From contig NZ_JAQNDK010000005.1 in NCBI RefSeq assembly GCF_028368935.1, forward strand, positions 496,001-560,000: 64,000 nucleotides of DNA, read 5' to 3'. Origin of the DNA: Sorangium aterium. GTDB lineage: Bacteria > Myxococcota_A > Polyangia > Polyangiales > Polyangiaceae. The notes beneath the pieces are model-generated. The model saw only the letters and a program-made list of their open reading frames with translations. It made no database searches and was not told where the DNA came from. A program made the position numbers and the translations under genes. Of the stretch, positions 1 to 64,000 are shown piece after piece (position 1 is the first letter of the stretch; each line of letters begins with the position of its first letter).

Positions 1-331
1 GATTCCGCCAGAGGTGGCGGCGCGATCCCGCGGGGTGATGGCGCGGGCCACCACCACCTCGAGGCGCCGGGCGGCGGTCCAGAAACTAGAACCCCCCGGC
101 GCGGGGATGCGCCGCCGAAAATCGCGGCGTGGCTCCGGAACCTGGGGCGGGCGGCGCTGTCGATCCCTGGCGTGGACGCGGTGAGCCGCGGCGCACGCAG
201 AGAGCGGTGAAGCTCGCCGCGCGTGCGCCGGGGCGCGCCGAGAGAGGCGGGCCCTCGAGGGCTCGCTCCATTCAGACCGCTCGCCGCGCGGACATGCGCC
301 CGAGCGCGAGCAGGGAAAGGGCTGTTCTCCG
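1..331. other. Left-edge intergenic stretch with a small hairpin
   Basis: No convincing gene is seen in these 331 bases. A perfect 6-bp hairpin (CCGCCA / TGGCGG, 4-base loop) sits at 5-20. On the minus strand three consecutive GTG codons at 57-49 open a frame that stays open to the edge, so the 5' end of a leftward gene is possible but cannot be supported from 19 codons. The purine-rich AGGGAAAGG at 312-320 is the likely ribosome binding site of the next gene. Confidence 0.4.
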
Positions 332-1951
332 ATGGACACGTTCAAGATGGCTCCGGGCATCGCACCCTCGAATCCGTTCCTCAGCAACCTGCCCTTCAGC
401 CCGTATCCGGCCATCGCGGCCGACGTGCCCGCGGACGCGCCGGAGGGCTCCTATACGTACGCGCTCGTCAAGAGCGCGCCGGACGTCCCCGCCGGCGAGT
501 GCGAGACCGACGCGCTGTCGCTCGAGGTGATCATCCGGTGGGGGAACACCCCGCTTCACGTCGCGCACCTGACGCCGCCGCGCGCCTTTCATGTCGGCGA
601 GGCGGAGGGCGCCGGGGGCGGGTGCGACTTCTTCATACCCGCGGAGCGGCTGGGCGCGGCGCGGGCGCCGCTCGTGCTCGTCAGCGAGGGCGGTGAGGTG
701 AGCGCCGTCATCCCGCCGGGCGCGTCGGGATCCATCGAGTTCGGCAGCTGCAGGATGACGATCGCGCAGGCGATCGCCGCCGGCCGCGCGGCGCCGTGCG
801 CGGAGCTCGACGGGGCGCGGCGGATCGCGCTGTCGCCCGGCGCTCGCGCGAGGCTCGAGCTCGGCGATTTCGGGTTCGAGGTGGCGGTGGGCAAGGCGGG
901 CCGCCGCGTCGCGGGCAAGGTCGGCATGGACCGCCGCGGCCTGCCGTTCACCGCGCTCTCGACGCTGCTCCACGTCGGCCTGCTCGGGGCCATGGCCGCG
1001 TTCATGCCCCCGCTCGCCATGGCGGACGACGGCGGCGTGAGCGCGGAGCAGGCCTACCTCATGGCGCAGGCGATCGGGGCGATCGCCGAGAAGGAGCTGC
1101 CCGAGGCGAAGGACGTCACCGACGCGAGCGGCCAGACCGAGCGCGAGGGCGGCTCCGGCGCGGCCGCGATGGGCGAGTCGGGCAAGGCCGGGAGCGAGAC
1201 GAGCCGGAAGACGGGCGGGCGCTTCGAGATCCAGGGGCCGAAGGACAACCGCGACGTGCGGATCTCGCGGGCCCAGGCGCTCGACGACGCGGCGCGCTTC
1301 GGCATGATCGGCGTGCTCCAGGCGGGGTCCGGCGGCGATCCCAACGCGCTCTCGGCGCCCTGGGGCGGCCCCGACACGCTCGGCAACGGCGAAAGGAGCG
1401 TGATCGGCAACATGTGGGGCGAGACGATCGACGAGTCGGGCGGCGTGGGCGGGCTCGGGTTGACGGGCGTCGGCGAGGGCGGCGACGGGCGCTTCGTGGG
1501 CATCGGGATCGGGTCCATCGGCACCATCAACCACGGGAACGGCGTGGGCGATGGACAGGGCTTCGGCCCTGGCGGCGGCGCGTCGCGCTTCGCCAACGGC
1601 CCTGGCCACAAGACGAGAGCGCCGCGCATGGGGGTCGGCTCGACCACGGTGTCGGGCCGGATCCCGCCGGAGGTCATCCAGCGCATCGTGCGCCAGAACT
1701 TCGGCCGCTTCCGGCTCTGCTACGAGAACGGGCTGCGCAACAACCCGAACCTCACCGGGCGCGTGTCGGTCGGCTTCGTGATCGGCCGCGACGGGGCGGT
1801 GTCGAGCGTCCACAACGGCGGCTCCGATCTGCCGGACGCCGGCGTGGTCTCCTGCGTGGTGCGCTCGTTCTACGGGCTGTCGTTCCCGCCGCCGGACGCT
1901 GGTATCGTGACTGTGACGTATCCCCTCATGTTCAGCCCCTCTGGCGGCTGA
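332..1951 (+). CDS. AgmX/PglI C-terminal domain protein
   Basis: The 539-residue product has the layout of myxobacterial AgmX/PglI-type proteins. A beta-rich N-terminal part (about 1-200) is followed by one membrane segment (about 206-228, rich in Leu/Ala), a charged then Gly-rich low-complexity stretch (about 240-430), and a C-terminal TonB-C-like domain (about 443-530). That last domain begins IPPEVIQRIVRQNFGRF and carries two Cys (LCYENG and VVSCVV) typical of the family. In Myxococcus, relatives act in gliding motility or the envelope-spanning force machinery; that role is known of the family and inferred here. Start ATG 332 is preceded by AGGGAAAGG; ATG 347 is a less likely alternative. 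No motility neighbours are visible. Confidence 0.85.
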   Translation: MDTFKMAPGIAPSNPFLSNLPFSPYPAIAADVPADAPEGSYTYALVKSAPDVPAGECETDALSLEVIIRWGNTPLHVAHLTPPRAFHVGEAEGAGGGCDFFIPAERLGAARAPLVLVSEGGEVSAVIPPGASGSIEFGSCRMTIAQAIAAGRAAPCAELDGARRIALSPGARARLELGDFGFEVAVGKAGRRVAGKVGMDRRGLPFTALSTLLHVGLLGAMAAFMPPLAMADDGGVSAEQAYLMAQAIGAIAEKELPEAKDVTDASGQTEREGGSGAAAMGESGKAGSETSRKTGGRFEIQGPKDNRDVRISRAQALDDAARFGMIGVLQAGSGGDPNALSAPWGGPDTLGNGERSVIGNMWGETIDESGGVGGLGLTGVGEGGDGRFVGIGIGSIGTINHGNGVGDGQGFGPGGGASRFANGPGHKTRAPRMGVGSTTVSGRIPPEVIQRIVRQNFGRFRLCYENGLRNNPNLTGRVSVGFVIGRDGAVSSVHNGGSDLPDAGVVSCVVRSFYGLSFPPPDAGIVTVTYPLMFSPSGG

Positions 1952-2006
1952 TCCGGCTCTTCAGCCAGGTCCCTATCTCTGCAGCGGCAAGGCGGGCGAC
2001 GACGTG

Positions 2007-2111
2007 AACCGCCATGACGCCAAGGGCGCCAAGAAACCAGGGGAGTAGGAGAGACAAATGCCCGGACGGCCCTTCTCCTCTCCTCTTGGCGGCCTTGGCG
2101 TCATGGCGGTT
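2007..2111. terminator. Long hairpin between convergent genes
   Basis: Arms 2007-2033 and 2085-2111 are inverted repeats of 27 bases matching at 26 positions (arm core GCCATGACGCCAAGG). Inside them GGAGTAGGAGAG faces CTCCTCTCC, extending the stem imperfectly. The right arm is followed by TTTTT at 2110-2114. The AgmX-like gene (+) and the APC permease (-) both end at it, so a bidirectional transcription terminator is the natural reading. The arm is also itself a short tandem repeat of the CGCCAAGG kind. Confidence 0.65.
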
Positions 2112-2149
2112 TTTCTGCTGAACCGGGCAACTTCCCGCAGCAGGTAGTG

Positions 2150-3751
2150 CTACTGCCCGCCGCCCGTGGCGATCTGGCCGACGGCCCGCTCCGCCTCCGC
2201 GATCTCCTGCGCTCGCTGCTGGATCATCACCCCCTGGGGCGGGCCCTGGAAGCGGCGGCGCTCCAGCGCGAACCAGACGATGGCCGTCACGGCGAACACG
2301 ATGAGCATGATGCCCAGGGCCTTGTCGTTCGGCGGCTGGACGCTCACCACGATCAGCATCAGGCACGCAAGGACGCTGATGATCGCGAGCGGCCGGTACA
2401 GCGGGCCGAGGTCCCACGGGCCCATCTTCACCCAGGTGCGGCCGTAGGCGCGCACGCCCATCATCGTGGGCATCACGTACGAGATGTAGAGGAAGATCAC
2501 GCAGACGGCCGTGATCGTCGAGTAGACGGGCGTGTACACCGTGAAGCCGATCGTCAGCGCGCTGACGACCCAGATCGCCGTCGCCGGCGTCCGGAACTTC
2601 GGGCTCACCTTGCGCAGCTGCTCCGAGAGCGGCAGCCCCCCGTCGCGGGCGAACGCGAAGGTCATGCGGGAGGCGGACGTCACCGTCGCCAGCCCGCAGA
2701 GGTACTGGGCCACCGAGATGCCGGCGTAGAGCGCGATCCGGAGGTTCTCCGGGATGACGCGCTCCATCACCCAGAAGAAGACGCCCCCGCCCTTCGACGC
2801 CGCCTCGTCCATGTCCGGGATCGCGAGCACGATCGCGCTCAGCATCAGCGCCCCGAAGACGCCGGAGACGAGCACCGCCCGGACGATGCCCCGCGGTACC
2901 GTCTGCGCCGCGCCGATCGTCTCCTCGGACGTGTGCGCCGACGCGTCGTACCCGGTGATCGTGTACGCGGGTAGGAGGAAGCTCAGGAGGAACAGCGTTG
3001 TCATGCTGCCCGTCTCCGGCCACACGTCGCCCCCCTTCGGCCCGCTGTAGTTCGTGAACGTGACGAGCCGGCCGACGTCGATAGCGGGCGCGTAAAAGAG
3101 CATCGCGGCGGTGAGGATCACCGAGACGACGAGGATGAGGTACCCGCTGAAGTCGGTGAGCAGCGTGGTGACGCGGATCCCGAGGTGGTTGAAGAGCGCC
3201 TGCGTCCCCGTGATGAGCGTGACCCCGACGGCCTGCGTCACCAGCGCGCGATCCGGGGGCATCGCGGCGAGATCCACGCCGAACAGCGGGCCGAGCGAGC
3301 TCATGATGAACAGGTAGGCGCCGACGTTGATGGCCGCGAGGACGGTGATCAGCCCGATCAGGTTGAACCACGCGGTGGCCCAGCCGAAGCCCCGGCCGCC
3401 CAGGATCGAGGCCCAGTGGTACAGGCCGCCCGCGGTCGGGAACGCCGACGCGACCTGGCCCATCGTGAGCGCGATACAGAGCGTGAGCGCGCTGCACACC
3501 GGCCACCCGATGCCGATGCCGGCGCCGCCGACGCTGCAAAAGCCCATCTGGAACGACGTGATGCCGCCCGCGATGATGCAGATGATCGAGAACGAGATCG
3601 CGAAGTTGGAGAAGCCCCCCATCCTGCGCAGCAGCTCCTGCGCATAGCCCATGCTGTGGAGCGTCTTCACGTCGTCGGCGATCACGCCCTCCACGCTGCC
3701 CGGCGCGGCGCCTGCGCGCGGCCCGACGTCCCCCTTCGTCTCATGGCTCAT
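2150..3751 (-). CDS. APC superfamily amino acid/amine permease
   Basis: A 533-residue polytopic inner-membrane transporter, by family a proton-coupled importer of amino acids or amines. The N-terminal cytoplasmic stretch ends in LLRRMGGFSNFAISFSIICI, the hallmark first helix of the GABA/choline-type branch of APC permeases (ACT family). About 12 hydrophobic segments follow, with FPTAGGLYHWAS in helix 3 and SFAFARDGG-type loop residues after helix 8. The substrate cannot be read from the sequence. The ATG at 3751 has GGGGACC upstream. The gene stands alone, converging on the AgmX-like gene across the 2007-2111 hairpin. Confidence 0.9.
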   Translation of the reverse strand: MSHETKGDVGPRAGAAPGSVEGVIADDVKTLHSMGYAQELLRRMGGFSNFAISFSIICIIAGGITSFQMGFCSVGGAGIGIGWPVCSALTLCIALTMGQVASAFPTAGGLYHWASILGGRGFGWATAWFNLIGLITVLAAINVGAYLFIMSSLGPLFGVDLAAMPPDRALVTQAVGVTLITGTQALFNHLGIRVTTLLTDFSGYLILVVSVILTAAMLFYAPAIDVGRLVTFTNYSGPKGGDVWPETGSMTTLFLLSFLLPAYTITGYDASAHTSEETIGAAQTVPRGIVRAVLVSGVFGALMLSAIVLAIPDMDEAASKGGGVFFWVMERVIPENLRIALYAGISVAQYLCGLATVTSASRMTFAFARDGGLPLSEQLRKVSPKFRTPATAIWVVSALTIGFTVYTPVYSTITAVCVIFLYISYVMPTMMGVRAYGRTWVKMGPWDLGPLYRPLAIISVLACLMLIVVSVQPPNDKALGIMLIVFAVTAIVWFALERRRFQGPPQGVMIQQRAQEIAEAERAVGQIATGGGQ

Positions 3752-3938
3752 GAGCGGTCCCCTTTCGTCACGGTCTCTCGCCCGGGGCCGACGGAGCCCT
3801 TCGGGCCTCGTCAGGATCGGCGCGTCTCGCCGATGAGCGCTCCCCCTCGGGGCCCTCGCCCGGACCCGACCAGCCTACATGGGGGCACGCGCGCCTGCCC
3901 AGGGCTGCGCCCGCGCCCCGCTGCTACCCTCGCCGCCG

Positions 3939-4863
3939 ATGGCCGCCTCGACGATCCCCCCGCTCTCGCGCCGGCGCGCGCTGCTCGGCCTCGCCGCGCT
4001 CGCCGCGCCCTCGTGCAGGCGAGGCACCTCACCGCCGGCGCCGGAGGAGGCGGCCCCCTCGGCCTGGAAGGATCTCCCGTTCGAGCCCGCCTCCGGGGGC
4101 GAAGACCCGCAGCGCGCGCTGCTCCTCGCGCCCGAGGCCGCGCCGGCGCCGCCGCTGCTCGTCGCGCTGCACGGGCGCGGCGAGGCGGTGCGGGGCCTCG
4201 AGGTCGGCGCGCGCGGGTGGCGCGACGACTACGGCCTCGACGCGGCCCTGAAGCGGCTGCGCTCGCCGCCGCTCACGCCGGACGATCTCGGGCAGATGGT
4301 GACGCCCGAGCGGCTCGCGCAGCTCAACGCCTCGCTGAAGGAGCACCCCTACCGCGGGCTGTGCATCGCCACGCCGTTCACGCCCGACCTCCGCGACCGC
4401 TCCGTCGAGGGGGCCGCGGGCTTCGGCCGTTTCCTCGTGGAGCGGCTCCTGCCGCGGGGCGCGCGCCGAGGGCGGCTGCCAGGCCGCACGCGAGGCCACC
4501 GGCATCGACGGCGTGAGCCTCGGCGGCCGCCTCGCGCTGCTCGTCGGCCTGTCGTTCCCCGACGTCTTCGGCGCGGTCGGCGCCTTGCAGCCGGCGGTGC
4601 GGGCGGGCGAGGCGGAGATGTTCTCCGCGCTCGCGCGCCGGGCCATGGAGCGCCGCGCGGTCGCGCTCCGGCTCGTGTCGAGCGAGGGCGACCCCTTCTT
4701 GCCCGCCATCCAGGCGCTCAGCGATCGGCTGCGGCAGGACGGCGTGCGCCACACCCTGCTCGTCGTGCCCGGCCCGCACGACTACGCCTGGAATCGGGGG
4801 CCGGGCGGCGTTGAAATGGTGCTCTGGCACGAGCGGATCCAGCGCGGTTTGCCGCCGCCGTGA
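3939..4863 (+). pseudogene. Secreted alpha/beta hydrolase, frameshifted
   Basis: The first reading frame (from ATG 3939) gives a Tat-like lipoprotein signal (SRRRALLGLAALAAPSC) and the start of an esterase/PHB-depolymerase-like alpha/beta hydrolase, with the oxyanion strand LLVALHGRGE. Near 4450-4475, in a run of G and C, the coding frame moves to the next frame. There the nucleophile elbow GVSLGG and the rest of the fold continue to a stop at 4863, including a late PGPHDYAW motif that supplies the catalytic His. The total is about 307 residues, normal for the family, so a single-base indel is the only visible lesion. It may be a true mutation or a sequencing error in a GC-rich run. Confidence 0.7.
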
Positions 4864-4932
4864 TCGCGGCGGCCCGGCCGTCACAAGCCCCTGACCCAGG
4901 CCGCCGAACCGTGTTACTCCCTCGGCATCGAC

Positions 4933-7900
4933 GTGGCCGATCCCACACGCACCGCCCGCGCCGACGGCGCGACCGACCCGCCCACCGTGCGCGAGTGGCT
5001 CAAGCCGCTCGAGAGCGCCGGCCTGCGCCGCCACACGAGCGCGAAGCGCGTCGGCGGCAAGGCGGCCTCGCTCGGGCGCCTGCTCCGCGACGGCTTCCCG
5101 GTGCCGCGCGGGTGGGTGCTCGACGCGCGGTCCTTCACGGAGCTCGTCGACCGGCAGCTGCCGCCGGGGCACGATCTCGCCACGCTGATCCGGCTCTCGG
5201 GCACGAGGGCGGGCGTCGACCGGGCGGCGCGCGCGCGCGACCGCATCCTGAGCGAGCCGCTGCCCGAGGCGCTCTCGACCGCGCTGCAGGCGCTCTGGCA
5301 GGCCGTCGAGCAGGAGGCGCCGTGGGGCCTCGCGGTGCGGTCCAGCGCCACGTGCGAGGACAGCGAGGAGACGTCGATGGCGGGGCTCGCGATGACCGTG
5401 CTCGGCGTGCGCGGCGAGGCCGGGCTCGACGCCGCGATCCGGCAGGTCTGGGCGAGCGCCTTCCTGCCGCGCGCGCTCGCGTACCTCGCGCACGCCGGCG
5501 TCCGCGACGTCGCGATGGGCGTCGTGCTGCAGGTGATGGTGCGCGCCGAGGCCGCGGGCGTGCTGTTCACCGCGCCCCCGCCGGGGCTCGAGGGCGAGCA
5601 CTGGCACGCCGGCGAGCGGCTCGTGAACGCCACGCTCGGGCTCGGCGCGCCGGTCGTCGACGGCGCCGCGGCGGCCGACACGATCCGGCTCGCGCGCGAC
5701 GGCGGCAGGGTCGTCGCGTCGGCGGTGGCGCAGAAGCGGCGCGCGCTCGTCGTGGGCGCGGCAGGGCTCGAGGAGGTCCCGGTGCCCGAGGCGAGCGCCG
5801 AGCAGCCGGCGCTCGGCGAGGCCGCGCTGCGGCAGCTCGCCGAGCTCGCCGAGCGGCTCGAGCAGGGCGGCAAGGGCCCGTTCGACGTGGAGTTCGCGGT
5901 CGAGGCGGTGCCGCCGGGCGCGGCGCTCGTGGTCGACGGGGAAGGGCCTTCCGGCCAGCCGGAGGGCGCCGCCGCGGAGGGCGCGCCCTCCGCGGTGGCG
6001 TCAGAGGCCGGCGAAGGCGCGCCCTCACCAGCGGCGGCGTCGGAGGCCGGCGAAGGCGCGCCCTCCTCGGTGGCGCGGCGCGTGTGGCTGCTCCAGGTGC
6101 GCCCGGTGAGCGGCGGCGGCTTCCCCGAGGGCGGCGACGCCGACACGATCTGGTCGCGCGCCAACGTGGGCGAGGCGCTCCCCGGGGCCGCGACGCCGCT
6201 CACCTGGTCGGTGGCGCGGGCGTTCTCCGACCGCGGCTTCCGCGAGGCGTTCGCCGCGCTCGGCTGCCGCGTACCGCGGGGCGCGCGCCTCGTGGCCAAC
6301 GTGCATGGGCGCTTCTACCTCAACCTCACGGCCTTCATGCGGATCGCGGCGCAGGTCCCGGGGCTCTCGCCGCGCGCGCTGCTCGGCATGAGCGGCGGGG
6401 CGAGCGAGGCGCTCATCGCGCGGCTCGCCGAGCAGAGCGAGGGCGTGTCGCGGCGCGGCTTCTATGCGCGGCTGCCGCTCACGGGGCCGCGGCTCCTCCT
6501 CCGGCAGGCGCGGCTCGAGCGCGAGGTGGCGGCCTACGAGGGCGAGGCGCTCTGGGCGCAGCGCGCCCTCTCCGAGCTCGACATGACGCTCTTGCCGGAC
6601 GACGCCATCGGCACCACGCTCCGGAGCGTCTTCCTGCTGCTCGAGCGGACCGGCACGCGGATGCTGCACTGCGCGTCGGCGTCGCTCGCGAGCCACCTCG
6701 CGCTGTGCAAGGCGCTCGAGCGCATCGCGGGCCGCCGCGCCTCCGCGCGCTCCGCCTCCGGGGAGGCGCACCTCGACGCGCCGGCCGGGCGCGCGGAGAC
6801 GAACGTCGAGCACCTGGCGCAGGTGCTCGCTGGCGGCGTGCGCGAGCTCGACAGCGCGGGGCCGGGCATCGAGCTCGCGCGGGTCGCCGAGCTCGTCCTG
6901 CAGGATCGGACGGCGCGCGAGCGGCTCCTCTCCGGCGGGGTCCTGTGGCCGCGCGACCTGCCCGAGGGGCCGGCGCGCGACGCGTACGCGCGGTTCCTCG
7001 ACGCCTACGGCGATCGCGCGGTGCGCGAGGCGGAGCTCGCGACGCCGCGCTGGCGGGAGGACCCGTCGCCGGTCGTCGCGATGCTCACGGCGTCGCTGCG
7101 CGGGGCGCCGGGCGATCCGGAGCGCGCGCTGGCGCGCGCCCGGGCGCTCGCCGATCGGGAGATGGCGATGCTCGAGACGCGCGTGCCGCGGCTGGAGCTC
7201 GCGCTCCTGCGCGCGCTCGTCGGCCGCGCGCAGCGCTACGTGCGCCTGCGGGAGCGCATGCGCACGTGGGTGACGCGCGTGCTCGGCATGCTGCGCAGGG
7301 TCGCGCTCGACATCGACCGGCGCCTCCGGCGCCTCGATCCCTCGCTGGAGCCCGGCAGCGTCTTCTTCTGCACCTACGAGGAGCTCGTGACGGCGCTCTC
7401 CAGCGGCCGCGCCGACGTGGGCCACCTCGTCCGGCTGCGGCGCGCCGAGCACCTCCGCGACGCCGCGCGCCCCGATCCGCCGGCCACGTTCATCGGCCGG
7501 CCGCCGCCGGTCGTGCTGCCGCCCGCGTCCGGGGAGCGCCTGCTCGGGTTGCCCGCGAGCCCTGGGGTCGTCGAGGGGCGGGCCCGCGTGCTCGAGCCGG
7601 GCGCCTCGGCGCTCGACGCGGTGGCGCCGGGGGAGGTGCTGGTCGCGCGCACGACCGACGTGGGCCTCTCGCCGCTGTTCCTGGTGGCCGCCGCGGTCGT
7701 GACCGAGCTCGGCGGCCCCATGTCGCACGCCTCGATCGTCGCGCGGGAGTACGGCATCCCCGCGGTGGTGAACGTCCCCGGCGTGACGCTGGCGATCAAG
7801 ACGGGCGATCGGCTCCGGATCGACGGCGATCGCGGCGTGGTCGAGCGCCTGGACGAGCGCGCCTCGCCGTCGTCGCCGGGCGTCGTCGCCGAGGGAGCTC

Positions 7901-7941
7901 CTGGCGGCGGCGCTGCGCCGCTCGCGGCGCCGCCCGGATGA
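4933..7941 (+). CDS. PEP/pyruvate-binding phosphotransferase (PPDK/Rph-like)
   Basis: This 1002-residue protein has an N-terminal ATP-grasp PEP/pyruvate-binding domain (VGGKAASLGRLL at about 40; AVRSSATCEDS at about 135). A large helical middle region follows, then a C-terminal mobile phosphohistidine domain with GGPMSHASIVAREYGIPAVV, where His932 is the expected phosphate carrier. The family includes PEP synthase and rifampin phosphotransferase. The order and length fit the rifampin-phosphotransferase-like group better than classical PEP synthase, but the acceptor is unknown. An Ala/Gly/Glu/Ser repeat (about residues 349-382) is inserted in frame at the end of the ATP-grasp part. Its stop overlaps the ATG of the next gene (ATGA), implying translational coupling. 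Confidence 0.85.
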   Translation: MADPTRTARADGATDPPTVREWLKPLESAGLRRHTSAKRVGGKAASLGRLLRDGFPVPRGWVLDARSFTELVDRQLPPGHDLATLIRLSGTRAGVDRAARARDRILSEPLPEALSTALQALWQAVEQEAPWGLAVRSSATCEDSEETSMAGLAMTVLGVRGEAGLDAAIRQVWASAFLPRALAYLAHAGVRDVAMGVVLQVMVRAEAAGVLFTAPPPGLEGEHWHAGERLVNATLGLGAPVVDGAAAADTIRLARDGGRVVASAVAQKRRALVVGAAGLEEVPVPEASAEQPALGEAALRQLAELAERLEQGGKGPFDVEFAVEAVPPGAALVVDGEGPSGQPEGAAAEGAPSAVASEAGEGAPSPAAASEAGEGAPSSVARRVWLLQVRPVSGGGFPEGGDADTIWSRANVGEALPGAATPLTWSVARAFSDRGFREAFAALGCRVPRGARLVANVHGRFYLNLTAFMRIAAQVPGLSPRALLGMSGGASEALIARLAEQSEGVSRRGFYARLPLTGPRLLLRQARLEREVAAYEGEALWAQRALSELDMTLLPDDAIGTTLRSVFLLLERTGTRMLHCASASLASHLALCKALERIAGRRASARSASGEAHLDAPAGRAETNVEHLAQVLAGGVRELDSAGPGIELARVAELVLQDRTARERLLSGGVLWPRDLPEGPARDAYARFLDAYGDRAVREAELATPRWREDPSPVVAMLTASLRGAPGDPERALARARALADREMAMLETRVPRLELALLRALVGRAQRYVRLRERMRTWVTRVLGMLRRVALDIDRRLRRLDPSLEPGSVFFCTYEELVTALSSGRADVGHLVRLRRAEHLRDAARPDPPATFIGRPPPVVLPPASGERLLGLPASPGVVEGRARVLEPGASALDAVAPGEVLVARTTDVGLSPLFLVAAAVVTELGGPMSHASIVAREYGIPAVVNVPGVTLAIKTGDRLRIDGDRGVVERLDERASPSSPGVVAEGAPGGGAAPLAAPPG
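5977..6078 (+). repeat. In-frame 36/39-bp repeat inside the PEP-utilising enzyme
   Basis: Three copies of a unit starting GAGGGCGCGCCCTC or GAAGGCGCGCCCTC begin at 5977, 6013 and 6052 (spacing 36 and 39). They encode the peptide EGAPS followed by an Ala-rich spacer ending SEAG. The core GGGCGCGCCC is itself palindromic. Lengths stay multiples of three, so the enzyme frame is kept. Confidence 0.8.
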
Positions 7942-8918
7942 CGGCCGCGCGCTTCCGCGTCGGGCCCTCGGACGGCCCCACGGTGGCCGACGTCCTCGAG
8001 CGCGCGGGCAGCGCGTCGCGGGGCCTCGCGGGCGCTGCGGCGGAGGGGCGCGCGTTCCTGAACGGCCGGCGCGCGCGGCCCGGCGACGCGGTGGCCCACG
8101 GCGACGAGCTCGCCGTGTGGCCGGCGCGGCGCGACGCGCCGGGGGCGCCGCCGGTGGAGGTGCTGGCGCGCTGGGGGGAGCTCCTCGTCGCGTCGAAGCC
8201 CGCGGCGCTGCCGACGGAGCCGGAGCGCCGGGGCACGCGGTCGCTGGTCACGGAGGTCGCGGAGCTGCTCGGGCTGCGCGACCTGCCGCACGCGGCCTCG
8301 CGGCTCGACGTCGGCGTGAGCGGCGCGGTGCTGTGCGCGACGGGCGCGCGGGGCCGGCGGCACCTGGCGGCGATGCGCGAGGCGGGGCGCATCGCGCGGG
8401 TCTACGTGGGCATCGCCGGGGGGCGCGTCGACGGGGCGGGCACGTGGGACGCCCCCATCGGCGCGGCGCGGGCGCGGGGCGGCCGCAGCCTGCCCGCGGT
8501 GGGCGGCGCGGACGCGAGGGACGCGGCGACGCGTTACCGCGCGGTCGCCTCGGCGGGCGGCGGTGCGGCGCCGGCCACGCTGCTGCGCCTGGATCCGGTG
8601 ACGGGCCGCACGCACCAGCTCCGGGTGCACGCGGCGCACGCGGGGGCGCCGCTCCTGGGCGATCGCGACCATGGCGGGGCCCGGTCGGTGACGACGGCGA
8701 AGGGCCGGGTGATCCCGCTCTCGCGCCTCGCGCTGCACGCCTTGCGCGTCACGGTGCCGGACGAGCGCGGCGAGCTCTGCGCAGCGCTCTCGCCGGTGCC
8801 GGACGAGCTCCGCGAGCTCTGGGGGGCGCTCGACGGCGACGGCTCGGCGTGGGATGAGGTGCTCTCCGCGCCGCTCGAGGCGGCCCTGCCGCTCGGTGCT
8901 CCTTCCGGTACCAGATGA
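7938..8918 (+). CDS. RluA-family pseudouridine synthase
   Basis: The protein has 326 residues. The N-terminal part resembles an S4-type RNA-binding module (GRAFLNGRRARPGDAVAHGDEL). The catalytic domain has HAASRLDVGVSGAVL, with Asp124 as the expected nucleophile, and RLDPVTGRTHQLRVHAAHAG, the classic RluA motif. It would convert uridine to pseudouridine in rRNA or tRNA; the exact position cannot be told. The ATG at 7938 overlaps the stop of the upstream gene by ATGA, and its own stop overlaps the next ATG in the same way, so three genes look translationally coupled. A much longer open frame upstream is only a GC-rich shadow. Confidence 0.88.
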   Translation: MTAARFRVGPSDGPTVADVLERAGSASRGLAGAAAEGRAFLNGRRARPGDAVAHGDELAVWPARRDAPGAPPVEVLARWGELLVASKPAALPTEPERRGTRSLVTEVAELLGLRDLPHAASRLDVGVSGAVLCATGARGRRHLAAMREAGRIARVYVGIAGGRVDGAGTWDAPIGAARARGGRSLPAVGGADARDAATRYRAVASAGGGAAPATLLRLDPVTGRTHQLRVHAAHAGAPLLGDRDHGGARSVTTAKGRVIPLSRLALHALRVTVPDERGELCAALSPVPDELRELWGALDGDGSAWDEVLSAPLEAALPLGAPSGTR

Positions 8919-9730
8919 CCTCGCCTCGCCCTTTCACCCGCGCTGCCCTGGGGATCCTCGCTGGCCTTGCGCTCGCCGCCGCTGGCGTGGTCGCCGTGGC
9001 CGAGCCGGAGGCCCCGCCGACGCGCGCCGGGTATGCGCCGGACCCTGCCGCGCGGCCGAGCGCGAAGCAGTGGGTCTTCGACGTGCACTATGCGAAGGGG
9101 AGGGGCTCCATCGTGCGGGTGCGACCGGTGGCGCTCGACCGGCCTCTGGCGACGGCGCGTGTGATGGGCCGGTTCGCGATCGAGCTGTACGTTGGCCAGG
9201 AGCTGCTCGATCGGGTCCGTTTCGACGTGCCGCTGACGGGGGACGCGCCGGACCGGCCGCCGGGCGCCCTGCTCCGCCGTCCGACGTTCGACAGCGGCGT
9301 GACGACGCGGCTGCGCGTGCAGATGGCGGACAACCCGCGCGCGAGCTGGGCCAAGCTGGTGGACCGGAAGACGGGCGCGGAGGAGCGCTTCCTCTGGCCG
9401 CCGGAGCCCGACGGCCGCCTCGTGTCGCTGAGCGCGCAGGGCGGGGTGGCGGTCGACGGGGGCGCGCCGGGGGATGCGGGCAAGCTGCCGGCGGACGCCG
9501 GGGGATCGGCGGACGCGGGCTGGCCGGACGCTGGCCCCGATGGGGGCTTTCCGCCGGTGGACGCGGGGTGGCAAGACGCGGGCAGGCTGCCGGTGGACGC
9601 GGGGTGGCCGGATGCGGGCTGGCCGCCGGTGGACGCGGGGTGGCCGGACGCGGGCTGGCCGCCGGTGGACGCGGGGCGGCCTCCGGATGCCGGACCGCCG
9701 CCGGATCCGTTCAAGCCGCGGCGGAAGTAG
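8915..9730 (+). CDS. Secreted protein with PVDAGWPDAGWP repeats
   Basis: Not recognised. The 271 residues start with a clear signal peptide (residues 1-30; Ala/Leu-rich core, AVA-type cleavage region). A globular part of about 150 residues follows (QWVFDVHYAKGRGSIVRVRP, then ELYVGQELLDRVRFDVPL), with a beta-sheet look. The tail is a low-complexity stretch rich in Asp-Ala-Gly and Trp/Pro. The start overlaps the stop of the pseudouridine synthase gene (ATGA). The tail could be a flexible cell-surface spacer; that is inference. Confidence 0.75.
   Translation: MTSPRPFTRAALGILAGLALAAAGVVAVAEPEAPPTRAGYAPDPAARPSAKQWVFDVHYAKGRGSIVRVRPVALDRPLATARVMGRFAIELYVGQELLDRVRFDVPLTGDAPDRPPGALLRRPTFDSGVTTRLRVQMADNPRASWAKLVDRKTGAEERFLWPPEPDGRLVSLSAQGGVAVDGGAPGDAGKLPADAGGSADAGWPDAGPDGGFPPVDAGWQDAGRLPVDAGWPDAGWPPVDAGWPDAGWPPVDAGRPPDAGPPPDPFKPRRK
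9557..9690 (+). repeat. 36-bp tandem repeat encoding PVDAGWPDAGWP
   Basis: GTGGACGCGGGG recurs at 9557, 9593, 9629 and 9665, exactly 36 bases apart, giving about 3.7 copies of a 12-residue unit. The last copy is degenerate. Confidence 0.9.
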
Positions 9731-9764
9731 CGCGCCCTGCCTGAGCTGCGGTACCTTGGCGGGC

Positions 9765-10442
9765 ATGCAGGACCGCTCGCTCGCTGTCGTCGCATCGCTC
9801 GCTCTCGCTGTCGTCTTCTCCGCGGCGCCGGTCGCCGCCCAGCCGCCTGCGGGCAAGGAGAAGCCGCAGGCAGCCGCGCCTGAGCCGGCGGCGGCCGCGC
9901 CCGATGCTTCTCCTTCGCAGCGCAAAGATCCCAACGGGCACACCGGCATCAGCCCCTACACGGAGCAGGTCCTGAAGGGCCAGGCGTCGTTCGTGGCGCG
10001 CGACATCCCGGGCGCGATCGCGGGGTTCCAGGAGGCGATCAAGCAGGACTCCTCGAAGATGCTCGGCTTCTATCTGCTCGGCGAGGCGATGCTCGAGTCC
10101 GGCAACACGGCGGAGGCCGAGACGGCCTGGACGACGGCGCTCGGCAAGAAGGGGCCGGACGAGCTCCACGCCAAGGTGCTCTTCTGCCTCGCCGATCTGC
10201 GCGAGCGGTTGAAGAACTGGCAGGCGGCGAAGGAGGCGTGGGGGGCCTACAGCACGTACCTGACGAGCAACCCCAAGGCGACCGGCTACCCGGCGACCGC
10301 GGCGGAGCGGCAGAAGCAGCTCGACCGGCGCATGAAGGACGAGAAGGACTACGCCGCGGTCAAGGAGCGCATCGTCCAGCGCGAGGCCGAGCGCCAGAAG
10401 GAAGCCGAAGAGAACGCCAAGAAGGACAAGATGAACCGGTAG
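9765..10442 (+). CDS. Secreted TPR-like protein
   Basis: A 225-residue protein with a signal peptide (VVASLALAVVFSAAPVAAQ) and a Pro/Ala-rich linker. About four helical pairs of tetratricopeptide type follow (VLKGQASFVARDIPGAIAGF; GFYLLGEAMLESGNTAEAET; KVLFCLADLRERLKNWQAAK). The C-terminus is Lys/Glu-rich and coiled (ERQKEAEENAKKDK). It is probably a periplasmic scaffold; the partner is unknown. ATG 9765 is chosen because the signal peptide follows directly, although an in-frame GTG lies upstream inside the previous gene. Confidence 0.8.
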   Translation: MQDRSLAVVASLALAVVFSAAPVAAQPPAGKEKPQAAAPEPAAAAPDASPSQRKDPNGHTGISPYTEQVLKGQASFVARDIPGAIAGFQEAIKQDSSKMLGFYLLGEAMLESGNTAEAETAWTTALGKKGPDELHAKVLFCLADLRERLKNWQAAKEAWGAYSTYLTSNPKATGYPATAAERQKQLDRRMKDEKDYAAVKERIVQREAERQKEAEENAKKDKMNR

Positions 10443-10447
10443 CGTGC

Positions 10448-10471
10448 CCTCGGCTGGGTGCGCCGCCGAGG
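10448..10471. terminator. Hairpin between convergent genes
   Basis: CCTCGGC (10448-10454) pairs with GCCGAGG (10465-10471) across a 10-base loop, six bases after the stop of the TPR gene and before the stop of the converging SnoaL-like gene. There is no T-tract, so this is only a candidate. Confidence 0.4.
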
Positions 10472-10515
10472 CGGCGCGCCCGGCGCACGGCGAGACGCCG
10501 CCGTCCCGCGCCGCT

Positions 10516-11133
10516 TCAGGGGGCGGGGGAGTCGACACGCATGAACGAAAGGGTGCGGAACGTCCGCTTGCTGAGCTTCCACCCGGAGGGCGTCCGGACC
10601 GCCTCGTTCTCGTACGTTCCGTGTGCCACCTGGACGCTGCTCAGGGGATCATAGACGTGCGTCGCGATCAGGTACGAGGTGATCTTTGCCCGGTCGCCGC
10701 CGGGCAGGATGTCGATACGGACGTTGCTGATCAGGTGCTGCGTGCCGACATAACCTGATTCTGCGAACAGGACATCGATGAAGTCGGCCCAGGCCTCCGC
10801 GCTGGGCACCGAGACGACCGGCGGATCATCCGGAGCGGCGCCGGCGGCCCAGATGAGGACCGGAGCGTCGGGCGTGAAGCACCTTGAATAGATCTGCTTG
10901 CCCGTCGCCAGATCACCGCGGCCGATCGCGTCGGTCCCGGCCGCGTAACAGTACTCGAGCTGCTCGATCTCCCGCAGCGCCTGGAGCTCGGGCACGCCGT
11001 TCGGTGGCGTGCCCTCCGCGGGCTTCGCGAGCGACACGATGACGGCGCCTGCCAGCGCGAGCGCGGAGGCCAACGGGAAGACGCGACGCAGAATGCTACT
11101 GAGACGACCGCTGTTCGTGCTCAAAGAGCTCAC
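10516..11133 (-). CDS. Secreted SnoaL/NTF2-like protein
   Basis: About 205 residues with a Sec signal (ILRRVFPLASALALAGAVIV). One NTF2-like cone domain follows (ALREIEQLEYCYAAGTDAIG at the start; LISNVRIDILPGGDRAKITS; WKLSKRTFRTLSFM at the end). This fold serves as a small-molecule binding domain or a minor enzyme; no catalytic set is visible. The GTG at 11133 is preferred because it places the signal peptide near the N-terminus; a TTG at 11175 would add 14 residues. It converges on the TPR gene. Confidence 0.7.
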   Translation of the reverse strand: MSSLSTNSGRLSSILRRVFPLASALALAGAVIVSLAKPAEGTPPNGVPELQALREIEQLEYCYAAGTDAIGRGDLATGKQIYSRCFTPDAPVLIWAAGAAPDDPPVVSVPSAEAWADFIDVLFAESGYVGTQHLISNVRIDILPGGDRAKITSYLIATHVYDPLSSVQVAHGTYENEAVRTPSGWKLSKRTFRTLSFMRVDSPAP

Positions 11134-11202
11134 CCTTTCGCTGGGTTCCCGAATCGTCAAGAGTCGATATGCCAATGTAAATACCTGAGCAAACCCGGCT
11201 CC

Positions 11203-12123
11203 TTACCCGCGGCGCCAGCCGTCGCTGGGTTGGGCCCCCGCCTCCGTCCATCGATAGAACCCTTCCCCCGTCTTCTTCCCGAGCTTCCCCGCACGCACCA
11301 TCTGCCGCAGGATCACCGGCGGCCGGAACTGCTCCCCCACCTCGCGGTGGAGGTGCTCCAGGATGGCGAGCCGCACGTCGAGCCCCACGAGATCCGTCAG
11401 CTTGAGCGGCCCCATCGGGTGCCGGTACCCGAGCTCCATCGCCCGATCGATGTCGACTGCCGACGCCACCCCGGCCTCCAGCATCCGCATCGCCTCTGCG
11501 CCGAGCGCCACGCCGAGCCGGCTCGTCGCGAAGCCGGGCGTGTCGTTCACCACGATCGGCGTCTTGTCCAGGCGCCTCGCCACCGAGAGCGCCGCCGTCA
11601 CCGTCGCCTCGTCGGTCTCGAGCCCCCGCACCACCTCGAGCAGCTCCATCACCGGCGGCGGGTTGAAGAAGTGCAGGCCGATCGTGCGCCCGCCCGCGCC
11701 GAGCCGGCGCCCGAGCTCCGTGATGCTCAGGCTCGACGTGTTCGTGCCGAACAGCGCCCTCTCCGGCGCCGCCGCCTTCACCCGGCCGAGCACCTCGACC
11801 TTGAGATCCATCCGCTCGGGCACCGCCTCGATCACGAGATCGGCGTCCGCCGCAGCGCGCTCGAGATCCGGAGACGCCACGAGCATCCCGATCATCTCGC
11901 TGCGCGCCTCGTTGAGCATCTTGCCCTTCTGGACGAGGCGATCGGTCGTGCGCTTGAGGTCCTCGATCGCCGCGCCGATCCGCGCGGCGTCGACGTCGTA
12001 GAGGCGCGTCACGTAGCCGGCGACCGCCGTGACCTGCGCGATCCCCTGGCCCATCGTGCCCGCGCCGAGCACAAGCACCGTGCGCATCCGCGCTGCGGCG
12101 GGGTCGACCACGATCTCGCTCAC
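11203..12123 (-). CDS. 3-hydroxyacyl-CoA dehydrogenase
   Basis: The 306-residue enzyme oxidises (3S)-3-hydroxyacyl-CoA to the 3-ketoacyl-CoA with NAD+, as in beta-oxidation or butanoate-type metabolism. Seen: the Rossmann dinucleotide motif VLGAGTMGQGIAQV at the N-terminus, DLVIEAVPE, the catalytic-His region GLHFFNPPPVMELLEVV, and the C-terminal helical domain ending GKLGKKTGEGFYRW. Its length is that of stand-alone family members. The start is GTG 12123, whose bases overlap the TGA of the upstream gene (GTGA), so translation is coupled. ATG 12087 is an internal alternative directly before the Rossmann strand. Confidence 0.92.
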   Translation of the reverse strand: MSEIVVDPAAARMRTVLVLGAGTMGQGIAQVTAVAGYVTRLYDVDAARIGAAIEDLKRTTDRLVQKGKMLNEARSEMIGMLVASPDLERAAADADLVIEAVPERMDLKVEVLGRVKAAAPERALFGTNTSSLSITELGRRLGAGGRTIGLHFFNPPPVMELLEVVRGLETDEATVTAALSVARRLDKTPIVVNDTPGFATSRLGVALGAEAMRMLEAGVASAVDIDRAMELGYRHPMGPLKLTDLVGLDVRLAILEHLHREVGEQFRPPVILRQMVRAGKLGKKTGEGFYRWTEAGAQPSDGWRRG

Positions 12124-12647
12124 TTCGGCGGAGCCGGGGCGCCGTCCTTCTGCCGCGCATCCATGCGCTTGCGCACCAGCTCCACCTCCTGGGGCGTCAG
12201 CTTGCGCAGGTTCGCCGGGCCCGGCGCGGCGGTGCCCGCCGCGCGCTCGGCCCCGGCGGCGCGCAGGGCCTCCGCGGCCGGCCCCGCCTCGGGCCCCGCC
12301 GGCGCCGCCGGGCGCGCGCCAGGCTGAGCCGCCGGGCGAGCCTCGGCGGTCGCGGGGCGGGCGCCAGCCGGGGCCGGGCGAGCGCCGGCGGCAGCCGGGC
12401 GAGCCTCGGCGGCAGCCGGGCGCGCGCCCGCCGGCGCGGCCTGCCCTGCGGCGTCGTCGTCGCCGCTGCTCATCGCAAGAAAGGTGACGCCAGCCACCAC
12501 GAAGACCGCGAGCCCCAGCGCAGGGACCCAGTTCGGGGTAGGCGGCTCGTCCGCCGGCAGCGCGCGGGCGGGCTCCCCGTCGAAGCCATGGTGATCGCTC
12601 ACGTCGTGCGCCGGGGCCGCGTGAGCCTCGTGATGGGCCGTGCTCAT
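12120..12647 (-). CDS. Membrane protein with Ala/Arg/Pro repeats
   Basis: Not recognised. It has 175 residues: a His-rich cytoplasmic start (HHEAHAAPAHDVSDHHG), one membrane helix (VPALGLAVFVVAGVTFLAM, about 42-60), then a low-complexity segment of GARPAAAEARPAAA-type repeats and a short charged tail (TPQEVELVRKRMDARQKDG). It is coupled by GTGA to the dehydrogenase gene, although nothing in the sequence links their functions. ATG 12647 is chosen over the upstream ATG 12704 because the longer version adds low-complexity shadow sequence. Confidence 0.65.
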   Translation of the reverse strand: MSTAHHEAHAAPAHDVSDHHGFDGEPARALPADEPPTPNWVPALGLAVFVVAGVTFLAMSSGDDDAAGQAAPAGARPAAAEARPAAAGARPAPAGARPATAEARPAAQPGARPAAPAGPEAGPAAEALRAAGAERAAGTAAPGPANLRKLTPQEVELVRKRMDARQKDGAPAPPK

Positions 12648-12765
12648 GCGCGGACAGTTGCCGTACTTCGAAAGCGGCGTCGAGGGGGTTCCACGTCGTT
12701 CCACGCCCTTCCACGCCCTTCCACGCTGCGCCCCACGCCCCGCCGGCCAGAACGGCCGAGCGCGC

Positions 12766-15236
12766 TCAGCCCGCGAGGCTCCGGTGGCTGTCGAGCGCCG
12801 CGCGCTGATCCGCGAGATCGTCGCCGTAGACGGCCTCGATCGCCTCCGCCGCGAGGCGGTGCTGCCGCTCCGCCGTCTCCTTCGGCTGCATCCCGTACGC
12901 GGCGTCGCGGATCAGCACCGTGCAGAACTCGAAGCGGTGCTCCCCCATCCGCGACCAGATCCGCTGCGCCTCGCCGAAGCGCAGGTGATCCACGAGCGCC
13001 GAGGCGTCCGGGATCATCCGGGCGAGCACGCGCGTGTCGAACTCGCGCCCCAGCACCGCCGCGGAGATCACCGTCTGCCGCGTCCGCGGCTCGAGCCGCT
13101 CGAGCCGCGCGACGAGCAGGCTGTTCACGGTCCGCGGCGGCATGAACCGGCTCGATCGCGCGGCGTCGTGGGCCGACCCGTACCGCCCATCCTCCAGCCA
13201 GTACGCGAGGATCTCCTGCGCGAAGAACGGGTTCCCCCCCGCGGTCTGGCCGAGCAGCGACCCGAGCATCGTGGGGAGCGGACCGCCGAAGAACGGCTCC
13301 GCGAGCGCGAGCAGCCGCTCCGCCGGGAGCGGCGCGATCTCGATCCCCTGCGACGGGATGCCGGCGTCGAGCGGGATGCGGGCGTCCACCCCCTCCCCCG
13401 AGGACACCCCGGGCCGCGCCGAGCAGATCACCGCCAGCGGCAAGTCCCTGCAGGCGGCCGTGATCGCGCGCACCGCGTCGAGCGAGGTCGGATCGGCCCA
13501 CTGCGCGTCGTCGAGGTGCACCACCACCGGCTGCAGCGAGCTCTCCGCGACGAGCAGCGCGGCGAGCGCCCCGAGGGCCTCGTCGCGCCACCCGGCCTCG
13601 GTCGCGGCCTCCTGGCCGCGCAGCCTGAGCAGCCGCGCGAGCGCCTCGCGCGACCTGTCGATCCCGGCCCGCACCTCGGTCCAGCTCTCCGGCAGCCGCT
13701 CCAGGAGCAGCTCCAGCGCGAGATCGAGCCCCGCCTCCTTGGCGCGCTGGCCGAGCTCCGACGAGATCCCGAGGTACTCCTTGAGCGCGAACTCGAACGC
13801 GTAGAGCGGGGTCCTCAGCGTCTGATCGCAGCGGGCCTCGATCCACAGCAGCGGGCGCATGTCCATGAGCTGCGCGCGCTGGTGGCGGTAGCTGTGCACG
13901 AGGTAGCTCTTGCCGATGCCCGCCTCGCCGAGGATGTACACGACGCCCGCGGAGCGCCCGGCGAACAGGGGCTCGAGCGCCTGCGTGAGCCGCCCGAGCT
14001 CGACCTCGCGGCCGATGGGGCCGAGATCGTAGAACTCCTCCTGCACCGCGATGCGCCGCCGCTCGAGCGAGTAGACGAGGATCGGCAGGTCGAACCCGTC
14101 GAACCGGAAGATGTTCTCGGTCGACCACTGGTGGCTCGCCTCGCCCGCGCGGAACGCCCGCTCGTCCGCCCAGATCGACGACGGCGCCGCCTTCCGCGCG
14201 ATCTGCGCGGCGAGGTGGATGGCGCGGCCGACGCACGCGAACTCGCGGCGGCCCACGGCGCCGAAGAAGCCGACGAGGCAGCGCGCGCGGGTGACGCCCA
14301 CCGCGAGCCGGGGCACGCCGAGGCCGTTGCTCTTCAGCTCGAGCGCGAAGTCGAGGGCGCGATCGTGGTCGCTCTCGTGCGCGACGGGCGCGCCGAAGTA
14401 GAACTGCGCGCCGAGGCCGCGCTCCGTCACGGTCATGCCGGCGAACGTCGCGCCGTACATCGCCGAGATCTCGTGCAGCTGCTGGAGGAGCTCGGTCGGG
14501 CTCTCCACCCGATCGAGCGAGACGGACACCGTCGTCACCTCGCGGATCTCGCCCTCCGGCGCGAGATCGCCCGCACCCGGCGGCAGGAACGCCTCGACGT
14601 CCGCGTCCGTCGGGGCCGACGCGATCGTCAGCGAGGGGGGCCCGCTCAGGAGATCGGCCTCGTCGAGGTCCGCCACGCTCTCCCGCGCGCTGGCCGCGGG
14701 GAGCCGCTCGCGGAAGCTGCGATCGAGGTGGAGCTCGCTGTCGTCCACCCCGCGGTCGGTCGCCTGGCAGGCCTCCATCGCGGGGCCGTAGATCAGGAAG
14801 TACGCGCGATCCGGGGCGATGCGCACGATCGTCCAGTGGACCGTGCCCCAGGCGAGCCCGATCCTGAACGGCGTCTGCGCGCCCCCGGCGCCCAGCGAGC
14901 GCCGCGCCGCGAGCTCCAGCAGGCTGCGCCGCATCGCGAGCGCCGCGCTGCGCGCGTGCCGGGTGACGTTGCGCCCCGGCCGATCGGGGAACAGCGCGGT
15001 GAACCCGCCGCCGGACGACAGCGTCGCGACGAACCCGCCCGACTGGTGCACGGCCTCGAACAGCGGATCGAAGAACGGCGCAGCGCCTCCGGATCGAGCG
15101 CCTGGCGCGCGATCATCTGCTCGGCGAGCTCCACGATCGCCGGCAGCGAGACGTGCAGGACAGCCGCGTCGATCGCGCCCGCGTATTGCCCTTCGGCGTC
15201 CTGTTCGAGGATGAAGTCCGGGACGAGCGGATTCAT
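12766..15236 (-). pseudogene. Cyclase-homology/AAA ATPase regulator, frameshifted
   Basis: The N-terminal frame starts at ATG 15236 (MNPLVPDFILEQDAEGQ) and breaks after DPEALRR near 15070-15082, where one base appears lost. The rest reads on in another frame to 12766. The joined product, about 822 residues, has two class III cyclase-like domains and then a STAND/AAA ATPase with Walker A ILGEAGIGKSYLV and Walker B VVVHLDDAQWAD. The first cyclase-like domain lacks the metal-binding Asp in its first strand. Relatives continue into a long TPR region. Here the protein stops just after the ATPase (RAALDSHRSLAG), so it also looks 3'-truncated. A decayed nucleotide-signalling regulator is likely; a sequencing error at the shift is possible. 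Confidence 0.7.
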
Positions 15237-15414
15237 GTCGAAACTCTATCGGGTATCTCCGCCCGACACGAGCGCGGCGGGAGGGACGCTCGAGTCCCGG
15301 GCGAGCGTCCCCGGGGGTGCGCGGAAGAGACTGTTACGGAAGTGCGCCGCGAGGGTCGTTCAGGACATGTGAGGGGAGGGGTGCGCAGGAGAGAGCCTCC
15401 GCGCGTGGGCGGAG

Positions 15415-15482
15415 GTCGGTCCCGTCGGTTTCGGCAGCTTCGTCGGTTTCGTCCGTTTCGTCGGTTCCGTCAGTTCCGTCAG
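15415..15482. repeat. 9-bp tandem repeat at the 3' end of the VIT/vWA gene
   Basis: On the minus strand about 7.5 units of the form CYGACGAAA run from 15482 to 15415. The first two units read CTGACGGAA, so the stop codon (TGA) of the large gene is supplied by the repeat itself and recurs in frame in the second unit. Confidence 0.8.
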
Positions 15483-18400
15483 AACGGCGGAGCCGACAGG
15501 CCGTCGACCGGCACCAGGCGGGAGGTGAAGAAGACGCGCACCGTGCCGAGCTCGAGGCGCGCGCCCTCGAGCGTGAAGGGCACCTTGCGGGTCTCTCCCG
15601 CGAGGCGCAGGGTCAGCTCGCCGCGCACGGGGCCCGGCGCGCTGGCCCCGGGGGTGGAGGCGCCGGCGTCGTCCACGGCCGACGCGCGCGCGATCTCGAC
15701 GATGTAGCTCCCCTTGGGGAGGCTCCGCAGCGCGAGGGACTCCGACCGCGTGCTCGTCGCGTCGCGCGAGCGCACACCCACCGACGGGAGGGTCGCGCCC
15801 ATCCATGAGACGCGCCGCCCCTGCGCGTCGATGAGGGAGAGGTCGAGGTCGGCGCCGCCGGTCCACTCGGCGCTGAGCCGCACGTCGCCGGGCAGGTCGG
15901 CGGCCGGCGCCGCGTCCGGCTGCGCGAGCCGCCGGTCGATCTCCGCGCGGACGGCGGAGGTCGCGTCGAGGCGCAGCTGGCTCGCGAGCTCGCTCATGCC
16001 GCCCTCGCCGGCGCACCGGATCGCGGCGGCGACGAGCTTCGCGTCGGCGGGCGCGAGGTCCGCGAGCGCCACCTGGTGCTGGCACGCGAACGCGGGCCGC
16101 CCCGCGGCGTCCCAGAGCTCGGCGAGCCGCGTCTGGGTGGCCCGGTCGCCGGGGCGCACGTCGGCGAGGCCGCCGAGGATGCGCGCGGCGCGGTCGCGCT
16201 GGCCCTGCCGCGCCGCGAGGTCGGCGCGGGCGATGAGCGCGTCGGGATCGAGCGCGTCGCGCCCGCTCCAGCGCGCGGTCAGCTCCTGGGCCTCGCCGAG
16301 GCGGCCGGTCGTTGCGTAGAGCGCGTAGAGGCCCACCGTCCTGTCGCGGCTGTCCGGGGCCGCCGCGAGCGCCGCCTCGGCGGCCGCGGTCTTCGCGGCG
16401 CTCTCGGGCGCGAGCGTGTTCGTCGCGTCGAAGCTCACCTTGCGATCGAACACCCGGCGCATCGGGATCATCCGCCGCGGCCGCGGGCGCGACCACTCCT
16501 CGGCGGCGACGAGGTCGTCGCCGCGCGATCTCCGGGCGCGGTCGTCCAGCGGCGGCGCCGGCTTCGGCTCCGCGGGCGCGGCGGCCGTCGGCGCCGGCGG
16601 GGGCGCCGGCATCTCGGCGTCGAGCGGGCCCGAGAGGGGATCGAACGACTTGTCGAACCGGCGCTGCGGCTTGGCGGGCGACGCCGGGCGGGCGCCGGCC
16701 GACGTGCGAGACTCCGCCTTCGCGGCCGGCGCGGCGTCCGGCCAGCCGGAGCCGCCGCCGCCCCTGCCGCTGCCCGACAGGCCAAGGCCCGCCCCGAGCG
16801 CGTCGCCCTTCTCCTCGGCGCCCTCGTCCGCCGCGTCGGGCTCCTCCCCCTCGGCGCTCGCGCTCACGCGCTCGGCCTGCTCCTCGCCCGTGAACGCGGA
16901 GGCGATGCCGCCTCGATCGAGGCCGAACGCCTTGAACATCGCCTCGCTCTCCAGGACGAGCAGCGAGGTGAACCGGCTCGCCACGGAGAAGCGCCGCGAC
17001 AGCTCGATGATGGCGGGCTTCTGCGCGTCGCCGCCGCTCTCCTCGAGCTCCGCGATCTTCGCCGCGGCGTAGAGGCGCGGGACGAAGGCGTTGCCCGCGC
17101 CGGTCGTGGCGACGATGTTGACGGGGTAGGTCTGCTCGAAGCGCTCGCCCGAGACGCGGCCGCGGACGCGGATCGCGCCGGTGACGTCGGCCCCGGAGCT
17201 CATCCGGGCCACGACGAGCGCCTCGCCGCCGGCGCGGATCGGGTCGAGCCGCGCCGGCGTGACCTGGGTGAGGCCGGGGGGCAGCTCGATCTCGGGATCG
17301 CGCAGCGCGAGGCCGTACGCCGCGCCGAGGACCGACTGCGCCGCGCTCGCGACCTTCTGGCCGGGCACGTAGGGGACCATCACCCCGCCGCCGCCCCGCG
17401 CGAGCGCCCTGAGCGACGTGGTGTCCGCGTCGCTCCCGAGCGCGACCGCGACCACGGCGGCGGCGCCGTCCGCGGGGATCGCGCCGCGCACCGCGGCCTC
17501 GATGTGGGCGGGGCGCGTCGGGCCGACCGAGGGCGTGCCGTCGCCGAGGTAGATGATCCGGAGCTCCTTGCCGTCGAGCGGGCCGGCGGCCGCGCGCGCC
17601 GCGATCATCGCCGCGGCGAGATCGCTGCCGCCGTCGGGCTCGATGCCGCCGAGGAAGCGCTCGACCTCGCCCGCCGAGGCGGCGCCGGGGGCCATGGGGC
17701 GCGCGGCGCCGCCCTGGCCGGCGTCGCCGAGCGAGCGGCAGAGGGTGTCGCACGCGAGCACGACGACCTCGTCGCGCCGGTCCATCTCGCGGACGAGCGA
17801 CGAGGCGAGCCGCGTCGCGCGGGCGAACCGCTCGCCGACCATGGATCGGCTCGAGTCGACGACGATCGCGTGGCGCCGCGAGGTCGACGCCTGCCACCGC
17901 GGGAGCCGGGGCCGGATCGCGATCGCGACGTACGGCGACGTGTCGCTCGCGATGGCCTGCGCCGCGGCGAGGGAGGCCTCGTGCTCCGCGCCGTCGCGCT
18001 TCGACGCGCCGGCCGCGCCGCGCCACGGCTGAGATGCCGCGGGTGGCGTGGCTGGCGGCGGGGCGGGGGGCATCCGGTAGGCCCAGGCGGTGACGGGCCG
18101 GTCGCGATCGGGGAGCGCGTACTCGACCGTGAGGTCGCCGGCCGGCGTGAAGCCGCGGGCCTCCAGCGTGCGGCGGTCGGCCGCGCCGTCCGCGAGGGCG
18201 GCGGCGAGCTCGTAGCCGCGCGTCGCGACGCCGAACTCCCGGTCGTGGCCGAGCACCTGCACGTCGAGCGAGAAGTCGCCGATGTTCGTCGTGCCGCTCT
18301 GGTCGTGCGCGAGCGGGTAGGTGAAGCGCCGGACGCCGCCGGCCTGCTCGACGAGCTGCGTGTAGGTGAGCACGACGCGCCGCGAGCCGCGCTTCGGGAT

Positions 18401-20227
18401 GGGGAAGATGCGCAGCTCGAACCGGCCGCCCCGCTGCCACTCGAGCAGCGCGGGGTCGCGCCACGGGCCGGGGACCCAGATGATCTCCTCGCGCGGCTTG
18501 GGCGCCTTGGGGGCGGCGTTCTGGATGACGCCGCGCCAGATCGCGGCCCCCCGATCGCGATCGACGAACGCGCCCTCGACCAGCTTGCCGTCCACCTCGA
18601 GCGCGAGCCGCTCGATCTGCGCGCCCGGCGGGAGCGGGAACCGGAAGATGCCCTCGAGCTCCTCGTCGGTGTCGTTGGCGAAGGTCTCGTCGATCTCCGT
18701 CCTGGCGACGACGTCGACGATCCGCACCTTGACGGCGTGCCTGGCGAGCCGGACGGCCCGCTCTTTTTCCTGCGTCGCGCCCGGCTTGCGCGCCCTGAGC
18801 TCGCCGAGGCCGCGGAGCGCCGGGGCGTCGGCCTCCTCGGCGGAGCGGTCGCTCCACTCGAGCGTGTCGGCGAGCGACGTCGCGCTCGCGACCTCCGGCG
18901 CGGCGCCCTTCGCGAGCGTCGCCTCCTCGCCGGCGCGCACCTCGACGGGCTCGCCGCGCTCGCCGGTGACGCGCACGGCGCCGCGGGCCACCTCGACCGA
19001 GGCGCGCGCGGCGCTCGCGGTGATCGCGAGCTTGGTCCCGAGCACCTCGACCTGGCCGTGCGGCACCTCGATGCGCGCGGGCGGCGCGCCGGGGGCCGGG
19101 GTGACGTCGAGGACGACGGCGCCCTCGTCGACGCGTGCGCGGCGGCCGTCGCCTGCGATCCACACGCGGGAGCCGCGGTCGATGGCGAGCGCGGAGCCGT
19201 CCGCGAGCGACAGGTGGGCGCGCGTCCGCGCGTCGGTGCGCAGGGTCGCGCCCTCCGGGAGCGCGGCGCCCGCGGCGAGCGGCGCGCAGGCGCCCGCGGC
19301 GTCGCACGCCTCGAGGCCGCCCGACTTGTCGGCCGACGCGCGCGACACCGAGGCGATCTTGCCGGACCATGGCGCCCCGGCCGCCGCGGCGACGGACGGC
19401 GCCGTTGTTTCGCCGCCGCGCCGCAGAGCAACCCCGACCGTTACCGCCGCCGCCGCGGCCAGGGCGGCGGCGGCGAAGGCCGAGCGCCGCCCGAAGGCCG
19501 TGCGGCGCGCCGCCGGCGCGGTTCGTTCCGGGATCGTGGAGCGCGGTCCGCCGGTGCGCGCCTCGGCCGCGCCGGATCGCGCTCCGGAAGTGTCGGATCG
19601 CGGCCTGAGCGTAGGGGAACGCCACGCGGGCGTGTCGGATCGCTGCTCGGCGATGTCCGATCGCCCTTCGGCGATGTCCGATCGCTGCTCGGCGATGTTC
19701 GATCGCTGCTCGGCGATGTTCGATCGCTGCTCGGCGATGTCGGATCGCTGCTCGGCGATGTCCGATCGCCCTTCGGCGATGTCGGATCGCTGCTCGTCGA
19801 TACCGGATCGTCCTTCGGCGATGTCGGGTCGAGCGTCGGCCCTGTCCGATCGTTGCTCGGCGATGTCCGATCGCCCTTCGGCGATGTCGGATCGCCCCTC
19901 GGTCACGCCGGAGCGCGCGCCTGTGGCGCCGTGTTGCTCCTCGGCCGCCACCTTCAGGATCGCGCCGCTCGTCGCGCCCTCCGAGGGGCGCGCCGCTTCG
20001 AGCCGCCGGAGCAGCGCCTCGGTGAAGCCGTCCGCCGGCCGGAAGTCCGCGCCGGCCGCCGCGGCCACCTCCGCGGCGCGCGCTGCGTCGTGGCGGAGGT
20101 CGCGGCACGCGTCGCAGCCGGCGATGTGCTCGTACAGCGCAGGCCGCGCCGTCCCGTCGAGCACCTCCGCGAGCTGCTCCTCGACCTCGCCGCAAAGCCC
20201 AACCGAACCTGTCCCTGTCGCGCCCAT
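15479..20227 (-). CDS. Anti-sigma-like membrane protein with FecR, VIT, vWA and DUF2135-like domains
   Basis: A 1582-residue protein in this order. First a zinc-finger anti-sigma motif (His34, Cys38, Cys41: HIAGCDAC); a heptapeptide repeat RSDIAEQ/G (about 106-200); one membrane helix (about 248-268, Ala/Val-rich). Then a FecR-like domain (about 330-445, VDEGAVVLDVTP); a VIT domain (about 490-620, FRFPLPPGAQIERLALEVDG); a vWA domain (from about 783) with MIDAS-like DSSRS. A Pro/Lys-rich linker, TPR-like helices and a DUF2135/YfaP-like beta domain (about 1450-1513) complete it. It begins 5 bases after the upstream ECF sigma gene, so it is the likely cognate anti-sigma with an extracytoplasmic sensor. 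The fusion is inferred to sense surface or envelope cues. Confidence 0.85.
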   Translation of the reverse strand: MGATGTGSVGLCGEVEEQLAEVLDGTARPALYEHIAGCDACRDLRHDAARAAEVAAAAGADFRPADGFTEALLRRLEAARPSEGATSGAILKVAAEEQHGATGARSGVTEGRSDIAEGRSDIAEQRSDRADARPDIAEGRSGIDEQRSDIAEGRSDIAEQRSDIAEQRSNIAEQRSNIAEQRSDIAEGRSDIAEQRSDTPAWRSPTLRPRSDTSGARSGAAEARTGGPRSTIPERTAPAARRTAFGRRSAFAAAALAAAAAVTVGVALRRGGETTAPSVAAAAGAPWSGKIASVSRASADKSGGLEACDAAGACAPLAAGAALPEGATLRTDARTRAHLSLADGSALAIDRGSRVWIAGDGRRARVDEGAVVLDVTPAPGAPPARIEVPHGQVEVLGTKLAITASAARASVEVARGAVRVTGERGEPVEVRAGEEATLAKGAAPEVASATSLADTLEWSDRSAEEADAPALRGLGELRARKPGATQEKERAVRLARHAVKVRIVDVVARTEIDETFANDTDEELEGIFRFPLPPGAQIERLALEVDGKLVEGAFVDRDRGAAIWRGVIQNAAPKAPKPREEIIWVPGPWRDPALLEWQRGGRFELRIFPIPKRGSRRVVLTYTQLVEQAGGVRRFTYPLAHDQSGTTNIGDFSLDVQVLGHDREFGVATRGYELAAALADGAADRRTLEARGFTPAGDLTVEYALPDRDRPVTAWAYRMPPAPPPATPPAASQPWRGAAGASKRDGAEHEASLAAAQAIASDTSPYVAIAIRPRLPRWQASTSRRHAIVVDSSRSMVGERFARATRLASSLVREMDRRDEVVVLACDTLCRSLGDAGQGGAARPMAPGAASAGEVERFLGGIEPDGGSDLAAAMIAARAAAGPLDGKELRIIYLGDGTPSVGPTRPAHIEAAVRGAIPADGAAAVVAVALGSDADTTSLRALARGGGGVMVPYVPGQKVASAAQSVLGAAYGLALRDPEIELPPGLTQVTPARLDPIRAGGEALVVARMSSGADVTGAIRVRGRVSGERFEQTYPVNIVATTGAGNAFVPRLYAAAKIAELEESGGDAQKPAIIELSRRFSVASRFTSLLVLESEAMFKAFGLDRGGIASAFTGEEQAERVSASAEGEEPDAADEGAEEKGDALGAGLGLSGSGRGGGGSGWPDAAPAAKAESRTSAGARPASPAKPQRRFDKSFDPLSGPLDAEMPAPPPAPTAAAPAEPKPAPPLDDRARRSRGDDLVAAEEWSRPRPRRMIPMRRVFDRKVSFDATNTLAPESAAKTAAAEAALAAAPDSRDRTVGLYALYATTGRLGEAQELTARWSGRDALDPDALIARADLAARQGQRDRAARILGGLADVRPGDRATQTRLAELWDAAGRPAFACQHQVALADLAPADAKLVAAAIRCAGEGGMSELASQLRLDATSAVRAEIDRRLAQPDAAPAADLPGDVRLSAEWTGGADLDLSLIDAQGRRVSWMGATLPSVGVRSRDATSTRSESLALRSLPKGSYIVEIARASAVDDAGASTPGASAPGPVRGELTLRLAGETRKVPFTLEGARLELGTVRVFFTSRLVPVDGLSAPPF
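19638..19910 (-). repeat. 21-bp tandem repeat (13 copies) encoding RSDIAE(Q/G)
   Basis: GATCG-start units fall at 19638, 19659, 19680 and so on, every 21 bases to 19890, with one GGTC variant at 19827. The translated heptad RSDIAEQ or RSDIAEG lies on the cytoplasmic side, between the anti-sigma zinc finger and the membrane helix. The units alternate between two versions (CTGCTC and CCTTC), suggesting duplication in blocks. Confidence 0.92.
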
Positions 20228-20232
20228 CGCCC

Positions 20233-20832
20233 TCACTCCTCGCCCAGATCGGCCCTGAGCCGCGAAAGCGCGCGGCTCACCCGCTTCCGCGCCGCCGCCT
20301 CGTCGATCCCGCACGCGATGGCCACCTCCTTGAAGGAGAGGCCCGCCTCGAAGCGCAGCACCACCGCCTCGCGCTCGCTCGGCTTCAGCCGCGAGAGCGC
20401 GGCGCGGGCGCGCTCGGCCCGCTCGCGCTCCGCCGCGAGCTCGCTCGCGTCGGGCCGCGGCCGGGTGTCGTGGACGAGGCGCAGCCGCGCCTCGCGCCGC
20501 GCCCTGAGCTCCGTGTGCCGCCCGCAGAGGCGCCGCGCGATCCCGAAGAGCCAGGCCCGCACGCTCCCCTCGGCGCGGTACTGCGGGAACGCATCGAACG
20601 CCGCGAGCAGCGTCTCCTGCACCAGCTCCTCGCTCTCGGCCTGCGAGCCCGTGAACGCCATGCACAGCCGGCCCAGCGGCATGGCGTAGGCCTTCGCACA
20701 CCGCGACAGCGCTTCCCGGAAGTCGCCTGTCCCGATCAGCCCCTCGATCGCGCGCGCCTCGTCGGCCCGCGCGTCGCCCTCCGACCCAACGAGCGCTAAC
20801 CCCGCTGCCATCGCTGCCTCATCGCCAGCCAT
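20233..20832 (-). CDS. ECF RNA polymerase sigma factor
   Basis: A 199-residue sigma-70 family protein of ECF type, which directs RNA polymerase to alternative promoters. Region 2 contains MAFTGSQAESEELVQETLLAAF and VRAWLFGIARRLCGRH. Region 4 has LSRLKPSEREAVVLRFEAGL, the helix-turn-helix FKEVAIACGIDEAAARKRVS, and a short end. The ATG at 20832 follows a G-rich stretch. Its stop lies 5 bases before the start of the large zinc-finger membrane protein, the expected anti-sigma factor. It is divergent from the HtrA-like gene, sharing a 158-base control region with a T8 tract at 20863-20870. Confidence 0.9.
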   Translation of the reverse strand: MAGDEAAMAAGLALVGSEGDARADEARAIEGLIGTGDFREALSRCAKAYAMPLGRLCMAFTGSQAESEELVQETLLAAFDAFPQYRAEGSVRAWLFGIARRLCGRHTELRARREARLRLVHDTRPRPDASELAAERERAERARAALSRLKPSEREAVVLRFEAGLSFKEVAIACGIDEAAARKRVSRALSRLRADLGEE

Positions 20833-20990
20833 GTGCCCCCGTCCCCCGAGTTCGTGACCGGATTTTTTTTCGCCCCCGCCCCCGGCGGACTCCGGTGCCC
20901 GATCCCACAGTACAGGGCGGTCCGGCCTTTGCCTTTTGCAATGCGATCCGCGCCGCCGCAGAATCGGCCGTCGCCTCAGGAGCCGCGCTT

Positions 20991-22274
20991 ATGAACGAGA
21001 CAAGCCCGCCTGGTGTCACAAAGGCCGCCGCGCCCCGAGGCGCGGCGCCGAGCGATCCCGTTGACAGGTCGCGTGTGAAGCGATGGAGACGGTCGCTGGC
21101 GCTCGCCGCCGCCGTGTCCGCCGCCGCAGCGCTCGCCGCCCCCGCGGCGCTCGCGCAGGGCGCGCCGGGCGAGGCGCAGGTTCAGGGGGAAGGTGAAGCC
21201 CCGCCGGCCGGCAAGCGGGCGGTGCTCCCGACCCGGGTCAGCGCGGGCGGGAAGGAGAAGAAGGCGGCCGCCGCCGAGCCGAAGGGGGGCCCGGCCGAGA
21301 AGGACAAGGCGGAGCCGCCGGTGGAGGAGCGCGCCGCGCGCGGCGTGGTCGTCATCGAGCGCGGCGGGCAGGTCCTCGGCCTCGGCGCGGCGCTCGCTGG
21401 CGACGGGCGCATCCTGACGGCGCTCTCGCCGCTCGGCGCGGGCAACGACCTCACGGCGCGCCTCGCCGACGGGACCACCGTGCGGGTGAAGCTCGGCCAC
21501 CACGACCGCGTGTGGGATCTCGCGCTGCTCGTGCCGCAGACCGGCAAGTGGGCCGAGGGGCTCACCGCCTCGTCGCGCGATCCGGTGCGGCCGGACGCGC
21601 AGATCCGCTCGTTCTCGGCGGCGCGCGGCAAGGTCGCGGCCACCTCGCTCGTGCTGCGATCGCACCGGACGCTGATCGGCGGCGACGACCGGCCGCTCGA
21701 GCGCGCGATCGAGCTCGGCTCGCGCGTCTCGCCGCTCGATCTGGGCGCGCCCATCATCGACGAGGACGGCCGCGTGGTCGCGATCCTGGGCCGCGGCTGC
21801 GCCCCGAACGAGGGCAAGCCGTGCACGCCCGTCGCGTTCGGCGTGCCGATCAGCGCGGTCAGGGCGTTCCTTCGCGCGGTGCCGCCGACGGCCGTGCCGC
21901 CTGCGGCGTGGCTCGGGATCCAGGGCGTCAGCGAGGCGGCGCCGGTCGCCAAGGGGGTCCGGGTCACCGTGGTGCACCCCGAGAGCCCTGCGGACGAGGC
22001 CCGCTTGACGGGCGGCGATCGCGCGGAGAGCGACATGATCCTCGCCGTCGACGGCGTGCCCGTCACGAGCCCCGACGCGCTCTCCGACGCGATCCGGACG
22101 CACGCGGTCGGCGAGAAGGTCCCGCTCACTTTGCTGAGCCGCGGGAAGTACCGGCAGGTCACGGTCGTGCTCCGCGCTGCCCCCGATCCGTCGGCCGCCG
22201 CGGCGAAGCGGCCGGAGGCCGAGCTCCCGCCGCCGAGCTCGGGCGGCAAGGCGACCGAGGAGTACCGCAAGTAG
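20991..22274 (+). CDS. HtrA-like PDZ protein, catalytic residues lost
   Basis: The 427-residue protein has an N-terminal membrane or signal segment (RRSLALAAAVSAAAALAAPA), a trypsin-like HtrA fold (about 110-285) and a C-terminal PDZ domain (about 300-395; AWLGIQGVSEAAPVAKGVRV, ESDMILAVDGVPV). Aligned by eye with HtrA, the Asp is kept (VWDLALLV). The His position reads LTALSPL and the Ser loop reads LDLGAPII instead of GNSGGP, so peptidase activity is not expected. It may be a peptide-binding envelope sensor or chaperone. ATG 20991 is chosen for AGGAG at 20979-20983; an upstream ATG at 20895 lacks a site. Confidence 0.82.
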   Translation: MNETSPPGVTKAAAPRGAAPSDPVDRSRVKRWRRSLALAAAVSAAAALAAPAALAQGAPGEAQVQGEGEAPPAGKRAVLPTRVSAGGKEKKAAAAEPKGGPAEKDKAEPPVEERAARGVVVIERGGQVLGLGAALAGDGRILTALSPLGAGNDLTARLADGTTVRVKLGHHDRVWDLALLVPQTGKWAEGLTASSRDPVRPDAQIRSFSAARGKVAATSLVLRSHRTLIGGDDRPLERAIELGSRVSPLDLGAPIIDEDGRVVAILGRGCAPNEGKPCTPVAFGVPISAVRAFLRAVPPTAVPPAAWLGIQGVSEAAPVAKGVRVTVVHPESPADEARLTGGDRAESDMILAVDGVPVTSPDALSDAIRTHAVGEKVPLTLLSRGKYRQVTVVLRAAPDPSAAAAKRPEAELPPPSSGGKATEEYRK

Positions 22275-22317
22275 GCAAAAAATGATGCGGGGTCGCGCGC
22301 GGATTCTATAAGCTCGG

Positions 22318-22377
22318 CGCTCGGGCCCGATCCGGTTGACACCCCGTCAACCGAACCTCCAGGATCGGGCTCGAGCG
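22318..22377. promoter_or_regulatory. Compound stem-loop upstream of the PP2C gene
   Basis: Outer arms 22318-22333 and 22362-22377 are complementary at 15 of 16 positions. Inside, GGTTGAC (22334-22340) and GTCAACC (22346-22352) form a perfect 7-bp hairpin with a 5-base loop directly stacked on the left arm; nine unpaired bases follow. It lies between two same-strand genes, 72 bases before the PP2C start. There is no T-tract, so a regulatory leader or protein-binding cruciform is as likely as a terminator. Confidence 0.6.
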
Positions 22378-22448
22378 GCTCGGACGGGCGCGCTCGCGGT
22401 TCTCATTCAACCTCGCGCCTCGCGCGGGGGCCATCGATCGGGTGATCC

Positions 22449-23222
22449 GTGTCCCAAACGTTTCGAATCGAAGTGGCCGGCGAGACGAACGTCGGGCGCA
22501 AGCGCAACCACAACGAGGACAACTTCGGCATCATGGTCGAGTACGGCCTCTTCATGGTCGCCGATGGGATGGGGGGGCATGCGTCGGGCGAGGTCGCGTC
22601 GAAGATGGCCGTCGACGCGATGCAGGACTTCTTCGCCCAGACGCAGGACGATCCGGAGCGGACCTGGCCTTACAAGATGGACCGGTCCAAGGGCTACGAA
22701 GAGAACCGGCTGATCACGGGGATCAAGCTCGCCAACCTGCGGATCTACGAGACCGCGCAGCGCGAGGCGAAGAAGCGGGGCATGGGGACGACGTTCGTCG
22801 GCATCTTCACGGCGAACGACGGCGTGTACGTCGCCCACGTCGGCGACAGCCGGGTCTACCGCTTCCGCGAGGGCCGGCTCGAGATGCTCACCGAGGACCA
22901 CTCGCTCCTCAACGACTACATCAAGATGAAGCGGCTCACGCCCGAGGAGATCGCGAACTTCCCGCACAAGAACGTGATCGTGCGCGCGCTCGGGATGAAG
23001 GACACGGTCAAGGTCGACACCCGCTTCGAGGTGCCGCAGCTGAACGACACGTACATCCTCTGCTCCGACGGGCTCTCCGGCCCGGTGAGCGATCTGGAGA
23101 TGACCCAGATCCTGACGGAGCATCAGGACATCCAGGTTGCGACGGCCAAGATGATCGAGCGCGCCAACGAGAACGGCGGCCCGGACAACGTGACGTGCGT
23201 CCTCGTTCGTTGGACTCAGTGA
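22449..23222 (+). CDS. PP2C-type Ser/Thr protein phosphatase
   Basis: The 257-residue protein has the metal-dependent phosphatase motifs in order: RNHNEDNF (motif 1 with the metal Asp), FMVADGMGGHASG, GTTFVGIF, HVGDSRVYRFREG, ILCSDGLSGPVSD and GGPDNVT. It dephosphorylates Ser/Thr residues and is the usual opponent of Hanks-type kinases such as the one at 34253-35788, though they are not linked here. It is a soluble single-domain form without a membrane tail. The start is GTG 22449. A 60-base compound stem-loop lies in its leader, and the gene ends in front of the GACCAC hexamer array. Confidence 0.93.
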   Translation: MSQTFRIEVAGETNVGRKRNHNEDNFGIMVEYGLFMVADGMGGHASGEVASKMAVDAMQDFFAQTQDDPERTWPYKMDRSKGYEENRLITGIKLANLRIYETAQREAKKRGMGTTFVGIFTANDGVYVAHVGDSRVYRFREGRLEMLTEDHSLLNDYIKMKRLTPEEIANFPHKNVIVRALGMKDTVKVDTRFEVPQLNDTYILCSDGLSGPVSDLEMTQILTEHQDIQVATAKMIERANENGGPDNVTCVLVRWTQ

Positions 23223-23246
23223 GCAGCGCTGCGTTCTCCTACATTC

Positions 23247-23389
<143 letters not shown>

Positions 23390-23487
23390 TGACCGGTGGT
23401 GGGGTGGAGGGGGCGGGCTTCGTGCCCTGAGCGTGACCGGACGAGCTTGGTCAACGTCTGTGGGGGGAGCCTAGGGGCGACCGGCGA

Positions 23488-23931
23488 TCAGGGCAGGGCG
23501 CCGCCGCTCCAGGGGATGAGGACGAGGAAGACGAAGGCGATGAGGGCGAGCATGAAGAGGCTCGTCATCAGGTAGGTCGAGCGCGGCGAACGCGCGGTGC
23601 TCCAGCCGTCGCCGTAAAACTTCCCCCGCGAGCGCACCCGGATCCGGCGCTGCACGCCGCGGAGAAGGCTCGGCGGCGCCGCGGGCGGCGGACGCATCGC
23701 GCCTCGGACCAGCTCGCGCAGATCGAGCTCGTCGACGAGCGGCAACGAGCCTTCCTCGGGGAGGTCGCCTTCCTCGGGGAAGTCATCGTCTTCGGGGAGA
23801 TCGTCTCGGGGCGCGGCGGCGGCGGGCGGGCGCTCCACGGGGGGAGCCGTGGGACGGCTGCCGCTCTCCGCGCCCGAAGCGGCCGGCTCATCGGATTGCC
23901 CCGTGCGCCTCGGGTCGTCCGCTTCGCTCAT
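23488..23931 (-). CDS. Small membrane protein coupled to ECF sigma factor
   Basis: Not recognised as a family. The 147 residues are an acidic disordered N-terminal part (DDLPEDDDFPEEGDLPEEGS), a short helix (LVDELDLRELVRGAM), a basic patch (RGVQRRIRVRSRGKFYGDGW) and one C-terminal membrane helix (LMTSLFMLALIAFVFLVLIP). ATG 23931 overlaps the stop of the sigma gene (ATGA). Coupling to an ECF sigma factor, small size and a single helix suggest an anti-sigma or sigma-retaining role; this is inference from position only, as no zinc-finger motif is present. Confidence 0.7.
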   Translation of the reverse strand: MSEADDPRRTGQSDEPAASGAESGSRPTAPPVERPPAAAAPRDDLPEDDDFPEEGDLPEEGSLPLVDELDLRELVRGAMRPPPAAPPSLLRGVQRRIRVRSRGKFYGDGWSTARSPRSTYLMTSLFMLALIAFVFLVLIPWSGGALP

Positions 23932-24722
23932 TTCCCGCCTCTCACCTTCTCGCCCATCATCTTCTCGACAAGCGCGCGGAGCTGCCCGCGCGCGCGATGG
24001 ATCCGGCTCTTCACGGTCCCGTCCGGCAAACCCGTCACCGAGGCGATTTCTTCGTAGGACATGTCCTCCACGTCGCGAAGGATGAGCGCCTCCCGGAACT
24101 CGGGATCGAGCTGGCCGATGGCGCGCTTCACGACCGCCTCGAGCTGCATCCCCTCCACCAGCTCGTCCGGGCGGCTCACGTCGCCGACGCTCACGCCCTT
24201 GGCCGCGGACAGCGGCACCCGCTCGGCCATGGCGTCGACGTCGTCCTGGGCGCCGGCGTGCCGCCGCGAGAGGTACTTCGTCCGGTTCTTGCAGAGATTC
24301 ACGGCGATTCGATAGATCCACGTCGAGAGCTTCGATTCGCCGCGGAACTGATCGATGGCCTTGAAGACCTGCACGAAGACTTCCTGGGATACGTCCTCGG
24401 CCTCGTCACGCCGGCCGAGCATGCGGTAAACGAGCGCGAACACGCGGCGCTCGTACATGATCACGAGCTCGTTGAACGCGCTCTCGTCCCGCGCGACGAG
24501 CCGCGCGATGAACTGCGCCTCGCCCGCCTCGAGCGGCGCCGCCGACGCGCGCTCGAGCTCCGCGCCCGCATGGGTCGGCGCGCCGCGTCCGCGGTCCGCA
24601 TCACCATGGGCCGGCGCGCCGCGTCCGCGGGCCGCATCACCATGGGCCGGCGCGCCGCGTCCGCGGTCCGCATCTACATGGGTCGGGGCTCCGCGTCCGC
24701 GGGCCCCTTCATCGCTCGCCAC
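23928..24722 (-). CDS. RpoE-type ECF sigma factor with N-terminal repeat
   Basis: An ECF sigma factor of about 264 residues. Region 2 (ARDESAFNELVIMYERRVFA; EDVSQEVFVQVFKAIDQFRG; STWIYRIAVNLCKNR) and region 4 (LDPEFREALILRDVEDMSYE; EIASVTGLPDGTVKSRIHRA) are strongly conserved. The N-terminal 65 residues are a 12-residue repeat (RGRGAPAHGDAD) that no sigma factor needs. GTG 24722 is preferred because GGAGG lies 10 bases upstream; TTG 24827 is the longest alternative, with no visible site. The coupled downstream gene encodes a single-helix membrane protein. Confidence 0.88.
   Translation of the reverse strand: MASDEGARGRGAPTHVDADRGRGAPAHGDAARGRGAPAHGDADRGRGAPTHAGAELERASAAPLEAGEAQFIARLVARDESAFNELVIMYERRVFALVYRMLGRRDEAEDVSQEVFVQVFKAIDQFRGESKLSTWIYRIAVNLCKNRTKYLSRRHAGAQDDVDAMAERVPLSAAKGVSVGDVSRPDELVEGMQLEAVVKRAIGQLDPEFREALILRDVEDMSYEEIASVTGLPDGTVKSRIHRARGQLRALVEKMMGEKVRGGK
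24570..24713 (-). repeat. 36-bp tandem repeat in the sigma factor N-terminus
   Basis: Four copies about 36 bases apart, marked on the plus strand by CATGGG or CATGGGC at 24569, 24605, 24641 and 24677, each with GGCGCGCCGCGTCCGCGG. They encode RGRGAP(A/T)HGDA(A/D). The second and third copies are almost identical, so the expansion is recent. Confidence 0.9.
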
Positions 24723-24947
24723 GCCGTCCGGTCCTCCAGGAGCCAGGGGCTCGCGCACGCCGCGCGGCAGGCGCGGAGCCCTCGGTGAGACCACGGTAAA
24801 CAACCCCGGCTCGACCGCGCCAGACAATAGCGAGCGGATGACGGCGCAGGACGCTCCCGTGAGGCGGTGCGACCTCGCCGGAGGCGCTCCCGCCCGCGCG
24901 ATGACGATCGGCCGCCATGACCCTCCTCAGAGGGCGCGGGTGCTCGA

Positions 24948-25021
24948 TGGTTCCGGCGCGTGGATTCGAACCACGATTAGGGGATTCAAAGTCCCCCGTC
25001 CTGCCCTTGAACGACGCCGGA
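24948..25021 (-). tRNA. tRNA-Gln (UUG)
   Basis: On the minus strand a 7-bp acceptor stem (TCCGGCG / CGCCGGA), an anticodon stem GGGGA/TCCCC with loop CTTTGAA (anticodon TTG) and a T arm GGTTCGAATCC are all present. The discriminator is A and the CCA end is encoded (24948-24950). The gene reads CAA and, by wobble, CAG codons, and stands between two protein genes on the same strand. Confidence 0.95.
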
Positions 25022-25060
25022 GTGCTGCGGGACGGAGCCGACCGCCGCGCGGCGCGCACC

Positions 25061-26398
25061 TTAGCGCGAGTCGCGCAGGATGGCACCCGTCCCGATCCAG
25101 GAGTCGGCTCTGCGGGCCGGATAGCTGATGCCGCGCGTGGCGTCCGCCTCGGATCGACCTCGCCTCAGGCGGAACTGCCCGCGCTCACGGCGGCCCGCCG
25201 GCGCCGGCTTCGCGCCGGACGCCGAGGCCTTCTCCGCGCGGTGGAGCGGCGACGCGGGCGCGTCGGTGTCCTCGACCGAGGCCGCGGCCGCTTCCCGGCG
25301 TGCCTGGGGCGCCTCCGGAGAAGCGCTGTCGCGCGCCTGGGTCGCCTCCGTCGCAGCGCCGTCGCGCGGCGAGGGGGCCTCCGTCGCCGCGCCGTCGCGC
25401 GCCTGGGTCGCGACGGGCGCCGTCACGGCGAGCGCCGCAGCGCCGGCCGTCTCGAGCTTCGGGGCAGGCAGGGCGATCTGCGCGGCGGCGGCCGCGACGC
25501 CCTGGGCCACGCCGGGGTGCGCAGCCGGCGCGGCGGCAGGCCTCGCAGGCGCGGCCGCAGGGGCGACCATGCTCAGCACCGAGAGGCCCAGCACGAGCAC
25601 GAGCGCCGCGCTGCCCGCGGCCGCTCCGGCGGCGCCGCGAGAGACGCGGGCGCGCCGCGCGAGCCGCGACCAGGCGCCCGACACGCGCCCGCGCGGCGCC
25701 TGATCCGCGTCGCGCGCGCCGCGCGCCGGCCCGAGCCCGGGCTTCGCGGCGCCGGGCCTCAGCGCCCCGGCGCTCGGGAGCGTGTCGGGCGGGGACGAGG
25801 GGGCCGCCGGGAAACCGGACGGAATGTCAAGAGAAATCGGCTGCGAGGGGCTGTCCTGCCGCAGCACGGTCTCGGTCAGCGGGAACCGGCCGAGGGTGAA
25901 TGCCTCGGCGCGCTCGCCGCGCGCCTTCGCGGGGGCGCCCTGGTGGAAGCGGGGCGCGACGGAGCTGAGGTCGTCCGGCGTCAGCGCGAAGCTGAGCGGG
26001 CCGGTGGACTCAGGCGCCTCACCCACGGCGGAGAGGGCGGACGCCTCGTCGCGCGGGGGCGGCTGGGAAATCGTCCAGCCGAGCGCCTTCACCTCGCCGG
26101 CGGGCGTCCAGCACTCGAGGCCTTCGCGCCAGACGCGCGTGCTGTGGGGGAGCTCCCCCAGCTCCAGCGCGCGCCAGAGCGCGACCGTGCTCATCGCCTC
26201 GAGAAACCCGCCGTGGTCGATGCACCAGGGCTTCGACTCCGTCGGGGCCTCCTCCGCGCCGCCGGCGTGCGACGTGAACGGCATCGTGGGGGCGCTGCAG
26301 AGGCTGCTCAGCTGCCCCTGCCCGCACCCCTCCGCGCCGCCCGACGCCGGCACGCCGTCGCCAAGCCCCTCCACCTTGTACGCTGCGCTCGGGCCCAT
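25061..26398 (-). CDS. GYF-like domain membrane protein
   Basis: A 445-residue protein. Residues about 58-105 form a GYF_2-like domain (WCIDHGGFLEAMSTVALWRA ... VWREGLECWTPAGEV), a peptide-binding module common in myxobacterial regulatory proteins. A Pro/Ser-rich linker, one membrane helix (about 260-282: GSAALVLVLGLSVLSMVA) and an Ala/Glu-rich tail with a 10-residue repeat (ARDGAATEA) follow, then a basic C-terminus. ATG 26398 has GGAGA five bases upstream. It ends 40 bases before the tRNA. The function is unknown; it may be a membrane-anchored adaptor. Confidence 0.75.
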   Translation of the reverse strand: MGPSAAYKVEGLGDGVPASGGAEGCGQGQLSSLCSAPTMPFTSHAGGAEEAPTESKPWCIDHGGFLEAMSTVALWRALELGELPHSTRVWREGLECWTPAGEVKALGWTISQPPPRDEASALSAVGEAPESTGPLSFALTPDDLSSVAPRFHQGAPAKARGERAEAFTLGRFPLTETVLRQDSPSQPISLDIPSGFPAAPSSPPDTLPSAGALRPGAAKPGLGPARGARDADQAPRGRVSGAWSRLARRARVSRGAAGAAAGSAALVLVLGLSVLSMVAPAAAPARPAAAPAAHPGVAQGVAAAAAQIALPAPKLETAGAAALAVTAPVATQARDGAATEAPSPRDGAATEATQARDSASPEAPQARREAAAASVEDTDAPASPLHRAEKASASGAKPAPAGRRERGQFRLRRGRSEADATRGISYPARRADSWIGTGAILRDSR

Positions 26399-26587
26399 CG
26401 CTGTCTCCCTAGCGAGCCGCGGCGGCCCACCCGATGCTGCTTCCGGGTGCACCTCCGCTGCTCTCGTGCGTCGGTAGCGGATGCTGGCGCGGTGGGCCAA
26501 GAAAGGTGCCGGGTGGGGCAGGCGCCCACCAGGCCGGGAGCGCTGCGTCCGGCGGCAGGGCCGCGGGGGGCGCGTCGCGGCCCGACG

Positions 26588-27943
26588 TCAGAGGTCGGTG
26601 TAGTTGTCGGCGAACATCGCGCGCTGGCCGAGGAAGGCGATCTCGAGCATGCCGCCGACGCTCGTGCCCCCGGTCGAGCTACGGACCACGTTGAGCGCTG
26701 GCATCAGCCGGATGAGCCCGCGGTACTCCGTCCCCACCGGCGCGCGCGCCAGCGTCACGTGGACCGGGGCGCGCAGGCTGAGGCGGACATCGGCGGGCGC
26801 CTCGTCGTTGAGCGCGACAGCGACCTTCGCGCCGAGCGCCGCGCGGAACGAGGCGTTCGCCGCCTTGTCGACGAGCCCGGCGTGCGCCGCGATCGTGAGC
26901 TCCTGGCTCTGCACCGGCGCGCCGAGCACCTCCTTCCTGCAGCGCGTGGCAGGGACGAAGGTGGTGGACTGGGTGACCGGATCCACGCCGTGGACGACGT
27001 CGCCCGCGGGCTCGCACCACTCGAGCGTGTCCGTCGACGCGGTCCAGCGCGAGTCGAACTTGATCTGCCCTTCGAGGGTGGGTGCGAGCTTCTTTCCGCC
27101 CTCTCCGACGTAGACCGCCGCCGCGCCGACGCTCCAGGGCACGGCGGTGAGCTCGCGCGGCGCGTAGGTCGGCGGCAGGCTCTGGTCGCGCCGCTCGGGG
27201 CCCGGACCCAGGTAGCTGAACCGGGTGCGGCCGACCGCGCCGCCGACATAGAGGATCAGCGGCGGATACGCCGAGCTGCCCTCCCCCTCGAAGTCGAGGC
27301 GCGCGAACGAGGCGGACAGGCGCAGGGTGCCTGTGGGCGTCTGGGCCGAATCGTCGGTGCCGGAAAGGCCGATCAGCGTGGCCAGCCCGTCCTCGGCCGC
27401 CACCTCGGCCTCGATCACGGCGCTCACATCCCACGCCGTCGGGTCCGTCACCTCACCGAACCCGGCCAGCACGCCGAATCCGACCCGCGCGAGCGCCGCG
27501 CCATCGGAGCTGCCCGTGACCTTGGCCGGAACGAGGTAGACGAGCTCGCGGCCCGTGGCGGCCGGCGAGATGGCCGCGCCCCCGGCTGGCGCGAGCGGCG
27601 CGATGGGGGCGATGGGAGCGCCCGACGCGGCCGGGGCGACCGGCGCAATCGCGCGGCCCGGCTGTGCGGGCGCGGCGGCCGCGCCAGCGCCCGGCATCGG
27701 CGTCGGCGGCATTGGCGTCGGCGCGACAGGTGTGCTCGGCGCGGCAGACGGGACGGGCGCCGTGGGGGCGCTGGCCGCCGTGGGCGCGCCGGGCGTGCTG
27801 GCGGCGGGACGGACGGGCGCCGGGGGCGCTGCGCCCGGCGGCACGGGAGCCGACGGCTGCCCCGCGCCCTGGGCGAGCGCGGGCGCGGCCAGCGTGAGCG
27901 AGAGCAGCGCTGCGGCGCGCTGGAGCAGCAGGGCGCCCCTCAC
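26588..27943 (-). CDS. Secreted envelope protein with Pro/Ala-rich region
   Basis: Not recognised. The 451 residues start with a signal peptide (LLLQRAAALLSLTLAAPALAQ). A long Ala/Pro low-complexity stretch follows (about 25-125; PTPMPPTPMP, APVAPAASGAPIAPIAPLA). The remainder is beta-strand-rich (LILYVGGAVGRTRFSYLG; APVHVTLARAPVGTEYRGLI) with two Cys and ends MFADNYTDL. This could be an outer-membrane or surface beta protein. The GTG start at 27943 overlaps the stop of the upstream small gene (GTGA), so the two are translated together. Confidence 0.7.
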   Translation of the reverse strand: MRGALLLQRAAALLSLTLAAPALAQGAGQPSAPVPPGAAPPAPVRPAASTPGAPTAASAPTAPVPSAAPSTPVAPTPMPPTPMPGAGAAAAPAQPGRAIAPVAPAASGAPIAPIAPLAPAGGAAISPAATGRELVYLVPAKVTGSSDGAALARVGFGVLAGFGEVTDPTAWDVSAVIEAEVAAEDGLATLIGLSGTDDSAQTPTGTLRLSASFARLDFEGEGSSAYPPLILYVGGAVGRTRFSYLGPGPERRDQSLPPTYAPRELTAVPWSVGAAAVYVGEGGKKLAPTLEGQIKFDSRWTASTDTLEWCEPAGDVVHGVDPVTQSTTFVPATRCRKEVLGAPVQSQELTIAAHAGLVDKAANASFRAALGAKVAVALNDEAPADVRLSLRAPVHVTLARAPVGTEYRGLIRLMPALNVVRSSTGGTSVGGMLEIAFLGQRAMFADNYTDL

Positions 27944-28245
27944 GGCGCCACCGTGAAACGGAAGGTCAGGCAGTCGGCGCCGCTCGACGTGTCGAATTCG
28001 GCGCGGGTGCTCTGGTTCGTCTTGGGATCGAAGGCGAAGATCTGGAATTTGCCGCTTCCGTTCCGGACCCTGAAGCGGAACACGTAGTTGCCGGGATCCA
28101 GATCGAACTCGGGGAAGACCGTGTTGCGGATCGAGAACGGCCTCACCCCCGCCGGATCCGCGGTGGGCGCCGGGTCCTCGAACAGATAGCCGACGGCGCT
28201 GAGGTGGTACTCGTCGCTGTGGAGCTTGAGCTTGATCCTCTTCAT
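27940..28245 (-). CDS. Small conserved-looking beta protein
   Basis: Not recognised. The 101-residue protein has alternating hydrophobic strands (KRIKLKLHSDEYHLSAVGYL; GNYVFRFRVRNGSGKFQIFA; CLTFRFTVAP), like a small beta-sandwich. No signal peptide is seen, so it should be cytoplasmic unless carried by its coupled partner. ATG 28245 has AGAGG about 13 bases upstream. It is translationally coupled (GTGA) to the envelope protein gene. Confidence 0.65.
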   Translation of the reverse strand: MKRIKLKLHSDEYHLSAVGYLFEDPAPTADPAGVRPFSIRNTVFPEFDLDPGNYVFRFRVRNGSGKFQIFAFDPKTNQSTRAEFDTSSGADCLTFRFTVAP

Positions 28246-28594
28246 GGTCGAGAGCGATCCTCTCACACGCGCGCGGCACGGTACAGCGCCTGGAAGACGC
28301 GCCACATGGCCGCGATTGGGCTCGCCCGACCGTCCAGGCGGTCGGCTTTCGAGGCGCGGTGAGAGATCGGCGTGGGCGCAGGGCACGGAAGCGGGCGCAA
28401 GCGTCGGTCGCGCGCTCCAGGTCCGCGCTCACCGTCCACGCAACGATTGTCGAGCAGCCCGGACCATTGCTGACAAGCGCAGGTGGGTCATTTCTTGTGA
28501 GCGCCGAAGGATGCCTGAGCGGTAATGTTTTCAACGGGGAATATGCATAGGGGAGCGTAGGGGGCGCTCGGGTATCCGTGATAGTTTTGACTTC
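28246..28594. other. Divergent intergenic region
   Basis: 349 bases separate two divergent genes. A perfect 7-bp hairpin CCGACCG / CGGTCGG (28326-28332, 28339-28345; 6-base loop) is present. Base composition drops between about 28480 and 28560 (TAATGTTTTCAACGGGGAAT), the likely promoter zone of the rightward gene. TTTTGACTT at 28584-28592 lies too close to the ATG to be its -35 box. No gene or RNA is seen. Confidence 0.4.
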
Positions 28595-30151
28595 ATGGTG
28601 GTACCGGTCATCGGGCGGGGCGGTAGCGACGGGCGTGGGCTTCGGCGCCGGCGGGGGGCGTCCGCGAGTTGGTTCCTCGCGGCGGCGCTCGTGACGGTCG
28701 CGTGTGATGGGAGGGTCGTTGGAGGGATCGGCGAAGACGAGAACGGTTCGACATCGAGCGGCGGCGCGGGCGAGGGCAGCGCGCAAGGAAGCGCTGGCGT
28801 CGGTCACGCCGCGGGAACAGGCGGCTCCAGCGCGGAGGTGGGCTCGAGCGGCGCCACGGGCGGCGCGGCCGGCGCCGGTACCTCGGGGGGCCCGGGCGCG
28901 GGAGGTGACGGCCCCGGCGGCGGTTTTCCTTCGGAGGACGGCCCCGGTTACAGCGTCGTGTTCCCCGGAGAGGGCGTCAACGACAGCCTCTATGCGGCGG
29001 CGCTCGACGCACAGGGGCGGCTCGTGGTCGGCGGCGGCGCGGATGGAACCCTCTCGTTGAAGGGCGAAGACCACGCCGGCGCCGTGCTGATGTGGCTCTC
29101 TCCGAGCGGCGAGCTCGTGCAGGCCAGGAGCTTCGGCAGCGCCGCTTACGACACGCAGGTGAACGGGATTGCTCCGCTCGCCGACGGGTCGATCATCGCG
29201 GTCGGCACGTACCGCACCACGGTCGCCATCCGCGGCGAGATCTGGGTGCCCACGAACGAGAACTGGGGCCCCGACATGTTCGTGATGAAGGTCGCGGCGG
29301 ACGGCGAGGTGATCTGGGCGCGGCACTTCGGCGGTATGGGGTACGACGTGGCGGAGAGCGCGGCCGTGGCGCCGAACGGCGATGTGGTCGTCTCGGGCTA
29401 CGCCAACGGTGCGATCGACTTCGGAGGCGGCGTCCACGACGCCGGTGGGGACAACGCCTTCTTGCTGACGCTCGACGCCGACGGCGGTTACGTCACCAGC
29501 CAGGTGTTCTCCCCGAGGAGTGATCTCGACACCTGGCCCATGACGAACGCAACCGGAATGGCGCTCGGCGGGGACGGGACCGTCTGGCTCACGGGATACG
29601 CCGCTCAGTCGTTCGGCTACGGCTCGTACCTGACGCAGGTCTCACCGACTGGGCAGATCTTGACCCGAGAACCTTTCGGTGTTGATGGCTACACGCTGGC
29701 GAACGACATGAGCGGCGTGCGGGGCGGCGGCGCGCTGATCGTCGGTTACATGAACGGGACGGCCGATTTTGGCGGAGGCTCGCGGGACACGCTCGGCTCC
29801 ACGAAGCTCTTCGCGGCGCGCTTCGGCCCCGGCGGCGAGCCGATGTGGAGCTCCGTCTTCGGCGACGGGGCCGACTACTACGCACGAGCCTCCGCCGTCG
29901 CGGCGGACGGTGGCGTGTTCATCACGGGCGGCGCTCACGGCGCTCTGGAGAGCCCGATGCTCGTCCGCCTCGCCGCCGACGGCACGCCGGGCGAACCGGA
30001 GGTCTTCGACGCTCCCGGACGCTTCTTCGCCGTCTGCACGGGAGGAGAACACTCCGTCTACCTCGCCGGCCAGCTCGACGGTCCGGGCGACTTCGGCTTC
30101 GGACCCGTCGGTGGGCAGCGCGAGCTCGTCGTTGTGCGGCTGGTCAGGTAG
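28595..30151 (+). CDS. Beta-propeller (SBBP-type) surface lipoprotein
   Basis: A 518-residue lipoprotein: signal and lipobox SWFLAAALVTVACDG, a Gly/Ser/Ala linker (about 45-115) typical of myxobacterial surface proteins, then about seven repeats of a bladed beta-propeller. These carry signatures such as AALDAQGRLVVGGGADGTLS, FVMKVAADGEVIWARHFGG and LLTLDADGGYVTSQVFS, the SBBP/SdrD-like pattern. Such proteins face outward and probably bind ligands or partners; the ligand is unknown. The start ATG 28595 has no clear ribosome binding site. It converges with the Cys-rich lipoprotein gene 44 bases away. Confidence 0.8.
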   Translation: MVVPVIGRGGSDGRGLRRRRGASASWFLAAALVTVACDGRVVGGIGEDENGSTSSGGAGEGSAQGSAGVGHAAGTGGSSAEVGSSGATGGAAGAGTSGGPGAGGDGPGGGFPSEDGPGYSVVFPGEGVNDSLYAAALDAQGRLVVGGGADGTLSLKGEDHAGAVLMWLSPSGELVQARSFGSAAYDTQVNGIAPLADGSIIAVGTYRTTVAIRGEIWVPTNENWGPDMFVMKVAADGEVIWARHFGGMGYDVAESAAVAPNGDVVVSGYANGAIDFGGGVHDAGGDNAFLLTLDADGGYVTSQVFSPRSDLDTWPMTNATGMALGGDGTVWLTGYAAQSFGYGSYLTQVSPTGQILTREPFGVDGYTLANDMSGVRGGGALIVGYMNGTADFGGGSRDTLGSTKLFAARFGPGGEPMWSSVFGDGADYYARASAVAADGGVFITGGAHGALESPMLVRLAADGTPGEPEVFDAPGRFFAVCTGGEHSVYLAGQLDGPGDFGFGPVGGQRELVVVRLVR

Positions 30152-30195
30152 CCGGCGCCCGCGAATCGAGGGAGGAGCGTGGCGCCTCGAGGCGC

Positions 30196-33039
30196 TCAGC
30201 CGCCGCTGGCGCGCCGCACGGCGACGCCGACGCCGGCGGTGCTGTAGCAGCCGCTCACCGTCCAGGAGATGGTGGTGTTGGAGCTGGCCACGAGATAGCC
30301 GGCCAGCGCGACCATGGTCGTCGGATCGGTCAGGCGCCGGTTCATGGTGGAGGTCGCCGCGGTGGGGCTGATGGTGGCGCCGGTGTTGGCGTTGCGCGCC
30401 GCCATCACCGTGTACACGAACGAGTTGGTCGCGCTGAAGTTGGTGCTGACCCCTCGGGACACCGTGCCGCTGCAGTCCGTCGTGTTGGTGTGGATGCCGG
30501 TCGTGGTGGCGCTCGCGAACGGGTTCGACTGGTGCACGGCCTTCAGCTCCACCACGTTGGCGAAGTACACGCCCCAGGTGTTCGCGTTCGCCATCTGCAC
30601 CACCACGGGCTTGTTGCCGGTGGCGGCCGGAAGCTGGCTGTCCAGGAGGTAGTAGATGTGCGCGGCGGAGTTGTTGTCGGCCTGCCGCGTGTTGAAGAGC
30701 GTCATCGGCGTGCCGTCGTAGGTGACGCTCACCGGCACGAGCGAGTTCTCGGAGGCGACGATCCCGACAAGGACCATGCGATCGTTGTCCCGCGGTGTCT
30801 GCAGGGCGTGGCTCACGTTGATGGTGGGCGCCGAATTCCCGATGGTGCTCAAGGTGCCGGTCGTGCCCGAGTTGACGACGACGATGTCCGGCGAGACGAC
30901 GCAGTTGCCGTTCGAGCAGATGGACCTCGTCCCCGAGCACACGTGGCCGCAGTCGCCGCAGTTGCTGGCGGTGCCGAGCTGGGTCGTGCAGCCGCCGCTG
31001 GGGTCGCCGCAAGCCTTCCAGCCCGGGTCGCAGGTGGGCACGCAGGTGCCGGCCGTGCAGGCGGTGGCGCTCGCGTGCGCCTGGAGGCACTGGGTGTTGC
31101 AGGCGCCGCAGGCGTTGACGTCGCCGGAGACGTCCTTCTCGCAGCCGTTCATGCCGTTGCCGTCGCAGCTGCGCCACAGGCCGCTGCACACCGGGGTGCA
31201 GCCCGACGAGCTGCATTGATTGCTGGCGACGTGGGCGCTGGCCCCGCTCTGGCACACGAGGTTGCAGCCGAGGCAGTTGTTCTCGTCGTCCCACAGGTCG
31301 ATGTTGCAGCCGTTCCTCGGTACCCCGCAGTCGTCGTACTGCGCGCTCGTGCACACCGGGTTGCAGGTGCCGTCGAGGCACAGGTTGCTGGTGGTGTGGA
31401 TTATGTTGCACTGGGTGCCGCAGGCGCCGCAGTTCCCCTCGTCGGTCCTGACGTTGGCCTCGCAGCCGTCGGTCAGCGAGCTGTTGCAGTTGCCGTAGTC
31501 CGCCTTGCAGCCGGCGAAGGAGCACGCGCCGCCCTGGCAGGTCGCGGTGGCGTTCGCGTAGATCGTGTTGCAGTTGACGCCGCCGGCGGCCGCGCAGGCG
31601 CCGCAGTGGGTCTGGTTCGAGTTGACGTTCGTCTCGCAGCCGTTGTCCGGATTGCCGTCGCAGTCGCCCATCCCGCTGTTGCACGTCCGCACCTTGCAGT
31701 CGCCGCCCTCGCACTTGGGGGTGCCGCCGGCGATGGTGCAGGTCTCGCCGCAGGCGCCGCAGTGGCTGAGGCTCGTGTCCGTGTTCGTCTCGCAGCCGTT
31801 GTCGTAGCGGCCGTCGCAGTCGGCGAAGCCCGGCTCGCAGCTGCCGATGGCGCAGCCGGTGGCCGTGCACTTGCCGGTGCCGTTGGCGACCGTGCACAGG
31901 CCGCCGCACGTGCCGCAGTTCTCCGGATCGGCGGCCAGATTCACCTCGCAGCTGTCCTCGGGGTCGCCGTTGCAGTCGCCCCTGCCGGCCGGGCAAATCG
32001 TCTCGCCGCAAACGCCGTCGCGGCACCAGGGCCTGCCGCCTGCCTCGGGCACGCACTCGATGCCGCACCCGCCGCAGTGCAACACGTCACGGGTAGTCGC
32101 CCTCTCACAACCGTCGACGACCTCGCCGTTGCAGTCGGTGAAGCCCGCGTCGCACTCGACCTTGCACTCCGACGCCTCGCAATAGGCGTCGCCGTTCGCG
32201 GCCGGGCACAGCTCGTCGCACCCGCCGCAGTGGCTCGAGTCCGTCGAGGTGTTCACCTCACAGCCGTTCTCGGGATCGCCGTCGCAGTCGGCGTAGGGTG
32301 CTTCGCACGCCTTGACCTTGCAGGCGCCGCCCTGGCACTCGGCGGTCGCGTTCGGCAGCGCGCACTTCAGCCCGCAGCTGCCGCAGTTGTCCGTGTCGGT
32401 GCGGACGTTCACCTCGCATTCGCCCTCGGCCTGGCGATCGCAGTTGGCGTAGCCGTCCGAGCAGGTGGGGCCGCACACCCCGTCGATGCAATCGTCGCTG
32501 AGGCAGTCCTTGCTCGAGCGGCACTTCTTGCCGTCCTGGCAGCCCTCGCAGTCGGCGCCGCAGTCGACGTCGCTCTCGGTGCCGTTGGGCACGCCGTCGG
32601 TGCAGGTCGGCGCGACGCATTGGCCCTCCTGGCACACGCCGCTCTCGCAGTCGCTGGCCCGGTTGCACTTCTGGTCGGTCGCGCACTTCTTGTCGCAGCT
32701 GCCGCCGCAATCGACGTCCGACTCCGAGCCGTCGCGGGCGTCGTTCATGCAGCCCGCTTCCTGGCAGACGCCGTCGATGCACTCGCCCTCGGCGCAGTCG
32801 CGGCTCGCGGCGCAGCCGGAGCCGAGCGGGCATGGATCGCACTCGCCGCCGCAGTTCAGGCCCGTCTCGCCGTCGGACTGCGCGTCGTCCGTGCAGTGCG
32901 CCGGCGGGCCGGATACCGACGCGAACTCGAAGTCCGGCACGCTGCACGAAGCGGCGGCGGCGAAGATCCCCGCCGTCAGCGCGGCGGCCGAGAACGCGCG
33001 GAGCAGCGCGAAGCGACGCAGAAAGCTAGGGGTCGACAT
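30196..33039 (-). CDS. Cys-rich repeat lipoprotein
   Basis: A 947-residue lipoprotein with lipobox FAAAASC near residue 30. After it come three short units of the kind CRSSKDCLSDDCIDGVC, then ten tandem units of about 45-50 residues with the frame C-x5-DCDG-x4-NGCE-x9-HCGGC-x3-C. A C-terminal Cys-poor domain of about 230 residues (from SPDIVVVNSGTTGTLSTIGN) ends VGVAVRRASGG. Dense regular Cys imply many disulfides in a rod-like surface protein. Such Cys-repeat lipoproteins are frequent in Sorangium-like genomes. ATG 33039 is chosen because the signal peptide follows directly; the longer frame starts at 33138. Confidence 0.82.
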   Translation of the reverse strand: MSTPSFLRRFALLRAFSAAALTAGIFAAAASCSVPDFEFASVSGPPAHCTDDAQSDGETGLNCGGECDPCPLGSGCAASRDCAEGECIDGVCQEAGCMNDARDGSESDVDCGGSCDKKCATDQKCNRASDCESGVCQEGQCVAPTCTDGVPNGTESDVDCGADCEGCQDGKKCRSSKDCLSDDCIDGVCGPTCSDGYANCDRQAEGECEVNVRTDTDNCGSCGLKCALPNATAECQGGACKVKACEAPYADCDGDPENGCEVNTSTDSSHCGGCDELCPAANGDAYCEASECKVECDAGFTDCNGEVVDGCERATTRDVLHCGGCGIECVPEAGGRPWCRDGVCGETICPAGRGDCNGDPEDSCEVNLAADPENCGTCGGLCTVANGTGKCTATGCAIGSCEPGFADCDGRYDNGCETNTDTSLSHCGACGETCTIAGGTPKCEGGDCKVRTCNSGMGDCDGNPDNGCETNVNSNQTHCGACAAAGGVNCNTIYANATATCQGGACSFAGCKADYGNCNSSLTDGCEANVRTDEGNCGACGTQCNIIHTTSNLCLDGTCNPVCTSAQYDDCGVPRNGCNIDLWDDENNCLGCNLVCQSGASAHVASNQCSSSGCTPVCSGLWRSCDGNGMNGCEKDVSGDVNACGACNTQCLQAHASATACTAGTCVPTCDPGWKACGDPSGGCTTQLGTASNCGDCGHVCSGTRSICSNGNCVVSPDIVVVNSGTTGTLSTIGNSAPTINVSHALQTPRDNDRMVLVGIVASENSLVPVSVTYDGTPMTLFNTRQADNNSAAHIYYLLDSQLPAATGNKPVVVQMANANTWGVYFANVVELKAVHQSNPFASATTTGIHTNTTDCSGTVSRGVSTNFSATNSFVYTVMAARNANTGATISPTAATSTMNRRLTDPTTMVALAGYLVASSNTTISWTVSGCYSTAGVGVAVRRASGG

Positions 33040-33264
33040 CGAACGACAAAAGTACCATTCGCTGGCGGATTTCGCGGCCATAAAGTGAAAAGACGGCGTC
33101 GGGATCCGCGCGCGAAAGCCCCGCCGGCGCGCGCGCACCTGCGGCCACGACGCGGTGCGGCGTCGCGCTCGGCGAAGGCCGCGCCGCCGCGTTGACGCGC
33201 GCGGCGAAGGCGCGCCGCCACGTTGACAGGAGAGGAGGCGTCAAGTCACCATGGCAAGCGCCGC

Positions 33265-34224
33265 ATGAGGAATTTCCCGCGAATTCTCCGCGTCGCAGCG
33301 GTGCTGCTCCTGCTCGAGGCGCCCGCGCTCGCCCAGGACACCGACGAGCTCAAGCAAGCCCGCGCGCAGTTTCAGCAGGCGACCGAGCTCGAGCAAGCAG
33401 GCAACTGGGCCGCGGCCCTGCAGCGCTTTCGAGAGGTCGGCCAGGTGCGGATGACGCCGCAGGTTCGCTTCCACATCGCCGTGTGCGAGGAGAATCTGGG
33501 GCGGCTCGTGGCCGCGCTCGGTGGCTACGAGCTGGCGCTCGCCGAGGCCGACGTCGTCGGGCCCGAGTTTCGGGCCGAGGTCGATCAGTCGATCGGCCGG
33601 CTGCGCGCCCGGATCCCGAAGCTCGTCATCGTGCGCGGCAAGGGGGCGGCCTCCGCGGCCATTGCGCTCGATGGCATCGCCCTCGGCGGGACGTCCATCG
33701 GCGTCGAGGTGCCGCTCGATCCCGGGCCTCACGCGCTCACCGCGAAGGCTCCCAATTACAGGCCGTTCCAACAGACGGTGGAGCTGAAGGAGGAGGGGGT
33801 GACGCGCGTCGAGGTGACGCTCGAAGCGCTGCCGCAAGAGCTGCTGATCCAGGCGGGCGCCCTGCGGGAGAGGCCGCCTTCCAAGGTGGTGCCGTACGTC
33901 ATCGGGGGCGTCGGCGCCGCGAGCCTGATCGGCTCGGGGGTGCTGTTCGGGCTCCGCCAGGGAGCGCTCCAGGATCTGGAAGACGCCTGCGGTCCGGCCG
34001 GCAAGTCATGCCCTCCGTCCATGCAGTCGCGTTACGACGACCTCAAATTCTATCATTATGGCGCGCAGGTGGCGCTCGGCGTCGGCGTCGTCGCGGTCGG
34101 CACGGCGACCGCAATCTTGCTTCTTCAGAACAGGAAGCCAAAGCAGCCCGAGAAAACCTCGCTCGAGCTCGTGCCCGTCGCGGGCGGATCCGAGATAGGC
34201 GCGAGTCTCTCAGGGACATTCTGA
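33265..34224 (+). CDS. TPR and PEGA domain membrane protein
   Basis: A 319-residue protein with a signal peptide (ILRVAAVLLLLEAPALAQ) and a TPR-like helical repeat region (KQARAQFQQATELEQAGNWA; VRFHIAVCEENLGRLVAALG). A PEGA domain follows (about 130-200; AAIALDGIALGGTSIGVEVP). Two C-terminal membrane helices (VVPYVIGGVGAASLIGSGVL; ALGVGVVAVGTATAILLL) are separated by a loop with a Cys pair. This architecture is a standard myxobacterial companion of Ser/Thr kinases, and one converges on it 28 bases downstream. The AGGAGAGGAGG at 33228-33238 is unusually far from ATG 33265; a 5-codon ATG frame at 33251 overlaps the start. Confidence 0.82.
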   Translation: MRNFPRILRVAAVLLLLEAPALAQDTDELKQARAQFQQATELEQAGNWAAALQRFREVGQVRMTPQVRFHIAVCEENLGRLVAALGGYELALAEADVVGPEFRAEVDQSIGRLRARIPKLVIVRGKGAASAAIALDGIALGGTSIGVEVPLDPGPHALTAKAPNYRPFQQTVELKEEGVTRVEVTLEALPQELLIQAGALRERPPSKVVPYVIGGVGAASLIGSGVLFGLRQGALQDLEDACGPAGKSCPPSMQSRYDDLKFYHYGAQVALGVGVVAVGTATAILLLQNRKPKQPEKTSLELVPVAGGSEIGASLSGTF

Positions 34225-34252
34225 GGGAGTCGAGCTCGTCGAGAGCGGGGCG

Positions 34253-35788
34253 CTAGAACCCCGGATCATGCTTCCACGACTTCGGCGTCGCGGGGGCTGG
34301 CGTCGGGCTCGGCGAGCTGGTCTGCTCGGCGGGCTTGGTCGGACGGCGGGGCGCCGGGCGCGCGGGTGACGCCGGGAGCGGCGTCAGCGCCGGGGCCGGC
34401 GCAGCGCTGGCCGAGACGGAGGCAGAGGGCTCGCCCGGCTCGGTCGCAGGGTGCGCCTCCGCCTTGGGAGGCGCGGGCGCCGGCGCGGCGGACGCCGGGG
34501 CGGCGGGCGCGGCGCCCGAAGGAAGCGGGGCTGGTGCGTCGCCGCTCCGGAGCAGCACGGCGAGCACGCCGGCGGCGAGGAGACCGAGGATCACGACGGC
34601 GGGCAGCGCGCGGCTCCTGGAGCGCGCGAACGGCGGGATCTCGTCGTCGAGCGTGATCTTTCCTGCCACGCCCGGGGCTGCGCCGCGGAGGTTGACGGTC
34701 CTGAAGGCGCTCACCGACGAGGGGCTCCGGCCGGTCACGTCGGAGACGCCGGAGTTGTTGCTCAGCTGATTGCGGTCGGCGCGCTCCAGCGCTTCGGTGA
34801 GGGCCGCGCGCGTCTGCTCCTGCTGGTCCTCGAACAGCTCGCGGACGAAATTGGCGACGTCCTCGTCGGTGGCTCGCTGGCTCGGCGGCAGCGCCTTGTC
34901 GAGCGCTCGCATCAGCTCGTTGGCCGTGGCGTAGCGCTCGTCGCGCTCCTTTTCGAGCGCGCGCATCAGCACGTCCTCGAGCGACGCCGGGTAGTCGGCC
35001 TGGAACTCGTGCGGCGCCTCCACCGGGTCCGTCGACGAGATGGCGAACAGCGTCGCGCCCTCGGATTCCCTGCGGAACGGGTGTTTGCCGGTGGTGAGCG
35101 TGTAGAGCACGATGCCCATCGCGAACACGTCGACGCGCCGGTCGATCGCGTCGCCGCGCACCTGCTCCGGCGCCATGTAGCTCACCTTGCCCTTGAGCTG
35201 GCCGGCCTGCGTCGTGCTGTCGTTGAGCGCCGTGGCCTTGGCCACGCCGAAGTCCACCACCTTGGCCAGGCCGTTGTACGTGACCAGGATGTTCTGCGGG
35301 GAGATGTCGCGGTGCACAAGGCCGACGAGCTTGCCGCTCTTGTCCTTGAGCTCGTGCGCGGCGTGCAGGCCGGCGCAGGCCTGCGCCACGATGCGCACCG
35401 CGATCGGGATCGGCATGCCGTTCTGCCGCTTCGCGACCTTCATCACCTGGTTGAGCGGAATGCCGTCGATCCACTCCATCGCCAGGAACAGCACGCCGTC
35501 CTGCTCGCCGAGATCGAGGATCTCGACGGCGTTCGGGTGGCGGATCTGCGACGCGAGCGACGCCTCCGAGAGGAACATGCGCTCGAACTGGTCGTCCTCG
35601 GACAGCGTCGGCAGCATCGTCTTTACTGCGACGATCTTCTGGAAGCCGCGCGTTCCCTTCAGCCGCGCCGCCCACACCATGGCCATGCCGCCTGCCGCGA
35701 TCGGCAGCAGCAGCTCGTAACGACCCAACACGGACCCGGGCCCGAGCTCGGCCGGGGTGTTGGGCAGGAGGTTCGGCGCAGGATTCAC
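34253..35788 (-). CDS. Hanks-type Ser/Thr protein kinase
   Basis: A 511-residue kinase. The catalytic domain occupies about 22-290: glycine loop IAAGGMAMVWAARL, ATP Lys in IVAVKTML, catalytic loop HRDISPQNILV (about 157), metal loop VDFGVAKA, and the APE-like MAPEQVRGD. A linker, one membrane helix (LPAVVILGLLAAGVLAVLL) and an extracytoplasmic Ala/Pro/Glu tail ending KSWKHDPGF follow, so it is a membrane receptor-type kinase with a disordered sensor part. The GTG start at 35788 is used. It converges with the TPR/PEGA gene. Confidence 0.94.
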   Translation of the reverse strand: MNPAPNLLPNTPAELGPGSVLGRYELLLPIAAGGMAMVWAARLKGTRGFQKIVAVKTMLPTLSEDDQFERMFLSEASLASQIRHPNAVEILDLGEQDGVLFLAMEWIDGIPLNQVMKVAKRQNGMPIPIAVRIVAQACAGLHAAHELKDKSGKLVGLVHRDISPQNILVTYNGLAKVVDFGVAKATALNDSTTQAGQLKGKVSYMAPEQVRGDAIDRRVDVFAMGIVLYTLTTGKHPFRRESEGATLFAISSTDPVEAPHEFQADYPASLEDVLMRALEKERDERYATANELMRALDKALPPSQRATDEDVANFVRELFEDQQEQTRAALTEALERADRNQLSNNSGVSDVTGRSPSSVSAFRTVNLRGAAPGVAGKITLDDEIPPFARSRSRALPAVVILGLLAAGVLAVLLRSGDAPAPLPSGAAPAAPASAAPAPAPPKAEAHPATEPGEPSASVSASAAPAPALTPLPASPARPAPRRPTKPAEQTSSPSPTPAPATPKSWKHDPGF

Positions 35789-36073
35789 GCTACTCAGAAG
35801 GTTTGTTAAGTGCCCTGACCGTACGAGTGTGCGGCGACACGAGGCGAGTGCCTAGCGATAAGAAACACCGCGGAGACAAATTGCGGCTATCGCACCAATG
35901 ACCCCACCTCCTTACATTCGCCGACAGCTGGCGGCGGCGCTTCGCGGATGGGCAGCTGCCGCCAAAACGCCGTTAGCAAGTCCAAACGCTGTCCGGAAGT
36001 CAAGCTGCTCTTATCCGCCTACCATCGTACAAGGACGGCGGACGGGCGCGTCGTCACGCGCCATCGCGCGTCG

Positions 36074-37537
36074 TCACCGCCGCACGACGAACATCGCGGC
36101 GAAATACCCGTCTGTGCCGTGCACGTGCGGCAGCAGCCGGAACGCGTCGCCGCCGCCCGCGAGCTCCCGCGCGAGCTCCGCGTCGAACGGCGCCGGCTCC
36201 AGCCGGACGCCGAGGCCGTCGTCCGCCGGGGCCGCGAGCCGCGCCGCGACGGCCTCGCACTCCTCGCGCAGCACGCTGCACACAGCGAACACGAGCCGGC
36301 CGCCGTCCCGGGCGCGGGTCGCGGCGCGGCGCGCGATCGCGACCTGGAGGTCGGCCAGGCGCGGGAGATCGTCCGCCTCGCGCCGGAGCGCGATCTCCGG
36401 GCGCCGCCGCAGCGTGCCCACCCCGGAGCATGGGGCGTCGACGAGCACCCGGTCGTAGCCCTCGGGGACGTCGCCCGCGCCCACCGTCCAGTCGACGGCG
36501 TAGGTCTCGCGCACGGAGGCCGCAGCCCGCCCGAGCGCGCCGCCCTGCGCACCGCCGGCCTCCGCGCCTGCGCCCTCCGCGCTCACGGGAGGCGCGCCCA
36601 GCGCCGCGCGGAGCTGCGAGAGCTTCGCAGGGTACAGATCCGCCGCGTCCACCGCGCCGCCGGGCAGCACCGCGCGCGACAGGAGCCACGACTTGTTGCC
36701 CCGGCCGGAGCAGGCGTCGAGCACGGCCTCGCCGGGCCGCGCGCCGAGCGCGAAGGCGAGCGCCTGCGCGCCCTCTTCCTGGCCGATCCACGCGGCGCCG
36801 AAGCCCGGGAGCCGCCGGAGATCGCCTGCGCCCCGCGCGACGATCGCGGCCGGCGAGACGCACCCCGCCTCGAACGTCGCGGTGGGCGCGGCGGCTCGCA
36901 GTGTCTCGATCCACGCGCCGCGGTCCTCGCCGGGGGCGACGCAGAGGCCGGTCGGCGGCGGCACCGGGCCGGCCGACAGGAACGCCTCGGCCGCGGCCCG
37001 GCCGAGCGAGCGGCGCAGGGCGCCCCGCAGCCACCCCGGCGCGGAGGCGACCACCGCGCTCGCGAGCGGCGGGCGACCGCCGGACTCCACGGCCGCCGCG
37101 AGCCGGCGCAGCACGGCGTTCGCGAACGCGCCGACCCGCGGCCCGCCGGCCGCCTGGGCGCCGTCCACCGCCTCCGAGACCGCGGCGAACGAGGGGACGC
37201 GATCGAGGAAGCAGAGCGAGTACGCCCCCATCAGCACGTGGGCGCGCACCAGCGGGTCGGTCGTCCAGCGGCTCTTCGCGGCGAACTCGGCGATGCGCGC
37301 CTCGAGCGCCGCCTGCGCGCGCAGGACGCCGTAGACGAGCTCCGTCGCGAGGCCGACGTCCCGCGGGTCCAGCGCCTGCGCGCGGCGCAGCTCGGCGTCG
37401 AGGGCCGCCGAGGCGAAGGCCTCCGAGCCCCACACCCGCGCGAGCACGCGCGCCGCGACCGCGCGCGGCCCGCTCTCGGTCGGGTGCGGCGGGCGCGCCG
37501 CGCCGCGGCCCCCGTCACCTTGGTCCCGGTCAGCCAA
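36074..37537 (-). CDS. rsmB: 16S rRNA m5C methyltransferase RsmB
   Basis: A 487-residue methyltransferase that methylates a cytidine of 16S rRNA with S-adenosylmethionine. The N-terminal part has a NusB-like RNA-binding domain (RAVAARVLARV; LVRAHVLMGAYSLCFLDRVP). The C-terminal Rossmann domain has VLDACSGRGNKS (SAM site), VDAPCSGVGTLRRRPEI with the releasing Cys, and VFAVCSVLREECEAV with the nucleophilic Cys. The start TTG 37537 overlaps by 8 bases the stop of the protease gene, so the two are read from one mRNA. About 290 bases without a gene separate it from the kinase. Confidence 0.92.
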   Translation of the reverse strand: MADRDQGDGGRGAARPPHPTESGPRAVAARVLARVWGSEAFASAALDAELRRAQALDPRDVGLATELVYGVLRAQAALEARIAEFAAKSRWTTDPLVRAHVLMGAYSLCFLDRVPSFAAVSEAVDGAQAAGGPRVGAFANAVLRRLAAAVESGGRPPLASAVVASAPGWLRGALRRSLGRAAAEAFLSAGPVPPPTGLCVAPGEDRGAWIETLRAAAPTATFEAGCVSPAAIVARGAGDLRRLPGFGAAWIGQEEGAQALAFALGARPGEAVLDACSGRGNKSWLLSRAVLPGGAVDAADLYPAKLSQLRAALGAPPVSAEGAGAEAGGAQGGALGRAAASVRETYAVDWTVGAGDVPEGYDRVLVDAPCSGVGTLRRRPEIALRREADDLPRLADLQVAIARRAATRARDGGRLVFAVCSVLREECEAVAARLAAPADDGLGVRLEPAPFDAELARELAGGGDAFRLLPHVHGTDGYFAAMFVVRR

Positions 37538-39200
37538 CGAGCTCCTTGAATTGCCCCTGGATCACGTCCCAGCGGCGCTCGACGTCGTTCTTGAAGGCGA
37601 TGCCCATCAGGCCGATGAGCACCACGAGCCCGACCAGGCTCGCGATCTCACGGACGCGCAGCGGCAGCGGGCGCCGCAGCACGGCCTCGAACGTGAAGAA
37701 CAGGAGGTGGCCGCCGTCGAGCACCGGGATGGGCAGCAGGTTGATGAGCCCGAGGTTGATCGAGATGACCGCCATCGCCCAGACGAAGTAGCTGACCCCC
37801 TTCGCGCCCTCCTCGCCGATCACGTCGTACACCGTGATGGGGCCGCCCAGGGTGGAGATGCTGACCTTGCCCTCCATGATGCGGACGATCCCGACCACGA
37901 TGAACCGGATGACGTCGTACGTCTCGTCGACCGCGCTCTCCAGGGCGAACTGGAAGGCCGACGGGCTGTCGACGAACGGCTCGGCCACCATCGGCGACCA
38001 GTTCGACGCGCGCAGGTAGAAGCGCGGGCGGTGCTGGCCGTACTCGTCGATCCAGTCCTCGCGGCGGAGCTCGATGGTGCCGCTCTTGCGCTGGCCCGAG
38101 CGCTGCCACGTGATGACGTGCGATCTATCCGGGGCCGCGAAGAGCCGCTCGACGAACGTCGACCAGGCGGTGACCTCGACGCCGTCGACCTCCGTGATGC
38201 GATCGCCCGGCCGGAGCTCGGCGTCCCACTCGGCCGAGCCCTCGGGGACCTCGGCGACGTAGAGGTCGGCCGGCTCGATGCCGGTCCGCGCGAGCAGATC
38301 GCCGTGGCCGCTCTCCGGCGTCAGCGCGGCCACGCCCGACTCGTAGACGGCGAGCTCGGCCAGGCCGCCGAGCGCGCGCGGCACCGTGACCGGCCGCAGG
38401 TACGTGACCGGCACCGTGGCGCCGCGGCTCTCCTCGAGCGCGATCTCCAGGTCGGCGAACGTCTTCACGGGCGTGCCGCGCACCTCCGTCACGACGTCGA
38501 ACGTGCGCAGCCCGGCCCGGAACGCGGGCGAGTCGGGCCGCGAGACGCCCACCACGGCGGCGGGGCGGCTCGGCCGGACGCCGATCTCGCCCACCCGGTC
38601 CACGATCTCGAGCGGCTTCTGGACGACCTTCTCCTCGGGGACGACCGTGACCTCGACGTGCTCCTTGTTGCGGAACACCTTGAGCCGGAGCTCCTGGTTG
38701 GGGCTCTTCGTCACGATCCGGTGCAGCTCGGCGAAGGTGCTGACGCGCTCGCCGTCCACCTCGAGGATGCGATCGCCCGGGATCAGCCGGCCCTCGGCCG
38801 GGTGCCCCGGCAGGACCACGCCGACCGTCGGCGGGACGAAGCGGGTCTCCCCGATGAAGACGGCGAAGTAGAGCAGCACCGGGAAGAGCACGTTCATCGC
38901 CGGGCCGGCCATGACGATGATCACGCGCTTCCAGAGCGCCTGGGACTCGAAGGTGCGCTTGCGATCCTCGGGGAGCACGGCCTCCTGCCGGTTCTCCTCG
39001 AGCATCTTCACGAAGCCGCCGAGGGGCAGGAGCGCGACGCAGTACTCCGTCTCCCGGCCCCGCAGGCGCAGCACCCGGGGGCCGAAGCCGATCGAGAAGG
39101 TGAGGACCTTCACGCCGAAGATCTTCGCGCACACGAAGTGGCCGAGCTCGTGCACGAAGATGAGCACGGAGCAGAGCAGCGCGAAATACAGGAGGTCCAC
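37530..39200 (-). CDS. rseP: Site-2 (RseP-like) intramembrane metalloprotease, three PDZ modules
   Basis: A 556-residue multi-pass zinc protease that cuts membrane proteins such as anti-sigma factors. The zinc motif is HELGH (residues 17-21) in the first helix, and the third ligand lies in NLLPIPVLDGGH near the C-terminus; conserved GFGPR and LPLGGFVKM follow the first helix. Between the membrane parts three PDZ-like modules are visible: PGHPAEGRLIPGDRILEVDG; PDSPAFRAGLRTFDVVTEVR; EWDAELRPGDRITEVDGVEV. Typical RseP has two in about 450 residues. GTG 39200 is chosen because VDLLYFALL matches the usual N-terminus; the longer frame upstream looks non-coding. Confidence 0.9.
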   Translation of the reverse strand: MDLLYFALLCSVLIFVHELGHFVCAKIFGVKVLTFSIGFGPRVLRLRGRETEYCVALLPLGGFVKMLEENRQEAVLPEDRKRTFESQALWKRVIIVMAGPAMNVLFPVLLYFAVFIGETRFVPPTVGVVLPGHPAEGRLIPGDRILEVDGERVSTFAELHRIVTKSPNQELRLKVFRNKEHVEVTVVPEEKVVQKPLEIVDRVGEIGVRPSRPAAVVGVSRPDSPAFRAGLRTFDVVTEVRGTPVKTFADLEIALEESRGATVPVTYLRPVTVPRALGGLAELAVYESGVAALTPESGHGDLLARTGIEPADLYVAEVPEGSAEWDAELRPGDRITEVDGVEVTAWSTFVERLFAAPDRSHVITWQRSGQRKSGTIELRREDWIDEYGQHRPRFYLRASNWSPMVAEPFVDSPSAFQFALESAVDETYDVIRFIVVGIVRIMEGKVSISTLGGPITVYDVIGEEGAKGVSYFVWAMAVISINLGLINLLPIPVLDGGHLLFFTFEAVLRRPLPLRVREIASLVGLVVLIGLMGIAFKNDVERRWDVIQGQFKELVG

Positions 39201-39607
39201 GGCGGCGGTTGTCTTTACGCGAGGCCGGGCTCGGTGACCACTGGCCACTGAGGGGGCGCGGGGCCGCGACGCCTCCGCGCGAAGGGCGGCCTCCGGCGCA
39301 GGCCTCCGGCACAGGTACGCCGTCCGGTCCGTGGAAAGGCGCCCTCCGGCGTGAGGTGCCTTCACGGCGATGGCCCGGGTCGGCCGCCCACGAACACCCG
39401 CAGTCCCGCCGCGTGGCGAAATGTCACAGAGCGCGGGCGCGCGATGCGCGGTGCTGACGAGCGCCGGAGGGCCGCGTGCCCCGCGCATCCGTGATATCTC
39501 ACCGATGGAACTCGGCCGGGCGCCGCGCCCGCGAGCGACGCCTCACGGCGGACGGTCCCCTGGCCGATTCTCGCGATGTGCCCTGATACGAACTGCGAGG
39601 TCCCATC
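39201..39607. other. Divergent intergenic region
   Basis: 407 bases between the site-2 protease and the PHA-system gene. An open frame continues upstream of the protease on the minus strand but has neither conserved sequence nor a good start. The stretch near 39560-39600 (TTCTCGCGATGTGCCCTGATA) is the likely promoter zone of the rightward gene. Nothing else is recognised. Confidence 0.4.
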
Positions 39608-39940
39608 ATGAAGCACACGATTGAGCACGACCTGAGCGACAGCGAGGCAAAGCTGGCCACCGAACGAGCGATCGCGCAGTACCGAGAGCGGTACGCCGAG
39701 TACGAGCCTTTCCTCGTGTGGCGCGATCCGCGGCGCGCCGAGCTCGGTTTCTCGGTGAAGGGCGTCAAGCTCAAAGGCAGCATGGAGCTCCGCCCCGGCG
39801 CCGTGGACGTGGATCTCGACGTGCCTCTCCTGATGCGCCCCTTCAAGGGGGTGGCGATCGCCGCCATCGACAAGGAGGTTCGTCACTTCATCGAAGAGGC
39901 GCACCGCGAACGGGCCCAGGGAGGCGGCAAAGCTACCTGA
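39608..39940 (+). CDS. Polyhydroxyalkanoic acid system family protein
   Basis: The 110-residue protein matches the small PHA_gran_rgn family from memory: KHTIEHDLSDSEAKLATERA at the start, then GFSVKGVKLKGSMELRPGAV and DVDLDVPLLMRPFKGVAIAA. It is soluble, with no signal peptide. Members are associated with polyhydroxyalkanoate granules; the biochemical role is unclear. No phasin, synthase or depolymerase gene lies next to it. GCGAGG lies about 10 bases before the ATG. Confidence 0.8.
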   Translation: MKHTIEHDLSDSEAKLATERAIAQYRERYAEYEPFLVWRDPRRAELGFSVKGVKLKGSMELRPGAVDVDLDVPLLMRPFKGVAIAAIDKEVRHFIEEAHRERAQGGGKAT

Positions 39941-40003
39941 GCGAGCGGGCTGTTCCGCTATGGACATGAGCGCCAGACGGCGCTATGTTGCTCCGACAGT
40001 ATC

Positions 40004-40022
40004 TACTTCGCCGGCCGAAGTA
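40004..40022. promoter_or_regulatory. Palindrome between convergent genes
   Basis: TACTTCG (40004-40010) and CGAAGTA (40016-40022) are perfectly complementary, with loop CCGGC. It lies 64 bases after the PHA-system stop and 100 bases before the end of the converging sigma gene. It may be a terminator or a protein site; no T-tract follows. Confidence 0.35.
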
Positions 40023-40122
40023 CGCCCCGCGACACGACTCACTCCAGTGCTCGGCCGGCAGGGGGCTGTCTCCTCGCTGCTCACCCTGCCGGCCTCGTCG
40101 TCGCGCTCCCCCGTCGTTGGAC

Positions 40123-41103
40123 TCACGGAGCGAGCGCCTTCACGGCCGTCAGCTTGCGCGAGGCCAGCACGGAGTGGATCACCGTGATGAGGCCGCTCGC
40201 GTCGATCTCGCAGCGCATGACGAACCGCGGCGCCAGCTTCTCCACGGTGCTCCTGCGCTCGATGACGACCGCGGGGAGGCCGTTGATGAGGCGCAGCTCG
40301 TGGCGGAGCGCTCCGGGGCCGTCGATCCTCAGCAGGCCGATGTAGAACCGCGCGACCCGGTTCGGGCCGACGACGATCCGGCGCGCCGCCTTGAACTCGC
40401 CGTTCGCATCGTTGATGACCCGGACGCCCTCGCTCAGGAGCGCCTCGATCGCGGCGACGTCCTGCGTCGCCAGGGTCTGCAGGAAGCGCACGAGCGCAGC
40501 GCCCGACCGCTCGACGAGCTCGGGCGAGGGGCGGCAGCGGTCGCGCTCGTACGGCTCGAGGGCGCGGCGGGCGCGGTGGTGCGTCGTCTTCACGCTGGCC
40601 TCCGACAGGTCGAGCGCGGCGGCGGTCTCCTGCACCGAGTAGTCGAAGACGTCGCGGAGCAGGAGCACCGCGCGCTGCTGCGGGGTCAGCGCCTCGAGCG
40701 CGATGAGGAAGGCGAAGGACGCGCTCTCGAGGAGGTCGTAGCGGCCCTCGGTGCCGTCCTTGCCGGGGATCTCGAACGACGGGGGCTCGGGCTCCGCCTC
40801 GATCGGGGAGGGGAGCCACGGTCCGTCGTAGGCGAGGCGCTTGCGGCGCCGGAGGGCGTCGCGGCCGAGGTTCAGCGCGACGCGCGCGAGCCAGGGGCGG
40901 ACGGGCTCTCCGGTGCGCGCGGGCGGGCGCTCCAGCGCGCGGACGAACGTCTCCTGCACGATGTCGTCTGCGTCCGCGGCGCTGCCGGTGAGCCGGTAGG
41001 AGAGGGCCCAGAGGAAGCGCTCGTGCTCGCGGTAGCTCGCGGCGACGAAGCCGGGGGCGGCGAGCCCCGCGCTCGGGGCAGGAGAGGCCGTGGAGCTGCT
41101 CAT
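40123..41103 (-). CDS. ECF41/SigJ-type sigma factor with C-terminal SnoaL-like domain
   Basis: A 326-residue ECF sigma factor. Region 2 (SYRLTGSAADADDIVQETFV) and region 4 (LTPQQRAVLLLRDVFDYSVQ; ETAAALDLSEASVKTTHHRA) are followed by an NTF2/SnoaL-like domain of about 120 residues (INDANGEFKAARRIVVGPNR). This fused domain replaces a separate anti-sigma factor in the ECF41 group and tunes activity. The linker WLPSPIEAEPEPPS corresponds to the WLPEP motif of that group. As usual for ECF41, the neighbour in the same direction encodes an oxidoreductase (19 bases upstream), its likely target or partner. Confidence 0.88.
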   Translation of the reverse strand: MSSSTASPAPSAGLAAPGFVAASYREHERFLWALSYRLTGSAADADDIVQETFVRALERPPARTGEPVRPWLARVALNLGRDALRRRKRLAYDGPWLPSPIEAEPEPPSFEIPGKDGTEGRYDLLESASFAFLIALEALTPQQRAVLLLRDVFDYSVQETAAALDLSEASVKTTHHRARRALEPYERDRCRPSPELVERSGAALVRFLQTLATQDVAAIEALLSEGVRVINDANGEFKAARRIVVGPNRVARFYIGLLRIDGPGALRHELRLINGLPAVVIERRSTVEKLAPRFVMRCEIDASGLITVIHSVLASRKLTAVKALAP

Positions 41104-41122
41104 GACGCGTCGGGTAACCCCG

Positions 41123-42415
41123 TCACGCCGCGCGGTCGAGCGCGCGGCGCGAGAGGATGGCCCTCGCGGCGTCCCGCGCGCTGGCGAGGCTCGCGTCGGC
41201 GAGCATGCCCGTCGGCCCGACCCAGTCGCCCGCGAGGAAGAGCCCGTCGAGCTCCGGGACGCGGACGCCGGGGCGCCCTGCGTGGCCGCCGCCGTCCGCC
41301 GTGACCACGGCGTTGGAGACGATGAGCGAGGGCAGGAAGCGGCGCTCGACGATCGCGTCGCGGTAGCCGGGCTGCGCGCGGTCGAGCAGATCCTCGAGCT
41401 CGCGCTCGGGGTCGCGGCCGGCGAGCTCGGGGCTGTACTGGGCGGTGTGGATCACGGCGCCGCCCGCGGGAGCGATGCGCGCGGCGTCGGAGTGGACCGA
41501 CAGGTAGAGCGGGCGATCGATGCCGAGCACGAAGCCCGGGCGCGTGCGGGGGAGCCTCGACAGGGCGACGTCGAGGCACGCGGCGCGGACCGGGAGGGCG
41601 CGCTCGGCGTGCGCGGCGAGCGCCGTGCTGGTAGGCACGAGCGCGGCCACGGCGCGCGGGCTCGCGGCGATGAGCACGGCGCCGGCGCCGAGGCGGTCGC
41701 CATTCGCGAGCTCCACGGCCGAGACGGCGCCGCCCTCGGCCGCGATCTGCGTCGCGCGCACGCCGCTGAGGATCTCCACGCCGGCCGCCACGGCGGCGTC
41801 GCGCAGGCCGTCGACGAGGGTCCTCCAGCCTCCGTCGAGGTAGAGCACGCCGTGGCTCAGGGCGAGCTGCACCTGCGCGAGCGCCGCGCCGGCGCTCTGG
41901 CGATCGTCGTCGGCGCAGTAGGTCGACAGCCGGACGATCGCGCCGACGAAGCGCCGCACCTCAGGCGTCCGGAAGGCGTCACGGAGCCAGGCCGAGACCG
42001 GGACCGACGCGAGCGGCGCGGGGTTCGCCGCGGCGAGGCTGCCAAGGACGCGCCCCATCTCGACCTTCGCGGCGAGGGGGAAGAGGCCCGTCGTGAGGAG
42101 CGACAGGGCGCCGGACGGCAGGGTGTGAAGGGCGCCGCGGTCGAGGGCGAGCGCGCCCGACTGGGACGGCGGCGCGCCGGTGAACCGGACGCCGAGCTCG
42201 CGAAGCACCTCGTGCGCCGTGCCCCCGCGGTAGAGCGCGTGGGCGCCGAGGTTCAGCGAGAAGCCGTGGCTCTCCTGCGTGGAGGCGCGGCCGCCCGGCG
42301 CGTGCGCCTTCTCGACGAGGGCGACCGACCGACCCGCCCGGCCCAGGTACGCCGCCGCGGCCAGGCCCGCGAGCCCGCCGCCGATCACCACCACGTCTTT
42401 TGTAGTACGCATCAC
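41123..42415 (-). CDS. FAD-dependent oxidoreductase (phytoene-desaturase-like)
   Basis: A 430-residue flavoprotein: the N-terminal FAD-binding motif VVVIGGGLAGLAAAAYLGRA, EKAHAPGGRAST, and the C-terminal FAD motif GLFLAGDWVGPTGMLADASL. The length and both motifs are those of the amine-oxidase/phytoene-desaturase superfamily; the substrate is unknown. The frame opens with GTG ATG (42415, 42412) behind AGGAAAGG. It is the first gene of a two-gene operon with the ECF41-type sigma factor. Confidence 0.85.
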   Translation of the reverse strand: MMRTTKDVVVIGGGLAGLAAAAYLGRAGRSVALVEKAHAPGGRASTQESHGFSLNLGAHALYRGGTAHEVLRELGVRFTGAPPSQSGALALDRGALHTLPSGALSLLTTGLFPLAAKVEMGRVLGSLAAANPAPLASVPVSAWLRDAFRTPEVRRFVGAIVRLSTYCADDDRQSAGAALAQVQLALSHGVLYLDGGWRTLVDGLRDAAVAAGVEILSGVRATQIAAEGGAVSAVELANGDRLGAGAVLIAASPRAVAALVPTSTALAAHAERALPVRAACLDVALSRLPRTRPGFVLGIDRPLYLSVHSDAARIAPAGGAVIHTAQYSPELAGRDPERELEDLLDRAQPGYRDAIVERRFLPSLIVSNAVVTADGGGHAGRPGVRVPELDGLFLAGDWVGPTGMLADASLASARDAARAILSRRALDRAA

Positions 42416-42533
42416 ATAACCCCTTTCCTGGCGGTACCACGATCGGAGGGCCGGAAAGGTTACGCGCGCCGTGTCGAATTTCCGGAGCGCGCCCGGAGGG
42501 CTGGGCGGGGAGGGGGAAGCGGCGTGCCGGCGC

Positions 42534-43157
42534 TCAGGTGGCGCGGACGAGCGGCGTGTCGACGAGGTGCTCGGACAGGAACCACACCTGCATCTCGTTC
42601 GTGCGGAGGACGTCGCTCATGAGCAGGTCGGCGGTGCCGTCGTCGCGGTTGTCGGTGGCGAGCTTCACCGCCTCGCGCGTCTCCGCGAGGATGACCTCGT
42701 GCGCGTCGAGCAGGCGCGAGAGCTGGGCGGGCACCTGCTCGCGGCCGCGGGGCGCCCGCTCGATCCTCGTCGTCTCCGCGACGTCGTGCGCCATGGCGAT
42801 CGAGACGCCGCCCAGCATCTGGACGCGCTCGCCGAGCATGTCGATCAGCGCGGTTTGCTCCTTGAAGTGCTTGTCGAAGAGCAGGTGGAGCTGGAAGAAG
42901 GTCGCCCCGGACACCTGCCAGTGGTGCTTCTTGTACATGTCGCGCAGGACGAGCGTGTCCGACAGGATCTGATTCAGCGCCCGGATGCTCTCCGCGCGCG
43001 ACTTCGAGGCGAGCGCCAGGGGATAGTCCACGACCGTCCCGAAAGGCTGGATCTCCTCGCTTCGCTGGCGGAGGAGCGGCTGGGCCTCCAGCGCCCGCGC
43101 TCCGCCTTCCTTGCCGCCACGCCCCTGTTTCCTCTGTTGCTTCCGCTGTACTGCCAT
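42534..43157 (-). CDS. dps: Dps-family ferritin-like protein
   Basis: A 207-residue four-helix protein of the Dps/ferritin group, which stores iron with peroxide and protects DNA under stress. The ferroxidase signature is seen: KKHHWQVSGATFFQLHLLFD and HFKEQTALIDMLGERVQMLG. A long basic N-terminal extension (QRKQQRKQGRGGKEGG) could bind DNA. The ATG at 43157 has a strong GGGGAGGGG site. It is divergent from metG with 187 bases between. A stress-type promoter is not recognisable. Confidence 0.9.
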   Translation of the reverse strand: MAVQRKQQRKQGRGGKEGGARALEAQPLLRQRSEEIQPFGTVVDYPLALASKSRAESIRALNQILSDTLVLRDMYKKHHWQVSGATFFQLHLLFDKHFKEQTALIDMLGERVQMLGGVSIAMAHDVAETTRIERAPRGREQVPAQLSRLLDAHEVILAETREAVKLATDNRDDGTADLLMSDVLRTNEMQVWFLSEHLVDTPLVRAT

Positions 43158-43344
43158 GGGCCCCTCCCCGTCGATCGGTTCACTACGTATCTAGAGCCCG
43201 AGGCTGCTCCGTCCATGGCTGCACGTCCGCTGTCGTGTCCAGGCCGGCTCGCGCGGCGCTCCGCTGGGGGGCGCGCCCGCGGGCCCCCGCGGAGCGCCGC
43301 TCGGCTCGCATCCGGCCGGGATTTCGTGCAAAGTCCAGCGCAGC

Positions 43345-45417
43345 ATGAAACGGCTCCTGCTCACCAGCGCGCTGCCCTACGCCAACGGGCACATCCACAT
43401 CGGCCACCTCGTCGAGTACACCCAGACCGACATCTTTGCCCGTTATTGGCGGATGACCGGGCGGAGGTGCATTTACCTGTGCGCCGACGACACCCACGGC
43501 ACGGCCATCATGATCCGCGCTCGGCAAGAGGGGCGGAGCGAGGCCGACGTCATCGCGGACATGAGCGCGGCGCACCAGCGCGATTTCGCGGCCTTCCAGA
43601 TCCGGTTCGACCACTACGGCAGCACGAACTCCCCCGCGAACCGCGCGCTGTGCGAGGAGATCTGGGCGTCGCTGCGCGAGCGCGGCATGGTGACCACGAA
43701 GGAGGTCACGCAGCTCTTCGATCCGCAGGAGGGCATGTTCCTGGCGGATCGCTTCGTCAAGGGCACCTGCCCGAAGTGCGCGGCCCCGGACCAGTACGGC
43801 GATAGCTGCGACCGGTGCGGCTCGACCTACGCCGCGACCGATCTGGTCGAGCCGAGGAGCGCGCTCACCGGCGCGCGGCCCGAGGTGCGGAGCGCGCAGC
43901 ACCTCATGGTGGCCATCGAGCCGGAGCGGCCGTTCCTGTCGACCTGGACGCAGGGCGAGGGGCGGATGCCGAAGGAGATCGCGAACTACCTCGCGGGGCA
44001 CTTCCTGTCGGAGCCGCTCCGCGACTGGGACGTATCGCGCCCCGCGCCGTACTTCGGGTTCGAGATCCCCGACGCTCCAGGGAACTACTGGTATGTCTGG
44101 TTCGACGCGCCGATAGGGTACATGGCCGCGAGCAAGGAGTGGTGCGACCGGGAAGGCGAGGCGTTCGACGACTGGTGGCGATCCGAGGAGACGGAGGTCG
44201 TCCACGTCATCGGGAAGGACATCGTGTATTTCCACACGCTCTTCTGGCCGGCGATGCTGAAGAGCGCGCGCTTCTCGCTGCCGTCGCGCGTGCAGGTGCA
44301 CGGGTTCCTCACCGTGAACGGAGAGAAGATGTCGAAGAGCAAGGGCACCTTCGTGCTGGCCTCGACGTACCTGAAGCACCTCGACCCGGCGTACCTCCGT
44401 TATTACTACGCGAGCAAGCTGAGCTCGAAGGTCGACGACATCGATCTGAACCTGGAAGAGCTCGTGAACAAGGTGAACGCCGAGCTCGTGAACAAGGTCG
44501 TGAACCTGGCGAGCCGGTCGTCGCGCTTCGTGGCGCAGGCGGGGCTGTCGGCGGCCTACCCGGAGGACGGGGGGCTGTTCGCGGCGGCGGCCGCGGAGGG
44601 CGACGCGATCGGGGCGGCGTACGCGGCGTTCGACTATGCGCGGGCGACGAGGAGCATCGTGGCGCTGGCGGATCGGGCGAACGAGTATGTCGACCGGATG
44701 CAGCCGTGGGCGCTGGCGAAGCAGCCGGAGAAGAAGGCGGAGGTGCAGGCCGTTTGCACCGTGGCGCTCAACCTGTTCCGGCAGATCGTGCTCTACCTGG
44801 CGCCGGTGCTCCCGAAGCTGGCCGACGACGTCGGGCGGCTGCTCGGGTGTCCCATGGACCGGTGGGAGCTCGCGAAGACGCCGCTTGTGGGGACGCCTGT
44901 GGCCGCGTATGAGCACCTCATGAAGCGGGTCGAGCCGGGCGCAGTGGAGAAGATGATCGCGGAGGGCCGCCCTGCCGAGGAGGCGGCGGCGCCGGGCGGC
45001 GCGGCGGCTACGGCGGGGGCGCCTGCCGCGGCGGCGCCGGCGACGGCGGGCGCGGAGGACGACGGGGCGGCGCTCGCCAAGGAGCCGCTCGCGCCGGAGT
45101 GCACGATCGACGATTTCAGCAAGGTCGACCTGCGCGTCGCGCGCATCGTCGCGGCGGAGCACGTGCCTGAGGCGAAGAAGCTGCTCAAGCTGACCGTCTC
45201 GCTCGGCGGGGAGGCGCGGAGGACGGTGTTCGCCGGGATCAAGGCGTATTACAAGCCGGAAGACCTCATCGGGAGGCTCGTCATCGTGTGCGCGAACCTG
45301 GCGCCGCGGAAGATGAAGTTCGGCCTCAGCGAGGGGATGGTGCTCGCGGCGGGGGACGAGACGGTGCATATCCTGGCGCCGGACTCGGGGGCGAAGCCGG
45401 GGATGCGGGTGCACTGA
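43345..45417 (+). CDS. metG: Methionyl-tRNA synthetase
   Basis: A 690-residue class I synthetase charging tRNA-Met. Seen: HIGH motif (HIHIGH, residues 16-21), a zinc knuckle ([18 protein letters not shown]), [13 protein letters not shown], and KMSKS at 328-332. An anticodon-binding helical domain follows, then an Ala/Gly-rich linker of about 40 residues (560-600) and a C-terminal tRNA-binding (OB) domain ([20 protein letters not shown]). The dimerising type with the fused OB domain is the E. coli-like form. ATG 43345 lies next to the first strand ([15 protein letters not shown]). Confidence 0.97.
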
Positions 45418-45493
45418 GGGAACTCACGGAGGTCGTCGCTGGCGGTCGCGTGCCGCCCGCGAGGAGTGCCCCGTCGATGTGAGAGCTGCCGGA

Positions 45494-45515
45494 TAACGAG
45501 CGGGTAACGAGCGGG
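45494..45515. repeat. 11-bp tandem direct repeat upstream of the intron array
   Basis: TAACGAGCGGG occurs twice without gap (45494-45504, 45505-45515), 49 bases before the first intron, in what was the leader of the interrupted gene at 52229. It may be an operator for that gene; only the repeat itself is seen. Confidence 0.5.
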
Positions 45516-46113
45516 TGTCGATCGTCGCCCGGATATCGGCTTGCTCACGTATCCTCGGCGCATGGTGCGTCGTGACGAGGTCGAGCCCGAGCCCCGCTTG
45601 CGGGGTAAGGGAGCGGTCTCACGCTGCACGTCTCCAGCGGGTGAGAGTCCCGTCCGGGTAAGCGCCGGAGCGCCCGGTAGCAGGCCCCAGGTTGGCGGGG
45701 GAGACCCCGCGGCCCGAGCGGGGCGTCGAAAGCCTCCACGGAGGGAGCAAGAACGCGGGCCGCAACATGAAGTGAAGCCTGCCGCCTCGACAGAGAAACA
45801 ACGAGGGAGCCGAGCCGCGCATGCCACGGCGAAGGCCACGTCCGTCGCGCCGCAGTCCGGAGCAGAACGCGCGACGGGTCCCTCCGGGGTACAGGGCGCA
45901 GCACGCGTTCAAGGAGAGGTGCGGAACACGGGAGGCCCGTCTGCGTCGCCGTCGTCGCGGCAAGGTGGCTCGTATAAGCCGAAGGTGAAGTCGAGCGCTG
46001 CGCAGCGGGAGTCCGAGGGGGCCGTAGTACCGTCGAGGGCCGCGACGAACAACGCGGTCGGAGGGAGAGGCCCCTGCGGTGGTCGCGTCGGTCGAGGAGG
46101 TAAGCGCGAGGGC

Positions 46114-46472
46114 ATGGCCTGCAGGACCGGTTCCAACCACCCCCGCGGGCGCGAGCCCGCGGACCAAGTGCGACAACTCCAACGCCGGCTGTGGGTCGCG
46201 GCCAAGCGGCATCCGGGGCGCCGGTTCCACGCGTTGTATGACCGCATCGCGAGGTGTGACGTCCTCGCGGAAGCGTGGAAGCGGGTGAAGCGGAACCGCG
46301 GTGCGGCGGGCGTCGATGCTCAGACGCTCGCCGACATCGAGCAGCACGGCGTGGAGCGCTTCCTCGAAGAGCTCCGCGTCGCGTTGCGGGCAGGCTCGTA
46401 CCGGCCAGCAGCGGTGCTGCGCCGGTACATCCCGAAGGCTGACGGAAAGAAGCGGCCGCTAGGCATCCCGAC
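46114..46472 (+). pseudogene. Group II intron RT, N-terminal fragment
   Basis: From ATG 46114 the protein matches the first 120 residues of the intact copy at 50754 (QRRLWVAAKRHPGRRFHALY; YIPKADGKKRPLGIPT) with a few substitutions. It ends at the insertion point right after GIPT. Only the RT N-terminal domains remain, without the YADD active site. Confidence 0.85.
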
Positions 46473-46564
46473 ACCATCGACAAACTGCGCCACGTGCAGC
46501 ACCCCCTTCGGACTACGTCACCGTCACGCTGCCCATCCACCCTCTGAAGGGACAGCGGCTTCCT

Positions 46565-46954
46565 GTGGTCTCGTCCGTGCGAGGCCAGGATGGGCGGCGG
46601 TACGTCGACGCCGAGCATCCGCAGGGCTGGACGATCCGGCTTCCCATCGAGTGGACCGATCGAGCTGGTCCAGGGGTGACCCCGCGGTGGCACGGCCGCG
46701 AAGTCCGTCTGGATGCTCGCGGTTTGCTTGAGCTCGCTCGCGCCGTGAGGACCGCCCTGGACCTCCACCGAGAGGAGCCCAATACACAGACAGTGGCATC
46801 CGCCAAAGCGAGCCAACCCGCCCATGCATCGGCCGAAGACCCCTCCGTGGTCGACGCTCCCCGCAACAATGCAGCGAGATCTGCTGGGCGCGTGGGCCAC
46901 GCTCGTCCTCAAGATCCTCCGCGTCGAGCCCACACCCGTCGAGGCCGGCCATGA
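46565..46954 (+). CDS. DUF5372-like protein, 5' end uncertain
   Basis: The coding look starts before the first start codon. From about 46511 the frame reads DYVTVTLPIHPLKGQRLPVV, which resembles the opening of DUF5372 proteins found beside serine recombinases. Yet no ATG, GTG or TTG occurs in this frame between the stop at 46288 and GTG 46565. The gene may be 5'-truncated by the insertion event or use a rare start. The body (YVDAEHPQGWTIRLPIEWTD) is a small beta domain with a disordered Ala/Arg tail. It overlaps the recombinase ATG by 4 bases, so both belong to one unit. Confidence 0.55.
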   Translation: MVSSVRGQDGRRYVDAEHPQGWTIRLPIEWTDRAGPGVTPRWHGREVRLDARGLLELARAVRTALDLHREEPNTQTVASAKASQPAHASAEDPSVVDAPRNNAARSAGRVGHARPQDPPRRAHTRRGRP

Positions 46955-49074
46955 GCGACAAGATCCAGCCGCAGCATCTGGAGCGTCGTGCGATCGTCTA
47001 CATGCGCCAGTCCACGCTCCGCCAAGTCTACGAGCATCCTGAGTCTACGTCCCGGCAATACGCGCTGCAACAGCGTGCGATCGCGCTTGGCTGGCCTGCC
47101 GACCGTATCGACGTGATCGACGAGGACGTTGGTCAGAGCGCCACAAGCGCCCAGTGGCGCACCGGCTTCCAGCGGCTGGCCGATGATGTAGCGCACGGAC
47201 GCATCGGCGCCATTTTCGCGCTGGAAGTCTCACGGCTCGCCCGCTGCTCTGCGGACTGGTACCGGCTGCTCGACTTGTGCGGTTTCGCCGATGTGATTCT
47301 CGCTGATGAGCACAGCGTCTACACTCCACGCGATTCCAACGATCGGCTGCTCCTTGGACTTAAGGGTACGATGAGCGAGGCAGAGCAAATGTGGATGCGC
47401 TTGCGACTGCACGGCGGAAAGCTCAGCAAGGCGCGTCGCGGAGAGCTCTTTCTTCACGCTGCAACCGGCTATGAATGGGATGAAGCTGCGTGCCGCTTCC
47501 GATTCGATCCGGACGAGCACATCCAGCGTGCTGTCCGCCTCGTCTTCGAACGCTTCCGCCTCGATGGGAGCGCCTACGCTGTGATGCGGTACTTCGCCGA
47601 CCGTGGACTCAAGATGCCGGCGCGCAGCATCGCGACACGCGAGCTAAGCTGGGTGCCTCCGCGGCATAGTACGATCCTTCGCATGCTTCATAATCCGACG
47701 TACGCCGGTGCGTACGTCTTTGGTCGACATGAGGAACGCATCGCCCTTGTTGACGGTCAACTGCGTCGCCGCCGCGTGACCCGTCTGACGCAAGAGGCAT
47801 GGAAGACATGCATTCGCGATCGCCATCCGGCCTACATTCCATGGGAGGAATTCATGGCCAACCAACGAAAGCTGCATAACAACCGGACCCATCAAACATC
47901 GCCGGATCAGCACGGGGCCGCTCGTGAAGGACCGGCCTTGCTCCAAGGCCTCGCGTTGTGTGGCAAGTGTGGTCACCGCATGGCCACGAATTATCAAGGC
48001 ACGCTGCGACGCGCACACTATGAATGCCGAGCCCCGATCACATATGCCGGCGGTCGGCATGTGTGCTGGACCGTTTCGGCGCGGGCCATCGATGAGGCGG
48101 TCGCGAGGCTCTTTCTGGAGGCGGCCCATCCGCCTGATATCGAAATTGGTCTGGCTGTCGTCCGCGAAGCAGAGCGACAGTCAAGCGAGGTGAACCGCCA
48201 GTGGAAGCTGCGACTGGAGCGGGCGCGGTATGAGGCGCGGCTGGCGGAGCGTCGGTATAAGGCAGTCGACCCGGACAATCGCGTCGTCGCGCGCACGCTT
48301 GAACGCGATTGGAATGAAAAGCTTCGCGAGGTCGAGGCGTTGGAACGAGAGCACCAGGAGATCTGCCGACGCGAAAAGGTCAATATCACCGACGAGGACC
48401 GTCTCCGCATCTTGTCGCTTACCAGAGACCTCACTCAGGTCTGGAACGCGCCATCCACCACGCACGCCGAGCGGAAGAATCTTCTCCGCATGCTCGTCCA
48501 GCAAGTGACCTTGAGCCCCATCGAGGTTCCTGCGCGCATGACCCGCGTGCAACTGCTCTGGAAGACGGGCGTGGTCAGCGACTTCACCGTTCCGCGACGC
48601 AGCAAGGACATGGCTGTGGCAACGCCTCCCGAAGCGATCGAGCTTATCCAAGAGCTTGTCTTTGCTCAGAAGCCCGACTGGGTGATCGCCGATGAGCTCA
48701 ACCGTCGCGGCCTGCGCACGGGACGCAGCGCGCGGTGGAGCGCGATGTCTGTCCGCTGGATCCGCTGGCGCCGCGGCCTGCGGCGCCCGGGCCTCCCGCC
48801 CCCCTCCGTACGTCGGCCGGACCAGCGCGCCGACGGCCTGTATTCCATCCACGGCGTCGCTGCGCGCTTTCAGGTCACCGAGCACGTCGTGCGCTACTGG
48901 GTCGCAAAAGGCTGGCTGAAAAGCGTCGAGGGGGGCGGCCTCGGTCGCACTTTGTGGTTCAAGCTCGACCGGGCAACGATCAAACGTCTGAACGAGGCCA
49001 AGGCCTGCGGCTACGGCCCGCGACCGCGAAGACATTCCCAAACCCGCGTGCAGGAGAAGAAGCAGTATGCGTAG
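46951..49074 (+). CDS. Large serine recombinase with MerR-like C-terminus
   Basis: A 707-residue site-specific recombinase. The N-terminal resolvase domain has YMRQSTLRQV, with Ser21 as the expected nucleophile, LEVSRLARCSADW and the long helix SEAEQMWMRLRLHGGK. A Recombinase domain (about 170-300), a zinc ribbon (LCGKCGHRM, then YECRAP and HVCW, about 335-371) and a coiled-coil stretch (REAERQSSEVNRQWKLRLER) follow. The C-terminus has a MerR-like helix-turn-helix (GVAARFQVTEHVVRYWVAKG). It should integrate and excise the element by recombination at short att sites. All catalytic motifs are intact, so it may be active. Confidence 0.9.
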   Translation: MSDKIQPQHLERRAIVYMRQSTLRQVYEHPESTSRQYALQQRAIALGWPADRIDVIDEDVGQSATSAQWRTGFQRLADDVAHGRIGAIFALEVSRLARCSADWYRLLDLCGFADVILADEHSVYTPRDSNDRLLLGLKGTMSEAEQMWMRLRLHGGKLSKARRGELFLHAATGYEWDEAACRFRFDPDEHIQRAVRLVFERFRLDGSAYAVMRYFADRGLKMPARSIATRELSWVPPRHSTILRMLHNPTYAGAYVFGRHEERIALVDGQLRRRRVTRLTQEAWKTCIRDRHPAYIPWEEFMANQRKLHNNRTHQTSPDQHGAAREGPALLQGLALCGKCGHRMATNYQGTLRRAHYECRAPITYAGGRHVCWTVSARAIDEAVARLFLEAAHPPDIEIGLAVVREAERQSSEVNRQWKLRLERARYEARLAERRYKAVDPDNRVVARTLERDWNEKLREVEALEREHQEICRREKVNITDEDRLRILSLTRDLTQVWNAPSTTHAERKNLLRMLVQQVTLSPIEVPARMTRVQLLWKTGVVSDFTVPRRSKDMAVATPPEAIELIQELVFAQKPDWVIADELNRRGLRTGRSARWSAMSVRWIRWRRGLRRPGLPPPSVRRPDQRADGLYSIHGVAARFQVTEHVVRYWVAKGWLKSVEGGGLGRTLWFKLDRATIKRLNEAKACGYGPRPRRHSQTRVQEKKQYA

Positions 49075-50079
49075 GGCATCCCGACGATCCGGGACCGGGT
49101 GGTGCAGATGGCGGCGAAGCTTGTGCTGGAGCCGATCTTCGAGGCGGACTTTCGTCCGAGCTCGTACGGCTTCCGGCCTCGTCGCAGCGCGACAGAGGCG
49201 CTGGAGACCCTCCGCAAGCTGGGAGCTCGCGGAGGCAACCACGTCCTGGACGCGGACATCCGCGACTACTTCGGCAGCATCGACCACGACAAGCTGATGA
49301 AGCTGGTCGAGCGACGCGTCTCGGATCGGCGGGTACTCAAGCTGCTGCGGCAGTGGCTCCGGTGCGGGGTGATGGACGAGGGGCGCGAAGTAGCGACGCT
49401 CTCTGGGACACCGCAGGGCGGCGTGATCTCGCCGCTCTTGTCGAACATCTTCCTGCACGTGCTCGATGCGGCGTGGGAGCGCCACGGTGCCCACCTGGGC
49501 ACGCTGGTGCGCTACGCGGACGACTTCGTGATCGTGTGCAGCACGAGGTCGGCGTGCGAGCAGGCCGAGAAGCGCGTGCGCGAGGTGCTCGCGCGGCTCG
49601 GTCTGGAGCTCCACCCGGACAAGACGAGGCGGGTGGATCTCTCCTGGGGCAAGGAGGGCTTCGACTTCCTCGGCTGCCACCTGCGCAAGCGCATGAGCGG
49701 GCCGATCTGGGAGCAGTCACGCCGGCGCGTGTACTTTCTCCAGCGCTGGCCTTCTCAGCGCAGTATGAGGCGGGTGCGGCAGCGCGTGAAGGAGCTGACC
49801 GGTCGAGCCAGGAACGGCGTGAAGGACGTGCGGGTGCTGATCCGCGACCTGAACCCGGTGCTGCGCGGCTGGGGCAACTACTTCCGCACCGGGAATGCGG
49901 CGGACAAGTTCAACCAGATCGACAGCTACGTGTGGCGGCGGCTCTGTGGCTTCCTCGTGAAGCGCAAGGGGCGCAACCTGCGGGCGGGCGAGACCGAGGG
50001 TTGGACGCGCGACTTCTTCGTCGAAGGCCACGGGCTGTACCGCCTGCGCGGGACCATCCAGTACCCGGAGGCTGCGTAA
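49075..50079 (+). pseudogene. Group II intron RT, C-terminal fragment
   Basis: From the right-hand repeat the reading resumes IRDRVVQMAAKLVLEPIFEA and continues through YADDFVIV, the GIIM maturase part (GWGNYFRTGNAADKFNQI) and the stop at 50079. It is identical to the intact copy except for a Ser for Asn in the NSYGFRP motif. It has no start of its own except an internal GTG at 49099, and it lacks the first 120 residues. Confidence 0.88.
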
Positions 50080-50104
50080 TGCAGCGGCCCGAGAGACCAC
50101 CGGT

Positions 50105-50137
50105 AAGCCGTGTGCGGGAAATCCGCATGCACGGTTT
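50105..50137 (+). ncRNA. Group II intron domain V, copy 1
   Basis: The 33-base hairpin with the AGC triad (AAGCCGTGTGCGG, GAAA-type loop AAAT, CCGCATGCACGGTTT) is the catalytic domain V of the ribozyme. It is followed by a domain VI stem containing GCCCGGCT/AGCCGGGC. Confidence 0.85.
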
Positions 50138-50753
50138 GAAAGGGGGTCTTGCCCTTCATCGCCCGGCTTCACAGCCGGGCAGGAGAAAGTAGGATCTACC
50201 AATGGTGCGTCGTGACGAGATCGAGCCTGGACCCCGCCCGCGGGGCGAGGGAGCGGTCTCACGCTGCACGTCTCCAGCGGGTGAGAGTCCCGTCCGGGTA
50301 AGCGCCGGAGCGCCCGGTAGCAGGCCCCAGGTTGGCGGGGGAGACCCCGCGGCCCGAGCGGGGCGTCGAAAGCCTCCACGGAGGGAGCAAGAACGCGGGC
50401 CGCAACATGAAGTGAAGCCTGCCGCCTCGACAGAGAAACAACGAGGGAGCCGAGCCGCGCATGCCACGGCGAAGGCCACGTCCGTCGCGCCGCAGTCCGG
50501 AGCAGAACGCGCGACGGGTCCCTCCGGGGTACAGGGCGCAGCACGCGTTCAAGGAGAGGTGCGGAACACGGGAGACCCGTCTGCGTTGCCGTCGTCGCGG
50601 CAAGGTGGCTCGTATAAGCCGAAGGTGAAGTCGAGCGCCGCGCAGCGGGAGTCCGAGGGGGCCGTAGTACCGTCGAGGGCCGCGACGAACAACGCGGTCG
50701 GAGGGAGAGGCCCCTGCGGTGGTCGCGTCGGTCGAGGAGGTAAGCGCGAGGGC

Positions 50754-52106
50754 ATGGCCGGCAGGACCGGTCCCAACCACCCCCGCGGGCGCGAGCCCGT
50801 GGACCAAGTGCGACAACTCCAACGCCGGCTGTGGGTCGCGGCCAAGCGGCATCCGGGGCGCCGGTTCCACGCGTTGTATGACCGCATCGCGAGGTGTGAC
50901 GTCCTCGCGGAAGCGTGGAAGCGGGTGAAGCGGAACCGCGGTGCGGCGGGCGTCGATGCTCAGACGCTCGCCGACATCGAGCAGCACGGCGTGGAGCGCT
51001 TCCTTGAAGAGCTCCGCGTCGCGTTGCGCGCAGGCTCGTACCGGCCAGCAGCGGTGCTGCGCCGGTACATCCCGAAGGCTGACGGAAAGAAGCGGCCGCT
51101 AGGCATCCCGACGATCCGGGACCGGGTGGTGCAGATGGCGGCGAAGCTTGTGCTGGAGCCGATCTTCGAGGCGGACTTTCGTCCGAACTCGTACGGCTTC
51201 CGGCCTCGTCGCAGCGCGACAGAGGCGCTGGAGACCCTCCGCAAGCTGGGAGCTCGCGGAGGCAACCACGTCCTGGACGCGGACATCCGCGACTACTTCG
51301 GCAGCATCGACCACGACAAGCTGATGAAGCTGGTCGAGCGACGCGTCTCGGATCGGCGGGTACTCAAGCTGCTGCGGCAGTGGCTCCGGTGCGGGGTGAT
51401 GGACGAGGGGCGCGAAGTAGCGACGCTCTCTGGGACACCGCAGGGCGGCGTGATCTCGCCGCTCTTGTCGAACATCTTCCTGCACGTGCTCGATGCGGCG
51501 TGGGAGCGCCACGGTGCCCACCTGGGCACGCTGGTGCGCTACGCGGACGACTTCGTGATCGTGTGCAGCACGAGGTCGGCGTGCGAGCAGGCCGAGAAGC
51601 GCGTGCGCGAGGTGCTCGCGCGGCTCGGTCTGGAGCTCCACCCGGACAAGACGAGGCGGGTGGATCTCTCCTGGGGCAAGGAGGGCTTCGACTTCCTCGG
51701 CTGCCACCTGCGCAAGCGCATGAGCGGGCCGATCTGGGAGCAGTCACGCCGGCGCGTGTACTTTCTCCAGCGCTGGCCTTCTCAGCGCAGTATGAGGCGG
51801 GTGCGGCAGCGCGTGAAGGAGCTGACCGGTCGAGCCAGGAACGGCGTGAAGGACGTGCGGGTGCTGATCCGCGACCTGAACCCGGTGCTGCGCGGCTGGG
51901 GCAACTACTTCCGCACCGGGAATGCGGCGGACAAGTTCAACCAGATCGACAGCTACGTGTGGCGGCGGCTCTGTGGCTTCCTCGTGAAGCGCAAGGGGCG
52001 CAACCTGCGGGCGGGCGAGACCGAGGGTTGGACGCGCGACTTCTTCGTCGAAGGCCACGGGCTGTACCGCCTGCGCGGGACCATCCAGTACCCGGAGGCT
52101 GCGTAA
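50754..52106 (+). CDS. ltrA: Group II intron reverse transcriptase/maturase
   Basis: The 450-residue protein helps the intron RNA fold, splice and insert into DNA. RT domains 0-7 are complete: RPLGIPTIRDRVVQMAAKLV, NSYGFRPRRSA, VLDADIRDYFGSID, TPQGGVISPLLSN, and YADD at residue 263 as the metal site. A GIIM maturase domain (WGNYFRTGNAADKFNQID) follows, and the protein ends YRLRGTIQYPEAA, so no endonuclease is present. ATG 50754 follows GAGGAGG (50734-50740). The open frame extends upstream through the ribozyme 5' part by chance. This protein can probably serve both intron copies in trans. Confidence 0.93.
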   Translation: MAGRTGPNHPRGREPVDQVRQLQRRLWVAAKRHPGRRFHALYDRIARCDVLAEAWKRVKRNRGAAGVDAQTLADIEQHGVERFLEELRVALRAGSYRPAAVLRRYIPKADGKKRPLGIPTIRDRVVQMAAKLVLEPIFEADFRPNSYGFRPRRSATEALETLRKLGARGGNHVLDADIRDYFGSIDHDKLMKLVERRVSDRRVLKLLRQWLRCGVMDEGREVATLSGTPQGGVISPLLSNIFLHVLDAAWERHGAHLGTLVRYADDFVIVCSTRSACEQAEKRVREVLARLGLELHPDKTRRVDLSWGKEGFDFLGCHLRKRMSGPIWEQSRRRVYFLQRWPSQRSMRRVRQRVKELTGRARNGVKDVRVLIRDLNPVLRGWGNYFRTGNAADKFNQIDSYVWRRLCGFLVKRKGRNLRAGETEGWTRDFFVEGHGLYRLRGTIQYPEAA

Positions 52107-52131
52107 TGCAGCGGCCCGAGAGACCACCGGT

Positions 52132-52164
52132 AAGCCGTGTGCGGGAAATCCGCATGCACGGTTT
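52132..52164 (+). ncRNA. Group II intron domain V, copy 2
   Basis: Same 33-base hairpin as in copy 1 (AGC triad, AAGCCGTGTGCGG arm). The domain VI-like stem GCCCGGCT (52188-52195) / AGCCGGGC (52200-52207) follows. Confidence 0.85.
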
Positions 52165-52228
52165 GAAAGGGGGTCTTGCCCTTCATCGCCCGGCTTCACA
52201 GCCGGGCAGGAGAAAGTAGGATCTACCA

Positions 52229-54370
52229 ATGGCCCGTATCGCCCCGGTCCCGAACATCCCTGCCATCCCCGGGATGAACCCCGGCGTCTTCGAGATGGGG
52301 GGCGGCGGCGGTGGTGGTGGCTCCGGCGGTCGCGGGCACGATCTCGCCGCCAGGCGAGATGCACTCCAATCCTTGCGCGGCCCGGAGGGCGGCTATGCGC
52401 GTTCGCATCGCGGGCTTGCCTCGTTCTGGCGAACCATCGCGGACGAGGTTCTCGTTCGGCCGACTCCGCCAGAGTTCCTCCCCTTGCTCACACAGCTCGA
52501 CGACTGGCTTGCCGGCGGGCCTGCCTGCGCCTTGGTGGTGAGCGCCGATCCCGGGACACGTACGGCCCTCCTGGCGCGATGGGCTCTATCGATCGTGGAG
52601 CGCAAGTCAGCCGAGGTGATCTTCCTGCCGGTAAGTCCCTGCATCGGAACCGCGGTCGAACGCGATATGCTGAAGCTGTTCTTCGGTCTATTTCGGAGTT
52701 CAGCAACGGCGGTCTTCAGTCGGCCGCGCAGCCCCGAGGAGCTGATGCTGTCAATCCGAATGGCGCTTCGGGGCGTCGACTCAGTCTCGTCGGTTCCCAA
52801 CGAGGAATGCCCTCAGTTGCTCGTCATCGTGGACGGGATCGAGCGGGCGGCAGATGGGTGGCCGCACAGGAGGATGCCCTTCCTGAGTGAAGCCTACGAC
52901 GGGGCACACATCATTGTCTCGACCAGCCCGGAGAGTCCTTCGGCGCGCGGCGTTGGGTTGCATGAACGGCTCGCCTGGTCTCCGGAGCAGACGAGAGTGT
53001 TCTTGCTTGCCGGCGAGCGCGACTCTTCGGAAGAAACGACGCAGGCGCGGCGGACGGCCGAGAGCGCTGGCGACATGGAACCCTCGCTGGCCCGCTTCTT
53101 CGATGCGCTTGGGACGGCGCTCGCTCCTGTATCGAACGACGGCCTCGTCTCGGCACTAAGGTTGGACCCAACCGAGGTTGAGGCCTTCAAGGACGGGCCG
53201 CACGCTGCTCAGCGGCTCGTCGTGCTGAGCGACGATGGCACGTTTTCCTTCCGCGACGACGCGACTCGTGCAGGTTGGACGATGGACACGAACAAAGTCG
53301 CGTCCATCGAAGATGCCCTCATCGTGAGGGGGCTGGCGGCGCTCACGCGTGGAACCATCTCGCCCGAGGCGTGGCCATCCTACCTCGTGGAGTACCTGGG
53401 CGCCCACATGAAGCGGCGCTCTGTATCAATATTTGACTTGCTGACGCTCGTGTCACCCGAGTGGCTCCGAATCTGGATGAGCCATCCCGGAGGCTTGGTC
53501 GGGTTCACCACGGACGCTCGCCGCGCGCGCTACGCCGCCGAGGACGCGCTCATCGAAGCCTGCCGTCCGGAGCGCGCTGCAGCGGCCGAGCAAGAGAGGG
53601 CAACGCTTCTCTGCGTTATCGTTCGGTGCGCCCTGGTCGAAGCTTCCTTGTTCGCGAAGGAGAGAAGTGTCGAAGAAGTAGATTATCGCACGGCGCCTTA
53701 TGTAGAGCCAACGGTGGATGTGACGAGGCCGACTGGAGCCGTGCGCGAGCGTGCCGAGGCGCTGGTGACGTTCGCCTCCCTGGTGACAGGCTCGGAGCAG
53801 CAGCTGATTCAGGGATGGGCAACGGATGCGTGCGCAGGTCTCGATGAGATCCTTCCCCGGTCCATCCCTCACGTGACGACGGACCGGAGCGCGGCCGACC
53901 CCGAGCGCACCCGCCGGATCCGCGCGGGCGCGACGTACGACGAGGTCGACGCGTATCTGTCGAGGGACATAGTGATTCGCCCCACGGACCTCTCGCCCGA
54001 TGAAGCTTGGCGCCTCGCGGAGAGCCGAGAAGGGGAATCTCGGATGGTCTCCTTCGCGGGCATCTTGCCCGATCTCCCCGAGGAGATGCGCGAGAAGGCC
54101 GTACGAGAGGTCATGTCCTCCTACTGGGCCCACGGCGACCGGCTGGCCTTGCGCGTCCTTTCGGCTTGCGCGCCCTGGATGGCCCTCCCCGATGCAGCCA
54201 GGGTCATCTGCAACGAGCTCGGCAACGACTGGACGGACGAGCTTCCGCGGATGTTGGTAGGCTTCGGCAGCCTCACCGAGCTCTCTCCGCTCTTGCTGCG
54301 GCTCGGCGGGACGGCGGCGATCGTGGGGGTCGCCCGTGCCATCGCCGAGGTGGGCCAATGGCTCCCCTAG
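52229..54370 (+). CDS. Unrecognised protein: Gly-rich leader plus STAND-like NTPase
   Basis: This 713-residue protein was not recognised by name. It opens MARIAPVPNIPAIPGMNPGV followed by a run of Gly. From memory, a similar Pro/Gly leader begins large RHS-type or polymorphic-toxin proteins of myxobacteria (unverified). A predicted NTPase core follows: a P-loop-like SADPGTRTALL at about 105 with Arg where Lys is expected, and a Walker-B-like LLVIVDGIERA at about 196, as in NACHT/STAND proteins. The remaining 500 residues are helical without recognised repeats; no membrane segment is seen. The intron tandem lies exactly at its start codon. Third-position GC is lower than in neighbours, hinting at transfer. 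Confidence 0.7.
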   Translation: MARIAPVPNIPAIPGMNPGVFEMGGGGGGGGSGGRGHDLAARRDALQSLRGPEGGYARSHRGLASFWRTIADEVLVRPTPPEFLPLLTQLDDWLAGGPACALVVSADPGTRTALLARWALSIVERKSAEVIFLPVSPCIGTAVERDMLKLFFGLFRSSATAVFSRPRSPEELMLSIRMALRGVDSVSSVPNEECPQLLVIVDGIERAADGWPHRRMPFLSEAYDGAHIIVSTSPESPSARGVGLHERLAWSPEQTRVFLLAGERDSSEETTQARRTAESAGDMEPSLARFFDALGTALAPVSNDGLVSALRLDPTEVEAFKDGPHAAQRLVVLSDDGTFSFRDDATRAGWTMDTNKVASIEDALIVRGLAALTRGTISPEAWPSYLVEYLGAHMKRRSVSIFDLLTLVSPEWLRIWMSHPGGLVGFTTDARRARYAAEDALIEACRPERAAAAEQERATLLCVIVRCALVEASLFAKERSVEEVDYRTAPYVEPTVDVTRPTGAVRERAEALVTFASLVTGSEQQLIQGWATDACAGLDEILPRSIPHVTTDRSAADPERTRRIRAGATYDEVDAYLSRDIVIRPTDLSPDEAWRLAESREGESRMVSFAGILPDLPEEMREKAVREVMSSYWAHGDRLALRVLSACAPWMALPDAARVICNELGNDWTDELPRMLVGFGSLTELSPLLLRLGGTAAIVGVARAIAEVGQWLP

Positions 54371-54460
54371 CTCCGCGTGTCACAGGTCCCGCCAGAAACA
54401 CCGGTCGATGACGATCAGCGGCCGGGAACACGAGCGATTTTCGTAGCTTCCGCCTGTTTC

Positions 54461-54475
54461 GCCGCCGAAGGCGGC
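54461..54475. terminator. Hairpin between convergent genes
   Basis: GCCGCC (54461-54466), loop GAA, GGCGGC (54470-54475), preceded on the plus strand by TTTC. It lies in the 229-base gap between the NTPase-like gene (+) and the TetR gene (-), which both end toward it. On the minus strand GAAA follows, so termination is only a candidate function. Confidence 0.45.
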
Positions 54476-54599
54476 TCCGGTGTGGCCCGACAGGGCGCCC
54501 TCCGCCGCCGCGTCGCCCGCGGTGAAGGGCTCGCGGCATCACCGGTTCCACGGTGCGGCCACGCTGCACGCGCCGCGCTTTCGTGGACCCGTCAGCACG

Positions 54600-55244
54600 T
54601 CATCGACGCCGAACGCGACGTGCTGCATCGCCTTCGCGCGCCCCAAAGCCCTGTACGAGGGGCAGGAAGAGCTCGTCGACGATGGACTGGATGCGCGCGG
54701 GCTTCAGCGGCTTGAGACCCATGAGCAGGTCGTGCCGCACGAGGTCGTACGGCAGGGCGAGCACGGCGGAGGGGATGCGCTCGAGGTTGATCTCACCGCG
54801 GTCGTGGGCGCGTTGGTAGGGGATGCGGACGCGCGGCTTCTGGGTGTCCATGACCTTGTCGCGCACCTGCGAAGGGGTCAGGCCGGTGCCGGCCAGCAGC
54901 CCCGAGAAGGCGGCGGCCGCGGCGATGGCGAAGAAGCCGGCGAGGGCGTCGCTCAGGGCCGTCAGGTGGGCGAGCAGGTCGCCGCGCAGCGCGCCGGTGT
55001 CGGGGACCGCGACCGGGCTCACGTCCCGGCGGTGCTGGATGGCGGCGAACACCAGCTCGTCCTTGTTCGCCCAGCGACGGTACAGGACCGCGATCCCCGT
55101 GCGAGCGCGCGCGGCGACCGACTCCATGGTCAGGTTCGCGAAGCCGACCTCGACCAGCTCCTCCCAGGTCGCGTCGAGCAGATCGGCCTCGAGCTGCGCG
55201 CCGCGTCGCCTGCGGCGCGCTCGCGTTCGTGTTCCTGTCGTCAT
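54600..55244 (-). CDS. TetR-family transcriptional regulator
   Basis: A 214-residue repressor-type protein. The N-terminal helix-turn-helix (VEVGFANLTMESVAARARTG, then VLYRRWANKDELVFAA) is typical of TetR. The C-terminal ligand domain is Ala-rich and has the TetR_C-like end LMGLKPLKPARIQSIVDELF. It is divergent from the FAD monooxygenase gene with 87 bases between, where a palindrome is found; repression of that gene and of itself, relieved by an aromatic substrate, is the expected circuit (inference). Confidence 0.9.
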   Translation of the reverse strand: MTTGTRTRARRRRRGAQLEADLLDATWEELVEVGFANLTMESVAARARTGIAVLYRRWANKDELVFAAIQHRRDVSPVAVPDTGALRGDLLAHLTALSDALAGFFAIAAAAAFSGLLAGTGLTPSQVRDKVMDTQKPRVRIPYQRAHDRGEINLERIPSAVLALPYDLVRHDLLMGLKPLKPARIQSIVDELFLPLVQGFGAREGDAARRVRRR

Positions 55245-55273
55245 GGCCCCGCTTGTTTAGAGATATTTTCATT

Positions 55274-55299
55274 TCTTATCAACGCCGCGGATGATAAGA
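55274..55299. promoter_or_regulatory. Palindromic TetR operator candidate
   Basis: TCTTATCA (55274-55281) and TGATAAGA (55292-55299) are perfect inverted repeats separated by 10 bases. One more pair nearly extends the arms. The site lies in the divergent control region, 33 bases before the monooxygenase start. It is AT-rich in a GC-rich genome and thus stands out. Confidence 0.65.
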
Positions 55300-55331
55300 G
55301 ATGGATCACTCTCTTCAACCGGAGGCTGACG

Positions 55332-56840
55332 ATGGCGGATCCCGAGGCGTGCGCAGTGCTGATCGTCGGCGCCGGCCCGACCGGGTTGACGCTGGCCTGC
55401 GGGCTCGCCCGCAGCGGCGTGTCCTTCCGCCTCATCGAGGCCGCCCCAGGCCCGCGGCCCGGCTCGCGCGGCAAGGGCGTCCAGCCGCGCACGCTCGAGG
55501 TCTTCGACGATCTCGGCATCGTCGATCGCGTGATCGCCCACGGCCGGATGGCGATGCCGATCCGCTCCACGGCTCCCGACGGCCGGGTGACGCTGGGCGG
55601 CGCCGTCCCCGAGGCGTTGACGGGTCGCTCCGACATCCCCTATCCGGCGAGCCTGATCACGCCCCAGTGGCGCACCGAGGAAGCGCTGCGGCTCCGGCTT
55701 TTGGAGCTCGGCGGCGCGGTCGAATTCGGCGCTGCGCTCGCGAGCTTCGAGCAGTCCGACGAAGGCGTGTCGGCGGTGGTCGTCAAGGGCGGCGAGACGG
55801 AGACGGTCGTCGCGCGCTGGCTGGTCGGCTGCGACGGCGGCCACAGCGTCGTCCGCAAGCAGGCCGGCATCGCGTTCGAGGGCGAGACCCGCGAGGAAGT
55901 GCGGATGATCGTCGCCGACGTCGGCGTCGACGGCCTCGACCGCGACGCCTGGCACATCTGGTGGCATGAGGAGGGCGTCTTCGGCCTCTGCCCGCTGCCC
56001 TCGACCGACCTCTTCCAGTATCACGCCGTCGTCGCGCCGCGACAGGACCCCGAGCTCAGCCTCGCGAACATGCTGGCGATCCTCGAGCGGCGGAGCGGCC
56101 GCACCGACCTCCGGCTCCACGAGCCGATATGGTCGTCGCTGTGGCGCGCGAACGTCCGCCTCGTCGACAGGTATCGCGAGGGTCGCGTGCTCCTCGCCGG
56201 CGACGCGGCGCACATCCACTCGCCCGCCGGCGGCCAGGGGATGAACACGGGCATCCAGGACGCGCACAACCTCGGCTGGAAGCTGGCGGCTGTCGCGAAG
56301 GGCGCCTCGCCGGCATTGCTCGACAGCTACGAGGCCGAGCGGCGGCCGATCGCGGCCGGCGTGCTCGCGATCTCGAACACGCGCCTCCAGCAGGTGCTCG
56401 AGCGGAAGGACGTCGCCCTCCGCCGCGATGCGAGCATCACCCAGCTCGACATCCACTACCGCGGCTCTTCCCTGGCGCGCGACGACCGCGACGAGGGTGC
56501 CCTGCTCCGCGCCGGCGACCGCGCCCCCGACGCGACGAAGCTGACCACGGTGGAAGGTGAACGACGGCTGTTCGAGCTGACGCGCGGCGGGCGCTTCACG
56601 TTGCTGCGCTTCGGGCCTGCGCCTGCGATCGGCGCCTCAGCCTCCGATCTGAGGACGCTCCATGTCGTCGGACAGCCGACGGGCCCCGACGACGTCGCCG
56701 ACACCGCTGGCCATCTCGCCCACGCCTACGGCGCGACGGAGCGCACCCTCGTGCTCATCCGTCCCGACGGCTACGTCGCGCTGATCTCCGACGCCGGCGA
56801 CGCCTCGGCAGTGTCGGACCATCTCGCCGCGTTCAGCTGA
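55332..56840 (+). CDS. FAD-dependent aromatic monooxygenase
   Basis: A 502-residue flavoprotein of the PheA/UbiH group A type: the FAD-binding motif VLIVGAGPTGLTLACGLARS, the second DG-type motif WLVGCDGGHSVVRKQAGI and GRVLLAGDAAHIHSPAGGQG. A thioredoxin-like C-terminal domain (LFELTRGGRFTLLRFGPA ... LIRPDGYVALIS) completes it, as in phenol and polyketide hydroxylases. It would hydroxylate an aromatic compound with NAD(P)H and O2. ATG 55332 has GGAGG about 7 bases upstream. Control by the divergent TetR protein is likely. Confidence 0.9.
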   Translation: MADPEACAVLIVGAGPTGLTLACGLARSGVSFRLIEAAPGPRPGSRGKGVQPRTLEVFDDLGIVDRVIAHGRMAMPIRSTAPDGRVTLGGAVPEALTGRSDIPYPASLITPQWRTEEALRLRLLELGGAVEFGAALASFEQSDEGVSAVVVKGGETETVVARWLVGCDGGHSVVRKQAGIAFEGETREEVRMIVADVGVDGLDRDAWHIWWHEEGVFGLCPLPSTDLFQYHAVVAPRQDPELSLANMLAILERRSGRTDLRLHEPIWSSLWRANVRLVDRYREGRVLLAGDAAHIHSPAGGQGMNTGIQDAHNLGWKLAAVAKGASPALLDSYEAERRPIAAGVLAISNTRLQQVLERKDVALRRDASITQLDIHYRGSSLARDDRDEGALLRAGDRAPDATKLTTVEGERRLFELTRGGRFTLLRFGPAPAIGASASDLRTLHVVGQPTGPDDVADTAGHLAHAYGATERTLVLIRPDGYVALISDAGDASAVSDHLAAFS

Positions 56841-56977
56841 GCGTTGCGACGGCGGGTCTGCGACGGGCGCGACAGAGAAGCGCAAACCCGATGTGAGCGA
56901 AGTGCGCTCTGGCAGCGGCGAGGGCCATGAGGGCGTTCGGCGCCAGCCGACCGTTGCTTCGACGATGCGAAGCGTGG

Positions 56978-57628
56978 TCACGGGACGACCAGCACTGGAG
57001 CGCCCTTGCGGACCACGTAAGATATGACGAACTTGAGCGGCTTCGTGGCGCTCGTGTTCTTGAACATCACGTGGGGCACGTTCGGCAAGTCCCGAAAGCT
57101 CTGCCCTTCGCGGACCTCGGTGGTCTTGCCGCCCTCGAAGGTGGATTCGAAGCTGCCGTTCACTACGTACCCGACGCCGGCCGCCGGGTGGTGGTGCGGC
57201 GGCGCCGCGACGCCGGGCGCATACTCGATGAGGTACATCCGCGTCTCCCACCCGGGAAGCTCCTGCAAGTCCGACTGATCGAGCAGCGTGCGCGAGATCC
57301 CCTGGGCAGTTTTCGGTTCCTGGGCGCGCTCCGCGCTTCCTGCGGAGCCTGGCGCGGTCGTCGCCGGAGCTCGTGCATTCGGGTGCGTTTCCACCGCAGG
57401 CGAGGCAAGTTGGTTGGCGTTGGCCGCCGGCACTGGAGCCGCGCCGCCCTCGGTTTCCTGCGTTCGAACGATCGGCGTCGCCTCCGGCCCGTTCAGCGGG
57501 AGCTTCGAGTCAGCGGACACAGGCGCCGGCGACGGTTGCGTCGCACAAGCGCTCACCAGGAAAAGCAACAACGCCGCACCGCCGAACAACGTCGAGGGAA
57601 ACTTGCAATCGAGCACGCTCTTTCCCAT
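56978..57628 (-). CDS. Cupin-domain lipoprotein
   Basis: A 216-residue lipoprotein: lipobox LLFLVSACA, an Ala/Pro/Thr-rich linker (about 30-105), then a single cupin barrel with metal His residues (APPHHHPAAGVGYVVNGSFE; SFRDLPNVPHVMFKN). Cupins of this kind may bind small molecules or act as dioxygenases or isomerases; the ligand is not predictable. It converges with the FAD monooxygenase gene at a gap of 137 bases. Confidence 0.82.
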   Translation of the reverse strand: MGKSVLDCKFPSTLFGGAALLLFLVSACATQPSPAPVSADSKLPLNGPEATPIVRTQETEGGAAPVPAANANQLASPAVETHPNARAPATTAPGSAGSAERAQEPKTAQGISRTLLDQSDLQELPGWETRMYLIEYAPGVAAPPHHHPAAGVGYVVNGSFESTFEGGKTTEVREGQSFRDLPNVPHVMFKNTSATKPLKFVISYVVRKGAPVLVVP

Positions 57629-58124
57629 GGCACTCCTCTTCTAAGTCAAACCGTCCGGGGCGAGCTCAGAGATGCGTGGCGATTGCGGCAACTGCCGCTG
57701 CCGAGCGCCTCTTCATCGCACACTTCCTGACAGGGCCCGCACGCGTCTCCGCATCAGGAGAGGTTCTTGGAACGCCCCCCCCCATATAACTACATTTGTA
57801 GTTCACAGCTTGCCGCTTGTCAACGGTCCAAAGCAGGGGGGACACGGCCCGGTCAGGGGCAGCGTCTCGGAGAAGGCCAGCCGTCGGGCCGGTTGCAACC
57901 AATCACCGGCAGGCTGACGCCTTGGATGCGAGCGCGTCGCATCCAAGGCGTAGCCGCTCCGCGGAGCGCGTTCCGAAGCCGGCGCTTTGGAACGCAACCG
58001 CTGCGCGCGGGCGATCAACTACACAAAATCTGTTCTTTTTTGCGACTTTGCGGCTTTGCGACGTTGCGTTGAAATCTCTCTCCGGGTCCCTGGCGGGACC
58101 TCTGGCGGGCGAAACTAGCTCTCT
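57629..58124. other. 496-base intergenic region with clustered hairpins
   Basis: The right half (57918-58070) holds three hairpins in a row and then an 8-bp tandem repeat: CGCAAAGT-type units on the minus strand, 58038-58066, next to a TTTTTT run. The left half (57780-57830) contains a short AT-rich stretch (ACTACATTTGTAGTT, itself palindromic), the likely promoter or operator of the cupin gene. No gene is supported; short frames here have no conserved features. Confidence 0.5.
57918..57995. repeat. Three consecutive palindromes
   Basis: (1) 57918-57931 and 57937-57950 form a perfect 14-bp stem (CGCCTTGGATGCGA) with loop GCGCG. (2) GCTCCGCGGAGC at 57956-57967 is a perfect 12-bp palindrome. 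(3) 57968-57978 and 57985-57995 (GCGTTCCGAAG) pair at 10 of 11 positions. They are separated by 0-5 bases and lie downstream of the DCC-protein gene. Confidence 0.75.
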
Positions 58125-58541
58125 TCACCGATAAGGCCCTGCTGCCGGCGCTCCCGGCAGCCGGCAGGAGCCGCTCGCGCAGGACGGGTGGCCGAACCAG
58201 CCCGCGAGCCACTTCCTGTTGCCCGACAGCGCGTGGAAGAAGCGCTCCGCCATCTTCGAGAGCGTGTCGCCGCTCAGCCGGTACGACCACTCGCGATACC
58301 CCTCGAGCGCCCAGAGCGCCACGATGAAGGCCGCGGGGCCGGCCCAGACCTCGCCGCGATCGCTGATCACGACGAGCTCCTCGCCGAGCCAGGGCACGGC
58401 CCCGTACCGCTCCGCCGCCTCGGGCGAGCCGGCGGGCAGGAACTCCATCTCGACCAGCGCCGCCTGGTGCTCCATCCAGTGGCGGCACCGCGCGCACAGC
58501 GCGCATTCGGCGTCATAGAGCACGGTGATTCGCTCGATCAT
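58125..58541 (-). CDS. DCC-family (DUF393) thiol-disulfide protein
   Basis: A 138-residue protein with the DxxCxxC motif (YDAECALCARCRHWM) near the N-terminus and LSGDTLSKMAERFFHALSGN later, typical of DUF393. Family members are small putative thiol-disulfide oxidoreductases. A C-terminal Cys pair (PSCASGSC) is extra. ATG 58541 has GGAGAG seven bases upstream. It shares direction with the membrane protein upstream (91-base gap), so they may form an operon. Confidence 0.85.
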   Translation of the reverse strand: MIERITVLYDAECALCARCRHWMEHQAALVEMEFLPAGSPEAAERYGAVPWLGEELVVISDRGEVWAGPAAFIVALWALEGYREWSYRLSGDTLSKMAERFFHALSGNRKWLAGWFGHPSCASGSCRLPGAPAAGPYR

Positions 58542-58632
58542 GGCCCGCTCTCCTCGCAGCGCGGAGGCCAGGGCGCCTGGCCGTGCCGCCAGCGCGAGGC
58601 GCCACGGCGCCCCGCGCCCGCGTCCGGGTTCG

Positions 58633-59109
58633 TCACGCCGAGACCTCCGCGACGGCCCGCCGGCGCTGTCGCTGCGCGGCCATCTCCTCTTCCGCGCGCT
58701 CCGTGCGCGGATCGATGCGCATCTGCGGCGCGACCGGAGGCGGCAGGACCGCGAGCTTCGCGCGGCGGCGGATGCGGTGGAACACGAGGAGGTTCGTGAA
58801 GTGCATCAGCGCGAGCGAGAGCAAGAGCAGGCCCAGCTTCGACGACAGCACCTCGACCGCCTCCGTCAGCGTCGCCGAGCCTTCCGCCTTCAGGATCAGC
58901 GACGCATACCCCAGGTTCACCAGGTAGAACCCCACCACGAGCAGGCGGTTCACCGCCTCGGCCATCCTCGGGTTGTCGGCGAACACCTCCTCCAGGAACA
59001 CCGATCCATTCTTGAACAGCGTGCGGGCGATCCAGATCGTCAGTCCGACGCTGATGACCGCATAGGCCCCGTACACCGCGATGAGATAGCTTTCGACCCC
59101 GTCTGCCAT
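58633..59109 (-). CDS. Small multi-pass membrane protein
   Basis: Not recognised. The 158-residue protein has about three membrane helices (SYLIAVYGAYAVISVGLTIW; LLVVGFYLVNLGYASLIL; LGLLLLSLALMHFTNLLV) and a basic cytoplasmic C-terminus (RIRRRAKL ... AQRQRRRAVAEVSA). GGAGA lies seven bases before ATG 59109. It is divergent from the histidine kinase gene. Confidence 0.75.
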   Translation of the reverse strand: MADGVESYLIAVYGAYAVISVGLTIWIARTLFKNGSVFLEEVFADNPRMAEAVNRLLVVGFYLVNLGYASLILKAEGSATLTEAVEVLSSKLGLLLLSLALMHFTNLLVFHRIRRRAKLAVLPPPVAPQMRIDPRTERAEEEMAAQRQRRRAVAEVSA

Positions 59110-59301
59110 GGTTCGTCTCCTCGACAGGCCTCTCAGCAGCGCCCGTGCCATCCGCGGGATCCGCGCCGATCGGCTGGATCAAGGCGCGGCGCCGGGCCGC
59201 GGTGCCCAGGCCATGGGCAGGCCGCTGCCCACGCCGTGGACACCTCGCGCCCCCGGGGCATTCGGCGTTATCGTCGGGGCTTCCTACCCCGCCGAGGCCG
59301 T

Positions 59302-60897
59302 GTGAGACCCCTGGTCGCTCTCGCGTACTACCCGCTCTGGGCCGCTGCCGTCACCGTCGCTGTCACCGCGCTGCGGCTCGGGCGCAATGTGGGCCGCGGC
59401 CTCGTCGCCCTCTGCTTCTTCCTCGCCTTCTGGGTCACAGGGCTCATCCTGCTCGAGACCGACGGCACGCTCGCCCTCGCCGAGCACGTCCTCCCGAGCG
59501 GGATCATCGTCGCCGCGGGCCTCGCCCACGCCTACACCGACGTCGCCGGCGCCTCGCGCCGCCCCGTCGCCCTGGCGTACGCCGTGAGCGCCGCGGTCGC
59601 GCTGCTCGGGGCCGTGGACCCGCGCCTCTTCTACGGTCCTGCGGCCCGCTCGCCGGGACCGCTGTTCTTCCCGCTCTCGGTCGTCATGGCCGTCGCCTGG
59701 GTCGTGGTCGCCGTTCACATCGGGCGCGCCGCGCTCGCGGCCCGGGGGCTCCAGCGGCGGCGCATCGCTGCGCTCTTCTTCGGCAGCGTGCTCGCGACGC
59801 TCGGGGGCGGGTTCGTCGTGGGGCTGCGCGTGCTCCGGCTGGGCGACGTGCTCCTCGGCGCGCCGCTCCTGCTCCTCGCCATCCTGCTCGTGGCCTACGC
59901 CGTGCTCATCGGCGAGCTGGGCCGCTCCCGCCGCGTCTTCGCGCAGGGGCTCGCCTACGCCGGCCTGACGGCGCTCGTCTCGACGCTCGGGCTCGTTGTC
60001 TTCTTCAAGGTCCTGCCCGGGCTCGCGCCGGGCGGCGGCGCGTCGCTCGGCTGGCTCGCCTTCGTCGTCTTCCTCGCCGCGCTCCCGTCCGACCCGCTGC
60101 GCATGCTCGTCGTGGAGCACCTCGGGCGCCGGCTTTTCTCGAGGCCCATCGGCGTCCGCGACCTCGCCGACGAGATCGAGCGCGTCGAGGTGCGCGCCGA
60201 CCAGGCCGAGCGGCTCGCCGAGCTCGGCCGCCTCGCGAGCGCGGTCGCGCACGAGATCCGCAATCCGCTCGGGGTCATCGCCGCGCAGGCGAAGCTGCTC
60301 GAGCGGCAGGGCATAAGGCCCGAGACCGTGGCGTCGCTGCGCGCCCAGGTCGACCGGGCGAGGCGCTTCCTCGACGATCTCCTCCGCTACAGCCGCCCGA
60401 GGCCGCTCGAGGTGAGCGAGGTCGACGTGCTCTCCACGCTGCGGCTCGCGGCGAGCCAGGTCCGGCAGATCGTCGGCGAGGGCGCGCCGCCCATCGAGGT
60501 GGCGTCCGAGTCAGGCGGGTCGATCTTCGTCGAGGCCGACCGCGGGGCGTTCCTCGACGTCGCGACGGCGCTGCTGCAGAACGCGGCCATCGCGCTCGAC
60601 GGGAGCCCCGAGGGGCGGATCCGGGCGGTGGTCACGCGCGGCGAGGGCGGCTTCGTTGTCGTGCGCGTGGAAGACAACGGCCCTGGGGTGCCGGCCGAGA
60701 TCGAGGCGATGCTGTTCCAGCCGTTCGTGACGGGGCGGGGGCGAGACGCGAAGCACCCGGGCACGGGCCTCGGCCTGGCCGTCGCGGCGCGCTGGCTGGA
60801 GCGGCACGGGGGAGCGCTGCGCCACGAGCGCGCCCCGGGGGGCGGCGCGCGTTTCGAGGCGCGGTGGCCCGAGAGGGCGGCGGAGGCGGCGGGGTGA
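59302..60897 (+). CDS. Membrane sensor histidine kinase
   Basis: A 531-residue kinase. The N-terminal half has about eight membrane helices without a large periplasmic domain. A HisKA domain follows with phospho-accepting His317 in AVAHEIRNPLGVIAAQAKLL, then an HATPase domain (N box LLQNAAIALDG; G1 VEDNGPGVPAEI; G2 GTGLGLAVAARWLERHGG). No receiver domain or response regulator is encoded beside it, so the partner is elsewhere. GTG 59302 is chosen because the first helix begins there; an upstream extension in the same frame would run through the divergent membrane gene. Confidence 0.9.
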   Translation: MRPLVALAYYPLWAAAVTVAVTALRLGRNVGRGLVALCFFLAFWVTGLILLETDGTLALAEHVLPSGIIVAAGLAHAYTDVAGASRRPVALAYAVSAAVALLGAVDPRLFYGPAARSPGPLFFPLSVVMAVAWVVVAVHIGRAALAARGLQRRRIAALFFGSVLATLGGGFVVGLRVLRLGDVLLGAPLLLLAILLVAYAVLIGELGRSRRVFAQGLAYAGLTALVSTLGLVVFFKVLPGLAPGGGASLGWLAFVVFLAALPSDPLRMLVVEHLGRRLFSRPIGVRDLADEIERVEVRADQAERLAELGRLASAVAHEIRNPLGVIAAQAKLLERQGIRPETVASLRAQVDRARRFLDDLLRYSRPRPLEVSEVDVLSTLRLAASQVRQIVGEGAPPIEVASESGGSIFVEADRGAFLDVATALLQNAAIALDGSPEGRIRAVVTRGEGGFVVVRVEDNGPGVPAEIEAMLFQPFVTGRGRDAKHPGTGLGLAVAARWLERHGGALRHERAPGGGARFEARWPERAAEAAG

Positions 60898-60933
60898 GGT
60901 GGCATCGGGGCAGCTGAACGGAAGGGAAACGAC

Positions 60934-63375
60934 GTGAAAAGCAGCGATTTCATCAGCTCGTCCGCTGCGCTGGGGGCGGCGGCGTTGATCCTCGCCGGCT
61001 GCGGCGCAAACGAAGGCGACGGCCTTGGCAAAGCACGACTGGCTGTCGGACAGGAACTCGCCTCGGAGGCGGAGCCCAACGGGACGGCGTTGCAGGCGAA
61101 CGCCATCTCCAGCGACACGGTCGTGCGCGCCAACCTCGTTCCGGACGGCGATGCGGATCTCTTCTCGTTCCAGGCGCCCGCCGGGAGCCGTGTCTACGCG
61201 GCCGTGATGTCCGCGTCTTCCACCGCGTCGCAGGACGCCGACCTCGACATCCTCGATCAGGACGGCACAACAGTGCTGGAGACCGACGTCTTCAACGGGT
61301 CGTTCGGGGGCTTGTCGCCGAGCATCGCGGGCACGCCCCTCGCGACCGCAGGAACGTACTACGCGCGCGTGCGCGTGCCCTCCGCGACCGTCCAGGTGCG
61401 CCCCTACGACCTCCACCTCAAGGTGCAGAGCGGCGTGCCCATAGCGGAGGTCGAGCCGAACGACACGACACCGCAGGCGCTCCCCGCGACCGGCTGGATC
61501 GCTGGCACGCACAGCGGCGCGACCGATGTCGACAGCTACTCGCTCTCCCTCAACGCCGGCGACACCCTCTTCGCGAGCCTCGATCAGGACCCGACGCGCG
61601 ACCTCACGCAGTTCGCCGCCGCGCTCGCGATCGGCCCCTTCGGGTCCGGGTTCGACATCCAGGTGGACAATCAAGCCGGGCCTGTCGAGACACCGTACTC
61701 GGACGCCATCTTCGCGACGGTGAAATCAGCGGGTACCTACAGGGTGACGGTGACGGGCTCGGTGACGGCGGGTGATTACGGGCTCAGCGTGAGCGTGCAT
61801 CCTGCGGCGCCGAGCGTGGGGTGCACCACGTACGACAGCGCGAACGTGCCCAGGGACATCCTCTTCGGCGCGCCCACGACGTCGTTCATCGACGTCCCGG
61901 GCGCGCCCCGTATCGGTGACCTGAACGTGAGCGTCCGGCTCAGCCATCCCATGCCTCCCGACGTGGACGTGTACCTCGTCTCGCCGGCCGGCAACACCAA
62001 CGGTCTATTCACCGATATCGGCAGCAGGACCTACCCGAACCTCGAACTCACGATCGACGACGAGGCTGCGTTCCCGGCCGGACACTTCACCCTGCTGAAC
62101 GGCATGATGGTGCAGCCGGAGCTCGACTACCGCTTGCACTGGTTCGATGGGGAGAACGCTGGAGGCCGGTGGACGCTCACGCTCCGGGACGATACGGACA
62201 ACTCGAACAACCTCGGCGTGTTGTCCGCGTGGAGCCTCACGATCTGCGACGCGCCGATCCCCGCGCCCTCGTGCTCTAGCGGCGACGCCCCGGCCGCCCT
62301 GCTGTCAGCGGACTTCGAGGGCGGCGCGCAGGGTTTCACGCACGCCGGCACGGCCGACGCGTGGGCGGTCGGCACACCGAGCGCCGCGCCGATCGCGACG
62401 TGCAACGGCGGGACGCAATGCTGGAAGACGAACCTCTCCGGCGTGTACAACGCGAGCTCGAATCAGGATCTCGTCTCCCCGCCGATCGACCTGTCCGGGG
62501 TGCAGGCGCCCATCCAGCTCCGCTGGGCGATGAAGTACCAGCTCGACGACGCGTCCTCGGATTACGGATGGGTGGAGATCCGAGAGGTCGGGGGTGCGAA
62601 CGCCAGACGCCTCTGGGAGTTCCTCGACGCATCGATGACCACGACCGTCGGTAGCTCCAACCTGGTGCTCCAGGAGAGCGCGGGATGGGGCACGCACTAC
62701 GCCGACATCAGCGGATACGCCGGAAAGCGAGTCGAGGTGGTATTCCACCTCGACAGCGACGCGATCGTCCAGCTCGCCGGTCTCGCGATCGACGACGTGT
62801 CGGTCCTGGGCTGCCCGCGCAGCGGCACGGGCGAAGGCGGCGGTACCGGCGGCGGAAGCACCACGGGTGAGAGCGGCGCGACGGGCAGCGGCGGTGGCGG
62901 CGCGGGGACTGGCGGCGCCACGGCGACCGGAGGCGCCGTCACGAGCGGCGCAAGCACCACGGGTGAAGGCGGCGCGACGGGCAGCGGCGGTGGCGGCGCA
63001 GGGGTCGGCGGCGCCGCGGCGGGCAGCGGCGGCAGCACCACGGGCGAAGGCGGCGCGACCGGCAGCGGCGCCGGCGGCGCGGCGACCGGCGGGGCCACGG
63101 CGGTCAGCGGCGCCGGCACGAGCGGCGGCAGCACCACGGGCGAAGGCGGCGCGACGGGCAGCGGCGCCGGCGGCGCGGGGACCGGCACCCCCGCGTCGGG
63201 CACCGGCGCGGGCGCCAGCTCGAACGGCGACCCATCCGCCAGCAGCGATACGACGGGCGGCTGCGGGTGCCGCTTCGTGGGGGGTGACGAGCCCCCGTGG
63301 CCATGGCCCGCGGCGCTCGCGCTCATCGCGCTGGTCAGAATGCGTTGTAAGCGGTTGCGTTCGCAAAGCTCCTGA
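60934..63375 (+). CDS. P-domain surface lipoprotein with MYXO-CTERM-like tail
   Basis: An 813-residue surface protein: lipobox LILAGC (residues 18-23), two pre-peptidase C-terminal-like beta domains (ASEAEPNGTALQANAISSDT; IAEVEPNDTTPQALPATGWI) and a proprotein-convertase P domain (about 310-440; INDLNVSV-type start, RWTLTLRDDTDNSNNLG). A MAM/jelly-roll-like domain (about 455-630) and a Gly/Thr/Ser repeat linker follow, then GGCGCRFVGG with one helix and a basic end. That tail is the MYXO-CTERM pattern. No protease catalytic domain is present. The start is GTG 60934 behind GGAAGGGAA. Confidence 0.8.
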   Translation: MKSSDFISSSAALGAAALILAGCGANEGDGLGKARLAVGQELASEAEPNGTALQANAISSDTVVRANLVPDGDADLFSFQAPAGSRVYAAVMSASSTASQDADLDILDQDGTTVLETDVFNGSFGGLSPSIAGTPLATAGTYYARVRVPSATVQVRPYDLHLKVQSGVPIAEVEPNDTTPQALPATGWIAGTHSGATDVDSYSLSLNAGDTLFASLDQDPTRDLTQFAAALAIGPFGSGFDIQVDNQAGPVETPYSDAIFATVKSAGTYRVTVTGSVTAGDYGLSVSVHPAAPSVGCTTYDSANVPRDILFGAPTTSFIDVPGAPRIGDLNVSVRLSHPMPPDVDVYLVSPAGNTNGLFTDIGSRTYPNLELTIDDEAAFPAGHFTLLNGMMVQPELDYRLHWFDGENAGGRWTLTLRDDTDNSNNLGVLSAWSLTICDAPIPAPSCSSGDAPAALLSADFEGGAQGFTHAGTADAWAVGTPSAAPIATCNGGTQCWKTNLSGVYNASSNQDLVSPPIDLSGVQAPIQLRWAMKYQLDDASSDYGWVEIREVGGANARRLWEFLDASMTTTVGSSNLVLQESAGWGTHYADISGYAGKRVEVVFHLDSDAIVQLAGLAIDDVSVLGCPRSGTGEGGGTGGGSTTGESGATGSGGGGAGTGGATATGGAVTSGASTTGEGGATGSGGGGAGVGGAAAGSGGSTTGEGGATGSGAGGAATGGATAVSGAGTSGGSTTGEGGATGSGAGGAGTGTPASGTGAGASSNGDPSASSDTTGGCGCRFVGGDEPPWPWPAALALIALVRMRCKRLRSQSS
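62851..63180 (+). repeat. Gly/Thr/Ser repeat linker
   Basis: AGCACCACGGG recurs at about 62857, 62953, 63033 and 63130, each followed by GGCGCGACGGGCAGCGGC-like sequence. The translation is STTGEGGATGSG with variable Gly/Ala spacers. It forms the stalk between the folded domains and the MYXO-CTERM-like tail. Confidence 0.75.
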
Positions 63376-63390
63376 GGAGATCCTGCCCAG

Positions 63391-64000
63391 ATGACCCCTG
63401 AAACCATCGATATCCTCGATCCGGACCTCTACCTCGCTGGTGCGCCGCACGATCGCTTCGAGATCCTCCGCCGGGAGGCGCCCGTCTACTGGCACCCCGA
63501 GCCGGCGGGCAGGGGCTTCTGGGCGATCACGCGGCACGCCGACGTCGCCCGCATCTCGCGCGATCCGGCCGCGTTCTGCTCGGGGCGCGGCCTCTTCATC
63601 GAGGATCTCCCGCCGGGGGACATGCGCGACAACCCCGATGTCATGATCATGATGGATCCGCCCAGGCACGGCCGGTTCCGGGCGCTGGTCAGCAAGGGGT
63701 TCACGCCCCGTGTCATCCAGCGCCTCGAAAGCCACGTGCGGGAGCTCGTGACGAGGCTCATCGACGACGCCTGCGAGCGCGGCGGGTGCGACTTCACCAG
63801 CGACATCGCGGGCAAGCTGCCGCTCGCCGTGATCCTCGAGATGCTCGGCGTCCCCCGCGAGGATCAGGAGCAGATGCTCGACTGGACGACGCGGTTCTTC
63901 GGGGCCAGCGATCCCGCCTATGGCGTCACGCCCGAGGAGCTGAACGCCGTGCTCCACAACATGAACGCCTATGCGCACCAGCTCGCCGAGCAGCGACGGA
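63391..64000 (+). CDS. Cytochrome P450, 3' part beyond the window
   Basis: The frame is open from ATG 63391 to the last base (203 codons). GAGGAGA at 63374-63380 is a good ribosome binding site. The N-terminal P450 fold is visible: YLAGAPHDRFEILRREAPVY, HADVARISRDPAAFCSGRG, then MDPPRHGRFRALVSKGFTPR (from about residue 88), the signature after the B-C region of soluble bacterial P450s. The heme Cys and I-helix lie outside. The opening resembles CYP124/125-like enzymes; the substrate is unknown. It begins 15 bases after the P-domain lipoprotein stop and may share its mRNA. Confidence 0.93.
   Translation, partial: MTPETIDILDPDLYLAGAPHDRFEILRREAPVYWHPEPAGRGFWAITRHADVARISRDPAAFCSGRGLFIEDLPPGDMRDNPDVMIMMDPPRHGRFRALVSKGFTPRVIQRLESHVRELVTRLIDDACERGGCDFTSDIAGKLPLAVILEMLGVPREDQEQMLDWTTRFFGASDPAYGVTPEELNAVLHNMNAYAHQLAEQRR

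Follow-up and report, generated by a model that had tools for sequence, protein, structure and literature searches.

The 64,000-nucleotide stretch of Sorangium aterium DNA analysed here (hereafter, the window) encodes a conserved pair of proteins, in which a giant partner with an ITIH-like outer part probably tethers an ECF sigma factor to the membrane. Both genes lie on the minus strand with the sigma gene first (20233..20811, with 20811 as the likely start and 20832 as an earlier one), and only 5 nt separate it from the gene of P0001 (15479..20227), a putative membrane anti-sigma factor of 1582 residues that carries FecR, VIT, vWA, TPR and beta domains after its helix. By homology, the two would form a cognate pair of ECF sigma factor and class I (zinc-type) anti-sigma factor. 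A previous sequence-only reading had already described an ECF sigma factor and, after a 5-base gap, a 1582-residue anti-sigma-like partner, which the ORF coordinates, Pfam and the family profile bear out; its succession of one membrane helix and then FecR, VIT and vWA domains was likewise recovered with Pfam and a hydropathy scan. Two modules that are each well studied are thereby brought together, an ECF anti-sigma factor of the zinc type and a VIT-vWA head resembling that of inter-alpha-inhibitor. On this combination, among open-licence PMC papers, we found none.

Distribution of the pair and its promoter element

A GTDB-wide scan found 119 relatives, of which 80, all named as Myxococcota or deltaproteobacteria, were taken into the locus counts and 39 stayed outside. 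The check proposed with the earlier reading shows that other proteins of this domain order do occur beside ECF genes, with a sigma match just upstream in 64 of these 80 named loci. The 64 include two weak members, L127, where a sigma region-4 domain is fused in frame to the anti-sigma domain, and L140 (65 bits, 325-nt gap), and no sigma match was found next door at L111, L128, L134 and L151 despite ample upstream sequence. Among the family loci, the same pair is found in the same order in 28 of 37. A single-protein query of 623 residues at 1e-20, too stringent to recover the diverged members found in the GTDB-wide scan, matched 5 of 112 genomes of the phylum including the own genome, all of the own family. 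Conservation was counted over 59 proteins, P0001 and the 58 complete ones of the 80, whereas the alignments comprise P0001 and 24 of the 28 family loci (A1), P0002 and all 28 (A2), the window sequence and 45 of the 58 (A3), and the window sequence with 39 and 38 hand-picked rows of the 45 (A4 and A5). Downstream of the anti-sigma gene, ORF clustering was clouded by spurious GC-rich frames.

The sigma factor has the make-up of ECF (group 4) members, with sigma2 and sigma4 domains only and a short linker; Pfam places Sigma70_r2 at residues 49-106 (4.1e-12) and Sigma70_r4_2 at residues 141-192 (1.6e-12) of its 199. A conserved motif upstream of the gene corresponds to a predicted autoregulated ECF promoter on the minus strand, with the -35-like element GGTCACGAA (20851..20859) and a -10-like CAC (20833..20835). 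This CAC is part of a CACnTG, whose final G, the third base after CAC, is kept in 43 of 46 distinct sites, so that the element extends across the ATG at 20832. Because that ATG overlaps the conserved element, the Met at 20811 is the more likely start of the sigma factor, and the promoter thus becomes an argument for a corrected start codon. In A2, each of the 13 rows with a more upstream start shows an internal Met in the 20811 column, the start of the remaining 16 rows at this column having been set by the analyst's choice. The pattern GTCAC-N18-[AC]AC was derived from 14 sequences and lies 5′ of the sigma gene in 54 of the 64 loci (0.58 expected), being missing in 10; without the loci from which the motif was derived, it is found in 46 of 56. 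Such conservation ahead of the sigma gene suggests that the pair is probably autoregulated, with the element as the predicted target of its own sigma factor. According to the excerpted text of PMC8103513, autoregulation is common among ECFs, with FecI-like sigmas named as exceptions.

Searched genome-wide, the strict pattern gave 5 sites in the own genome against 1 for a reversed-pattern control; one of the five is the sigma gene's own, three fall within coding sequence and the last one, L155, is ambiguous. Ten genomes of relatives yielded 70 sites against 8 with the reversed pattern, and the site of the own operon was recovered by position in 8 of the 10. When 30 of the 70 were inspected with their flanks, 21 appeared coding and 9 did not, two of these 9 being sigma promoters, and no second recurrent target was recognised either in the own genome or among these 30 sites. 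Real targets may account for the surplus of sites relative to the reversed pattern, but so may coding bias, of which GTC-ACG-AAG, an ordinary series of codons, is a possible source.

The anti-sigma domain and the membrane helix

Residues 1-85 of P0001 (19973..20227, minus strand, as are all features of this protein) are assigned to the class I anti-sigma domain, since the family N-terminal profile matches RsiW (5wuq, 1.4e-4) and RsrA (5frf, 0.0028); two designed helical proteins rank between them, via stretches that fail on their own, and the Pfam zf-HC2 match of P0001 alone is sub-threshold (0.086). A Hx3Cx2C zinc motif is found at residues 34-41 (20105..20128), with C12 as the presumed fourth ligand. 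Absence of this zinc finger in orthologues, which would have spoken against the sequence-only reading, is partly the case: the motif is found in 49 of 59 proteins, 48 of which also have a Cys near position 12 while one lacks it. In the remaining 10 both are missing, two of these (L113 and L142) having His at 12, 34 and 38, though all ten retain the adjacent sigma gene and R42-D43, which is invariant in the 59. Anti-sigma groups mixing zinc and non-zinc members are known, as noted in an excerpt of PMC7406223.

A variable, presumably cytoplasmic linker follows at residues 86-245 (19493..19972), which is rich in A and P and ranges from 6 to 210 residues in the 59 proteins (median 69). Inside it, P0001 has a 21-bp tandem repeat of about 13 copies (19629..19902) encoding RSDIAEQ-like heptads, and repeated RSDIAE was found elsewhere among the 59 only in S. 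cellulosum So ce26 (L077). A simple hydropathy scan reveals a single hydrophobic segment near residue 250, where the maximum lies, corresponding to a transmembrane helix at about residues 249-268 (19424..19483), and past residue 400 the hydropathy is nowhere above 1.8. Three cysteines, the presumed zinc ligands, precede the helix and six follow it. The number after the helix is even in 58 of 59 proteins, and the cysteines come in pairs: 826/830 in the vWA domain and 1382/1405 in the TPR region are present in all 59, whereas 308/314 is jointly kept in 37 and jointly lost in 22. Extra cysteines ahead of the helix occur in 6 of the 59. Given the single helix and these even-numbered cysteines, the FecR-VIT-vWA head would be located in the periplasm.

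The outer part of P0001

The FecR domain (residues 328-419, 18971..19246, Pfam 5.2e-14) is matched by Pfam in 25 of 25 family members, and a profile of the region matches E. coli FecR and PupR (6ovk, 7.3e-9), the latter match being limited to the FecR part. In PupR an STN domain comes after the FecR domain, as described in the excerpt of PMC7186176; here no STN domain was detected by Pfam at E<=0.1 in the 25 members, and the VIT domain comes next. Gly397-Thr398 (19034..19039) aligns exactly with the self-cleavage site of FecR, G181-T182 (excerpt of PMC8144685), and Gly-Thr is found at this position in 57 of 59 proteins. By analogy with FecR and FoxR, P0001 might undergo self-cleavage at Gly397-Thr398 while it folds; its ITIH-like head would then be attached only non-covalently to a membrane stub until metal-dependent binding or force strips it, exposing the stub to proteases. 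We regard this as a rather doubtful proposal. If true, it would give P0001 a logic parallel to that of adhesion receptors that undergo self-cleavage, but in bacteria, coupled directly to a sigma factor and conserved over several Myxococcota families.

The VIT domain spans residues 496-622 (18362..18742, Pfam 1.6e-14; 25 of 25 family members) and the vWA domain residues 787-949 (17381..17869, VWA_3 2.2e-7; 23 of 25). The metal site of the latter, formed by D791, S793, S795, S868 and D896, is intact (DxSxS, S/T, D) in 56 of 59 proteins, the exceptions being L115, L116 and L120. By its sequence and in a confident model, the VIT-vWA part is built like the heavy chains of inter-alpha-inhibitor, a human blood protein: its profile matches ITIH4 (1.6e-29) and ITIH1 (8.7e-21), and the model (pLDDT 87.3) superposes on ITIH1 (6fpy) with Z 21.7 over 515 residues, at an rmsd of 6.6. 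The structure-match lists for the models were filled by vWA and TPR entries. Mean column identity reaches 53% both in A3, which covers FecR-VIT-vWA, and in the sigma alignment A2, versus 37% in A4 and A5. Since the head thus equals the sigma factor in conservation, a fixed endogenous ligand would suit it better than a variable target.

The C-terminus had been described as DUF2135-like, which was not confirmed, and we find instead TPR repeats and a beta domain. The TPR superhelix (about residues 1272-1437, 15917..16414, model pLDDT 92.8) has a Pfam match in 38 of 40 rows, and the beta domain (about residues 1448-1582, 15482..15886) is weakly PPC-like in 9 of 40. DUF2135 (PF09906) gave no Pfam match at the C-terminus in P0001, in 25 members or in the 25 families listed first out of 49, nor any match in the whole own genome at E<=1.

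Proposed mechanism and comparison with known systems

The reading that we favour, and consider fairly probable, is that P0001 is a membrane-bound anti-sigma factor whose ITIH-type metal-binding sensor faces the periplasm, and that its proteolytic release lets the sigma factor transcribe its own operon. At rest, residues 1-85 would retain the sigma factor at the inner membrane, which a single helix would span, and about 1300 residues with the FecR, VIT-vWA, TPR and beta domains would stand in the periplasm. The head would read a conserved ligand or state of assembly in the periplasm and thereby alter the access of periplasmic proteases; the anti-sigma factor would be cut both outside and within the membrane, freeing the sigma factor to transcribe its operon from the GTCAC-N18-[AC]AC promoter. 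The sequences directly show the gene pair, the order of the domains, the residues of the metal site, the pattern of cysteines and the conserved promoter element, whereas inhibition of the sigma factor, topology, proteolysis, use of this promoter by the sigma factor and the ligand are predictions. Site-2-protease family matches are found in the own genome and are not diagnostic, since all 14 control genomes have them too.

A direct transcriptional response to adhesion or surface contact, as first proposed from the sequence, is unsupported by these data. Such a receptor, whose vWA metal site would bind an external ligand so that contact triggers transcription, is in keeping with the intact site in 56 of 59 proteins and with the vWA domain of the myxobacterial pilus protein PilY1.3 (excerpt of PMC9109919), but a head placed in the periplasm by the single helix and even cysteines is topologically awkward for this role, and FecR-VIT-vWA is highly conserved over several Myxococcota families, unlike a variable adhesin; we hold it quite unlikely. 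VIT-vWA folds also have non-adhesive roles. The FecR-VIT-vWA-TPR head could otherwise have a job of its own, for example as a scaffold in the envelope or as a trap for proteases, and the anti-sigma domain would then serve only to tie the amount or processing of the head to the head's own operon. Four TM-FecR-VIT-vWA proteins (the own paralogue L006, L111, L118 and L151) have no anti-sigma profile match, so the head can exist without a sigma output, and among the promoter sites inspected none but that of the operon itself was seen to recur; against this, a sigma match lies upstream in 64 of 80 loci and R42-D43 is kept in all 59 proteins counted, which leaves this possibility improbable.

An envelope-stress sensor was also considered, in which a divergent PDZ pseudoprotease relays the signal by shielding or exposing the anti-sigma factor. 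On the plus strand, 20895..22274 encodes a divergent Trypsin_2-PDZ protein, with the domain order of HtrA/DegS, that lacks the catalytic His and Ser. It is a possible partner of the pair: a neighbour of this kind occurs in 15 of 80 loci, and both residues are replaced in all 16 aligned sequences as read by eye. However, tblastn at 1e-5 did not detect it in 36 of 51 loci having a sigma gene and 2 kb upstream, and we judge this alternative unlikely. A C-terminal aromatic as ligand of its PDZ domain was tried and rejected, since just 21 of the 59 anti-sigmas carry one, with no correlation to the presence of the neighbour. FecI/FecR cell-surface signalling with a TonB-dependent receptor encoded elsewhere, to which the FecR domain and the aligned Gly-Thr site could point, appears highly improbable: tblastn with E. 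coli FecA at 1e-3, with divergent or remote receptors beyond its reach, gave no match in the window or the 80 loci, VIT-vWA rather than STN follows FecR, the N-terminus is of the zinc type, and the pair's own promoter element is conserved, whereas the excerpt of PMC8103513 excepts FecI-like sigmas from autoregulation.

Under the favoured reading of a periplasmic sensor controlling proteolysis, the pair would be a tractable receptor, with ligand, self-cleavage and regulon each open to test, because the unit, the promoter element and the metal site are conserved through several Myxococcota families. Like class I anti-sigma proteins of the RsiW, RsrA, ChrR and RskA type, P0001 has Hx3Cx2C with an upstream Cys beside an ECF gene, in a group with zinc and non-zinc members, but it differs by the long, variable linker before the helix and the very large FecR-VIT-vWA-TPR-beta part after it. 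With the FecR, FoxR and PupR regulators it shares a single-pass anti-sigma architecture, a FecR domain after the helix and the Gly-Thr motif of FecR and FoxR; unlike them, it has a zinc-type anti-sigma domain, a conserved promoter element of its own and no FecA match found beside it, and VIT-vWA occupies the place of the STN domain of PupR. The best NCBIfam match, TIGR03788 of marine proteobacterial sortase target proteins, falls in the vWA region with 80 bits, far under the family cut-off of 551.65 bits. ITIH1 and ITIH4 share with P0001 the arrangement of VIT and vWA and the presence of a metal site, whereas P0001 is a bacterial, membrane-anchored protein in which anti-sigma and FecR domains precede VIT-vWA and TPR repeats follow it.

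The gene pair and its recurrence

An ECF sigma factor ORF (20233-20832, minus strand; Sigma70_r2 4.1e-12, Sigma70_r4_2 1.6e-12) is followed after 5 nt by the gene of the 1582-residue protein P0001 (15479-20227, minus strand), as the sequence-only reading of this locus had it. The N-terminal domain of P0001 contains C12 and H34-x3-C38-x2-C41 and is followed by a variable linker and a single hydrophobic helix around residue 250. The FecR (328-419), VIT (496-622) and vWA (787-949) domains, previously placed past one membrane helix, were indeed all located C-terminal to it. A DUF2135-like C-terminus found no support and was rejected, this region being composed instead of TPR repeats, matched by TPR models in 38 of 40 C-terminal rows, and a beta domain; the structural model (pLDDT 92.8) likewise shows a helical repeat with a beta domain after it. 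The host assembly comprises 13.5 Mb in 7 contigs, and in a VIT-vWA phylogeny P0001 lies nearest to Sorangium cellulosum So0157-2, so the window probably comes from a Sorangium or something very closely related. Within the part that encodes the cytoplasmic linker, a 21-bp repeat (19629-19902) occurs in about 13 copies and gives RSDIAEQ-like heptads; among the 59 proteins compared (P0001 and 58 complete homologues), repeated RSDIAE occurs elsewhere only in S. cellulosum So ce26.

The search for this domain order beside ECF genes revealed that the pair recurs. Among 60 genomes of the host's family, 38 match a 623-aa piece of P0001; the sigma gene is directly upstream in 28 of the 37 loci of relatives that were read over a long stretch. 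Screening GTDB species genomes with A1, a profile of P0001 and its relatives, gave 119 relatives, of which the 80 listed all carry the label of Myxococcota, of a group within it, or of a deltaproteobacterial MAG; 64 of these 80 have a sigma match on the same strand within 2.5 kb upstream. In 12 of the other 16 the match lies at most 1.9 kb from a contig end, and no sigma match was found upstream, despite sufficient room, in L111, L128, L134 and L151. Locus L134 retains the anti-sigma domain, and L128 keeps the Hx3Cx2C motif but gives no match to the anti-sigma profile. In a Polyangiaceae MAG (L127, 7248-12014), sigma region 4 is fused in frame to the anti-sigma-FecR-VIT-vWA protein and sigma2 is nearly gone; an assembly error could explain this fusion which, if real, would independently support the sigma and anti-sigma parts working together.

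Presumed zinc ligands and predicted membrane topology

The proposal that P0001 starts like a zinc-finger anti-sigma factor is supported by homology. The Pfam zf-HC2 match is weak (0.086, and E ≤ 0.1 in 5 of 25 members). Run against solved structures, a 39-row N-terminal profile retrieved RsiW (1.4e-4) and RsrA (0.0028); between the two rank a pair of designed helical proteins, which score through several weak stretches. The Hx3Cx2C motif is present in 49 of the 59 proteins, in 48 together with a Cys near position 12 and alone in L150, whereas ten proteins have neither and no cysteine at all before the helix. On the VIT-vWA tree this loss corresponds to three changes, at least two of them forced by the starred branches, affecting one clade of eight (two labelled Sandaracinus within it), L096 and L108. 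The sequence-only reading had taken absence of the zinc finger in orthologues as evidence against itself; the cysteine ligands are absent in 10 of 59, yet R42 and D43 are kept in all 59. PMC7406223 describes anti-sigma groups mixing zinc and non-zinc members. Taken together, zinc is here probably structural rather than a sensor. Two of the cysteine-less proteins (L113 and L142) have His at 12, 34 and 38, three of the zinc-ligand positions, and judging from sequence their domains may still bind metal, perhaps in an all-His site.

Ahead of the helix P0001 contains three cysteines, presumed to be the zinc ligands; a further six follow it. Across the 59 proteins the number before the helix is 3 in 42, 0 in 10, 4 in 5, 5 in one and 2 in one, and the number after it is even in 58. 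Pairs 826/830 and 1382/1405 are invariant, while 308/314 is kept jointly (37/59) or lost jointly (22/59); in the models, going by secondary-structure positions, pairs sit on adjacent strands or facing helices of one hairpin. From zinc-ligand cysteines before the helix and an even, paired set after it we infer that the N-terminus is cytoplasmic and that the C-terminal part lies in the oxidising periplasm, an arrangement for which such a pattern is expected.

Predicted promoter element and neighbouring genes

Of 64 loci, 54 carry the element GTCAC-N18-[AC]AC upstream of sigma, at 46 distinct sites, where 0.58 would be expected judging from the remaining sequence of these loci; the count is 46 of 56 once the loci used to derive the motif are left out. 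Its consensus is GGTCAC(G/A)AA, 15 nt and CAC, the third base beyond CAC being G. The window carries this promoter-like element at 20859-20833 (minus strand), where the ATG at 20832 overlaps it, and an internal Met occupies the 20811 column in all 13 rows of the sigma alignment that start further upstream (the remaining 16 start there by our choice), so the previously proposed sigma start probably lies 21 nt too far upstream. Autoregulation of ECF sigmas is described as common in PMC8103513 (about 55% predicted), which names FecI-like sigmas as exceptions. No second recurrent target was recognised in strict scans of 11 genomes, where 30 of 70 sites in 10 relatives were read with their flanks.

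Divergent from the sigma gene is that of an HtrA/DegS-like Trypsin_2-PDZ protein (20895-22274, plus strand), with an orthologue in 15 of the 80 listed loci; in 51 of these 80, a sigma gene is preceded by 2 kb or more of sequence. The positions that correspond to the catalytic His and Ser of HtrA motifs are, read by eye, replaced in all 16 aligned sequences. Next comes a PP2C phosphatase (22449-23219, plus strand), found beside the pair in 13 of the 80 listed loci with 74-97% identity. A second ECF-like sigma ORF was noted by eye at 23928-24827 (minus strand); its N-terminal extension contains 3.7 copies of a 36-bp tandem repeat (24569-24702). Downstream of the pair, an AAA_16 protein (12766-15236, minus strand) is covered by ORFs 14793-15236 and 12766-15051; these overlap but are read in different frames, and the two may be a single frameshifted gene. 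The window also contains a 177-bp direct repeat in two copies with shorter repeats nested inside (62849-63208).

The probable periplasmic head and its proposed readout

The best supported reading is that P0001 is a membrane anti-sigma factor with an ITIH-like periplasmic head, where a signal at the head would lead to proteolysis of the anti-sigma factor. A profile of residues 280-1130 matched the structures of ITIH4 (1.6e-29) and ITIH1 (8.7e-21), and also PARP4, its FecR part matching 6ovk (7.3e-9), deposited as 'Siderophore-interacting protein' and which we take to be PupR. The model of these residues (pLDDT 87.3, pTM 0.88) aligns with ITIH1 6fpy over 515 residues (Z 21.7, rmsd 6.6), in a tie with the bacterial vWA protein 4fx5 (Z 22.3, 319 residues). 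Of the 59 proteins, 56 retain an intact vWA metal site; it is altered in L115, L116 and L120. Three further VIT proteins exist in the host genome; one of them, L006 (G000:C7:243000-259000), combines TM-FecR-VIT-vWA with TPR-like parts, and neither an anti-sigma domain in the protein nor a sigma gene alongside was found.

Other readings of the head were weighed as well. In the boldest, a self-cleaved receptor, P0001 would have its head stripped off upon binding, and G397-T398 aligns exactly with the self-cleavage site G181-T182 of E. coli FecR (PMC8144685) when fecR is compared with the family profile. Gly-Thr is present in 57 of 59 proteins, the exceptions being one NT and one GS. It also belongs to the general FecR consensus; among relatives without an anti-sigma domain it is kept in L118 and L151 and absent in L006. 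The motif therefore hints at cleavage but does not prove it, and we regard this reading as rather unlikely. The sequence-only reading saw in the head a sensor of surface contact, which requires it to extend outside the cell and which we consider unlikely. A head of VIT, vWA or inter-alpha-trypsin type on an anti-sigma or ECF protein was not found described in the open-licence PMC literature, an earlier mention being possible.

Among the resemblances of this putative anti-sigma factor to known systems, its head is like ITIH1 and ITIH4 in VIT-vWA sequence and like ITIH1 in modelled fold, and its FecR domain shares with E. coli FecR a Gly-Thr at the same aligned position.
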